Source of the DNA: Opitutales bacterium
GTDB lineage: Bacteria; Verrucomicrobiota; Verrucomicrobiia; Opitutales; T3Sed10-336
Assembly (NCBI GenBank): GCA_007130045.1
Contig: SLTG01000111.1
Location: forward strand, 1 to 40,989
DNA: 40,989 bases
Direction of reading: 5' to 3'
Shown here in pieces: positions 1 through 40,989 of this stretch. The notes beneath the pieces are model-generated. The model saw only the letters and a program-made list of their open reading frames with translations. It had not been told where the DNA came from and searched no databases. Numbering within the stretch: the stretch's first letter is position 1; each line of letters starts with the position of its first letter. Both the position numbers and the translations under genes were made by a program.

Positions 1-160
1 GGTAGAACACGGACCCTTCAGGGTTGGCCCGGTTCGGGGCGCTGAGCTGCATCTTCTCGACGGCGAAGGGGTTGCGGATGATGTACTGGGCCAGCCGCTC
101 CAGATCATCGCGCTGGTCGGGCGGCACGCGCCGGCTGCGATACACGTTGCGGCGGCGGAT
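1..160 (-). pseudogene. IS91/IS801-type transposase fragment
   Basis: Translating the minus strand from about base 160 down to base 1 gives an open frame that runs off the window edge. It contains RRRNVYRSRRVPP, then LERLAQYIIRNPFAVEKM and a final GSVFY. This matches, from memory, the C-terminal part of IS91/IS801/IS1294-like putative transposases, where a LERLaRYiaRpPf segment is followed by G-x-V-x-Y. The N-terminal part, with the zinc-finger and catalytic tyrosines, would have to lie to the right, but base 158 onward is the RAYT inverted repeat and no such sequence follows. I therefore read it as a remnant cut by, or abutting, the neighbouring element. The frame happens to continue through the repeat to an ATG at 179-181, so a short chimeric reading frame is possible. 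Whether the gene's end is intact beyond the window cannot be seen. Confidence 0.6.
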
Positions 161-187
161 GGGGTCAGTCCACGAATTCATGCAAAA
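158..187. repeat. Left copy of RAYT-flanking inverted repeat
   Basis: Bases 158-187 match the reverse complement of bases 1216-1245 at 29 of 30 positions. The core reads GGGGTCAGTCCACGAATTC. The two copies frame the RAYT gene symmetrically, so they look like the REP-type sequences recognised by the transposase. The single mismatch is at base 180 (A here, T in the complement of the right copy). Confidence 0.85.
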
Positions 188-230
188 TAGGATTGAGGGC
201 GAACTACCGTTCCTGTGAAATGGGAACCAT

Positions 231-1190
231 ATGGCGAGGAAGATACGCATAGAGTACGCAGGGGCGTATTACCACGTGATCAACCGTGGCAATTACCGTT
301 CGTGGATCTTCGAGAGTGAGGGGGCGCGTAAAAGTTTTTCGGGTTGTTTGCGGGAGTGTTGTGAGGCCAAGGGCTGGCGGCTGCATGCGTGGGTGTTGAT
401 GGGGAATCATTACCATTTGTGCGTGGAGGCGCCGGAGCCGAACCTGGTGGAGGGGATGAAGTGGCTGCAATCGACCTTCTCGAACCGTTTCAATCGTTAT
501 CGCAAGATGAACGGTCATGTTTTCCAGGGGCGCTACAAGGCGATTCTGCCGGAAGGGGATGCGGTGGGTCCTGTTTGCCACTATATCCATTTGAATCCGG
601 TGCGTGCGGGCTTGGTGGAGGCCGGTTCGCTGCAAACGTATGCGTACGGGAGCTTCCAGGGTTTGTGGCATCCGCACAAACGCTGGTCGTTCGAGTATTT
701 CGGTGCCGCGTTGGAATCAGCTGGGGGGCTGGCGGACGGTCCGAAAGGGAGGCGCTTGTACCGGGATTATCTGGAGTGGTTGTCGGAGGAAGAGCCTGAA
801 CGCAAGCGACTGGGTTTCGAGACGATGAGCCACGGATGGGCGAAGGGGACGAAGGCGTTTAAAAAGGCGGTTTCGGAAGACTTGAAGGACGAAGAGCTGA
901 GGAAAATCGTCGAGGCGGAGGCTTCGGAGTTGCGGGAGCCCCGATGGGAGAGATCGCTGGCCCATGGATTGGAGCAATTGGGGCGCGGCGAACCGGAACT
1001 GCGCGAAAGCCGAAAGGGGGAGCGATGGAAGGTCGCCCTCGCCCGCTGGCTTCGTGAAACCCATCTGGTCCCGAACGGGTGGATCGCCGAGCGGTTGTGC
1101 ATGGGAACCGGTGATGGAGTGAGCAGTCTGATCAGCCGCCACCGGAGACTCCGGGGCGAGAAATTCTACGCGACCCTTAAAAAACCATGA
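231..1190 (+). CDS. REP-associated tyrosine transposase (RAYT)
   Basis: A 319-residue Y1/HUH-type transposase of the IS200-related REP-associated group. These enzymes nick single-stranded DNA at repetitive extragenic palindromes and are thought to mobilise the repeats. The N-terminal half carries the family signature: YHVINRGNYR near residues 14-23, the HUH metal site as H60-Y61-H62 in MGNHYHLCVE, the segment GHVFQGRYKAI at about 95-105, and HYIHLNPVRAGLV at 117-129, where Y118 is the likely catalytic tyrosine. The region after about residue 190 is charged and probably helical, a C-terminal extension common in larger RAYTs. No strong ribosome-binding site is seen; the first ATG of the frame gives the conserved MARK-I-RIEYAGAYYH start. 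The gene sits alone between two inverted repeats (158-187 and 1216-1245). All hallmark residues are present, so it appears intact. Confidence 0.92.
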   Translation: MARKIRIEYAGAYYHVINRGNYRSWIFESEGARKSFSGCLRECCEAKGWRLHAWVLMGNHYHLCVEAPEPNLVEGMKWLQSTFSNRFNRYRKMNGHVFQGRYKAILPEGDAVGPVCHYIHLNPVRAGLVEAGSLQTYAYGSFQGLWHPHKRWSFEYFGAALESAGGLADGPKGRRLYRDYLEWLSEEEPERKRLGFETMSHGWAKGTKAFKKAVSEDLKDEELRKIVEAEASELREPRWERSLAHGLEQLGRGEPELRESRKGERWKVALARWLRETHLVPNGWIAERLCMGTGDGVSSLISRHRRLRGEKFYATLKKP

Positions 1191-1215
1191 AAGGCCGGAC
1201 TCCATTCGAAGTATG

Positions 1216-1245
1216 TTTTGCAAGAATTCGTGGACTGACCCCATC
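1216..1245. repeat. Right copy of RAYT-flanking inverted repeat
   Basis: This is the inverted partner of 158-187 (29 of 30 matches) and begins 26 bases after the RAYT stop codon. Together the pair would delimit a unit of about 1.09 kb. A diverged third copy lies at 40241-40262 in the same orientation as this one. Confidence 0.85.
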
Positions 1246-1407
1246 ATTCCCTGGGGTTAGGAATGCCGGAGGCGCCGCCACTGTTTGATGATTCCAAACA
1301 CTGGCCCGACTGTTTGCTTGCGCAAGCGGTTTGCCGTCAAAAGAATCACCCAGTCCAGTCGGCGAGGCAACCGGCACGGTTCGCCGTCACACGGTTGGAT
1401 TCCCCCT

Positions 1408-2268
1408 TCAATCGGCCGAAACCATTTCGGCGACCATCTCCGCCAATTTCCGGTGACCGTTGTCGGTCAGGTGAATCCCGTCGGAGGTCGCGTCCCCGGT
1501 GCTCAGGATTCGCGACAGGACACTTGCGGGAATAAGCGGAATGTCATAGTCGCGCGCCAGCCGTCGCTGAATGCGGCCGTAGGGGCGAAAGCCGGCGATC
1601 ACGGGGAGTTCGAACAGCATTGCCGGACTGCCGGTTGCAGCCAGTTGATCGAGGAGGGCGCGGAGGTCTTGCTCGAAGTCGGCGCGGGTGGCGCGCATCA
1701 GAATGTCGTTTCCTCCGAGAAGGACGAGAACGAGGGTGTCTTCATCGTCGATTGCCCGAATTTGCCGGATGCCGTCGGAGAGACGGGCGCCCGGCGAGGC
1801 CGGATTGCTGACGGCGATACCGCTTTCGTCTTCGAGGATTGCCGGCCAGGGACGCGACTCGCGGCCGATTCCCGCAGAGAGAGAGTCGCCGACTACGTGG
1901 ATCGCCGTCACCGGAAAATGCGGGACGGAAGGCGAACGAAGGAAGGGGATTTCCAAAAGGACCAGTCCGCAGGTCGCCGCCGCCAGCAGCCCGGCCGCGT
2001 AGCCGCCCGGCCGGAAGCCCCTCCGGGAGCGCCACCCGCTCTCGATCAGGCAGCCGATTACGATCAGGGCCCACATCGGAAGAAGACCTCGCGGCAACGG
2101 CGGCGCGCTCAAAAACACGCCCGCGGCAACCAGGACCAGGAGTCCCTGGAAGAGCCTGGCCGCGGCGTCACCCCGGGTCAGGTACCCGGCGGCGATCGGG
2201 ACCAGAATGCACATGGCAAGAACCAGAAACACCGTGCCGCCGGCAAGTTGAAACAAGAGTTCGGTCAT
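1408..2268 (-). CDS. Membrane-anchored SGNH/GDSL hydrolase
   Basis: A 286-residue protein with an N-terminal membrane part and a C-terminal SGNH hydrolase domain. Hydrophobic segments lie at about 8-30, 42-55, 62-76 and 89-107. The hydrolase blocks follow in order: VVGDSLSAG with nucleophile S129, a glycine at about 160 (SPGARLSDG), LGGNDIL with N187, and DGIHLTDNGH with D263 and H266. These four blocks define esterases, lipases and carbohydrate deacetylases of the SGNH superfamily, closest in look to the TesA/arylesterase branch. The membrane anchor suggests that it acts at the cell envelope, but the substrate is unknown. It is transcribed convergently to the RAYT gene. No ribosome-binding site is evident before the ATG. 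In this neighbourhood an acyl or acetyl esterase acting on a polysaccharide or lipid is possible, but that is only context. Confidence 0.85.
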   Translation of the reverse strand: MTELLFQLAGGTVFLVLAMCILVPIAAGYLTRGDAAARLFQGLLVLVAAGVFLSAPPLPRGLLPMWALIVIGCLIESGWRSRRGFRPGGYAAGLLAAATCGLVLLEIPFLRSPSVPHFPVTAIHVVGDSLSAGIGRESRPWPAILEDESGIAVSNPASPGARLSDGIRQIRAIDDEDTLVLVLLGGNDILMRATRADFEQDLRALLDQLAATGSPAMLFELPVIAGFRPYGRIQRRLARDYDIPLIPASVLSRILSTGDATSDGIHLTDNGHRKLAEMVAEMVSAD

Positions 2269-2384
2269 TCGGTAAATTGAGTCCCGTCCCCATCCCGATC
2301 AGCACCGGAACCAGGACTGATGGGCGGGAGTTAAGAGTGCCGAAATCAAAAAGACAACCATCCACCAATCACAACATTTAGGAA

Positions 2385-2570
2385 GAAGTCCTTGCGATCC
2401 ACGACCAGGCCTGGAAAAGCGCGCCCGGTGAGCCGATCCTCGCCGGCGAGATTCCCGAACCGGCGGCGTATGCGGTGGTGTTGGGCATGGGGTGCCGGGG
2501 TTTGTTTTCTGGTGCCGGGCTCGGAAGAATGGAATATACGAAGGCCGGACGATTTCATCACCTTGGATGA
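2385..2570 (+). pseudogene. Remnant of a PEP-CTERM protein tail
   Basis: The 365-base gap between the SGNH gene and the GH2 gene has no intact gene. On the plus strand a frame opens just after a TAG at 2379-2381 and reads EVLAIHDQAW, then EIPEPAAYAVVLGMG, and stops near 2570. The segment IPEPAAYAVVLG at about 2451-2486 closely resembles the PEP-CTERM sorting signal (V/I-PEP-A-x-Y-A-x-x-L-G followed by a hydrophobic stretch). The expected basic tail is degraded, and there is no start codon or body upstream. I read it as the 3' end of a lost exported protein. A chance match is possible because the motif is short. Confidence 0.4.
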
Positions 2571-2633
2571 AGGGATTCCGGGGCGGTTACCAAAGTTTCC
2601 ATAGCCTCGAAGAAGCTCGAAATATGAGGTCTT

Positions 2634-5078
2634 TTATAAGGCATTCGTGATGCTCGTTGCTGCTTCTGTCAAGCCACGAGCCTCTGCACGAATCGTGATC
2701 GTTCCAGGCTTGCTGTCGGTTTGCAGGATGGCCAGGAGCATGCCATTAAAGGCCCGGCGATGGTTAAGCTTGTAGTTTGTGGAATCAATGGGGTCGCCAT
2801 TCTCCATGCCGATCAGGCGTGCAGGTCCATCGACAGAGATCGTGACATCATGATTGGCATTCGGGACTATCCGTTCCTGATCGTCAACAACTGCGATGCG
2901 GACATGAGCGATGCCGGTTCCATCCGCATGCGTACCGTCTTCCTCGGGAGTGACGCGAAGGCCTACGGCTTTCGAGGCCGTTTCGTGCCGCATCGTGGCG
3001 ACAATGGCGTCCCCTTGATAAGCAACCGCCTTGAGCGTGCCGGGGCGATAGGGCACATCCCAGCGGGCGTACATCCTGGCGTCGTCCAGTTCGCGAATAC
3101 CCAGTGATTCATTATCCAGAAAAAGTTCCACCAGATCGCAATTACTGTATGCGATGACGGGGATGGTCTTACCTTTCAATCCGGGCCAGGTCCAATGTGG
3201 GAGAATGTGGACCATGGGGCTTAGGGTCCATTGGCTTTGGTAAAAATAGTAGGCATCCTTGGGAAAACCGCAGAGATCGATAATCCCAAAGTTCCAGCTT
3301 TTGGCGGGCCAGCCATAACATTCGCCCAGATAATCGAACCCGCTCCAGCGGAACTCCCCGCAGAAGTAGGCCAGGGTACGGGAACGGTACCAGGAATCGA
3401 AGATCGACATGCGGACAACCGCATTGCCATAGGACGATTGATAATGCGGGTCGATACCTTCGAAAACTTCTTCCGTCGTCAGGTCGGGAATGTGCATCAA
3501 ATCCAATAAGGGACGATCTTTTTCCTCATTCGAGATTAGTTCGTGGGAGGGGGCTTCGCCGCGCGGGGAAAGGTGCCAGCGGACGTTGTCTTGATTGCGG
3601 GCGAGATCGCGGTACCACGTTTTGGTTCGATAGATACCGCGGGTCTGGAGCGTATGCGGGTGTTCGCTGGCGAATATGGGGAGGTCGGGGAAGGTGGCAT
3701 GATCCTTCTCGTAGTCGAAGCAGCCACCACCGCCGCCATTGTAGCCGAATACGTCCATATATTGCGCGTAACCGGCCGCCAGCGTTTCGCGGGTGTTACA
3801 ACAGCCGCAGGTCATCGGGCGTGTCGGGTCCTCCCGGTGGCAGACGGCCTGCATGTCGCGCATGATGGGTATTCCCTCGGGGCGTCCCTGCCGGACCTCT
3901 ATGATTTCGTTGCCGACCGACCACATGACGATGCAGGGGTGGTTACGATCGCGACGGATCATGTCCGTTAGGTCTCGTTCCCACCATTGATCCCAGTATA
4001 GCTGATATCCGAATGGCGTCTTGCCGGACTTCCACTCGTCGAATGCATCCTCCACGACCATGAAACCGTATTGATCACATAGGTCCAGCAGGGTGGGAGA
4101 TGCGGGGTTATGGGCAATGCGGATCGCATTGCAGCCCATCTCCTTTAGAATACGAAGGCGGCGATGCAGCACATCATCCGGGATGGCGGCACCGAGACAT
4201 CCGGCATCATGGTGCTCATTGACCCCCTTGAAGTTCAGTGATTGCCCATTCAGGAAAAAGCCATTCTGTGAATCGAACCGAAGGGTGCGGATGCCAAAAC
4301 AGGTATCATAGACATCAACAGGTCGATTATCCTGGCGTACTTCGAGCTGGAGGTTGTACAGCTCCGGAGAATCCGGCGACCAAAGACGAGGATGCTCTAC
4401 AGTTAAATTTAGTGTAACGGTTCTGCGGGAAGCCGGGGGGAGCTTGCAGGTCGTAGAGGCCGCCGCAGCATCCACGGTGGCTTTCAGCTCAACCGCGACA
4501 TGTTCCGTGGTGTCATTAACAAGGGTTGCATCGGCGCGGACGGCAGCCTTGCTCGTGTCCACCGCGGGGGTTGTTACGAATGTGCCCCAGTGATCGACGC
4601 GGACAGGGGCGGCGATTGTCAGCCAGACGTGGCGATAGATGCCGGACCCACTATACCAGCGCGAATTCTTTTGGCGCGAATTATCCACGCGGACTGCAAG
4701 CGATGCGGTTTCTCCGACCGTGACAAAAGAAGTGAGATCATAGAAAAAGCTGCTGTAGCCATAGGGACGGAGTCCACAGAAATGGCCATTGCACCAGACT
4801 TCACTGTTCATGTAAACGCCATCGAACTCGATCAGGACGCGGCGATCGCCGAGGTCGGCAGGAATATCCAGTTCCTTCCGATACCAGCCGATGCCACCGG
4901 GAAAGAAGCCGCCATCGGATTCGGCCGGGTTGTCCGGGTGGGGTGTGCCTTCCACGGACCAATCATGTGGCAGATCGAGGATCTGCCAATCGGCATCATC
5001 AAAGGTTTTGCAAATTGCTTTAAGAAAATCGCCAAGAGAAAACCGCCAATTTTTATCAATACATGAATTTGTTCGCAT
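2634..5078 (-). CDS. Glycoside hydrolase family 2 protein
   Basis: An 814-residue GH2-type exo-glycosidase (beta-galactosidase, beta-glucuronidase or related activity). The order is an N-terminal jelly-roll sugar-binding domain (LPHDWSVEG, then GWYRKELDIP), an immunoglobulin-like domain (about 200-300), a TIM barrel and C-terminal beta domains. The catalytic acid/base is E391 in MWSVGNE and the likely nucleophile is E472 in FASEH. NHPCIVMWSVGNE is the classic GH2 signature. The frame is open upstream to 5300, but I place the start at the ATG at 5076-5078 because the protein then begins MRTNSCIDKNWRF, directly before conserved sequence. The upstream extension is arginine-rich and covers the intergenic hairpin. 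No clear secretion signal follows this start, so it may act in the cytoplasm or periplasm on oligosaccharides. It lies downstream of the BNR_4 lyase-like gene on the same strand, consistent with consecutive steps in polysaccharide breakdown. Confidence 0.9.
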   Translation of the reverse strand: MRTNSCIDKNWRFSLGDFLKAICKTFDDADWQILDLPHDWSVEGTPHPDNPAESDGGFFPGGIGWYRKELDIPADLGDRRVLIEFDGVYMNSEVWCNGHFCGLRPYGYSSFFYDLTSFVTVGETASLAVRVDNSRQKNSRWYSGSGIYRHVWLTIAAPVRVDHWGTFVTTPAVDTSKAAVRADATLVNDTTEHVAVELKATVDAAAASTTCKLPPASRRTVTLNLTVEHPRLWSPDSPELYNLQLEVRQDNRPVDVYDTCFGIRTLRFDSQNGFFLNGQSLNFKGVNEHHDAGCLGAAIPDDVLHRRLRILKEMGCNAIRIAHNPASPTLLDLCDQYGFMVVEDAFDEWKSGKTPFGYQLYWDQWWERDLTDMIRRDRNHPCIVMWSVGNEIIEVRQGRPEGIPIMRDMQAVCHREDPTRPMTCGCCNTRETLAAGYAQYMDVFGYNGGGGGCFDYEKDHATFPDLPIFASEHPHTLQTRGIYRTKTWYRDLARNQDNVRWHLSPRGEAPSHELISNEEKDRPLLDLMHIPDLTTEEVFEGIDPHYQSSYGNAVVRMSIFDSWYRSRTLAYFCGEFRWSGFDYLGECYGWPAKSWNFGIIDLCGFPKDAYYFYQSQWTLSPMVHILPHWTWPGLKGKTIPVIAYSNCDLVELFLDNESLGIRELDDARMYARWDVPYRPGTLKAVAYQGDAIVATMRHETASKAVGLRVTPEEDGTHADGTGIAHVRIAVVDDQERIVPNANHDVTISVDGPARLIGMENGDPIDSTNYKLNHRRAFNGMLLAILQTDSKPGTITIRAEARGLTEAATSITNAL

Positions 5079-5184
5079 GGGTTGATAGCATAGCAGGTTT
5101 TTGGTCGAGACAAAGTATTTCCGGTGTTTCCTGGAATTTTGAACCGACCGGTGACAGACGGGTGTCGGGGTCGCTCCTGCTGCA

Positions 5185-5207
5185 GCCCGTTTTCGCCGAA
5201 AGCGGGC
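5185..5207. other. Short hairpin in the GH2 upstream region
   Basis: A 10-bp stem with one G-T pair (arms 5185-5194 and 5198-5207) closes a 3-base loop. It resembles the larger hairpin at 5252-5290 in layout: a GCCC...GGGC stem with a T/A-rich inner part and a TTCG or CCGAAA centre. No T-run follows, so a role as an intrinsic terminator is uncertain. Confidence 0.35.
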
Positions 5208-5251
5208 CTTGAAGTGGGCGGATTGGATTGACTTAGTCTTCCCCGGCCTGC

Positions 5252-5290
5252 GGGAACGAGCCCTCTTTCGGCAAAAGAGGGCTCGCTCCC
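5252..5290 (-). terminator. Long hairpin downstream of the BNR_4 gene
   Basis: Arms 5252-5267 and 5275-5290 form a 16-bp stem with one mismatch and a 7-base loop (TCGGCAA). It lies 28 bases beyond the stop codon of the minus-strand BNR_4 gene and upstream of the GH2 start at 5078. The position suits transcription termination or mRNA 3'-end protection. There is no T-run, so it could equally be a dispersed palindromic element. Confidence 0.45.
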
Positions 5291-5317
5291 CCGAAGCCAA
5301 TGAACGGAGCGCGCAAA

Positions 5318-6778
5318 TTATTGTGCGATTTGAATGTCACGTACTTCAATCGGTGTTGCATCGCCGCGTTCGGCAGGCACATTGTGGCTGAAGATCGATA
5401 TAACGCCGTCCCCGATCCGAGTCATATCATAATAATTTAGACTATCCGATAAGCTGACTGGCATGTTTATTTCCTTCCAATCCGTAAACGAACGTTCTCG
5501 AGTGGAAACATATATACTGCCATCATACAGAAGGGCGTAAAGCAGGTCCCCCGCAAAATAGATCTCCGGCCTGTTGGAATCAAAAGCATCTATTACCCGC
5601 ACTGACCATTCTCCTTCAGTGGATCGGATATAATGGTGTAAATAAAAATCGGTTGTGTCTTTTTTGTGATGTCTTAGAATTGCATGAAATTCATCTGTTT
5701 CAAGATCGACAGCAGAGGTCTGTGAGGGATTACTTGGCTCCATACGCATAGGGATATCAACCACTCTATCCAGAGTTTCGATCGATATCTTCTTCATTGC
5801 GGCCTCCTCGTTGTCCTGCGCGCGAATGTCGACTTCCCGAAGATCGACGACTTTTTCACCACTATTGTTAAACCATGTGAATCCGCCATCATTACTGTAG
5901 GTATAATACAGGCCATGATTGCCATATCTAATCCCCTTTTCGGCTCTTATGTGGCCGGGGAATTCCCGCCAAAGCAACTGGACATGAATGTTTCCTTTCG
6001 AGTCCGGTTCAAGGCCACCGTGGTAGGGACCCCTGGTTTTCATCTCACCATCATATACGCCGTATCTGGAGCTGGCTTTTCCGATAAAAAACCACTCTTG
6101 TGTGTTACTGTCATAATGAGCCATGTTCATTACTCCACTGGCCGCGCTTCCGCTTCTCCAGTAGAGAATAAGATCTCCCGTGCCCCCGATGGAGTGGAAA
6201 GATGGATAGGTGACTCGCTGTATGGGATCTTCCAGACCCAGATTGGGGGCCAAAGAAAAGACTTCATTATCCCAGGTCACGTTTTCCGGGTTGTCACCGA
6301 CACCTTTCTCGGTCCTTGCATAATTCATCGTTGGGGAATTGTGATGATCGAAGGCCAAATGAATCACACCGTCTCCCGCGGATACTCCCATCGAGATTCT
6401 GTTATGGCGATCATTGGAGGTTATCCGGTAACCTTGTAGAATGGACTTTTCCCAGACATCCGGGTTGTCCAGGTTGCGTCTCTCGATAACGATGTTGCCG
6501 TTTGCTTCATAATAGCTGGCGTATTGGTAATTGTTGTAAGTGAAACCTCTCGCTTCCATTGGACCGTAAAAACGCGGAGCGCCAAAATAATTAATAGCGT
6601 CCGTCCCATCGGAAACGCGACCGGTTTCGGTGAACTGGTACTGGTATAAAAGTACGGCATCTTCAAGAACTTCCGAATGCGCGTTTCCCCTGTTCTCATC
6701 TGCAGAGCAGCCCGAAAGCTGAAACGTAATACAAAATGCAATGGCAAGGCTTGAATATCTTCTAGTTGAATTTATCAT
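5318..6778 (-). CDS. BNR_4 beta-propeller lipoprotein, ulvan-lyase-like
   Basis: A 486-residue exported lipoprotein. The N-terminus has a basic start, a hydrophobic stretch and the lipobox LSGC with lipidated C24. The rest matches the BNR_4 repeat family, a seven-bladed beta-propeller fold that includes the PL24 and PL25 ulvan lyases and related polysaccharide lyases. The signature DRHNRISMGVSAGDGVIHLAFDHHNSP (written here in parts: H125-N126, then IHLAFDHHNSP with D144-H145-H146-N147) is typical: an H-N pair followed by D-G-x-I-H-L-x-x-D-x-H. Later blades contain ASSRYGVYDGEMKTRGPYHGG and YGNHGLYYTYS. Enzyme activity is probable but unproven, and an inactive binding propeller is the alternative. 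The gene is minus strand, with GH2 next downstream. The 307 bases upstream of its start (6779-7085) are AT-rich and hold the probable promoter. A second, distinct family member lies at 36730-38076. Confidence 0.82.
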   Translation of the reverse strand: MINSTRRYSSLAIAFCITFQLSGCSADENRGNAHSEVLEDAVLLYQYQFTETGRVSDGTDAINYFGAPRFYGPMEARGFTYNNYQYASYYEANGNIVIERRNLDNPDVWEKSILQGYRITSNDRHNRISMGVSAGDGVIHLAFDHHNSPTMNYARTEKGVGDNPENVTWDNEVFSLAPNLGLEDPIQRVTYPSFHSIGGTGDLILYWRSGSAASGVMNMAHYDSNTQEWFFIGKASSRYGVYDGEMKTRGPYHGGLEPDSKGNIHVQLLWREFPGHIRAEKGIRYGNHGLYYTYSNDGGFTWFNNSGEKVVDLREVDIRAQDNEEAAMKKISIETLDRVVDIPMRMEPSNPSQTSAVDLETDEFHAILRHHKKDTTDFYLHHYIRSTEGEWSVRVIDAFDSNRPEIYFAGDLLYALLYDGSIYVSTRERSFTDWKEINMPVSLSDSLNYYDMTRIGDGVISIFSHNVPAERGDATPIEVRDIQIAQ

Positions 6779-7085
6779 TATCAGTCTTCGTGTTATTTTG
6801 GTTCTGGTTAAATCTTATGATCAGGTTTATAGGATAACGTATTTAAATAATCTTTCTTTGAGGGGATGTCCTAAATCCTGTTAAAATCCTTGGGTGGACT
6901 TCCAGTGGATGCTTAGTGTTCCAAAGTGTTTCATCGGGTGGGTGTTTGGTCAAGACGATTGGATCCTTCTGGCAGTCTCGGAGGAAGCGAGAGATCGAAG
7001 AAAATTTTTGAAGCCTGATTGCAGTCGGTCGATAGCGGGCCGACTGTTGAAATAGTACAAGGCGGGCGCCGGGAAAATCAGAAGC
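6779..7085 (-). promoter_or_regulatory. AT-rich region upstream of the BNR_4 lipoprotein gene
   Basis: This 307-base gap separates the end of the S8 protease gene from the start of the BNR_4 gene. Bases about 6785-6895 are markedly AT-rich against a GC-rich background, as expected of a promoter reading leftward. I see no confident -35/-10 pair, operator palindrome or terminator hairpin, and no convincing small gene. Confidence 0.3.
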
Positions 7086-10000
7086 TCACTGGGCTGTGCG
7101 AACGCGAAGGCGCAGGAATTTACTTGGATCGCCGGACAGGGGGATGGAGACGCGGATTCGATCCACTGCGGAAACCGCCTCGTCTCCGTCCCCGGAGGCG
7201 GCTCGGAATCCCTCCTCCTCAACTTCGCGGATTACCCCGTCTTCGCCCGGAACGACGACTTCCCATTTTCCGAGGTCCGTACTTTGCTCGACCTGGACGA
7301 TGATAATGTCCTCGACCGCGCGATCGAAAGGGTGGATCAGAGTTAGGGTACCGTCTTTTTTTTCCGTCGCCGAACGAAAGATCGACCCGTCGGCCGCCGC
7401 CGGATCGTTCCCGAAGGCGAATTCAGCCAGCGTCGGCAAACCGCTTCCGTTGTGATCGTCAGTTACGTCAAAAGTTTCCAGGTCGGCGTCGGGGAAGTAT
7501 TTTTCAATGAGATCGGCAAGGGACGTCGCATCGGAGTCCGCTTCATCCTCGATAACAAGGGTGGCTTCGGCGTCCCCGATGTATCCGGGTTCGATTACCT
7601 CGGCTCTTGCCAAATAGGCTCCCGGCGCGGACGGCGCCTCATCCGAGCCGTCGTAGGTAACCTCGAATGCCAGGTCGGGAGGGTCTGTGGTGACGGAAAC
7701 GATCTTGGGCTCGCCGTCGAAGGTCTGGACGAGGTCTCCGAGGATCATCTCGGCGGAAAGAGGGGTCACAGTGACTGCGGCAAAACCCGACAGCTCGCTC
7801 TGTGAGGCTTGCACGGTGAAAAAGTCGCCGACTTCGTTCGCGGTGAACAATCCGCCGGTGTCGATCGTGCCTCCGCCGCTGACGGACCAGACGAACGAGG
7901 ACGGCTGCTCGGCCAATGGAGCGGAAAACTGGTCGAGAACGGTGGCGGAAAAGAGCCGCGTTTCCTGGAAGGGAACCGTGGCGGTGGAGGGCTCGACGGA
8001 AATCCTGTCGGCGATTGCCCGCACTTCGACCTCGATGCTGCCCGTCGTGCCGAGCCCCTCCGGATCGGTCACGGTAACGGTGAAGGTGTAGCTTCCGATG
8101 GAAGAAAAATCGGCCGTGGCATTGCGGGCTTCGGGGGTGCCGTTGATTGAAAAAGCCACGGGTGCTTCCGCCGAATCATTGACGCTCCAGGTATAGACCA
8201 GAGCGTCATCGTCCCCGTCCGGGGATTCCGCACTCACGCTCAACTCCGTGGAAGCCCCCTCGATTACGAGCGTTTCCGTTTCATCCTCCGTTTCGCTGAA
8301 GGTGTATGTCGCCTCCGGTCCGGAGGTGATGACGGGAGGGGAGCCGAACGACTCGCCGTCGCCGAGGAGGACGATGCTGTCGATCCACCATCCTTCGGCG
8401 CTGTCCCGGGTGTTGGTGCCGAGGCGCCAGCGGAAGCGCACCGCGGTCCCGGCAAACTTTTCGGTGTCGTGCAGGTTGACGAGAGTCTCGACGAACCCGG
8501 ATGTGTTTCCGGTCCATGCCGGGTCGCCGTCGAAGAAATTCCGATTGGGAGGCGGTCCGATATCCGCGACCGTGCCGTTGTATCCGTTGCTTAAGAAGGA
8601 TGCGCCGGAGTCCGGGTCCGCGATATCCGTCCAGCCGCCACCGTTTACGCTCAGTTCCAGCTTCCCGCCGTGCCGGCTCGAAGGGAAGGCGCGCCGCTGC
8701 CAGAAGCGCAACTGCAGGTCGGAAGCGTCCTCCGGAATGGCAATCTCCGGTGAAACCAGATTGGCGATCGATCGCTCCGGAACGCCCGGGGCGTGATATG
8801 AGCTGGGCGGAGTATGGCTTCGTTCGGTCGTGAGCGCCCACTGGTTGGTTCCGTTTTCCGGCTCGCTTTGCCAACCCGTGACCTCGCCGTCGAAGTTCTC
8901 GCTCCAAATCGCGGCAATGACCGAAAACGCTTCGGGCAGGGTGGCCGTTTCCGAGTCCTGCCGCGTGGCGACAATATCCCAGGCGCCGCCGACCGCCCCG
9001 GTCAGGTCGAAGGTCGCCCGGGCGCCCGCGCCGAGCGGCTCGTAGTCGCCGCCCTCGATGTCGGCCTGTCCCGTGCGGCTGAGGCGGAGAGAGGTGTCCT
9101 CCGTGAAGCCCGAGCCCTGGACTTCAAGGGTTACGCTTTCGCCCGAGAGCCCTGAGGAGGGCGAAACCGATGTGATGCCGAGCGCGGGCGGCGGCGGTTC
9201 CTCGGCGGCGGAACCCGTGAGAAGCAGGGAGTAGATTTGCCGGTTGTTCGCGAGGTCGCCGTCGAAGGAGATGATCGCTCGGTACACGCCGGGTTCGGAC
9301 GGCTCGGCGATGAACACCTGGTTGATGTTGTCGGTGTTGTTGACGCCGGTGACGGCCGCTTCGGACATGGAGGCCTGAGTCCATGTCCCGACAAAGGGCA
9401 TGACGTAGGGATAAGCGTCTTCTCCGTCCGGCGCTTGGATGCGCAGGTTCAGGTTGTTCCTGAGACGGGAAGATCGGGAGTCGTGCCGGGTGGTGGCCGA
9501 TCCGGCGGGATCGGTCCAGGAAAGCGTGGCGCGGATGGGCGACTCCCCGTCCCATACGAACTCGTGCACATGCACGGGGTCACCCGAGGTGATGGTGTCC
9601 TCGGTCATCCGTCGGGTCTCCGGGCTTTCAGCGAACTCACGGATCACCGCTGCGGCCGCCTCGGCGTTCATCAGACCCCAGCCGAAACGGTAGTCGGGGC
9701 CGGGGTTGCCGAGGTCGTCGGCGGTGTGGATCAGGAGACCCTTCAAGGTGCTCGCCCGCATCGCTTCGTCGGGAAAGAGTTGACTGTAAAGGTCAATGAG
9801 GAGGGCGGCGGATCCGGTCGCGTTGGGGGCGGACATACTTGTGCCGCTGAGCGTGGCGTAGGAGGAATTGGAACCGGCCGACGCGGAAACCAGGGAGACG
9901 CCATTGGCGACAATGTCGGGTTTGATGCGACCGTCGTCGGTCGGCCCCCACGCGGAGAAGCTGGACATCGTCGCGCCGGAAAGATCACGCAGGCCGCCGC

Positions 10001-11222
10001 TGACCGCGTCGTTGACCGCTCCGACAGTCAGCACGTTTTTCGCCACGGCGTCGAAACTGATGGTGTCGTAGCCCTCTCGATACACGCCGTCGCCGGGCGG
10101 ATGGGAGGAACTGTCGTAGGAGACGATTGTGCCGCCGGGGGACAGGGCGACGTTTTGGTCCTTCGCGGGATTGTCCGTCCGTTCGTTTCCGGCGCTGCGC
10201 ACCATGAGATAATAGGGTGCGCTGTGCGCGATGGCGTCGGATTCCCGGGCCGGGGTCGAATAGGCTCCGAAGCGGGTCTCGACAGCGTCTGTGCCGGACC
10301 CGGATCCGTACCAGGTATAGGCGGGGGAGTTGCCGCTCTGTCGGAGCCAGCCGGCCACGAATCCGTAGCTGTGATTGGAAATATAAATTTTGCCGGGCTC
10401 GTTCGGCGCGGCCGCCCCGCGCGCCACCATGTCCTCCTTGTCGTTGTTCCAGTCATACGAATCCACCTGTGCGAGTGGGGCCATGCCCAGGGCGCGCGAA
10501 TCCACACCCGCGGCGATCAGCGTTCCGCCCACATGGGTTGCGTGGGTGATCGCGGAGGTGCCGTCGATGAGGTTCATGCGCGAGCCGAATTCCTGGTGGC
10601 TCGCACGGGCGGTACCCCCGTCCCACATTCCGATGGTCACTCCCTCTCCGTCGAGCGTCTCGTCCGGATTGTCGCGGATGACGTCGGTGGCGGTGGAAAT
10701 GGCGGCGTTGATGTTGTGGGTGATGCGGTAGAGGGGCACGTCATTTTCAAAGTCATGGATTTCCTTCACGGTTCCGTCGGGTCGTTCGACGCGCAGGGGA
10801 AGTCCCCGTTCGCGGGCCCGCTCACGCGCGGATTCGAGGCGCCCCGTCTCCAGCCGGCGAATCGCTTCAACCGCTTCGGCCCGAGCTTCCGGATCGCTCA
10901 AATCGCCAATCTCCTCAAGAATGTCGGCGATATTGTCGTGCTGGCGCGGCGGGTCGCCGGGGTCCTCGTCTCCAGGTGAATCCCGTGTTTCCACTTCGGC
11001 ACGGGTTGGTTCCTTCGCTTCCCTGTGGGTTTGGGGAATGTTTGCCGGATAAAACTCGGTGTATTCGCGATTCGGGACGCTCTCCCGCATCTCGGCGGCT
11101 TCCGGTCCGGGGCGGACCGATGCCGGCCGGTCTCTTTCGGGTACGGATTGGAATACAAGGACGGAGAGAACCGTCGCGAAAGCCAACGCGATGCTGACGA
11201 GTACTTTTCCGGAATGATTCAT
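7086..11222 (-). CDS. Large secreted multidomain subtilisin-like protease (S8)
   Basis: A 1378-residue exported serine protease. Residues 7-24 form a signal peptide or anchor, followed by an acidic linker. The S8 domain spans about 190-530: catalytic D201 in GMWDGG, H230 in HATHVGG, oxyanion N346 in SAGN, and S462 in SGTSMSAP. Beyond it come a P-domain-like beta region (about 540-700), an IPT/TIG-like domain (GITSVSPSSGLSGESV), a MAM/CBM-like domain (ENFDGEVTGWQ to GWWIDSIVLLGDG), a PKD-like domain (YTWSVNDSAE), an immunoglobulin-like domain, and an MBG-like repeat (YDGSDEAPSAPGAYLARAEV, in parts). The C-terminus contains DHNGSGLPTLAEFAFGNDP, a tail type I associate with Verrucomicrobiota secreted proteins. 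It probably degrades extracellular proteins or processes surface proteins. It stands alone, with 280 bases between its start and the GH78 gene. Domain names beyond S8 are by eye. Confidence 0.9.
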   Translation of the reverse strand: MNHSGKVLVSIALAFATVLSVLVFQSVPERDRPASVRPGPEAAEMRESVPNREYTEFYPANIPQTHREAKEPTRAEVETRDSPGDEDPGDPPRQHDNIADILEEIGDLSDPEARAEAVEAIRRLETGRLESARERARERGLPLRVERPDGTVKEIHDFENDVPLYRITHNINAAISTATDVIRDNPDETLDGEGVTIGMWDGGTARASHQEFGSRMNLIDGTSAITHATHVGGTLIAAGVDSRALGMAPLAQVDSYDWNNDKEDMVARGAAAPNEPGKIYISNHSYGFVAGWLRQSGNSPAYTWYGSGSGTDAVETRFGAYSTPARESDAIAHSAPYYLMVRSAGNERTDNPAKDQNVALSPGGTIVSYDSSSHPPGDGVYREGYDTISFDAVAKNVLTVGAVNDAVSGGLRDLSGATMSSFSAWGPTDDGRIKPDIVANGVSLVSASAGSNSSYATLSGTSMSAPNATGSAALLIDLYSQLFPDEAMRASTLKGLLIHTADDLGNPGPDYRFGWGLMNAEAAAAVIREFAESPETRRMTEDTITSGDPVHVHEFVWDGESPIRATLSWTDPAGSATTRHDSRSSRLRNNLNLRIQAPDGEDAYPYVMPFVGTWTQASMSEAAVTGVNNTDNINQVFIAEPSEPGVYRAIISFDGDLANNRQIYSLLLTGSAAEEPPPPALGITSVSPSSGLSGESVTLEVQGSGFTEDTSLRLSRTGQADIEGGDYEPLGAGARATFDLTGAVGGAWDIVATRQDSETATLPEAFSVIAAIWSENFDGEVTGWQSEPENGTNQWALTTERSHTPPSSYHAPGVPERSIANLVSPEIAIPEDASDLQLRFWQRRAFPSSRHGGKLELSVNGGGWTDIADPDSGASFLSNGYNGTVADIGPPPNRNFFDGDPAWTGNTSGFVETLVNLHDTEKFAGTAVRFRWRLGTNTRDSAEGWWIDSIVLLGDGESFGSPPVITSGPEATYTFSETEDETETLVIEGASTELSVSAESPDGDDDALVYTWSVNDSAEAPVAFSINGTPEARNATADFSSIGSYTFTVTVTDPEGLGTTGSIEVEVRAIADRISVEPSTATVPFQETRLFSATVLDQFSAPLAEQPSSFVWSVSGGGTIDTGGLFTANEVGDFFTVQASQSELSGFAAVTVTPLSAEMILGDLVQTFDGEPKIVSVTTDPPDLAFEVTYDGSDEAPSAPGAYLARAEVIEPGYIGDAEATLVIEDEADSDATSLADLIEKYFPDADLETFDVTDDHNGSGLPTLAEFAFGNDPAAADGSIFRSATEKKDGTLTLIHPFDRAVEDIIIVQVEQSTDLGKWEVVVPGEDGVIREVEEEGFRAASGDGDEAVSAVDRIRVSIPLSGDPSKFLRLRVRTAQ

Positions 11223-11502
11223 GGATCGGACCGGATGCCGCGCGTAAGTGTATCGTCACTGGTGGCAATGGGCATTTTAATGAAGATTCGGTTGCGATTC
11301 AAAGAATGTGCTCGGCCCGCGGCGTGATTGGTCGAAGCGCGGAGCTGGTGCGGTCCGAGGTTAGAGTTGAAGAATTCGGTCGAATTGTCCACTCGGCGTA
11401 TGAGATTTTTCCGCGTTGCCGGCGAACACCTCTGGAAACCGCCATGAACCTATCCCAGCCCGGCCGAGCCGGTTCCATGATCGCTTGGCGTCCGCCATTA
11501 CA

Positions 11503-14500
11503 TCATGGCACCCCGGTTTCGACAAGGAACGCCTGGGGCCAGGTGAAGCGGTAACTTCCGGCGCCCAGCTCAATGCGGAGGCGCCCGTTCTCCCGGCCGA
11601 CGATCCGGACTCCCTCGGCGTCGACCGCGGAGGCGCCGTTCTCCCTAAGGGCGTTCGCGACGTTTACCGGAAGATGGAGGTCCGCCGTCGTGTTCGCGGG
11701 AAGATCCACTTCATAGGTCACCTTGCCGTCTTTGACTTCCCAGCGGGCCGAGATCCGGCCGCGCACGGTGGGGCAACCGCCCCGGGCGTAGGTCAGGCCG
11801 TAGCCGATCTCGGGCCGCAGGCGGACGCGGGAGAATCCGGGCTCGGCCCAGTCGATGCCGAGCATGGACCGGAAGAACCATTCATCCACGGCGCCGAAGA
11901 CGTAGTGGTTGAAAGAGTTCATTTCCCACGTGGCGAAATTATCGGGCGGCGTGAATCCGTTCCACCGCTCCCAAATCGTGGTCGCTCCGTTGGCGATCAT
12001 GAAGGACCAGGAGGGATAACCTTCCTGCTGGAGCATTTTGTAGGCGAGGTCCGGCCGCCCCATGAGGCTCATCGCGGGCAGGAGGTGGCGTATGCCCAGG
12101 AATCCGACTCGCGGACGCCAATCGTCTTCTTCGAGACGTTCGGCGAAACGTTTCGCCACGAGTTCGAACTTGTCCTCAGGCACGAGCCCGAAGCGGAAGG
12201 CGAGGGAATAAACGGTCTGTGCGTGATTCGCGATGGTTCCGTCCTCTTTAACCCACCGCTCGATGAATTGCCCGCGCAGCCGGGCGTACATATCGGCGTA
12301 CTTCCCGGCGGCTTCGGTCTTCCCCAGGGTTTCCGAGACCCGCCGCATGATGCGGGCCGCGTCGGAGGCAAGAGCCCAGGCGAGCACGGGACGCTCGATC
12401 GGGGGGCCGGAGGTGACCCAGTCGCCGAACATGCCCATGCCCGGACCCGGGATGGGCTCGTCCAGGTCGAAGTTCTCGAGCACCCGTTCGACGTAGGCCA
12501 TGTAGCGTTCGAGTTGGGGGAAGGCGTTTTCCAGCGTGTTGATGTCCGCGTAGATTTCGTTGAGATCGCCGGCGGCCACCGGCATGGCGTAGGACCAGTC
12601 CATGTTGCCGGGGGCGTCGATAGCGTCGGGAATGGGCGGCACGACATTGGGGATGCCGCCGTCGGCGCGGTCGTCGCGTTCGTATTGGGCGTCGAGGACG
12701 TCGTGGAACCACTTCCGGTAGAGGGCGCCGCAGTCCTGGTTGAACGAGCCCGAGCGGCTGAAGATGTGGTAATCGCCGGTCCAGCCCATGCGTTCGTCCC
12801 GCTGGGGACAATCGGTGATGATGTCGAAGTAGTTCGAGCGCTGTCCCCAGGTGATGTTCCGGTGAACCCGCGTGATGAGTTCCGAGGAGCATTCGAATTC
12901 GCTCCGGATGGGCCCGGCGGAATGGGCCACAACACCGGTCAGGGTGTCCTTTCCGGGTTCGCCCGGCAGGCCGACGACCTGCACGTAACGAAAGCCGTGA
13001 AAAGTGAAACGGGGTTCCCATATCTCCTCGCCATCGCCTTTGAGCACATAGGTATCGGCGACGTTCAACGTGCGCAGGTTTTCGGTGTAGACCCGTCCGG
13101 TGTCCGGCCACAATCGCTCCGCGAACCGCATCAGCACACGATCACCGGCCTTGCCTCGAACCTTCAGGCGGACCCAGCCGGCGAAATTCTGGCCCATATC
13201 GAAGACATACACGCCCGGCGTCACTTCGTTGACCGAGACCGGGATGATTTCGTCGTGCGGCTTGACGGCTTTGCAGAGGTGAGCGCGGATGATGGTGTCC
13301 GGATGCTCGCGGCCGGTGGCGGGCTCGCGCCAATCGCCGTCGTCGAAGCCGGGCGCCGTCCAGCCCTCGGGCTCCAGACGGGCGTCGTGAATCTCGCCGT
13401 AGAGGTTGTCCGCCTCGAGCGTCGCCCCGTACGCCGCCTTCCACTCGGGCGAAGTGCGGAGGAGGCTTGTGGAACCGTCCTCGTATTCGATGTGCAGGAG
13501 GCCGCTGAAACGGGTCTTGGAACCGTACCGCTCCCGGCCGAAGATCGCCAGGTTCCCGCGGTACCAGCCGTCGGCGAGTTCCACGCCAATGGCGTTCGCG
13601 CCCTGTTTGAGGAGGTGCGTCACTTCGTAGCTCGTGGAGGAGACGCGCTTGCGGTATTCGGTCCATCCGGGTTTGAATCGGTCCTCGGTCACGCGGGTCC
13701 CGTTGATGTGGGGATCGAAGAGTCCGAAGGACGAGCCGTGAAGGACCGCCTTGCGGACGGGCCGGGGCAACTCGAACTCGTGGCGCAGGTACACGACGGG
13801 CGGCCGGCGGACAACCTCGTACCACACGGGGGGGAGACCGTTCGCGCCGGGAACCCCGAGTTCGCGCGCGGGCGTCCAGGCGTCCTCCGGAGTGGCTTCG
13901 GGGTCAAAGAGGTCCACCGCTTCCCGTGTGGCCTCCCAGCCCTCTCCCGTGCGGATGAATTGGGTTTCGCCGTTGGCGTGATCGATACGGATCGAGGCGA
14001 TGACCTTTCCGCCTTGCTCTCGGGCGGGGTTGTAATCGTTGGCGTAGCTCCGGCCCATCATGACGAGGAGATTTTCGCCGTCATGCAACCACGGGGTAAG
14101 ATCGAGGTAATCGCCGAAGTGCTGCCCGCCGTGTGCGCTGTGAGCGGCGCTGTAGATTTCTGTTCCGTTAATCGAGAAGGCGCCGAGGTGATGCCCGCTC
14201 AGGCCCGCCATCACACGCTTGACCTGGCCCAAATCCACGCTGAGGCGCAAACGGTAGCAGGAGGTCACGTCGCCCTCGGCGGCATCGGCATGCGTAATCC
14301 ACCGGGCGGCGTCCGTGCCGAAGGGGTCGTCTCCTTCGGGATAGGTTCCGGGGGCTTCGTCCAGGCCGATCCAGTCGGCGTCCCATTCGGTGTCGGGGTC
14401 GAGAAAGCCGGTTATCCATTCGGCCGGCTCGCTCCAATCCGAGGCCTGGTCCCGCCCGTCCCAGACGCGTACCTTCCAGTAACAGCGTTGGTTGGACTCG

Positions 14501-14862
14501 AGGGTTTCGCCATTGTAGGGGATGAGGTGGTGTCCGGAGGAGTCCACCTTGCCGGAATCCCAGAGGCTTCCCTCGTCGTTGTCCAACTCCTCCCGGGTTT
14601 TCGCCACGAGAATCCGGTAAGCGGATTGTTTCGCGCCGCGGCCGCCTCCCTCGAGGAGCCAGGACAGCCGGGGAGTGCCCGTGTCGAATCCCACGCTCGA
14701 CGCGCCCAGCTCGATGTTCGATCCGCCCGGAACCATGGGGTTTTCCGCGCCCTGGATCGGACTTGTGGCGTATAAACGCACGGGCTTGAGAACCGCGACC
14801 GAGGCCGCCCCCAGGACGGTTCCGCAGAATGTTCGCCGACTCATTTTTTGTTGCTGACTCAT
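11503..14862 (-). CDS. Tat-exported GH78 alpha-L-rhamnosidase
   Basis: A 1119-residue GH78 enzyme that releases terminal alpha-L-rhamnose. I chose the ATG at 14860-14862 because AGGAG lies ten bases upstream; an upstream in-frame ATG at 14898 lacks this. The protein starts MSQQQKMSRRTFCGTVLG, a twin-arginine signal (SRRTF), so it is probably exported folded. The order is an N-terminal fibronectin-like domain (PRLSWLLEGGGRG to YWKVRVWDG), jelly-roll domains, the (alpha/alpha)6 barrel and a C-terminal beta domain. The conserved catalytic region DCPQRDER is at 684-691, and the WERWN motif has E965; the acid/base glutamates of GH78 fall in or near these motifs. It is divergent from a second GH78 gene, separated by 221 bases that probably hold both promoters. 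A 1119-residue plus-strand frame overlies this gene but has no family features and is a shadow. Confidence 0.95.
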   Translation of the reverse strand: MSQQQKMSRRTFCGTVLGAASVAVLKPVRLYATSPIQGAENPMVPGGSNIELGASSVGFDTGTPRLSWLLEGGGRGAKQSAYRILVAKTREELDNDEGSLWDSGKVDSSGHHLIPYNGETLESNQRCYWKVRVWDGRDQASDWSEPAEWITGFLDPDTEWDADWIGLDEAPGTYPEGDDPFGTDAARWITHADAAEGDVTSCYRLRLSVDLGQVKRVMAGLSGHHLGAFSINGTEIYSAAHSAHGGQHFGDYLDLTPWLHDGENLLVMMGRSYANDYNPAREQGGKVIASIRIDHANGETQFIRTGEGWEATREAVDLFDPEATPEDAWTPARELGVPGANGLPPVWYEVVRRPPVVYLRHEFELPRPVRKAVLHGSSFGLFDPHINGTRVTEDRFKPGWTEYRKRVSSTSYEVTHLLKQGANAIGVELADGWYRGNLAIFGRERYGSKTRFSGLLHIEYEDGSTSLLRTSPEWKAAYGATLEADNLYGEIHDARLEPEGWTAPGFDDGDWREPATGREHPDTIIRAHLCKAVKPHDEIIPVSVNEVTPGVYVFDMGQNFAGWVRLKVRGKAGDRVLMRFAERLWPDTGRVYTENLRTLNVADTYVLKGDGEEIWEPRFTFHGFRYVQVVGLPGEPGKDTLTGVVAHSAGPIRSEFECSSELITRVHRNITWGQRSNYFDIITDCPQRDERMGWTGDYHIFSRSGSFNQDCGALYRKWFHDVLDAQYERDDRADGGIPNVVPPIPDAIDAPGNMDWSYAMPVAAGDLNEIYADINTLENAFPQLERYMAYVERVLENFDLDEPIPGPGMGMFGDWVTSGPPIERPVLAWALASDAARIMRRVSETLGKTEAAGKYADMYARLRGQFIERWVKEDGTIANHAQTVYSLAFRFGLVPEDKFELVAKRFAERLEEDDWRPRVGFLGIRHLLPAMSLMGRPDLAYKMLQQEGYPSWSFMIANGATTIWERWNGFTPPDNFATWEMNSFNHYVFGAVDEWFFRSMLGIDWAEPGFSRVRLRPEIGYGLTYARGGCPTVRGRISARWEVKDGKVTYEVDLPANTTADLHLPVNVANALRENGASAVDAEGVRIVGRENGRLRIELGAGSYRFTWPQAFLVETGVP

Positions 14863-15006
14863 AAACGCTGTGCTCCTGTTGTTATTCAAGCTCTCCACCG
14901 TAGCGGGCCAATTCCGGATATTCCACGATTCGATGCCGCCGATGCAAAAATTCCGGGAAGAAGGTTTTCGGATAACTTTCCCGCGGAAGTCGCATAAGAG
15001 AAGAAA

Positions 15007-15049
15007 AAGGGGAAATCTGTGGATTGGCGTGCTGGTTCCCCTGCTTTTT
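15007..15049 (+). promoter_or_regulatory. Possible attenuator-like hairpin before the second GH78 gene
   Basis: In the leader of the plus-strand GH78 gene, arms 15007-15013 and 15035-15041 (AGGGGAA and TTCCCCT) can pair, and a run of six T follows at 15044-15049. The layout resembles a weak intrinsic terminator placed 35 bases before the start codon. The stem is short (7 bp) and the loop long (21 bases), so this is only a suggestion. Confidence 0.25.
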
Positions 15050-15083
15050 TATAAGCATTAACTGAATTAAAGGAATAACTAAA

Positions 15084-17975
15084 ATGAGTCGAAACATCTT
15101 TGGATTGCTAACCTGTACCGTTTCTTTGTTTGCTGGATGCGGTATGCACGCAGAGGAAACTTCTCCCTCCGCCGCGGAGCCCGGAACACTTGCGCCGTCG
15201 TTTTTGCGGTGTGAGTATTTGGTGGACCCGCTGGGAATTGATAATCCGGAGCCCCGGTTGAGCTGGCTCGTTGAATCCGAGGAAAGAGGCCAGCGCCAAA
15301 CGGCGTATCGCATCCTCGTTGCGACGGATCCGGAAAAACTCGAGCAGGGAATCGGCGATCTGTGGGATACGGGAAAGGTATCTGGCGATCAAACCAGCCA
15401 GATCGTTTATGCGGGGCTGCCGCTGGAGTCACGAACAGCGAGTTATTGGCAGGTCCGTGTGTGGGATAAGGACGGCGCGCCTTCGGATTGGAGCGCGGTG
15501 TCTCGCTGGTCGATGGGATTGCTCGACGAGGACGACTGGAACGCGCGGTGGATCAGCTATGAGGACGATGGCTCGATGGATGCTACGCGGCAAAATATCG
15601 TACTTCAGCCGGCGCGCTATTACCGCGCGCAGTTTGAATCTCCCAGGGCCGTTCGTCGCGCCACGGTGTACGCCACCTCTCTGGGCATTTATGAATTGTC
15701 ACTGAATGGCGAAAAGGTGTCCGACTGGTTGTTCACGCCCGGATGGAGTGATTATAAAGAGCGCGTTTACTACAACACCTTTGATGTGACCGGCCTGATC
15801 CGGAGCGGCGACAACGCCATCGGGGCGGTCGTTGCCGACGGCTGGTACAGCGGCTACGTGGGTTATGGCCTGCTGGTCGGGTATGGGCCGAATCGGTCCG
15901 GACGTTATTTTTACGGCAAAACGCCGGCCCTTCTGGTGCAGCTTGAGATTGAATATGAGGACGGCAGCACGGAAGTTATTACGACCGACAACCATTGGAA
16001 GGTCGGTACCGGCCCGCTGCTGGAAGCGGACATGCTGATGGGTGAAACCTATGACGCCCGCCTGGAATTGCCCGGATGGAACAAGGTCGGGTTTGATGAC
16101 TCACAATGGGAGAACGCTGTTTTCGCCGAGGATAATCCGGAGATCACGGCGAATTTTTTCGATCGGGCCGGCGAGCGGGAGATCACTCTGTCGTTTGAGC
16201 GTCCACCGGTGAAGCAGGCGTATTCATCCGTGCCCGTCCGTGAAACGGAGACGCTGAAACCGGTCGAAATCACGGAGCCTGAGCCGGGGAAGTATATTTA
16301 TGATCTTGGGCAGAATTTTTCCGGGGTGGTGCGCCTTAAAACTCACGGTCCGGAAGGGACACGCGTTCGGTTGCGTTTCGGGGAAATGTTGCACCAGGAC
16401 GGAACACTGATGACCGAGAATCTCCGCCGGGCCCGTGCGACCAACTATTATATTTTAAGCGGCGATCCCGAGGGCGAGGTCTATCAGCCGAAGTTTACCT
16501 ACCATGGGTTTCAGTATGTGGAGGTCACCGGCCTCGCTCATGAGCCGGACCTGGACACGATCACCGGGATAGCGATTCATTCCGACACCCCGTTGGCGAG
16601 TTCGTTCGAGTCTTCGGACGACATGGTCAATCAGCTGTTCTCCAACGTGGTCTGGACCCAGCGGGCCAATTTCTTTGAAGTTCCGACGGACTGCCCGCAG
16701 AGGGACGAGCGTCTTGGCTGGACGGGGGATGCGCAAGTTTACATTGAAGCCTCGGCTTACAATGCGGACGTGGCGGCGTTCTTTACGAAGTGGTTTGATG
16801 ATCTGGAGGAATCGCAGCTTCCAAACGGAGCCTTTCCGGATTACGCCCCGTATCCCATGGCACACGGCAGAACGCCGGAGATGTACGCGACGGCATGGAC
16901 TGACGCGGGGATTATCTGCCCCCATACGATCTATGAGATGTACGGTGATACGCGTGTGATTACGCGCCATTATGAGGCAATGCGGCGCTTTATGGAGTTC
17001 CGGAGCGAGCGCGATCCGGATCTTGCCGGCGTGAATATATGCAATTCCTGGGGCGACTGGTTGTCACTTGGCCCGGAAACGCCGATCGAGTTCATTGACG
17101 CGGTGTATCATGCCATCTCCGCGAAAAAGATGAGTGAAATGGCCCGGGCGATCAACAAGGATCAGGACGCCGTCATGTACGACACGGTCTTCCGGAATAT
17201 CAAGCAGGCTTTCGTCGAGCACTACATGAATGAGGATGGAACGCTGACGGTGGATAACCAAACGGCCTGCGTCCTTGCGTTGGAGGCCGGCGTTGTGCCC
17301 GAAGAGCATAAGGCCGTTGTTCAGCGACGCCTGCGTGAACTGCTCGAGGAAAACGATTTCCGTATGACGACCGGGTTTCTGGGCACCAAAAATCTGTTGG
17401 CGGTATTGTCGGATGCCGGTTATGTCGATACGGCGGCCAGGCTGCTCCAAAGCCGGGAGTATCCTTCATGGGGATACAGTGTGGCCAATGGGGCCACCTC
17501 GGTGTGGGAACGCTGGAACAGCTACACCAAAGAGGATGGCTTCGCCAATCCGAGTATGAATTCGTTCAGCCACTATGCCTTTGGGGCGGTCTGCCAGTGG
17601 ATGTTTCAGGAACTCGCGGGCATCGACAGGCTTAGTCCCGGATTTAAGGAGATCAAGATCAAGCCGCGCATCCCGTCTCCGGACAGCAACCCCGATAATA
17701 AGCCGATCCATTGGGTCGATGCGCATTACGATTCCATCCACGGCCGGATAGAGGTTTCCTGGAAAAGGGTGGAGGCCGGTCTGGATTTGGCCGCGACGAT
17801 ACCGGCCAACACGACGGCGGTGATTTATGTTCCCGCCGAATCCGAATCGCAGGTGACCGAGGGCGGCACGCCGATTTCCGAGCATCCCGATCTTATCCTG
17901 CAGGGCCGCGAGGATTCGTTTGTCAAAGTGGAAGCGGGGTCGGGTGTCTATCGGTTCACGGTGCGTGCGGAATAG
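15084..17975 (+). CDS. Lipoprotein GH78 alpha-L-rhamnosidase
   Basis: A 963-residue GH78 enzyme. The start is supported by AGGAA eight bases upstream of the ATG. The N-terminus is a lipoprotein signal (LLTCTVSLFAGC, lipobox FAGC), so it is predicted to be anchored to the envelope. It has the same order as its divergent neighbour: fibronectin-like domain with PRLSWLVESEERGQRQTAYR, jelly-roll domains, a helical barrel with DCPQRDER at 536-543, and WERWNSY with E809. The two proteins are clearly homologous but differ in length and export route, so they are probably old paralogues or separate acquisitions acting on different rhamnosides. A role in removing rhamnose from the side chains or ends of an algal or plant polysaccharide fits the neighbouring lyase genes. 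Its 3' end is convergent with the flippase gene. Confidence 0.95.
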   Translation: MSRNIFGLLTCTVSLFAGCGMHAEETSPSAAEPGTLAPSFLRCEYLVDPLGIDNPEPRLSWLVESEERGQRQTAYRILVATDPEKLEQGIGDLWDTGKVSGDQTSQIVYAGLPLESRTASYWQVRVWDKDGAPSDWSAVSRWSMGLLDEDDWNARWISYEDDGSMDATRQNIVLQPARYYRAQFESPRAVRRATVYATSLGIYELSLNGEKVSDWLFTPGWSDYKERVYYNTFDVTGLIRSGDNAIGAVVADGWYSGYVGYGLLVGYGPNRSGRYFYGKTPALLVQLEIEYEDGSTEVITTDNHWKVGTGPLLEADMLMGETYDARLELPGWNKVGFDDSQWENAVFAEDNPEITANFFDRAGEREITLSFERPPVKQAYSSVPVRETETLKPVEITEPEPGKYIYDLGQNFSGVVRLKTHGPEGTRVRLRFGEMLHQDGTLMTENLRRARATNYYILSGDPEGEVYQPKFTYHGFQYVEVTGLAHEPDLDTITGIAIHSDTPLASSFESSDDMVNQLFSNVVWTQRANFFEVPTDCPQRDERLGWTGDAQVYIEASAYNADVAAFFTKWFDDLEESQLPNGAFPDYAPYPMAHGRTPEMYATAWTDAGIICPHTIYEMYGDTRVITRHYEAMRRFMEFRSERDPDLAGVNICNSWGDWLSLGPETPIEFIDAVYHAISAKKMSEMARAINKDQDAVMYDTVFRNIKQAFVEHYMNEDGTLTVDNQTACVLALEAGVVPEEHKAVVQRRLRELLEENDFRMTTGFLGTKNLLAVLSDAGYVDTAARLLQSREYPSWGYSVANGATSVWERWNSYTKEDGFANPSMNSFSHYAFGAVCQWMFQELAGIDRLSPGFKEIKIKPRIPSPDSNPDNKPIHWVDAHYDSIHGRIEVSWKRVEAGLDLAATIPANTTAVIYVPAESESQVTEGGTPISEHPDLILQGREDSFVKVEAGSGVYRFTVRAE

Positions 17976-18038
17976 ACGCCAACAAGGTAACGGAAACACA
18001 AAGGCAGGAAGGACCGGCGTTCGCTCAAAAGACCGTCC

Positions 18039-18072
18039 GGAGTCACATTGCGGGCATGTCCGCCGTGACTCC
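18039..18072. terminator. Palindrome between convergent GH78 and flippase genes
   Basis: Outer arms GGAGTCAC (18039-18046) and GTGACTCC (18065-18072) pair perfectly. Inner arms GCGG (50-53 of the same block) and CCGC (60-63) extend the stem after small bulges. It lies in the 181-base gap between two convergent genes, where a bidirectional terminator is expected. It lacks a flanking T-run. Confidence 0.4.
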
Positions 18073-18156
18073 TTGGCATGGAGTCCGCCCCGGGGTCGAA
18101 GAGCAGGGTAGAGCGACATTGAGGTGCCCGGGGGAACCGGGATCACGAATCACGAG

Positions 18157-19503
18157 TCACTTCCTGCTTAACCGAGTGTACAGCATGACCGTGATCGCCT
18201 CGGCGAGAAAGCCGAGGAAAAGCAGGAAGGCGCCGGTGCGTCCGTCGAGCCACCCGAGCGTCTGGAGAAGCCAGCAGGCCAGAACGATGCTGGAGATCCG
18301 CACCAGGCTCCCGATTCCCATCCGTCCGGTGGTCCGATTGACCAGCGAGAGGCCGTGAAAGTAGTTGCGCAGCCCCATGGCCAGCGGAACGAGGCAAAGG
18401 ACCAGAAACGCCTGGCCGGCGGTCTCCAGCACCTCACCTTCAACCCCGAGAAGATCGGAAAAGATCACGCGGTGCAGGGGAGTGAGCGCTACGATTAGCA
18501 TTAGGGCGAAGATCACACTCAAGATCCGGATCAGGAAGCGCCGCAATCCTTTCAAATCCGCCATGCCGAAGGTGACGAACAGGTGCCGGAACTGGTTCAC
18601 CGGGTTGCAGAAGATAAGCGAGAAATCGAAGGCTATTCGGAGCGCGGCGATCAGGACCACCGCGTCGGGTGTGCGGCTGGCGAAGAAAAAAATGACCGGA
18701 CGGCTGAGGGCGAACATCACGCTGGTCAGAGCGACCGGCCAGAAAAACCGGAACAGCTCCGCGTGCGTCAACGGCTTACTCGGTCCGCCGATGGGAAGGC
18801 GGTAATGACGCCGGAACATCCACGCGAGCAGGACCAGCGAAACCAGGGCCGGAAGCAGTTGCGACAGGCCGACCGTCACCATTGCCGGCGCCCCCATGGC
18901 GAATCCGGTCAGGAGCACGAGTAGGACCATGGCGAGGTAGAGGATGTTGAGCAGTGTCACGGTCCCGGTTCGCTCCGCCTGGATCAGGAGGCCGGTCAGG
19001 CAGTGACGCATGCCGTCCACCACCAACAGGGGCAAAAGGATGCGCAGGTAGGCTGTCACGGTACCCAGCGCGTCTCCCTCGATGTTGAAAACAGCCGACA
19101 CAAACGCCGCGCCGCCGGCCGTCCAACCGAGCCAGACCAGAGGAACCGTCAGCACGAGCCCGACCCGTAGCACGAACCGGAAGCACAGGCGGAGGGTGGA
19201 TCGCGACTGACTGTACACGTTGACCAGCTGGGGCGTAAACGCCAGCGTCGCATGAAGGAACCCGAAAAAACTCGCCGCCATCGCAAAAAGCGCGAGTTCC
19301 TCCGTTCCCTCCGGATACCGGGCAAGAATAGCGTTGCGAAACTGCTGCGCCAGCAACATCGCCAGCCCCGTCAAAGTCAGCGGCCAATAAAAACGCCAGT
19401 AGCGGGCCTGCGAATATGTGGGTTCGGACACGCATCCTATTAAGACGATGCCCCCCGGGCATCGGCAACCTTTTTGGTGCCACGAGCATTCCAGGGATCG
19501 CAC
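18157..19503 (-). CDS. MOP-superfamily membrane transporter (MATE/flippase-like)
   Basis: A 448-residue polytopic membrane protein with about twelve hydrophobic helices and few charged residues in them. The layout, two similar halves of six helices, and segments such as RYWRFYWPLTLTGLAMLLAQQ resemble the MATE/polysaccharide-flippase (MOP) superfamily. I cannot assign a subfamily or substrate. The first 24 residues (ATG at 19503) are cysteine-rich and unlike a membrane-protein start. A GTG at 19429-19431, beginning VSEPTYSQARYW, is an attractive alternative start with GGA a few bases upstream. The gene stands alone on the minus strand, convergent with the lipoprotein GH78 gene. Export of a lipid-linked glycan or a small drug-like molecule are both possible. 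Confidence 0.7.
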   Translation of the reverse strand: MRSLECSWHQKGCRCPGGIVLIGCVSEPTYSQARYWRFYWPLTLTGLAMLLAQQFRNAILARYPEGTEELALFAMAASFFGFLHATLAFTPQLVNVYSQSRSTLRLCFRFVLRVGLVLTVPLVWLGWTAGGAAFVSAVFNIEGDALGTVTAYLRILLPLLVVDGMRHCLTGLLIQAERTGTVTLLNILYLAMVLLVLLTGFAMGAPAMVTVGLSQLLPALVSLVLLAWMFRRHYRLPIGGPSKPLTHAELFRFFWPVALTSVMFALSRPVIFFFASRTPDAVVLIAALRIAFDFSLIFCNPVNQFRHLFVTFGMADLKGLRRFLIRILSVIFALMLIVALTPLHRVIFSDLLGVEGEVLETAGQAFLVLCLVPLAMGLRNYFHGLSLVNRTTGRMGIGSLVRISSIVLACWLLQTLGWLDGRTGAFLLFLGFLAEAITVMLYTRLSRK

Positions 19504-19725
19504 CGGCCGACACGGAATCCCTGTTGACCGTTGCGATGGCCGACGGCGCCTCGAACACGTCGTTGGCGTTTGAAATCCCGACGCAAATCACCGACGCATC
19601 GGTCCGTGGCGCCTTCCATTCGGTGGTGCGGCACGTGGACGCCGGGGGGAACGGAATTCACCTATGACGGCCTCAAGGACGACGCGCTTCGAATTGCCCG
19701 CGTCTCAACCGAGCCCCGTTCCGGT
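19490..19725 (+). pseudogene. Frameshifted C-terminal remnant of a secreted protein
   Basis: Between the flippase and the FGE-like gene, the plus strand encodes LLTVAMADGASNTSLAFEIP, then DASVRGAFHSVVRHVDAGG. The frame breaks in a G homopolymer (near 19650-19655). One base over, it continues as TEFTYDGLKDDALRIARVSTEP. Joined, this resembles the C-terminal tails of large secreted Verrucomicrobiota proteins. No start, body or ribosome-binding site lies upstream. I interpret it as the decayed 3' end of such a gene. The match is by pattern only. Confidence 0.3.
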
Positions 19726-21044
19726 TACTCCCGAATAGTCATGACCGGGCGAAAGCCCATGTTGTTGTAGCGCGCCGCGGGGATGACTCCCGCGCGTGTG
19801 GCGGAGCGGCAGAATCCTGCCAGGCTGGACCAGCAGCCGCCCCGGAAAACGCGGAACGAACCCGCCGCGGGCCCCCGGGGATCGGAGCCCGATGCCTGGT
19901 CGCGGTTGTACCAGTCGGAGTCCCAGACATCCCAGCACCATTCCCAAACGTTTCCGTGCATGTCGTAGAGCCCCCAGGCGTTCGGCTGTTTTTGGCCGAC
20001 CGGATGTGTGCGCTCCCCGCTGTTTCCCCAGAACCAACCCGCTTCGTCCAGATTGGGATCCACCGGCGACCACCCGGTTCGAGTGATCGCTCCGGTGTAG
20101 AACGCGGTTTCCGTTCCGGCTCGCGCGGCGTATTCCCATTCGGCTTCGGTCGGCAGCCTGTAACCGTTGGCGTTCCAATCGACGTAAAGTTCCGGTTCGC
20201 CCGTTCTCAAAACGTTGGCCGCGCCGAAGCCCGAGGACGTGTAATACACGGGCCTTCTTCCCTCCATCTGGCTTCGTGCGTTCGACCATTTTACCGCGTC
20301 CCACCACGAAACCATCGTCACCGGGTCGTTCGGCGTATTGCGATCGTTCCCGTGACTTCCGCGGCGGCCTTCCACCAGGTCGGTATAGCCGTTGGCCAGT
20401 GCCCAGTCCCTTACCTCGTTCCATTCCGCCCATGTCACGGGAGTTGCGGCAAGATAGAAGTCCCGGCTGACGGTGACCGAGTGTTGCGGACCCTCGTCGG
20501 AAAAACGTCCCGGTTCGTCCTCCGGACTCCCCCGTACATAGGTTCCGGCCGGGATCCGGACAAATCCTTCTACCGCGGATTCGCTTGCTTCTTCAAGGAC
20601 GACATCGACTTCAGTCATCAGGTCCGGCCTCACCGCGAATCGCACCTCGGCCGTACGCCAGCCTGCTTTGGAAACGCGGAGGCGGTACGTGGCGGCGGGA
20701 AGAAACTCGACGCTCATGCGGCCTTCATCGTCCGTGAAGCCCGCTTCGTACCGGAAACCGTCGGGACCAAACAATTCCCAGTACGCCTCGGCCAGCCGGG
20801 ACCCGTTCGGTCCGCCGGCGATCGTCGTCTCAAGAGCGCCTTCACCGGTTTCGTCGGTGACGAGCTTGATCGTGCCGAGATCCAACGTTTCGGAGAGCGC
20901 CTCCTCATCGAGGCGGTCGATCAGAGCGGACGGATCGTAATCCTCGTGTGCCGTATCGACTTCGCCCGGGTTCTGGGCGGACAAGCGAAAAACGATTCCG
21001 TGGATCAGCGCCAGTACCAGACCTGTCAGAAGAACGACTTTCAT
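19725..21044 (-). CDS. Secreted formylglycine-generating-enzyme-like (SUMF1/FGE-sulfatase) protein
   Basis: A 439-residue protein with a signal peptide (about 1-24, VVLLTGLVLALIHGIVFRLSA). A carboxypeptidase-regulatory-like beta domain follows (about 85-155, DDEGRMSVEFLPAATYRLRVSKAG in parts). An FGE-sulfatase domain runs from about 165 to the end, with the hallmarks FVRIPAGTYVRGS, YRLPTEAEWEYAARAG, GLYDMHGNVWEWCWD and FRVFRGGCWSS. True formylglycine-generating enzymes activate sulfatases using two cysteines near the C-terminus. Here the comparable region is RGGCW-SSLAGFCRSATRAG, with cysteines differently placed from the usual GGSF-x-C-x-x-x-x-C pattern, so sulfatase activation is doubtful. 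Many such domains bind ligands or are non-catalytic. No sulfatase gene is visible in the window. It is divergent from the permease gene. Confidence 0.82.
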   Translation of the reverse strand: MKVVLLTGLVLALIHGIVFRLSAQNPGEVDTAHEDYDPSALIDRLDEEALSETLDLGTIKLVTDETGEGALETTIAGGPNGSRLAEAYWELFGPDGFRYEAGFTDDEGRMSVEFLPAATYRLRVSKAGWRTAEVRFAVRPDLMTEVDVVLEEASESAVEGFVRIPAGTYVRGSPEDEPGRFSDEGPQHSVTVSRDFYLAATPVTWAEWNEVRDWALANGYTDLVEGRRGSHGNDRNTPNDPVTMVSWWDAVKWSNARSQMEGRRPVYYTSSGFGAANVLRTGEPELYVDWNANGYRLPTEAEWEYAARAGTETAFYTGAITRTGWSPVDPNLDEAGWFWGNSGERTHPVGQKQPNAWGLYDMHGNVWEWCWDVWDSDWYNRDQASGSDPRGPAAGSFRVFRGGCWSSLAGFCRSATRAGVIPAARYNNMGFRPVMTIRE

Positions 21045-21438
21045 TGAATGAACAGGAAAAACCGGCAGGCCTTTGAGGGCAACCTTTTCAGAGCGGGGTT
21101 ATGTGGCGTTTCGACCGACGCGGCACCGGAGGTGACCAAACTTTTCCGGATCGAGTGCGGGAAATCATTGGCGGAAAAGGCTGGAACCGGGTCTGCACGC
21201 GGATGACTTCCGGAAGGTCCGGCGGGAAGCCATAGGAGAAGAGCCGCGCATCGCGCGGCCGGCCGATGAAAAATTATCAATAAAATAGTGACAAAAGCAC
21301 ATTTCCCCTTCAATTATACGATTCCATGAAGAGTGGGCGTCGTTCTTTCGTGACATTCCCGCGCAGGGGCACGCCTTTTTCGCCTCAGTAGCTCCCTGTC
21401 CCGAATGAATAGAAATCTTGAGTTCCTGAAATAACATC
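21045..21438. promoter_or_regulatory. Divergent intergenic region between FGE-like and permease genes
   Basis: These 394 bases separate two divergent genes and should contain both promoters. The stretch about 21265-21330 is AT-rich and lies 110-170 bases before the permease start, a plausible rightward promoter region. I see no convincing operator, riboswitch or intact small gene. A minus-strand frame at 21041-21313 starts with a hydrophobic run but has no family features. Confidence 0.25.
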
Positions 21439-22914
21439 ATGACAGAAGAGACACCTGCACCGGTGCCCGCCTCGGCAAGCGGCGGCGAATATGAACGCGA
21501 AGCGATTCCGAAGCGCTCCCGGCTCGGCTTCAAGAACTTCATCGGTATGTACGCGGGTGAACACACCGCGGGTACCGAACTGATGATCGGTCCCCTTTTC
21601 ATCCTTGCGGGCGTCTCGGCGTTCGACGTGGTGGTTGGGTTGATCGTGGGGAACCTGCTCGCGGTGTTAAGCTGGGTATTTATGACGGCTCCCATTGCCA
21701 CAAGGGCTCGTTTAACACTGTATTACCAAGTTGAAAAGATCGCCGGTCGAAAAATGGTGGTCCTTTACAACCTGGCGAACGGAATCGCGTTTTGCTTCCT
21801 CGCGGGGGCGATGATTACCGTATCCGCCACGGCGGTCGGCGTTTGGGTCGGATTTCCCTTGCCGACAATCGAAACCTGGTACCCGCATCATATCGGATGG
21901 GTGCTCGGGGTCGCGGGGGTTGGAATTGTGATTGCTTTTGTGGCCGCCTACGGGTATCGCTTCGTTGCTTGGTTCTCCAACGTGGCGGCTCCGTGGATGA
22001 TATTGATCTTTCTTGGCTTCGGGCTGGTGGCATTGCGATGGTTCCTCGATGAGTCGGGTGCCGAAATCCACGGAGCGGCGGACTTATGGGAATTGGCGGA
22101 CACCGCTATTTGGACGGGTCTGCATGTGCCGGGATCGCCCGACTTCTCGATTTGGCACATTATTTTCTTCACATGGTTCGCCAACATGGCCATGCACGTG
22201 GGCATGTCCGATTTGTCGATTCTTCGGTTCGCACGGAAAACCTGGTACGGAGTGGCTTCAGCCGCCGGGATGTATATAGGCCACTTCATGGCATGGCTCT
22301 CGGCATCGATGCTGTTCGCTTATCAGATGTACGCGGCCGGGCTTCGCTCGGAGGGAGATATTCTGGCCGCCGCGGAACTGGGAACCATCCCCGACCCACT
22401 CCCAGGACCCCTCGCATGGCAGTCCATGGGGATCGCCGGCCTGATTTGCGTCATCATTGCAGGATGGACAACGGCCAATCCGACGATCTATCGGGCGGGG
22501 CTGGCTTTCCAGGCTATTGTTCCGAAGATCTCACGATACCGGGTCACCTTGTTCACGGGATTCCTCACGACAATAATCGCCATGTTCCCGGGCGTGACGC
22601 TCCGCCTCCTGGAGTTTGTCGCCCTTTACGGATTGATCCTCATGCCTGTCGGCGCGATTGTTTTTATTGATTTCTGGATCCTCCCGAAGCTCGGCCTGAA
22701 GAGCTTTATCGCTGAAAAATTGAACACGGACTTCAACTGGGCCGCCTTTGGCGCCTGGATATTGACCCTGGTCGTATGCCTGGCTCTTGTATTGGGTGGG
22801 AATATCGAGATCTTTTTCGTCTCCCTTCCCGGCTGGTTCCTGGCAGCGATCCTGTTTATCGGCGGCAGTTATATCTATCAGAGAAAATCGGGCAAGCTGA
22901 ATGCCGCCGATTGA
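21439..22914 (+). CDS. NCS1-family (cytosine/purine permease-like) transporter
   Basis: A 491-residue inner-membrane protein with about twelve helices. Segments such as FIGMYAGEHTAGTELMIGPLFILAG, TAPIATRARLTLYYQVEKIAG and GMSDLSILRFARKTWYGVASAAG (in parts) resemble the nucleobase:cation symporter-1 fold of the CodB/purine-cytosine permease type. The family moves nucleobases, hydantoins, vitamins and related compounds with sodium or protons. The substrate here is unknown, and the protein is divergent enough that it may carry a carboxylate or sugar-derived compound. It is followed 31 bases later by a 60-residue two-helix protein on the same strand, likely an accessory subunit. LutABC lies convergently beyond. 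No good ribosome-binding site is seen, but the start gives a plausible cytoplasmic N-terminus. Confidence 0.78.
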   Translation: MTEETPAPVPASASGGEYEREAIPKRSRLGFKNFIGMYAGEHTAGTELMIGPLFILAGVSAFDVVVGLIVGNLLAVLSWVFMTAPIATRARLTLYYQVEKIAGRKMVVLYNLANGIAFCFLAGAMITVSATAVGVWVGFPLPTIETWYPHHIGWVLGVAGVGIVIAFVAAYGYRFVAWFSNVAAPWMILIFLGFGLVALRWFLDESGAEIHGAADLWELADTAIWTGLHVPGSPDFSIWHIIFFTWFANMAMHVGMSDLSILRFARKTWYGVASAAGMYIGHFMAWLSASMLFAYQMYAAGLRSEGDILAAAELGTIPDPLPGPLAWQSMGIAGLICVIIAGWTTANPTIYRAGLAFQAIVPKISRYRVTLFTGFLTTIIAMFPGVTLRLLEFVALYGLILMPVGAIVFIDFWILPKLGLKSFIAEKLNTDFNWAAFGAWILTLVVCLALVLGGNIEIFFVSLPGWFLAAILFIGGSYIYQRKSGKLNAAD

Positions 22915-22945
22915 TCAGAACGCGGGAACCCGAAAGTATTCGCTT

Positions 22946-23128
22946 ATGAAAACTCGACGTGTATTGCAGACGATTTCAGTGCTGGCCCTTCTTTGTGTGG
23001 CCATTGCTCCGGCTATCTATATGTCTAACAGGATATCCCTCGACGCTATGAAGTGGTGGCTCCTGGGCGCCACCATCGTCTGGTTTCTGGTGACACCTTT
23101 CTGGATGCAACAGAAACGGGAGGAGTAA
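22946..23128 (+). CDS. Small two-helix membrane protein, putative transporter accessory
   Basis: A 60-residue protein starting at the ATG at 22946 (MKTRRVLQTISVLALL). It has a basic N-terminus, a helix at about 7-25, a short polar turn (MSNRISLDAMK), a second helix at about 32-49 (WWLLGATIVWFLVTPFWM) and a charged end (QQKREE). It begins 31 bases after the permease stop, so the two are probably co-transcribed. Small two-helix proteins of this style are often encoded directly after sodium symporters. I recognise no named family. A longer frame from 22901 overlaps the permease end and is less likely. Its role is inferred from position only. Confidence 0.65.
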   Translation: MKTRRVLQTISVLALLCVAIAPAIYMSNRISLDAMKWWLLGATIVWFLVTPFWMQQKREE

Positions 23129-23165
23129 CCCGACGCCGCAATGACTTTTGATGCCCGGGCTGTTT

Positions 23166-23777
23166 TTATAACAATAAACAGATCTGTATGCCCGGACCAT
23201 GAACGCCTTCAATTAAAATACCCTCGACGTCCGCGGTCTTCGACGGACCGGTGATCCAGACCACGTTCGGGTCGTCTCCCAGGTCCGCAACGGCGGCTAC
23301 GGTGTCGCGTATAATCTCGTCGCGGGTTATACAGGCGATATGCACCCATGGCGCAAGTGCGGCCAGGCGGCTCGATGTCAGGCGGTCGGTCACCACAACC
23401 GATCCGGTTTCCGCGATGGCGGCGTGCGCGCGTGTGATTCCAAACTGGTAACGATCGATATCCTGCCGATCGAAACTCTCTTCGAGCGTAAATCCGGAGT
23501 CGAAAAACGGCGCCAGCGATTCTCGAAGGGCCGGGTCGCAATAGCCGTGGGTGTACCCGAAAGTTTTCAGATATTCGACCATTGCATCCGGCGTTTCGAC
23601 CGGCATGCCGTTGACCGCGACAAAACGTTCGCAAAAGATTTCCCAGAGGTCGCCATCAAGGCTGCGGGCGGTCGAAACGCCAAGATCGTTCCGAAAGCTC
23701 GGATAGGGCGTCCGATCCGCCAGGCCACCCACAGCTTCCCCGACTCGCTTCAGAATCGCTTCCCGGTCGTTATTCAT
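23166..23777 (-). CDS. lutC: Lactate utilization protein C (LUD domain)
   Basis: A 203-residue LUD-domain protein of the LutC/YkgG family, the third part of the LutABC system that oxidises L-lactate to pyruvate. The ATG at 23775-23777 is preceded by GAGGAAA at good spacing and overlaps the lutB stop by four bases; a longer frame to 23837 lies inside lutB. Family features include ITRAHAAIAETGSVVVT, the glycine-rich loop typical of the LUD fold, and the C-terminal WITGPSKTADVEGILIEGVHGP, with GPSKTADIE-type residues well conserved. It is the last gene of the minus-strand lutABC set. L-lactate would come from outside, or from L-lactaldehyde formed in rhamnose or fucose breakdown. Confidence 0.93.
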   Translation of the reverse strand: MNNDREAILKRVGEAVGGLADRTPYPSFRNDLGVSTARSLDGDLWEIFCERFVAVNGMPVETPDAMVEYLKTFGYTHGYCDPALRESLAPFFDSGFTLEESFDRQDIDRYQFGITRAHAAIAETGSVVVTDRLTSSRLAALAPWVHIACITRDEIIRDTVAAVADLGDDPNVVWITGPSKTADVEGILIEGVHGPGIQICLLL

Positions 23778-25174
23778 GAATCTTTTCCTCCAATTTTTCG
23801 AGTCTTCATCCACTTGCGAAAAGCTCCGCCCCGCCATTCAGGAAGTTGCCGCGATTTCGTCCAGGCGCGCAGAGCGGGCACGGGAATCAGGTTCAGAGGC
23901 ATGAGATTCATGAGCCTTCCCGCCGAGAGCGATGCCCGCCAGACAGTCGGCTGACTGGCCAGGTAGGCCCATCCGCCCATGGGCGGTGTCCCGGGCGACT
24001 TGATTCCCTCGTGCTTTGCCTTGTCCCTCAGACGCAGCAACAGATCCGGGATCGGTATATTGACCGGACACACTTCCTTGCAGGCGCCGCAGAGGCTCGA
24101 CGCTTTCGGGAGGTCGGCCAATTCCGAAAATTTCTCCCCTGCCAGCAGAGGAGAAAGCACCGCGCCCACCGGGCCGGGATAAACGCTGCGGTAGGCGTGT
24201 CCGGACGCCTGGCGATAAATGGGACAAACATTCAGGCAGGCGCCGCATCGGATACATCGCAGAATATCGCGACAGTTGCTCGCCAGCACCTCCGTGCGCC
24301 GGTTGTCCAGCAGGATAACGTGCATCTGGCGGGGCCCATCCGGCTGTCCCTCCGCTCTTGGTCCCGAGATGAACTCGGTGTAAACGGTCAACTGCTGACC
24401 GGTGGCGGAACGCCCGAGAAGAGACAGAAACAGCGACAGATCCCGGTCGCGAGGAATCACTTTCTCAATCCCCACAACCGCGATATGAATGTCGGTTCCC
24501 GCCAAACAGAACCGGGAGTTCCCCTCGTTGGTGACAAGAACAAGGCGCCCGCTCTCGGCCACGATGAAATTGGCGCCCGTCAACCCGACCGATGCTTCCA
24601 GGTACTTCTTCCGCAGGAATTTTCGCGCGCGTGCCGTAATCACTTCGGGCCGGTCGTCATACGCCCCCAGCCCCTCCCGTTCGTAACTGCGGGCAATTCC
24701 TTGACGATTCTTGTGAATGATCGGCTTCACGATATGACTCGGATGGTCATGGTCGATCTGAACGATGAATTCACCCAGATCCGTCTCCAGACTCTCAATA
24801 CCCTCGCGTTCCAGAAAATCGTTCAGGTGAATCTCTTCAGTGGCCATGCTCTTGGACTTTACAACCTTGGTGGCTCCATTATCCCGCATGATCTTCAACA
24901 CGGCCCTGCAAGCCGCCTCGGCGTCCCCGGCCCAGTGTACCTCGACCCCGTTCTCTTTCAGTCTATCCTCCGTCTGCGCGAGGTAGGTGTCCAGATTCTC
25001 CAGCGTATGCTGCTTCACATCTCCTGCGGTCCTGCGCAGAAAATCCGGATCCTCGAAGTCCGAAAAAAGGGACGCGGCCCGACGGTCGTAACCGCTGGCC
25101 GATCCGTCGGCGACGGCCCGGCGAACGTCCTCCGCCAATTCGGAGGCGTATGTGTCGATCGGCTGTGATTTCAT
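23774..25174 (-). CDS. lutB: Lactate utilization iron-sulfur protein B
   Basis: A 466-residue LutB/YkgF-type protein. An N-terminal LUD domain (about 60-290, with KSKSMATEEIHLN and ANFIVAESGRLVLVTNEGN) is followed by a ferredoxin-like module with two cysteine sets: CIRCGACLNVCP from C307 and CGACKEVCP from C362. These bind [4Fe-4S] clusters for electron transfer during L-lactate oxidation. The length matches the family. Its start overlaps the lutA stop by four bases and its end overlaps the lutC start by four, indicating translational coupling. Location is cytoplasmic. There are no missing residues. The opposite strand carries a 440-residue frame that is a shadow. Confidence 0.95.
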   Translation of the reverse strand: MKSQPIDTYASELAEDVRRAVADGSASGYDRRAASLFSDFEDPDFLRRTAGDVKQHTLENLDTYLAQTEDRLKENGVEVHWAGDAEAACRAVLKIMRDNGATKVVKSKSMATEEIHLNDFLEREGIESLETDLGEFIVQIDHDHPSHIVKPIIHKNRQGIARSYEREGLGAYDDRPEVITARARKFLRKKYLEASVGLTGANFIVAESGRLVLVTNEGNSRFCLAGTDIHIAVVGIEKVIPRDRDLSLFLSLLGRSATGQQLTVYTEFISGPRAEGQPDGPRQMHVILLDNRRTEVLASNCRDILRCIRCGACLNVCPIYRQASGHAYRSVYPGPVGAVLSPLLAGEKFSELADLPKASSLCGACKEVCPVNIPIPDLLLRLRDKAKHEGIKSPGTPPMGGWAYLASQPTVWRASLSAGRLMNLMPLNLIPVPALRAWTKSRQLPEWRGGAFRKWMKTRKIGGKDS

Positions 25175-25941
25175 GGGATCAGCCCTCCGTTGCGCAGCGA
25201 GTCGCGCAGGATCTGGACTACATGCCGCGTTTTTATCGTTTTGCCTTCACGGGTCGCGATACCACCGAGGTGCAGGAGGCATCCCATATCACCGGAAACC
25301 AGGTATTCGGGATTCTCCTTCAATGCATTCCCCAGCTTCAGCTTCCCCATGGCGGCGGAAATATTAGGAAACGTGACCGAAAACGTGCCGCCGAAACCGC
25401 AGCACTGCTCACCTTCCCCGAAAGGAACGAGTTCCAGACCATCGATCGACTCCAACAACGTCCGAGTTGCCGCTCCGCTGTTGGTTTCCCGCGTGTGACA
25501 GGAACGGTGAAAGGCCGCCTTGGCGGGAAACTTTCCCGGCCATTCGGCAACCCGCAACCCGTTCACAATGAAATCGGCAATCTCCCAAGTCCGGCCCGCG
25601 AGCTGCCTGACCTCCGGCAGATCCGATTCCTCCTCGAACTCAAGAAGCGCGCCGTGAAAGACCATCGCCGCACACGATCCGGAAGGAACCACCACCGGCT
25701 CATCCCCGGCAAAGGTTTTCACGCAATGACGAACGACCTTGCGGGACGATTTCCAATCGCCCGCATTGAAAGCGGGTTGGCCGCAGCAGGTCTGCTCCTC
25801 CGGAAACGTAACCTCGCACTTAAGATACTCCAGCACCTCAACGGTGGCGACGGCGACATCGTCAAAAAAACTGTCGCAAAGACAGGTGGCCATCAGTTGA
25901 ACTTTTTTCCCCGGGGACGGATCCCGATCGACAGCAATCAT
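25171..25941 (-). CDS. lutA: Lactate utilization protein A (cysteine-rich CCG domain)
   Basis: A 256-residue protein of the LutA/YkgE family, first gene of lutABC. It holds two cysteine-rich CCG-type motifs: TCCGQPAFNAGDW in the first half and EQCCGFGGTFSVTFP in the second, with an additional MATCLCDSFF near the N-terminus and HRSCHTRET before the second motif. Such motifs bind an iron-sulfur cluster related to that of heterodisulfide reductase and glycolate oxidase GlpC/GlcF. The start MIAVDRDPSPGKKVQLMATC is slightly longer than usual; an internal ATG at MATC is a less likely start. The gene overlaps lutB by four bases. No regulator is adjacent; the 600-base region upstream should hold the promoter. 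Confidence 0.94.
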   Translation of the reverse strand: MIAVDRDPSPGKKVQLMATCLCDSFFDDVAVATVEVLEYLKCEVTFPEEQTCCGQPAFNAGDWKSSRKVVRHCVKTFAGDEPVVVPSGSCAAMVFHGALLEFEEESDLPEVRQLAGRTWEIADFIVNGLRVAEWPGKFPAKAAFHRSCHTRETNSGAATRTLLESIDGLELVPFGEGEQCCGFGGTFSVTFPNISAAMGKLKLGNALKENPEYLVSGDMGCLLHLGGIATREGKTIKTRHVVQILRDSLRNGGLIP

Positions 25942-26051
25942 GGGACCATACTATTTTCCGGAGAAATGCCGTGCAATGTTTTTCCCGCTTTTTCGGGACA
26001 AATTCCCTGGATTTTTCGATACAGGAAGGCATTTTGATATAGTCCCGGTCG

Positions 26052-26501
26052 TCAGGCTTTGGGAATTTGTGGCGGATCGTTCCCTCCGAGCACACCCGAG
26101 GGTTGCCGGAGTGTGTGTTGCATTGCGGAGCGGATCGTCAGCGTTCGTGCTGATTCCGCTCGCGTCAGACGGCAAGGGGAGCGGTTCGAAAGGTGATGCC
26201 TCGTACGCGATTGCCCGAATGTCCGCAAAAATTGTGTATTCATCCCGAGGCGGGAACAAAGCCCTGCGACAAGGAGTTCACTATACGGAACCCGGATCGC
26301 TCGGAAATCGCTCCAACCGTCGCGGCGGACGCGAAAGGCAAGGAACTCCACATCATGCTCGAAGTTTAAGGCGATAGCCCGATCGTTCTCCCGGACGACT
26401 ATTGCCGCGTCGTAGTCATTGTCGATATAGCCTCTCCGGTTTGCTGTCCCGAACGAATAGTCTTGCGCAAGAACCTGAATATTTGGAATATGGTCAAACA
26501 A
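26052..26501 (-). other. Gap between lutA and the lyase gene; one doubtful minus-strand frame
   Basis: The stretch 25942-26577 has no confidently supported gene. On the minus strand a 149-residue frame (26052-26501) contains a protein-like middle (DAAIVVRENDRAIALNFEHD, then EFLAFRVRRDGWSDFRA). Its C-terminal third is low-quality and arginine/serine-rich. No family is recognised and no ribosome-binding site stands out. It could be a small hypothetical gene, a decayed fragment, or chance. The lutA promoter must also lie here. Confidence 0.2.
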
Positions 26502-26577
26502 GTTGGCTCGATGATTCGCTGGAGAAATCGGGAGCCATTTTTTGTTACAACAAGGTACATAAAAGCGGGAGTAAAAG

Positions 26578-29076
26578 ATGTTACAACGAACGGGATTCTA
26601 TGCCTTAATCATGCTGTTTTCAATACGTCTCGACGTCTCAGCGGAACATGTGGAACGGCCGCTGATTTTGGTAAAGGCGGAGGATAGAATCGCTATTCTC
26701 GAAAAAATCGAAAGAGAGCCGTGGGCCCGAAGTACGTATACCGGTTTTATTGAAAATCTGGACAAGGTTGTCGCATCACATCAGGAGAATCCCGAAGAAT
26801 TCCTGAAAGGAATGCCTTTTGATTGGGAAAAGGCGAAGCCCAATGAAATTCCACCGTTTTTGCTCACTCGTCACATGAGAGACGGCGAGTACCGGAATCT
26901 CGACAATGCCACCAGAGAGGAAATGGCGCCGGCAAACGCATTAACGCGTTACCTTCAAACAGGAGTCGATTCCGGAATCGCCTATTATCTGACAGGCGAA
27001 GAAAAATACGCGCAATGTGCCGTCGATATTCTTTACTCATTTGTCAAAGGAGTCCTCCAGGCGGAGCTATCGGAATCGAGGTTTCGGGGCGGCTGGCTTT
27101 TCCCCGACGACGGTTTCAGAGAGGCCAGATTGATCGGGCACAGGGTCCCGTTGATTTATGATTATATTGCTCCCTACATTCGGAGCGGCGGGAACCCTTT
27201 TGATTTTAGGAAGAATGCCAAATTGCCATTCCCGATGGATGAGGCGCAGGAGGTCTTTCGCACCTATGCCGTTGTTTCCGCTTATTATGGCCACACCGGG
27301 TCGAATCACTCGATTTTGTATGCGCCCAGTCTGGTGTATAATGCGTTGGCAATGGAAGAAGAAGAGGAACGAAGCAGATGGCTTTCTTATTTTCTGACGA
27401 AAAGTACGGACAATCAGGACGCGCTGGATGTGATGGCGGCCGTGTACGAAAACAAGGGAGACATATGGCCGGAATCGTCCCAGTACGTCAATAGCGCGGC
27501 TTCAATCTTAACAAGGTTGATGCTGGTTGTCAACAGATACGATCCTTCCCTTCGCCTGGGTGAGAAGTACCAGAACGTTCTGTATGCGTTGCCGGTCCTG
27601 CAATACCTGGTTTATCCGAACAATCAGATTATTCGCTGGGGCGACGGAAGACGTAGTGGCGGCAGGCCTCCATACCGCAGCTATGAAAACGCCTATCTTC
27701 TTGGAAAGATGGATGGGGTTGAGGAAATCACAACAACGTTCGGATCGTTGCTTAATAAAGCAATCCAGGAAGGAGAATATAATATAGCCAGAGGAATGCT
27801 GGATGTTCCGTATTCATTGGATGAATATGAAGTTGATGCGGGGCCGATCAAGCTTCCGCGGACGGATACGGTTCCCCATGCCGGAATATTTCTTCAGCGT
27901 AACCTGAGCGAAACAGGTGATCCTGATGACGGATTGATGTGTTTCGTGGGAGGAGCCCACATGGTCCATGGTCACGCCGAGGGGATGAACATTGAGCTTT
28001 ACGGATGCGGACATGTTCTTGGAGTTGACAATGGAAGAGGACGCTACCAGCAGGATATTCACGAGAATTATTCACGATTGTTCGCCGCCCACAACACGGT
28101 CATAGTCAACGGAAATTCACGCGGCGAAGGAGGGTGGGTGAACCTTGGGATCAACACCGTTCAACTGATTGCGATGGAACCCATGCCGAGGGAAAAAGCG
28201 GTTTCGCCGAATTATTCCTTTTCAGTCACCAGTTTCGTGGATGACAAAGGGGATCTGGCCGAGGCATACCAGGAACGCACACTGGCGCTGATACGAACCT
28301 CGGAAACCACCGGTTACTACGTCGATGTTTTTCGCTCGAAATCGGAACTGCCAAATGAATTTCACGATTACCTCTACCATAACATTGGCGACACGCTGGA
28401 TTTTCTGAATGATGATTTAAGTCTGAATCCAACGCCCGACAGGTACATGGCAAACGCGAATCTGCCTTGGGTGCAAAACCGGCAATACCGTCACCCGGGA
28501 TGGCACTTTTTTGAAGAAGTCCAAACGTCGGAGAATTATGAAAATGATGTGTTAGCAAGATTTGCCGCCGCAAGATTCGAAGAACCCATCTACATGGATT
28601 TGCGTATTCCGGGCTTTGGAGACCGGGAGTACACGAAAGTGATGGCCCCTCATACTTTTGAGGCGCCACAGCCATATCAGAATAGACAGACTCCCACTTT
28701 GGTTATTCGAAAAAACGGCGAAGCATGGCTTGATCCATTCGTGGTTGTGTTCGAGCCCTATAAGGGAAGTGACAACAACTCGGTGGTTTCCGTGGAAAAA
28801 ATGGTTCAAGATGGGATTTATAAAGGAGTTAAGGTAGTTAGCATCGTCGATGATGAAGAGCTGGTTCAATATGTCATAACCCAGGTTCAGAATGACAGGT
28901 TTATTGATGAAAGCCGTGGTATTTTCTTTTCTGGGACATTCGCGGTGATATCCGTTGATTCGGACGGCAAGCTTCAAAACATGTATATAGGAGAAGGTGA
29001 TGAATTGCGGTATGGCGAAATAAGTCTCAAGCCGACGAAACCCCAAGGATCGCTATACAGGGAATTTCAGAATTGA
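26578..29076 (+). CDS. Secreted heparinase II/III-fold polysaccharide lyase
   Basis: An 832-residue exported protein. The start is supported by GGGAG six bases upstream. Residues 1-22 are a signal peptide (LIMLFSIRLDVSA, cleavage near VSA-E). An N-terminal (alpha/alpha) toroid (about 60-400) includes RFRGGWLFPDDGF and HTGSNHSILYAPSLVYNAL. It is followed by a heparinase II/III-like beta domain that begins DDGLMCFVGGAHMVHGHAEGM with H464 and H466, and contains GVDNGRGRYQQDIHENYSRLFAAHNTVIVNG (in parts). This architecture is shared by alginate, heparin and some ulvan lyases, such as families PL17, PL21, PL37 and PL40. I cannot choose the family by eye. Lyases of this type cleave next to uronic acids by beta-elimination. 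The neighbouring rhamnosidases and ulvan-lyase-like propellers favour a rhamnose-uronate polysaccharide. It precedes the catabolic operon by 43 bases and may be transcribed with it. Confidence 0.85.
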   Translation: MLQRTGFYALIMLFSIRLDVSAEHVERPLILVKAEDRIAILEKIEREPWARSTYTGFIENLDKVVASHQENPEEFLKGMPFDWEKAKPNEIPPFLLTRHMRDGEYRNLDNATREEMAPANALTRYLQTGVDSGIAYYLTGEEKYAQCAVDILYSFVKGVLQAELSESRFRGGWLFPDDGFREARLIGHRVPLIYDYIAPYIRSGGNPFDFRKNAKLPFPMDEAQEVFRTYAVVSAYYGHTGSNHSILYAPSLVYNALAMEEEEERSRWLSYFLTKSTDNQDALDVMAAVYENKGDIWPESSQYVNSAASILTRLMLVVNRYDPSLRLGEKYQNVLYALPVLQYLVYPNNQIIRWGDGRRSGGRPPYRSYENAYLLGKMDGVEEITTTFGSLLNKAIQEGEYNIARGMLDVPYSLDEYEVDAGPIKLPRTDTVPHAGIFLQRNLSETGDPDDGLMCFVGGAHMVHGHAEGMNIELYGCGHVLGVDNGRGRYQQDIHENYSRLFAAHNTVIVNGNSRGEGGWVNLGINTVQLIAMEPMPREKAVSPNYSFSVTSFVDDKGDLAEAYQERTLALIRTSETTGYYVDVFRSKSELPNEFHDYLYHNIGDTLDFLNDDLSLNPTPDRYMANANLPWVQNRQYRHPGWHFFEEVQTSENYENDVLARFAAARFEEPIYMDLRIPGFGDREYTKVMAPHTFEAPQPYQNRQTPTLVIRKNGEAWLDPFVVVFEPYKGSDNNSVVSVEKMVQDGIYKGVKVVSIVDDEELVQYVITQVQNDRFIDESRGIFFSGTFAVISVDSDGKLQNMYIGEGDELRYGEISLKPTKPQGSLYREFQN

Positions 29077-29119
29077 TTTTTTGAGCCTCGTTCGGCACTC
29101 TTCCCCTCCTTTTTTCGCC

Positions 29120-30166
29120 ATGGACCCTCTCGTCGTCCGTCAAATTGGAGCAACCGATATCGCCATCACCCGCCTGGGATTCGGCGGCGGGGCGCTCGGC
29201 GACGCCTTCGAGGTGACCTCGGACGATCAGGCGGCCGCCACCCTCTCCACCGCATGGGAATACGGTATCAACTACTACGATACGGCCCCATGGTACGGAA
29301 ACACGAAGAGCGAACGGCGCGTCGGGGCGTTTCTGCAATGTCGCCCGCGCGACGCCTACTTCCTCAACACCAAGGTGGGGCGCATTTATTTCGAGCCGTC
29401 CGATCTGGCTGACTTCAAGGCAAACAGCCCTTGGATGAAACGCTGGAAAGGCGGCTTGCCGCTCGACCTGCGTTTCGACTACACCCGCGAGGGTGTGATG
29501 CGTTCCTTTGAAGACAGCTTGCAGCGTCTGGGCCTGGATCGGGTCGATGCGCTCACCATCCACGATCTCGACTTGAAGCATCAGAAGTCGGAGGACGGGG
29601 TTGCGGCTCGCTTCAGAGAGTTGGAACAAGGCGGCGGATGGGCTGCCCTGACTGAGCTTAAGGCCCGCGGAGAAATCCGAGCGATTGGCGTGGGGATAAA
29701 TCACGTGGGCATGATCCCCCGGTTTCTGGAGCGGTTCCCGATCGATTTTTTCCTCGTTGCGATGCCCTACACTCTCCTCGACCAGGATTGCCTCGACGAG
29801 GAGTTTCCGCTGTGCCGGGAGCGCGGCGCCAGCGTTATCGTCGGCGCCGTATTTTGCTCGGGCATTTTGGCGACCGGGGTTCAACCCGGAGCGAAATACG
29901 GCTATCAGGACGCCGACTCCGAGGTGGTCGGGCGAGTGAAGCGAATGGCAGCTGTCGGTGAACGCCACGGGGTTCCGCTGGGGGCTGCGGCGACGCAGTT
30001 TCCCTTGGGGCACCCGGTGGTCGCCTCAGTGATCCCGGGTCCCAATTCGCCCGCTCAAATGGAGCAGATCCGGGCCTGGTTCAAACACGAAATTCCCGCA
30101 GACTACTGGGCCGAGCTAAAAGCGGAGGGGCCGCTTCGGGCGGACGCCCCGGTCCCCGTCGCGTAA
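29120..30166 (+). CDS. Aldo/keto reductase, aldose 1-dehydrogenase type
   Basis: A 348-residue AKR-superfamily barrel enzyme. I use the ATG at 29120 (MDPLVVRQIGATDIAITRLGFGG), since an upstream TTG at 29081 adds residues unlike the family. The catalytic tetrad is visible: D54 and Y59 in YYDTAPWYG, K85 in NTKVGR, H148 in LTIHDLD. The sequence style (LGFGGGALG, the long insertion at 88-120, and IPGPNSPAQM near the C-terminus) is that of the branch containing D-threo-aldose 1-dehydrogenase (L-fucose dehydrogenase) and pyridoxal 4-dehydrogenase. These oxidise a sugar or aldehyde to a lactone with NAD(P). Its stop codon shares one base with the start of the lactonase-like gene, so the pair probably converts a free aldose to its lactone and then to the aldonate. 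The sugar itself is unknown: L-fucose, L-galactose, L-xylose or D-arabinose are family precedents. Confidence 0.85.
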   Translation: MDPLVVRQIGATDIAITRLGFGGGALGDAFEVTSDDQAAATLSTAWEYGINYYDTAPWYGNTKSERRVGAFLQCRPRDAYFLNTKVGRIYFEPSDLADFKANSPWMKRWKGGLPLDLRFDYTREGVMRSFEDSLQRLGLDRVDALTIHDLDLKHQKSEDGVAARFRELEQGGGWAALTELKARGEIRAIGVGINHVGMIPRFLERFPIDFFLVAMPYTLLDQDCLDEEFPLCRERGASVIVGAVFCSGILATGVQPGAKYGYQDADSEVVGRVKRMAAVGERHGVPLGAAATQFPLGHPVVASVIPGPNSPAQMEQIRAWFKHEIPADYWAELKAEGPLRADAPVPVA

Positions 30167-31092
30167 TGAAACCCACCCTGCAGACGCTTCCCCTCGTCGA
30201 TCCGCATCACCACCTCTGGGACTTGCGGGCGAATTACTATCCCTGGTTGACGGATCGGGTGACCGAACGCGTCTGCGGCGAGTATTCCGCGATCCGCCGG
30301 GATTATCTGGCGGAAGATTTCGCTCGCGACACCGCGGAGGTGAATCTGGTCGAAACCGTGCATGTGCAAGCGGAGTGCGCCGATCCAGTGGCGGAAACCG
30401 CATGGCTGCATGAAACGGCTGAGGCGCGCGGTCCGGACAGCTTCCCGCACGGAGTGGTGGCGTTTGTCGATCTGACCGGCGCCAACGCGGAGCGGGACTT
30501 GCGGACGCAGCGCGAATTCCCCCGGGTGGTCGGTATTCGGCAGATGCTGCACGAGGGCCGGATCAACCCGGCGCAGCCCGCAGCCTCTCCTATGGATAAC
30601 CCGCGCTGGCGGGAAAACATCGGCCTGCTGGCCAAGTTCAACCTCAGCTTCGACATGCAGGTATATCCCTGGCAGTCAGCCGCGGCCTGTCGAGTAATCG
30701 CACAAAATCCGGAGTTGAGGTTTGTCATCTGCCACAACGGCCAACCTGCGCGTCGCGACGAAGCCGGACTGAAGGCATGGCGAGAGGCAATCGCCGCCTA
30801 CGCCCGCTACGAAAACGTCGTCATCAAGATCTCGGGCGTGGGAATGTTCGACAGGGAGTGGACCGTGGACTCGATTCGACCGTTCGTGCGGCACACGGTC
30901 GAGACTTTCGGCGCCGATCGCTGCATGTTCGCCAGCAACTTCCCGGTGGACGGCATGATGTCGTCCTATCCCCGCTTGTGGCGGGCGTATCTGGACTGCG
31001 TCGCCGACCTTTCGACCGACGAGATTTTCGATCTTTTCTCCAACAACGCCAAAACGTATTATCTAGCCAAACTCGAATCAACTTCCGACTGA
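30166..31092 (+). CDS. Amidohydrolase-family sugar lactonase (L-fuconolactonase-like)
   Basis: A 308-residue metal-type TIM-barrel hydrolase of the amidohydrolase-2 group (COG3618 type). It begins VDPHHHLWDLRANYYPWLTD (in parts), with the H14-H15-H16 metal site characteristic of L-fuconolactonase and L-rhamnono-lactonase relatives. Further conserved segments are ETVHVQAE, FVICHNGQP, VVIKISGVG and CMFASNFPVDGM, which hold the other metal and acid residues. It would open the lactone made by the preceding dehydrogenase to an aldonate. Its start overlaps the upstream stop by one base (TAATG), and the next gene begins one base after its own stop. Length is normal. The exact lactone cannot be told. 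Confidence 0.85.
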   Translation: MKPTLQTLPLVDPHHHLWDLRANYYPWLTDRVTERVCGEYSAIRRDYLAEDFARDTAEVNLVETVHVQAECADPVAETAWLHETAEARGPDSFPHGVVAFVDLTGANAERDLRTQREFPRVVGIRQMLHEGRINPAQPAASPMDNPRWRENIGLLAKFNLSFDMQVYPWQSAAACRVIAQNPELRFVICHNGQPARRDEAGLKAWREAIAAYARYENVVIKISGVGMFDREWTVDSIRPFVRHTVETFGADRCMFASNFPVDGMMSSYPRLWRAYLDCVADLSTDEIFDLFSNNAKTYYLAKLESTSD

Positions 31093-31093
31093 A

Positions 31094-32206
31094 ATGTTCA
31101 CCTACGACATAGCCCTTCTGCCCGGTGACGGGATTGGTCCCGAGATCATGGACGCCACGCTGCTGGTCCTCGACGGACTTGCCGCGGGAATTCCCGAGCT
31201 GTCCTTCAATTACGAGACCTATCTCATCGGAGCTGACCATTACCTCAAGACCAAGGAGCTCCTGCCGGAGTACGCGGTGGCGGGCTGCAAGGCGGCCCAC
31301 GCCATACTGCTATCCGCTGTCGGGATTCCCGAGGTGCGCTTCGAAGACGGCACTGAAATCCAGCCGCAGATCATGATCGGTCTGCGCAAGGAGCTCGACC
31401 TGTACGCGGCGGTGCGTCCGGTAAAGCTCTACCCGGGCGTGAAGTCTCCGCTGGGAAACACCGGACCGGGCATCGATATGGTGGTCGTTCGCGAAAACAC
31501 CGAAGGCTTGTTTGCCTCCTTCAACGGCGGGGCGGTGGTCAACAACCAGGCGATCGCCGACACCATGATCATCACTCGCCGCGGCAGCGAACGGGTCATC
31601 GACTTCGCCTTTCGCCTCGCCCGGCGCCGCTCGGGCAGGCCCTCCGACGGCAAGCGGCGCGTCACCTGCGTGGACAAGGCGAACATTTTCCGCTCGCTGG
31701 CCTTTTTCCGCAAAATATTCGACGAGGTCGCCGTGAAGTATCCGGAAATTGGAACCGAACGCGGCTATGTCGATGCCATGACGGTGCACATGTTGCAGCG
31801 CCCTTGGGACTATGACGTCATGGTCATGGAAAACATGTTTGGCGATATCCTGAGCGACCTTGGAGCCGGGCTGGTCGGCGGTCTCGGCCTCGGTCCTTCG
31901 GCGGAGATTGGCGACGACTACATGCTGTTCCAGCCCTCGCACGGCAGCGCTCCGGACATCGCCGGCCAGGGCATTGCCAATCCCATGGCCCTGATTTTGT
32001 CCGCCGCCATGATGCTCGACTCGCTCGGCGACAAGTATGACGACGCGCTTGCCGCGCGGAGCGGGAAGCTCCTCGATGATTCGGTCGCGGAAGTGCTGGC
32101 TAAGGGCGAAGGACTCACACCCGACCTGGGCGGCGCAGCCTCCACCGACGAACTCGCGAACACGGTGTTGGCCGCCGTCCGCCAAAGGATAAACCAGGGG
32201 GTATGA
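31094..32206 (+). CDS. Isocitrate/isopropylmalate-family dehydrogenase with Phe replacing the catalytic Tyr
   Basis: A 370-residue NAD(P)-dependent beta-hydroxyacid dehydrogenase. The family landmarks are LPGDGIGPEI at the N-terminus, R98 and R108 in LRKELDLYAAVRPVKLY, R133 in VVRENTEG, K195 in VDKANIF, D227 in VDAMT, D251 and D255 in FGDILSDLG, and HGSAPDIAGQGIANP for the nucleotide. Enzymes of this family oxidise a hydroxyl group beta to a carboxylate and usually decarboxylate. At position 140 it has Phe (ENTEGLF) where isocitrate, isopropylmalate and D-malate/tartrate enzymes carry the Tyr used to protonate the enol product. In this operon it would oxidise the aldonate, most simply at C3, giving a 3-oxo acid for the DUF1537 kinase. 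It overlaps the kinase start by four bases. Alternatives are a tartrate- or D-malate-like enzyme. Confidence 0.87.
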   Translation: MFTYDIALLPGDGIGPEIMDATLLVLDGLAAGIPELSFNYETYLIGADHYLKTKELLPEYAVAGCKAAHAILLSAVGIPEVRFEDGTEIQPQIMIGLRKELDLYAAVRPVKLYPGVKSPLGNTGPGIDMVVVRENTEGLFASFNGGAVVNNQAIADTMIITRRGSERVIDFAFRLARRRSGRPSDGKRRVTCVDKANIFRSLAFFRKIFDEVAVKYPEIGTERGYVDAMTVHMLQRPWDYDVMVMENMFGDILSDLGAGLVGGLGLGPSAEIGDDYMLFQPSHGSAPDIAGQGIANPMALILSAAMMLDSLGDKYDDALAARSGKLLDDSVAEVLAKGEGLTPDLGGAASTDELANTVLAAVRQRINQGV

Positions 32207-33474
32207 TGCCATTGCTGGGCGCCATTGCCGACGACTTCACCGGCGCGACCGACCTGGCCGGCGTTTTGCGGGCGGGCGGATTGCGGGTGGCTCAGTTGCT
32301 CGGCGTGCCGGAGAGCGATCCGGCCGCGCCGGAGGTCGATGTCGTCGTCGTGGCGCTCAAGAGCCGTTCTGTGCCGGCGGCGGATGCGGTAGCGGATTCC
32401 TTGGCGGCTCTGGCCTGGCTGCGGCGCGCAGGGTGCCGGCAATTCTTTTTCAAATACTGCTCCACCTTCGATTCCACGCCGGATGGGAACATCGGTCCGG
32501 TTGCCTCGGCGCTGCTCGCGGCGCTGGACGAACCCTTCACGATCGCTTGCCCCGCCTACCCGGAAAACGGTCGCACGGTGCGGGAGGGCTGCCTCTACGT
32601 CGGCAACCAGCGGCTCAACGAATCCGGCATGGAACACCATCCGCTCACTCCCATGACCGACGCTAACCTCGTGCGTTGGCTGCAACGCCAGACGCCGGAT
32701 CTCGTGGGCTTGATCGATAATCGCGTGGTCGATGCGGGCCCGTCGGCCATCAAATCAAGGGTCGGCCGGCTAAAAGGGGAGGGGGTGCGGATCGCGATCG
32801 CCGATGCGGTGAAGAACGAGGATTTGTACACCCTTGGCGAGGCTCTGGGCGATTTGAAACTTATCACCGGCGGGTCGGGCATCGCGTTGGGTTTGCCGCG
32901 AAAATATCGCGAAAAAGGCTGGGTCGGGGCTCCCGTCGCGGAACCGGATCTCGAATGGCTGCCGGGATCGGCAGCCATCATCTGCGGTAGTTGTTCCGTC
33001 ATGACGCGAAAGCAGATCGCCTTTGCCCGCGAACATTGTACGCTCATCGCGGTTGCCGGCGAGCGCTTGCGCGACTCCGGATACCAGGAGGAACTGGCGG
33101 AGCAATCCGTGGCGGCGCTCGGAGATAAGCCGGCCCTGATCTATTCTTCCGCGGATCCGGACGGCGTGGCCGACCTGCAGCGCCAGTGGGGCGCGGCGGA
33201 AGCCGGAGCCCGCATCGAACGGCTATTCGCATGCGTCGCCACTGCGATCGTGGCGGCAGGCGCGCACAACCTGGTGGTCGCCGGCGGCGAAACTTCCGGT
33301 GCCGTGGCGGCTGCCCTGGGGGTGAACGGTCTGCGGATCGGTCAGCCGATCGCTCCGGGCGTCCCCTGGACGCGCAGCCTGGGTGAACGTCCCCTCAATC
33401 TTGCTCTTAAATCCGGCAACTTCGGCGCGGAGGACTTCTTCGTCCGCGCCTTCGAAAAACTCGTGACGCCATGA
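32203..33474 (+). CDS. Four-carbon acid sugar kinase family protein (DUF1537, OtnK-like)
   Basis: A 423-residue kinase of the DUF1537 family. The N-terminal substrate domain starts LGAIADDFTGATDLAGVLRAGG with the conserved D10-D11. The C-terminal nucleotide-binding domain has VVAGGETSGAVAAALGVNGLRIG and ends in LALKSGNFGAEDFF (in parts). Characterised members phosphorylate 3-oxo-tetronate (OtnK), D-threonate (DtnK), 3-oxo-isoapionate (OiaK) and similar sugar acids with ATP. The pairing with a class II aldolase-type gene directly downstream, with a four-base overlap, is the OtnK-OtnC arrangement, so a 3-oxo-aldonate substrate is likely. Unlike standard erythronate/threonate loci, there is no LtnD-type 2-dehydrogenase or OtnI isomerase here; an isopropylmalate-type dehydrogenase takes their place. 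The chain length of the substrate is not predictable. Confidence 0.88.
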   Translation: MMPLLGAIADDFTGATDLAGVLRAGGLRVAQLLGVPESDPAAPEVDVVVVALKSRSVPAADAVADSLAALAWLRRAGCRQFFFKYCSTFDSTPDGNIGPVASALLAALDEPFTIACPAYPENGRTVREGCLYVGNQRLNESGMEHHPLTPMTDANLVRWLQRQTPDLVGLIDNRVVDAGPSAIKSRVGRLKGEGVRIAIADAVKNEDLYTLGEALGDLKLITGGSGIALGLPRKYREKGWVGAPVAEPDLEWLPGSAAIICGSCSVMTRKQIAFAREHCTLIAVAGERLRDSGYQEELAEQSVAALGDKPALIYSSADPDGVADLQRQWGAAEAGARIERLFACVATAIVAAGAHNLVVAGGETSGAVAAALGVNGLRIGQPIAPGVPWTRSLGERPLNLALKSGNFGAEDFFVRAFEKLVTP

Positions 33475-34106
33475 GCACGGAATCAAAGCTTCGTGAAAAA
33501 ATGGCCCTGCACGGCCACTCGCTGTTCGAGCGCGGTTACGGCTGCGGGTCCTCCGGCAACATCAGCGCCCGCATCGACGACGGTTTCCTGATTACCCCAA
33601 CCAATTCCTGCATGGGGAGACTGGATCCCGCGCGTATCGCCAAGCTCGACCATAACGGCAACCACCTGTCGGGCGACCCGCCGTCCAAGGAAGCCTTCCT
33701 GCATCTGGCGATGTATGGAGAACGCACGCGCGAAACCTCCATCGTTCACCTGCACTCGACCTATTCCGTCGCCGTCTCGTGTTTGGCCGGTTTGAATACC
33801 GACGACGTGTTGCCGCCGATAACGGCCTATTACGTCATGCGGGTCGGACGCCTTCCGCTGGTGCCCTACTACGCACCGGGGGACGGTCAACTCGCCGAGG
33901 CGGTGCGCAAGCTCGCGAGCAAGTCCCGGGCAATGCTGCTCGCCAACCACGGCCCGGTCATCGCCGGCAAGAACCTCGACGGAGCCGTTTACGCCGCGGA
34001 GGAACTGGAGGAGACGGCCAAACTCTATCTTCTCCTGAACGGTCGCGACACCTCGTTCCTTACCGCGGAACACGTGCGGGACCTGCACGCGCGCTTCCCA
34101 TCCTGA
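33471..34106 (+). CDS. Class II aldolase family decarboxylase (OtnC-like)
   Basis: A 211-residue zinc-dependent protein of the class II aldolase/adducin family, closest in style to 3-oxo-tetronate 4-phosphate decarboxylase OtnC. Family features are GCGSSGNISARIDDGFLITP near the N-terminus, E74 in PPSKEAFLHLAMY, zinc ligands H93 and H95 in IVHLHST, H160 in LLANHGPV, and YYAPGDGQLAEA. OtnC decarboxylates 3-oxo-tetronate 4-phosphate to dihydroxyacetone phosphate. Here it would act on the product of the upstream kinase and yield a ketose phosphate one carbon shorter than the starting sugar. A retro-aldol cleavage is the alternative within the family. The gene overlaps the kinase gene by four bases and closes the tightly packed part of the operon. 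Confidence 0.88.
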   Translation: MSTESKLREKMALHGHSLFERGYGCGSSGNISARIDDGFLITPTNSCMGRLDPARIAKLDHNGNHLSGDPPSKEAFLHLAMYGERTRETSIVHLHSTYSVAVSCLAGLNTDDVLPPITAYYVMRVGRLPLVPYYAPGDGQLAEAVRKLASKSRAMLLANHGPVIAGKNLDGAVYAAEELEETAKLYLLLNGRDTSFLTAEHVRDLHARFPS

Positions 34107-34110
34107 TCGT

Positions 34111-34230
34111 ATGATCAAGCACATCGATTTCAATAATCCGCACATTCGGAAGTCTGCCGCGACGGTCCGGCGGGAACACGAATTCCGTGCCGGGCCTCGA
34201 ACCGGAAATCAGTCAAAGCTCCACCTATGA
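34111..34230 (+). CDS. Possible 39-residue ORF bridging to the GH67N-type gene
   Basis: The 120-base gap between the decarboxylase and the GH67N-type gene holds a single open frame of 39 codons (MIKHIDFNNPHIRKSAATVR at its start). It begins four bases after the decarboxylase stop and ends with a four-base ATGA overlap on the next start, which looks like translational coupling. It has no recognised family or strong ribosome-binding site. It may be a leader peptide, the truncated head of a lost gene, or chance. Confidence 0.3.
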   Translation: MIKHIDFNNPHIRKSAATVRREHEFRAGPRTGNQSKLHL

Positions 34231-36419
34231 AAAAAGCGATTCCCCCTGCCGCCTTGTCCCGCAACCCGACCTTCCCGGCAGGCGGCAACACGGCGGTGTC
34301 CGTTTCCGGCTTGGAAGGCGATCCCCTCGTATCCTTCGGCGCCGCGGAGATCCGCCAGGCCCTTGACCGGATCGGGTGCCGCGCGTCGGCGGCCGCCGAC
34401 GCCGATCTGAAAATCGTGTTCGATCTCCACAAGTCCGGCCTCGGGCCGCAGGGATTTCGCATTCGCAAGGAAGGCGTGCGGGTTGTCCGGGTTATCGGAG
34501 GCGATAATCTCGGAGCGATGTACGGCGGCCTCGAACTGGCGGAAACGATCGAGCGCGGCGGCCTCGGCGCGATCGCCGACAAGGCCCGAAAACCCTATAT
34601 CTTCAAGCGGGGAATCAAACTGAACATACCCCTGGATGCGCGCACTCCGAGCTACGACGACACCGGGACGGCCGCCGAAGAAAACATCCCCGTGATGTGG
34701 GAATGGGATTTCTGGGAGAGCTATCTCAACGATCTGGCGCGCAACCGGTACAATGTCCTCACCCTCTGGGTCACCCACCCCTATCCCGGCTGGGTCGAGC
34801 TGCCGGAGTATCCCGATATCGGTTACGACGACGTTATGGTTAACGCCGAGCGCAGGGTCCCCGGCGACAACCGTCACTTCGACGGACTGGATCAACGCGG
34901 CCCGGAAGCCTTCAGAACCGTCAAATCCATCACGATAAAGGAGAAGGTCGCCTTTTGGCGGCGCGTTTTCCAGCTCGCCAAGGACCGGGGCCTCGACCTC
35001 TACGTCTTCCACTGGAATATCTACGCGTTCGGAGCGAACGGGCGCCACGGTATCGACGACCTGCCCGACAACCCTAAAACGGTCGAATACTTCCGCTACG
35101 CCATCGGGCGGTTCCTCAAGACCTATCCCCAGATCGACGGCATCGGCCTGACCGCGGGCGAGCACGTTGACCCTGAAGGGATCAAGCGCTACGGTGGCAT
35201 CCAGAAATGGCTTTGGGACACCTACGGCCAGGCCGTGATGGACGTAAAACGGGCCGATCCCGGCCGGGAGCTGACCATCGTCTTCCGCCAGCACATGTCC
35301 CGCATCAGCGATATGAAGGAAGCCTTCGCCGGATTCGACGGGCCCTTCCACACCGACCATAAGTACGCGCGGGCCCGCCTGTACATGACCACAACCCCGC
35401 CGTACCTTGACATCGAATACCGGGACCAGCTCGAAGAACAGGACAATCCCTGCTGGCTCAACCTGCGCAACGACGATGTCTATGTGCTGCGCTGGGGCGA
35501 CGCCGAATATGTCCGCGAGTTTCTTCAGAACACGCCTCGCGACCTGATGCGCCACGAAGCCGGTTTTTACATGGGTCCCGACGGGTATGTTTTCGGACGC
35601 GATTTCGTCAGCCTGGATCCGAGTCTCGCCGGCGGGCTCGAGGTGAGCAAGCATTGGTATCGATTCATGCTGTGGGGGCGCCTTGGATACGATATCGCCC
35701 TGCCGGAGGACTACTTCGAAGACCGCATCGCCCGTCGGCTCGGGTCCTCCCGGACCGCCGCCCTGATTGAGGCCTGGACCGCCGCCTCGCGAATCATTCC
35801 GGCGATGAACCACTTCTTCTTCCGCAAGGCCGACTACATGTTCTCGCCCGAGGCCTGTGTTTACAGCCTCGGCTTCGTCTCCCTCGACCAATTCTTCGAG
35901 TTTCCGCCGATGGACGGCTCGGGCATGCTCGACGTGAACGCTCACGCCGCCGCGGTTCTCAGCGGCTCCAAGCCCAAGGGCATCACTCCTCTCGAGGTGG
36001 CCGACAAACTCGACGGTCTGGCCGACAAGGCTCTAAACAGCGTCAGCCAGGTCCGCTCCGCCGACCAATCGCCCGGGAAGGAACTCGGAGCCACGATCGA
36101 GGACATTGAAGCCTTCGCCCACCTCGGCCGCTACTACGCCGACAAAATCCGTGCCGCCGCCCACCTTGCCGTTTACCGCGCCGATCCCACGAAGAGCGAC
36201 TACCACCAACTCGCGATCGGCCGGGCCGTCGATGCGATCGCCGATTGGGAAGCTTACGCCCTGAACCTCTCCGCCCGCTGCCATCCCCAGCTCCTGGCCC
36301 GCACTCACTACTTCGACCCTATGCGCACGCTCGAAGACGTCAAAGCCGAGGCCGACCGCATTCGCGCCCACCCGCTCGAAACCTCCTACAAGTTCGGCAA
36401 GCGAGAGCTCAAGCACTAG
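34227..36419 (+). CDS. Cytoplasmic glycosidase with GH67N-type N-terminal domain
   Basis: A 730-residue protein resembling the alpha-glucuronidase family glycosyl hydrolases. The N-terminal region (about 20-115) has the small alpha/beta domain seen before GH20, GH67 and GH115 barrels: LKIVFDLHKSGLGPQGFRIR, then GGDNLGAMYGGLELAETI (in parts). It is followed by a barrel starting YIFKRGIKLNIPLDARTPSY, with acidic candidates in DGIGLTAGEHVDPEG. The C-terminal third is helical. No signal peptide is visible (MKKAIPPAALSRNPTFPAGG is not hydrophobic), so it probably acts on imported oligosaccharides. Following the sugar-acid operon on the same strand, it may release the sugar or uronic acid used by that pathway. 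Specificity is unknown and assignment to GH67 proper is not certain. A 578-residue minus-strand frame here is a shadow. Confidence 0.68.
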   Translation: MKKAIPPAALSRNPTFPAGGNTAVSVSGLEGDPLVSFGAAEIRQALDRIGCRASAAADADLKIVFDLHKSGLGPQGFRIRKEGVRVVRVIGGDNLGAMYGGLELAETIERGGLGAIADKARKPYIFKRGIKLNIPLDARTPSYDDTGTAAEENIPVMWEWDFWESYLNDLARNRYNVLTLWVTHPYPGWVELPEYPDIGYDDVMVNAERRVPGDNRHFDGLDQRGPEAFRTVKSITIKEKVAFWRRVFQLAKDRGLDLYVFHWNIYAFGANGRHGIDDLPDNPKTVEYFRYAIGRFLKTYPQIDGIGLTAGEHVDPEGIKRYGGIQKWLWDTYGQAVMDVKRADPGRELTIVFRQHMSRISDMKEAFAGFDGPFHTDHKYARARLYMTTTPPYLDIEYRDQLEEQDNPCWLNLRNDDVYVLRWGDAEYVREFLQNTPRDLMRHEAGFYMGPDGYVFGRDFVSLDPSLAGGLEVSKHWYRFMLWGRLGYDIALPEDYFEDRIARRLGSSRTAALIEAWTAASRIIPAMNHFFFRKADYMFSPEACVYSLGFVSLDQFFEFPPMDGSGMLDVNAHAAAVLSGSKPKGITPLEVADKLDGLADKALNSVSQVRSADQSPGKELGATIEDIEAFAHLGRYYADKIRAAAHLAVYRADPTKSDYHQLAIGRAVDAIADWEAYALNLSARCHPQLLARTHYFDPMRTLEDVKAEADRIRAHPLETSYKFGKRELKH

Positions 36420-36729
36420 TAAAGCGGCCACAGTTACATCCCGGGCTGGAAGTTCCACGTAAGCGGTCCGGAAAGGTCTCCAGAGAACGGACCGGATGCC
36501 TGCGATTCGCCTCCAGTCGGCAGGAAAGCGACGGGCGACCGGCCCCTTGAACAACCGCGCGTCGTCGAGGCTCGTTGCCCCGGCGGAGTAAAAAAATTTT
36601 TTTTCGGTTGCGTTCGGAGGGGAGACGACTACCTTCAACGAAGATAGGATTGGACGGTGCCAATTCGCTCAGGAAGCCGCTTTTTGCGGGCGGGTTGCTG
36701 AAGTCGTTGCAAATCAAAGAACAGCCGAT
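36420..36729. other. Intergenic region before the second BNR_4 gene
   Basis: These 310 bases hold no supported gene. A strong A/T tract (seven A then eight T, about 36589-36603) stands out in GC-rich surroundings and may be part of a promoter UP-like region or the tail of a weak terminator. The BNR_4 start at 36730 has no clear ribosome-binding site. A minus-strand frame overlapping the next gene has no family features. Confidence 0.3.
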
Positions 36730-38076
36730 ATGAAACGATTCATTCTCATTCCTTTTCTCCCCGTGATCGCGTTTAGCGTAATGGCGAATATCCTGTTTGC
36801 CGAAAGTCACCGATTCCTGGACGAGATCAAAATGGTTGACGAGGGCCAAGTCGCTGACAATGCCCTCCGATTTACTAACTATCAATTCGGACCTCGAATC
36901 ACACCTCATGGCGACTGCATAAAAGTGTACGGCGGATACATATTCGTTACCTGGTATCGAGGCGGGATGGATGACCGAACCGTGATGTTGTCAAGGAAAG
37001 AAATCGGCGGCGATACCTGGAAGCACATTGAATTCCCCCATCAGCATGTAATGTTCCGCCGCGATAGAACCAAAGGTGATTCTCATAATACCATCGCAAT
37101 AGGCATCAGCCCTAAAGACGACACCATTCATCTGCTTTTTGATATGCATGCATATACTCCCTCAGATTTCCCGGATGATTATTTTAATTATATTCATTCC
37201 GAAAAAGGAGCCGCTCTGGTCCCCGATAGTGAATGGAGTATTGATCTGTTTCATCCGAAACAGAACTATCTTGAGCGGGAGTATGTTGAGGAGAATCCGA
37301 GAAAATACTGGAGAGTGACCTATCCGGTGTTTTTTACGGCGGATGACGGGGAACTGATCGTCAGGTGGCGCATCGGCGGCCATACAAATGCCACAATGTA
37401 CCTTACGATGTACGACGGAGATTCGTGGTCGCCGAGCCACAAGTGGAACGATTTTGACCGAACATCCGGAGTTTATCCCCGTTTTGGAATATACAATGGA
37501 AAGATGGCCGCGGCTTGGCATCGCAGAATGTCATCCGACCATCGATTGGGTTATATTCACAACAGGGGACTCTATTTTGGTTATAGCGAATCCGGAGATG
37601 GTTTGTCCGACTGGTTTACGTATGATGGAACCAATATGGGATTCCCGATTACCGACCAGGAGCCGTTCCGAATCGCGGATCCTTCAGAACCCGGCCAACG
37701 AGCGCGTCAACGTGAATTTGTTATCACTGAAAATGGCGCATTTCACGCTCATCTCCAGGTCAATGGAAGCGTAAAGCATTTTTACAGCGCGAGTATCGGC
37801 GATGAGCTTCAGTCATCAGATGGGGGGCCTGACGGGCCTATGTATGCTATCGGGGACCGCGTGTATAGCATAGGTCTCGAAGGTGGGCGTCCCGTGATCG
37901 TAAGCACGGAAGAGGGGGCTCATAATTGGCGAGAGGAATTTCGAGTCACCTCTGGCAGAACTTATCGCTATGGAAACGCTGTGAATGTGGATGGATCGAT
38001 GTATTTCTACCTCATGGAACAGGGTTCGGGAGATAAACAGCCCATTCATGTGCTCAGGTTTGATATCGCCGAATAA
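36730..38076 (+). CDS. Secreted BNR_4 beta-propeller, PL24/PL25-like ulvan lyase candidate
   Basis: A 448-residue exported protein with a Sec signal peptide (residues 1-24, FILIPFLPVIAFSVMANILFA). The mature part is a seven-bladed propeller of the BNR_4 type. H119-N120 in GDSHNTIAIGISPKDD and H140 in IHLLFDMHAY form the typical pair of conserved histidines. Later segments include KYWRVTYPVFF, GVYPRFGIYNGKMAAAWHRR and YIHNRGLYFGYSESGDG. The overall pattern resembles the ulvan lyases of PL24 and PL25, which cleave between rhamnose-3-sulfate and uronic acid by beta-elimination. I cannot decide the family or prove activity. Unlike the family member at 5318-6778 it lacks a lipobox, so it is probably released or periplasmic. 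It is convergent with the DUF1961 gene. Confidence 0.84.
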   Translation: MKRFILIPFLPVIAFSVMANILFAESHRFLDEIKMVDEGQVADNALRFTNYQFGPRITPHGDCIKVYGGYIFVTWYRGGMDDRTVMLSRKEIGGDTWKHIEFPHQHVMFRRDRTKGDSHNTIAIGISPKDDTIHLLFDMHAYTPSDFPDDYFNYIHSEKGAALVPDSEWSIDLFHPKQNYLEREYVEENPRKYWRVTYPVFFTADDGELIVRWRIGGHTNATMYLTMYDGDSWSPSHKWNDFDRTSGVYPRFGIYNGKMAAAWHRRMSSDHRLGYIHNRGLYFGYSESGDGLSDWFTYDGTNMGFPITDQEPFRIADPSEPGQRARQREFVITENGAFHAHLQVNGSVKHFYSASIGDELQSSDGGPDGPMYAIGDRVYSIGLEGGRPVIVSTEEGAHNWREEFRVTSGRTYRYGNAVNVDGSMYFYLMEQGSGDKQPIHVLRFDIAE

Positions 38077-38191
38077 AAGAGGTTAAGGAACGGGGCGGCG
38101 ACTCGGGTGGCCTTCACTACGCATGCACTGGTGAAGGAGAGCCGATCGGTCAACGGTTGTTCGGAGTAAGGATTGCTCGTTCGACGAAGGT

Positions 38192-38230
38192 ATGGCCCCA
38201 GTCATTTGGTGTCCGTTCGACTGGGGTCAT
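38192..38230. terminator. Hairpin between convergent BNR_4 and DUF1961 genes
   Basis: Arms 38192-38203 and 38219-38230 (ATGGCCCCAGTC and GACTGGGGTCAT) pair at 11 of 12 positions, the exception being a G-T pair, around a 15-base loop. It lies between the stop codons of two convergent genes, 116 bases after one and 37 before the other. A bidirectional terminator is likely, although no long T-run follows. Confidence 0.5.
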
Positions 38231-38266
38231 GTTTGGACGATGGCCTTCCCGCTTGACGCAAGGAAA

Positions 38267-39100
38267 TTACTCCTCCAATACGCTGATACGAAAGTTCTTG
38301 TAACGCGCCGAGCGGGTGAACATCTGTCGCAGACCGACGCGTCCTTCGGTGACCGCCGGCAGCTCGGGGTTGCTCATGTGGCAATAGTAAGTCAAATTCG
38401 GCCTTTCCACCCGCATAAGCAGGTTCTTGCCTCGTTTGATGACTGTCATCTGATGGGGGATTCCCGGAGCAAAAAGTTCTGCCGGAGGGAAATACTCGGG
38501 CGAAAGAGTCGTTCCCGCGAGCCGCCCGTTTTCCGGCATATAGCGCCTCCCGCGGATGTAGCCGTCCCTTTCGTCGGGCTGGTTCGGGAAAGCGGCGTAG
38601 CTGATGTGGAAAGTATGCATATTCCCGAAATACTCGCGCATGGACGGCACCCGGCGCAGTTCACTCCATTCCGCGATATCCTTGAGATACGGCTCCTCCC
38701 CAACCCCGGTCGCCTGTATGTATATTATGTTCACGGCGTCGGATTCAAAGTCCAACCGGGTGAATTCAAACTCGATCTTGAGATCTCCCTCAAAAGAGTC
38801 CTTGGTCCACAAAACCATGTGATGGGCGTCGTTTCCGAACTGTGGTCCGGCGGTCAACTGCATGCCATCCCTGGTGTTCCTGACACTCGCGATTTCCCCG
38901 TCGAGAAACCACTTCTCCTGCCAATTTTCGGTCCCAGGATCAAAGAAAACCTCTCGCCATTCCCCCTGTTTCGCCCGCTCAAATGCGGTTCTATCCGCTT
39001 CCTGATCAGGTTTGTCCATTCGCTGTTCCTCATCCGCCTGGCTGATGCAAGCATTCAAACAAAGACCTGCGGTTAACATTCTTACCACAAGATGACGCAT
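38267..39100 (-). CDS. DUF1961 family lipoprotein
   Basis: A 277-residue protein. The ATG at 39098-39100 is preceded by AAGGAAA with eight-base spacing, which decides the start over a frame open to 39160. The N-terminus (HLVVRMLTAGLCLNAC) is a probable lipoprotein signal with a near-consensus lipobox ending at C18. The remainder matches the DUF1961 family: WREVFFDPGTENWQEKWFLDG, AHHMVLWTKDSFEGDLKIEFEF, NIIYIQATG, YFGNMHTFHISYAAF, YIRGRRYMPENGRL and GRVGLRQMFTRSARYKNFR (in parts). The fold is probably a concanavalin A-like jelly roll, so binding to or cleaving a polysaccharide is plausible, but no activity is known to me. It is convergent with the ulvan-lyase-like BNR_4 gene, suggesting a shared substrate. 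Confidence 0.85.
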   Translation of the reverse strand: MRHLVVRMLTAGLCLNACISQADEEQRMDKPDQEADRTAFERAKQGEWREVFFDPGTENWQEKWFLDGEIASVRNTRDGMQLTAGPQFGNDAHHMVLWTKDSFEGDLKIEFEFTRLDFESDAVNIIYIQATGVGEEPYLKDIAEWSELRRVPSMREYFGNMHTFHISYAAFPNQPDERDGYIRGRRYMPENGRLAGTTLSPEYFPPAELFAPGIPHQMTVIKRGKNLLMRVERPNLTYYCHMSNPELPAVTEGRVGLRQMFTRSARYKNFRISVLEE

Positions 39101-39176
39101 ATACGTATTTCCTTTTGTTTTGAATAGTTCGGGATCCAAATCAGTTGCTCCGCCGATCAAGCTACGCGCCGGCGGC

Positions 39177-39252
39177 TGGTACCCCCCCCGGGACTCGAAC
39201 CCGGAACCAATTGATTAAGAGTCAACTGCTCTGCCAATTGAGCTAGGGAGGC
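39177..39252 (-). tRNA. tRNA-Lys (anticodon CTT)
   Basis: The minus strand from 39252 to 39177 folds as a 76-base tRNA with encoded CCA. The acceptor stem is GCCTCCC pairing with GGGGGGT (with G-T pairs at 1:72 and 4:69). The D-arm contains AGCTCAATTGGCAGAGC, the anticodon loop is CTCTTAA between GTTGA and TCAAT, and the T-arm is CCGGG-TTCGAGT-CCCGG. The anticodon CTT reads AAG, lysine. It is isolated, 76 bases upstream of the DUF1961 start. A truncated integrase lies next to its 5' side. Confidence 0.95.
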
Positions 39253-39340
39253 AAACTTTTGAATTTCCGCAACTTAGGGAATTACTTTTGACGGCTTCCT
39301 ACACCTGTCTTCTACGCTATAGGCGAAACGATAAGTCCCC

Positions 39341-39850
39341 ATGAGTAAAAACCGAAAACAAAACCTAGTGTGGGAAGGAACGTCCGTGCAATGCCTTTAT
39401 CGTCACGGAGAAAGTGGAAGGTATTACCTTCGCACGATAGTCGGCAAGAAGAAAATATGGCGGTCACTCAGGACGACGACCTGGACTGTCGCCAATCTCC
39501 GGCTGGCCGATCAGTTGAAGGAGATCCATCGAGTCGGGGAAGGTCGGAAATCGATCGGTCGGGCGTGCGAAGTCCTCGGAATCGAGCGGATCACTCATCA
39601 CGACCTTCGGCACCTTTTCGCGACCGTCTGCATTGAGTCGGGTGTGGATATTCCAACTCTTTCCCGGTGGCTCGGGCACAAAGATGGCGGAGCGCTCGCC
39701 ATGCGTGTCTACGGCCACCTGCGCGACGAGCATCCGCGAGAGACTGCCGGCAAGTTGAAATTCCAACAGGAGGCGAGGTTTTTTCTCGACAACTCGCCGC
39801 GGCCAAGAGGAGAGGGAATGACTGCCGCCGACTGCCCTTTTAAACAATAG
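39341..39850 (+). pseudogene. Internally deleted tyrosine recombinase/integrase
   Basis: A 169-residue frame that joins the two ends of a phage-type integrase. The N-terminal part (SVQCLYRHGESGRYYLRTIVGKK, in parts) resembles an arm-binding domain. From about residue 87 it is a catalytic C-terminus: ITHHDLRHLFATVCIESGVDIPTLSRWLGHKDG with the H-x-x-R box, then YGHLRDEHPRE carrying the catalytic tyrosine. The core-binding domain and the first catalytic arginine and lysine are missing, because the sequence passes from WTVANLRLADQLKEI straight into the last boxes. It is therefore almost certainly inactive. It starts 88 bases from the 5' end of tRNA-Lys, whereas active integrases usually sit beside the tRNA 3' end. 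It probably marks a decayed integrative element. Confidence 0.75.
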
Positions 39851-40309
39851 CGCCGCCGGCGTTGCCTGTACCGGACGGGATCGTCGAAGCTACGGGCTAA
39901 AGTCAACAACCCAACCGGCATTGACTCTCGCTCGCCAAATGCGTCTAATTCAGCCTGTGAAGGGGGGCTGATGACAAAATCACGGTGGGCAGCTGGATAT
40001 GAAGGCGCTGGACATACCGGCCGGGCTCCGGCGGAAACAAGAAGCAGTTCACGTGGCTTGCTCACTTGCGAGCGCTTCGGGGGCAGGGTGGCGTGCGCCG
40101 TTTCCGGGCATTCTCGCCCAAGCGCGGACGTCACGGGAGGGACTCCGGATGAGGTGGGGGTCCGAGGAGCTCCGGACAGCTCAAATTGACTTGGTTGATG
40201 GCGAAGTTCCACGTTCGACCGCTTTGATTCCCTCAAAAATCAAGAATTCGTGTACCGACCCCCTGCGGCGCCGTCCGAACCGAGGCCGCGCCTCGCCGGG
40301 AGAATTGTC
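39851..40309. other. Gap with RAYT-repeat copy and no supported gene
   Basis: These 459 bases lie between the integrase remnant and the small membrane-protein gene. Both strands carry short GC-rich frames but none has a recognisable domain or good start. The only structured element I see is the repeat copy at 40241-40262. The region may be debris of the integrated element. Confidence 0.4.
40241..40262 (+). repeat. Solo diverged copy of the RAYT-flanking repeat
   Basis: This 22-base stretch (CAAGAATTCGTG, then TACCGACCCC) matches bases 1221-1242, the core of the right RAYT repeat, at 20 of 22 positions and in the same orientation. No partner copy or transposase is nearby. It looks like a dispersed REP-type element related to the RAYT system at the other end of the window. 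Confidence 0.6.
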
Positions 40310-40780
40310 ATGCGAAACCTGACCCCAAAACCCGTGGTTGGCGTCGCGGGGCTGTTGATCAGCATTCTGAGCTTGTTTCCGTTCATTCTGCTTGTAAGCG
40401 CGGCCAATATCATGCTTTTACAGATCCCCCAGATGCAAGGGCCGGGAACAGGGCAGGTTATAAAAATACTCTTGGCCGGTCCCACCTTGCTACTTCTCCT
40501 CATTGCCTGGTTGGGTCTGGTCCTCTTCGCATTCGATTCCTTTTCAAAAGGAATAAAGGAAGGCACGTTCCTGCGGCGTTTTGCCCTGCTGACTTCGTTC
40601 GTCCTGTACCTTTTCCCTTTGGTGATTTTGCTCTACCATTTCCTCTTTCCGGACCCAATGACAGGTATTGGGATTGTTTTTCCTGTTCCTTGGATGCGAG
40701 TGGATTGGATTATGGCGGGGGCGGGACTGCTTTTGGGAAGTGTCTTTCTGTATGTCCACCGATCTCTTTCTCGACGGTGA
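40310..40780 (+). CDS. Small four-helix membrane protein of unknown function
   Basis: A 156-residue protein with four hydrophobic helices (about 9-30, 55-78, 92-113 and 130-148). I place the start at the ATG at 40310 because GGGAG lies seven bases upstream and the protein then begins MRNLTPKPVVGVAGLL. A longer frame from 40250 would include the repeat. No conserved motif or family is recognised. Between helices there are short loops, such as a polar cytoplasmic loop FDSFSKGIKEGTFLRR. It is flanked by mobile-element debris on both sides, so it may be cargo or an isolated chromosomal gene. The sequence is otherwise unremarkable. Confidence 0.6.
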   Translation: MRNLTPKPVVGVAGLLISILSLFPFILLVSAANIMLLQIPQMQGPGTGQVIKILLAGPTLLLLLIAWLGLVLFAFDSFSKGIKEGTFLRRFALLTSFVLYLFPLVILLYHFLFPDPMTGIGIVFPVPWMRVDWIMAGAGLLLGSVFLYVHRSLSRR

Positions 40781-40876
40781 AATCTCCGGATGTTTTCTCG
40801 TTGTTCGAGGCAACCACGGTGAGTTCCCATCCTCACCCTGCGGGGGGATCCGAAAGCGGACGGGCCGCGACTAGTA

Positions 40877-40989
40877 TCGTGTAACACATAAACTTTCGCA
40901 TTGAAAACGCTCTGATGAGTGCCATGCTCCTTGCATGGCCAGATATCGAGTCACCCTGACGAAAGAGGAGCGCGAGGCATTGGAGACGA
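40877..40989 (+). mobile_element. Left end of an IS630-type element (partial)
   Basis: After a TA at 40875-40876 comes TCGTGTAACACATAAACTTTCG, in line with my memory of IS630-family termini, which duplicate a TA target; the string is given here in parts and its exact end is uncertain. About 58 bases later a transposase start codon follows. The window ends inside the element, so the right end and the full inverted repeat cannot be checked. Confidence 0.5.
40935..40989 (+). CDS. IS630-type transposase, N-terminus only
   Basis: From the ATG at 40935 the frame reads MARYRVTLTKEEREALET and runs off the window edge. R-Y-x-V-x-L-T-x-E-E-R-x-x-L is the typical start of IS630-family transposases, the helix-turn-helix region that binds the terminal repeat. 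Only 18 residues are visible, so whether the gene is complete is unknown. Confidence 0.65.
   Translation, partial: MARYRVTLTKEEREALET

Follow-up and report, generated by a model that had tools for sequence, protein, structure and literature searches.

The unit at the left end of the stretch of DNA analysed here (40,989 nucleotides from an Opitutales bacterium, hereafter the window) is a TIRtron, a transposon-like element in which the gene for a TIRYT transposase is the only gene. We consider it probable that this unit is an intact member, showing no sign of a recent move of its own, of a family that does move and whose transposase would nick the DNA at a fixed distance outside the conserved core of its ends. 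TIRtrons and their TIRYTs form an already known but barely studied family, and what is added here to the description by Di Nocera et al. (2013, PMC3733652) concerns the relatives of the window unit, namely the anatomy of their ends, tandem duplications that span the end junctions with a nearly constant outer breakpoint, and signs of movement. An earlier sequence-only reading had treated the repeats and the gene between them as a transposon-like whole, and this is borne out by the arms, the open reading frame (ORF), the dispersed related copies and one uninterrupted paralogous site.

The near-perfect 30-bp inverted repeat on which that reading was based was reproduced, with 29 of 30 nt complementary (97%) between positions 158–187 and 1216–1245 and an intact ORF (231–1190) between the two arms. 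It is the best inverted pair in the first 3 kb; a search with an exact seed of 12 and a length of at least 20 returned eight pairs in the 41-kb window, of which the other seven are 75–90% complementary. Local alignment of one flank of the gene against the other gave a score of 27.5, compared with a maximum of 16.0 in 20,000 shuffles. Once the arms of 65 relatives had been aligned, the left terminal inverted repeat could be set at 159–185 on the forward strand (core ATGGGGTCA at 159–167, unit-specific part at 168–185) and the right one at 1218–1244 on the reverse strand (core at 1244–1236, unit-specific part at 1235–1218), giving a unit of 159–1244 from core to core. Each arm thus reads ATGGGGTCA followed by GTCCACGAATTCATGCAA, which conforms to the end layout of the family described below. 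At a length of 40 nt the arms fold no better than shuffled sequence (z of +1.15 and +1.01, with 181 and 177 of 200 shuffles folding as well or better), and for the 75-nt ends z is +1.63 on the left and −0.96 on the right. In some TIRtrons the repeats recur through the genome as a family; the end type of the window unit occurs in its own genome as the two arms and one further site, a solo end-like sequence at 40244–40263 on the reverse strand with three mismatches to the arm of the unit. A second end-like core, spotted by eye, lies about 60 nt away in the same orientation at 40311–40325, near the right end of the contig, and the two are possibly solo ends.

The transposase gene (231–1190, forward strand) encodes 319 amino acids, with a Y1 HuH domain at approximately residues 1–131 that carries the motifs NHYH, FQ and YIHLNP. 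The protein matches Pfam Y1_Tnp above the cut-off (E 9e-14) and NCBIfam REP_Tyr_transpos with 61.7 bits, under that model's cut-off of 80. Among 86 proteins, the window's included, NH[YF]H is present in 84, FQ in 82 and Y[IV]HLNP in 80. A sequence search of the PDB with the window protein gave no match at 0.01, and a structure model was built from a 67-sequence alignment (mean pLDDT 94.6). The best match to residues 1–201 of the model is the Escherichia coli RAYT 4ER8 (Z 17.7, rmsd 2.3 over 156 residues), and the IS608 and ISDra2 transposases rank next with Z of about 9–11. When the C-terminal 117 residues were modelled separately (pLDDT 89.3), the model matched DnaA domain IV in three structures (3PVP, Z 9.1; 1J1V, Z 8.8; 8BTG, Z 8.4), the next row having a Z of 5.2. 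Foldseek alone found no match to this C-terminal model at E 0.001, and the Pfam models Bac_DnaA_C, HTH_23 and HTH_28 matched none of 57 proteins. As modelled, the C-terminus of the window protein folds like DnaA domain IV, over residues of about 237–319 (939–1187, forward strand).

These features place the unit within a described class. TIRtrons are defined by Di Nocera et al. (2013) as a Y1 transposase gene within long terminal inverted repeats, some of which hold a GGGGWSAS core, and the window likewise has a Y1 gene between long inverted repeats that are unrelated to GTAG REPs, with GGGGTCAG at 161–168 and 1242–1235 fitting GGGGWSAS. Further points of likeness to the elements as they are portrayed in that paper are arms that differ from gene to gene and ends that also occur as dimers or clusters, and its account of TIRtrons contains no defining difference from the window unit. 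Because TIRtrons are defined by their inverted-repeat frame, such a frame is normal for a unit of this kind; the near-perfect repeat that had seemed exceptional for a 'RAYT' is a defining trait of TIRYTs. On its motifs the predicted transposase is a member of TnpA_Y1 subclass 2.1, which is Bertels group (1) as printed in Quentin et al. (2018, PMC6006769), and whose signatures in Table 1 of that paper include NH[YF]H, FQ and Y[IV]HLNP. The members described there share with the window protein, besides the motifs, a great length and, at the C-terminus, an HTH akin to the DNA-binding domain of DnaA, a trait that the window protein has on its fold and not on Pfam sequence models. For subclass 2.1 that survey reports an absence of REP-like sequences, and copies sharing a genome are on average 49.2% identical there, whereas some of the genomes considered here hold copies that are 91–99.7% identical.

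Two other classes were considered and set aside. The REPtron/RAYT of E. coli (4ER8; Nunvar et al. 2010, PMC2817692; PMC8266576) resembles the window unit, as far as these sources describe it, in its HuH fold and in having the gene flanked by inverted elements, whereas the window arms show no hairpin above shuffles, the window protein has an extra DnaA-like domain and the whole unit appears to move. In a canonical REPtron the flanking REPs carry GT[AG]G at the base of a hairpin; the window arm does contain a GTGG string (GTGGACTGACC), in arms that fold no better than shuffled sequence. Members of the IS200/IS605 family (IS608, ISDra2) share the catalytic fold at the Z values given above, but they have subterminal hairpins and the known members lack terminal inverted repeats according to PMC2817692, whereas the window has long inverted repeats and no arm hairpin. 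Two relatives, L143 and L158 (in genomes G216 and G173), carry a REP-like inverted repeat, GACCGCTTC...GAAGCGGTC, in their arms after the GGGGTCA core, and such arms may connect TIR-type with REP-type ends.

Relatives were found at E 1e-20 in 67 of the 273 genomes of the order. The places sampled there gave 117 matches, of which 98 are full length, 91 have enough flank and 88 were left after the removal of three duplicates. The rest of the phylum (other orders and classes, sampled at 60 out-of-order places) gave 59 full-length matches, 58 with flank and 52 with arms above a threshold of 14, of which eight have no core by the fixed rule, leaving 88 ends. Copy numbers are lower bounds because at most eight candidates per genome were scored in the order and at most five in the other set. 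Among the named relatives that one scan of contigs brought up are an Opitutaceae and a Puniceicoccaceae bacterium; a search of plasmids gave one partial match (E 1e-25), and a search of phages gave no match at 1e-10.

Inverted arms frame most of these genes: an inverted pair outscores all 1,760 shuffles in 73 of the 88 units of the order (the window included) and exceeds the threshold of 14 in 52 of the 58 units from the rest of the phylum, with no arm pair above threshold in the remaining 15 and 6. True pairs have a median score of 23.5 against 9.0 for pairs taken across units, and a unit's own right arm ranked top in 49 of 88 cases and among the top three in 72. The sequence-only reading had suggested mapping the repeat boundaries over several copies, and this was done with 65 arms, namely those scoring more than 14 after three without a recognised core and five that were too short had been removed. 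Positions −4 to +4 (AWGGGGTCA) are common to nearly all of them. Positions +5 to +22 are private, with a left/right identity of 0.65–0.89 per position, partly selected because only arms above 14 were taken, against 0.29–0.50 across units; similarity then drops at +23/+24. Judged by this alignment, the end of the family is the shared 9-mer AWGGGGTCA followed by about 18 nt private to each unit. The private stretch correlates weakly with parts of the protein (Spearman 0.17–0.30, 41 units). Several private stretches also hold a direct repeat at a lag of 7 nt (for example TTTGTAGTTTGTAG, TTACCTTTTACCTT and TTCATATTTCATAT), which was noticed before being tested and reaches a z of 4.2 over 15 representative families, to which 54 arms in register had been clustered; the window's own arm lacks it (0 of 8 matches). 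The string TTGAC stands beside 20 of the 65 left arms and 5 of the 65 right arms and is a possible promoter element next to the left arm; the window has TTGAGG there.

Comparison of copies within and between genomes indicates that the TIRYT family moves. The search for additional intact units that the sequence-only reading had suggested turned up dispersed copies with unrelated outer flanks in four genomes: three copies 91–98% identical in G013, three 93–96% identical in G071, copies 94% identical in G223, and copies 99.7% identical and 2.2 kb apart in G090. A unit 87% identical between G090 and G161 lies at unrelated sites with homology running from core to core, and among related copies at unrelated sites homology often stops at the unit ends or no more than a few tens of nt from them. 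In a relative, G046, the end type of the window unit is present at 12 sites; there is also a 377-bp internally deleted derivative with this end type (L144:15–391 on G046:C94), and there are other partial copies (L145–L151). The gene pieces seen in this genome are partial, and a protein search of its 86%-complete assembly gave no relative at E 1e-20 or better.

The sites themselves offer one resolved junction. In G013 ten foreign bases separate a host sequence ending in GGACGTCCG from the core AAGGGGTCA, and a paralogue of the host sequence (97% identical over 986 bp) continues uninterrupted past the same point, which puts the junction 10 nt outside the core; the opposite flank of the insertion does not match the continuation of the paralogue. 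The search for empty sites thus yielded an uninterrupted paralogous site seen from one side and no two-sided one, the latter being absent from genus-wide DNA searches with four loci (L112, L034, L091 and L084). The two flanks of L112 lie apart in G090 and G234, the search with L091 succeeded on one side only and that with L084 gave nothing. In genus g59, to which L034 belongs, 13 genomes have a conserved gene flank, and the unit follows it in three and is absent in nine that were inspected and, as judged by match coordinates alone, in one more, G163; on the second side conservation is lacking. Joining the flanks revealed no clear split gene among the 30 listed of 42 cases.

The main alternative to movement is a domesticated gene, in which the protein would no longer move itself and the repeats would be operator or REP-like sites serving regulation or a host function. 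PMC8049555 portrays RAYTs as single-copy genes that are passed on vertically, the window's genome has no second unit of the same sequence, and four relatives (L213, L214, L222 and L227), each the single listed match of its g90 genome, have no detectable arms and are possible domesticated descendants. Against this stand arms that are more alike within a unit than across units, the dispersed, decayed and internally deleted copies, the uninterrupted paralogue, the different neighbours in relatives, and the arms that two other g90 members (L216 and L223) do carry, and we think domestication improbable as an account of the unit.

For the window copy itself the evidence of movement is indirect. The window is one whole contig (G000:C8) of a 3.4-Mb genome in 146 contigs, and the recent move that had been suggested for its unit is unsupported, there being no near-identical second copy in this genome. 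A second full-length family transposase is present (L012:30–1080 on G000:C84), 44% identical and with a GACGTCAGG-type core, and its left end is duplicated with a 61-nt period and an outer point 8–11 nt outside the core; the window unit has no end duplication listed in the tandem-duplication scan. The genome also holds a transposase fragment cut by the end of contig C72 (L013:2800–2963) and a short transposase remnant on C124 (L014:2992–3055). Had all relatives carried the same single copy at one locus, mobility would have been hard to argue; in the event, none of seven relatives (61–70% identical, two of them partial) has a neighbour in its sampled flanks that matches a window gene. Conversely, no such transposase lies in the sampled flanks of three GDSL homologues of the unit's right-hand neighbour in the window (two from the same genus and one from the same family), a weak comparison since the proteins are 56–60% identical and wider synteny is lacking. 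We take the window copy as an intact member that shows no sign of having moved recently.

The ends of the relatives bear tandem duplications of a particular kind. Of 140 flanks, each 100 nt long, 20 hold an extra core; shuffles gave 2.0 on average and 8 at most, and 3 of 132 control windows held one. Just outside 31 of 140 ends there is a repeat of 7 nt of flank plus the 9-nt core, which arises with a mean of 0.1 and a maximum of 2 when the flank is taken from another unit. An anchor-free scan for exact tandem duplications in 71 units of the order placed 41 within 60 nt of the ends (2.41/kb) and 5 in far flanks totalling 111.9 kb (0.045/kb), and the 66.9 kb of unit interior yielded none; the 41 events do not all span a core, and not all are independent, because some copies inherited their duplications (e.g. 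L020 and L084). The 52 units of the other set have 34 end duplications, in 20 units, with none in 50.9 kb inside units and 11 in 80.6 kb of far flanks, 10 of which contain the core-like GGGGTC or GGTGTC. In five units (L093, L109, L255, L257 and L258) successive end duplications with different inner lengths form small end arrays. No description of a tandem-duplication scar made of flank plus start of the unit was found in the literature searched.

Within each set the outer breakpoint hardly varies. Measured by the length of flank that is shared exactly, it lies 9–11 nt outside the core in 26 of the 33 clean cases from the order, in agreement with the 10 nt of the single resolved insertion junction in G013. 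A breakpoint of 9–10 nt everywhere had been predicted at first, and this failed in the other set, where the original rule picked up 4 of 88 ends, none with 9–10 nt; there the breakpoint lies 2–5 nt outside the core in 35 of 44 cases, a constant that is seen only under a looser core rule chosen after that failure. The looser rules also underlie the counts for the order and for the inner breakpoint. The latter favours +5/+6, right after the core (13 of 29 in the order and 17 of 33 in the other set), and ranges to +50 and +40, respectively. Microhomology at the breakpoints, counted by hand in the listed cases, is 0–1 nt in 25 of 33 and 30 of 44. No base preference was seen at the outer breakpoint, in which the family differs from the TnpA_REP enzymes treated in PMC8266576, which cut at CT or CA.

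Ordinary replication slippage, or artefacts of assembly, would be the simplest source of such repeats, being conceivable at G-rich and A-rich ends and in genomes many of which are fragmented assemblies. This explanation seems to us very improbable, since microhomology is mostly 0–1 nt, no duplications occur within the 66.9 and 50.9 kb of unit sequence, the outer breakpoint is nearly constant within each set, and duplications are also present in the one-contig or near-complete genomes G035, G125, G223, G557 and G609. Self-targeting is a more serious contender, in which a second, identical copy inserts immediately inward of the core of a resident end and recombination then removes one copy, leaving flank plus core ahead of the remaining one. 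It, too, predicts a fixed outer breakpoint, and it predicts a preferred inner one such as that at +5 or +6; it nevertheless requires two steps per event, and neither the serial duplications of different inner lengths nor the lack of shared bases at the outer junction accords with it, so that we regard it as rather unlikely.

We favour instead the possibility that the near-constant outer breakpoint may be the cut site of the transposase. In the mechanism envisaged, the C-terminal tail and the HuH domain would read the ends, and the catalytic tyrosine, Y118, would nick one strand at a fixed distance outside the core, 9–11 nt away in the order and 2–5 nt away elsewhere in the phylum. The nick would leave a 3′-OH and a 5′-phosphotyrosine, as in the chemistry that PMC8266576 describes for TnpA_REP. 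The segment so bounded would be moved, and a 3′-OH that was extended a short way inward and rejoined would give a tandem duplication of the flank and the start of the unit. That the distance at which TIRYTs cut outside their ends is fixed for each clade (about 10 nt in the order and about 3 nt in the rest), and that they leave tandem scars by nicking, extension and rejoining, is offered tentatively, as a proposal whose chances we put at less than even.

Flank carried along with a moved unit lends this cut-site reading weak support. Of 21 comparisons of ends in the order with unrelated outer flanks, three share at least 7 nt (L020/L084 10, L034/L035 9 and L027/L091 7 nt) and 18 share 0–6; the L108/L111 pair, 98.9% identical, shares 0 nt on the right and 4 on the left, and for the only pair from the other set the values are 4 and 1 nt. 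Some low values arise from a core mis-set by the rule (L020/L084 right, L027 left, L045 and L108 right), but L104/L112 (1 and 0) and L109 (0 and 0) are low with a correctly set core, and carry-over is therefore partial at best. In the window unit, a nick 10 nt outside each core would add predicted stretches at 149–158 and 1245–1254, placed by analogy with the family, and the moved segment would be about 149–1254.

The predicted boundary at 149 lies close to the neighbour on the left, a fragment of an IS91-type (Y2/HuH) transposase at 2–157 on the reverse strand that had been described as truncated and directly abutted by the left repeat. The first part of that description stands: 33 residues of 2–157 align at 52% to residues 244–276 of a 431-residue IS91-type open frame, which itself matches Y2_Tnp and Zn_Tnp_IS91, and the N-terminal part is missing. 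The C-terminal part is cut at base 1 as well, because the window is the whole contig. Contact with the arm is not established, because the similarity extends to base 148 in one comparison and to base 127 in another. The further suggestion that the unit had disrupted the IS91-type gene finds no support, as the missing N-terminal part lies neither across the unit nor elsewhere in the window. That the unit nevertheless entered this gene and divided it, with subsequent loss of the second half, is favoured by similarity reaching base 148, next to the predicted boundary; yet the N-terminal sequence is found neither to the right of the unit nor elsewhere in the window, the whole genome has a single match to IS91-type sequence, and the alternative alignment ending at base 127 leaves the junction unfixed to the base. 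Such a history strikes us as somewhat unlikely.

Taken at the strength given above, the regularities suggest a concrete cut site, a concrete substrate (the 27-nt end and roughly 10 nt of adjoining flank) and a footprint open to search in any genome, and they bear on whether RAYT-like proteins move their own genes and on where TIRYTs cut. If the proposal is true, the end arrays would record abortive HuH activity and would not be products of recombination, and the same might hold for REP/BIME arrays.
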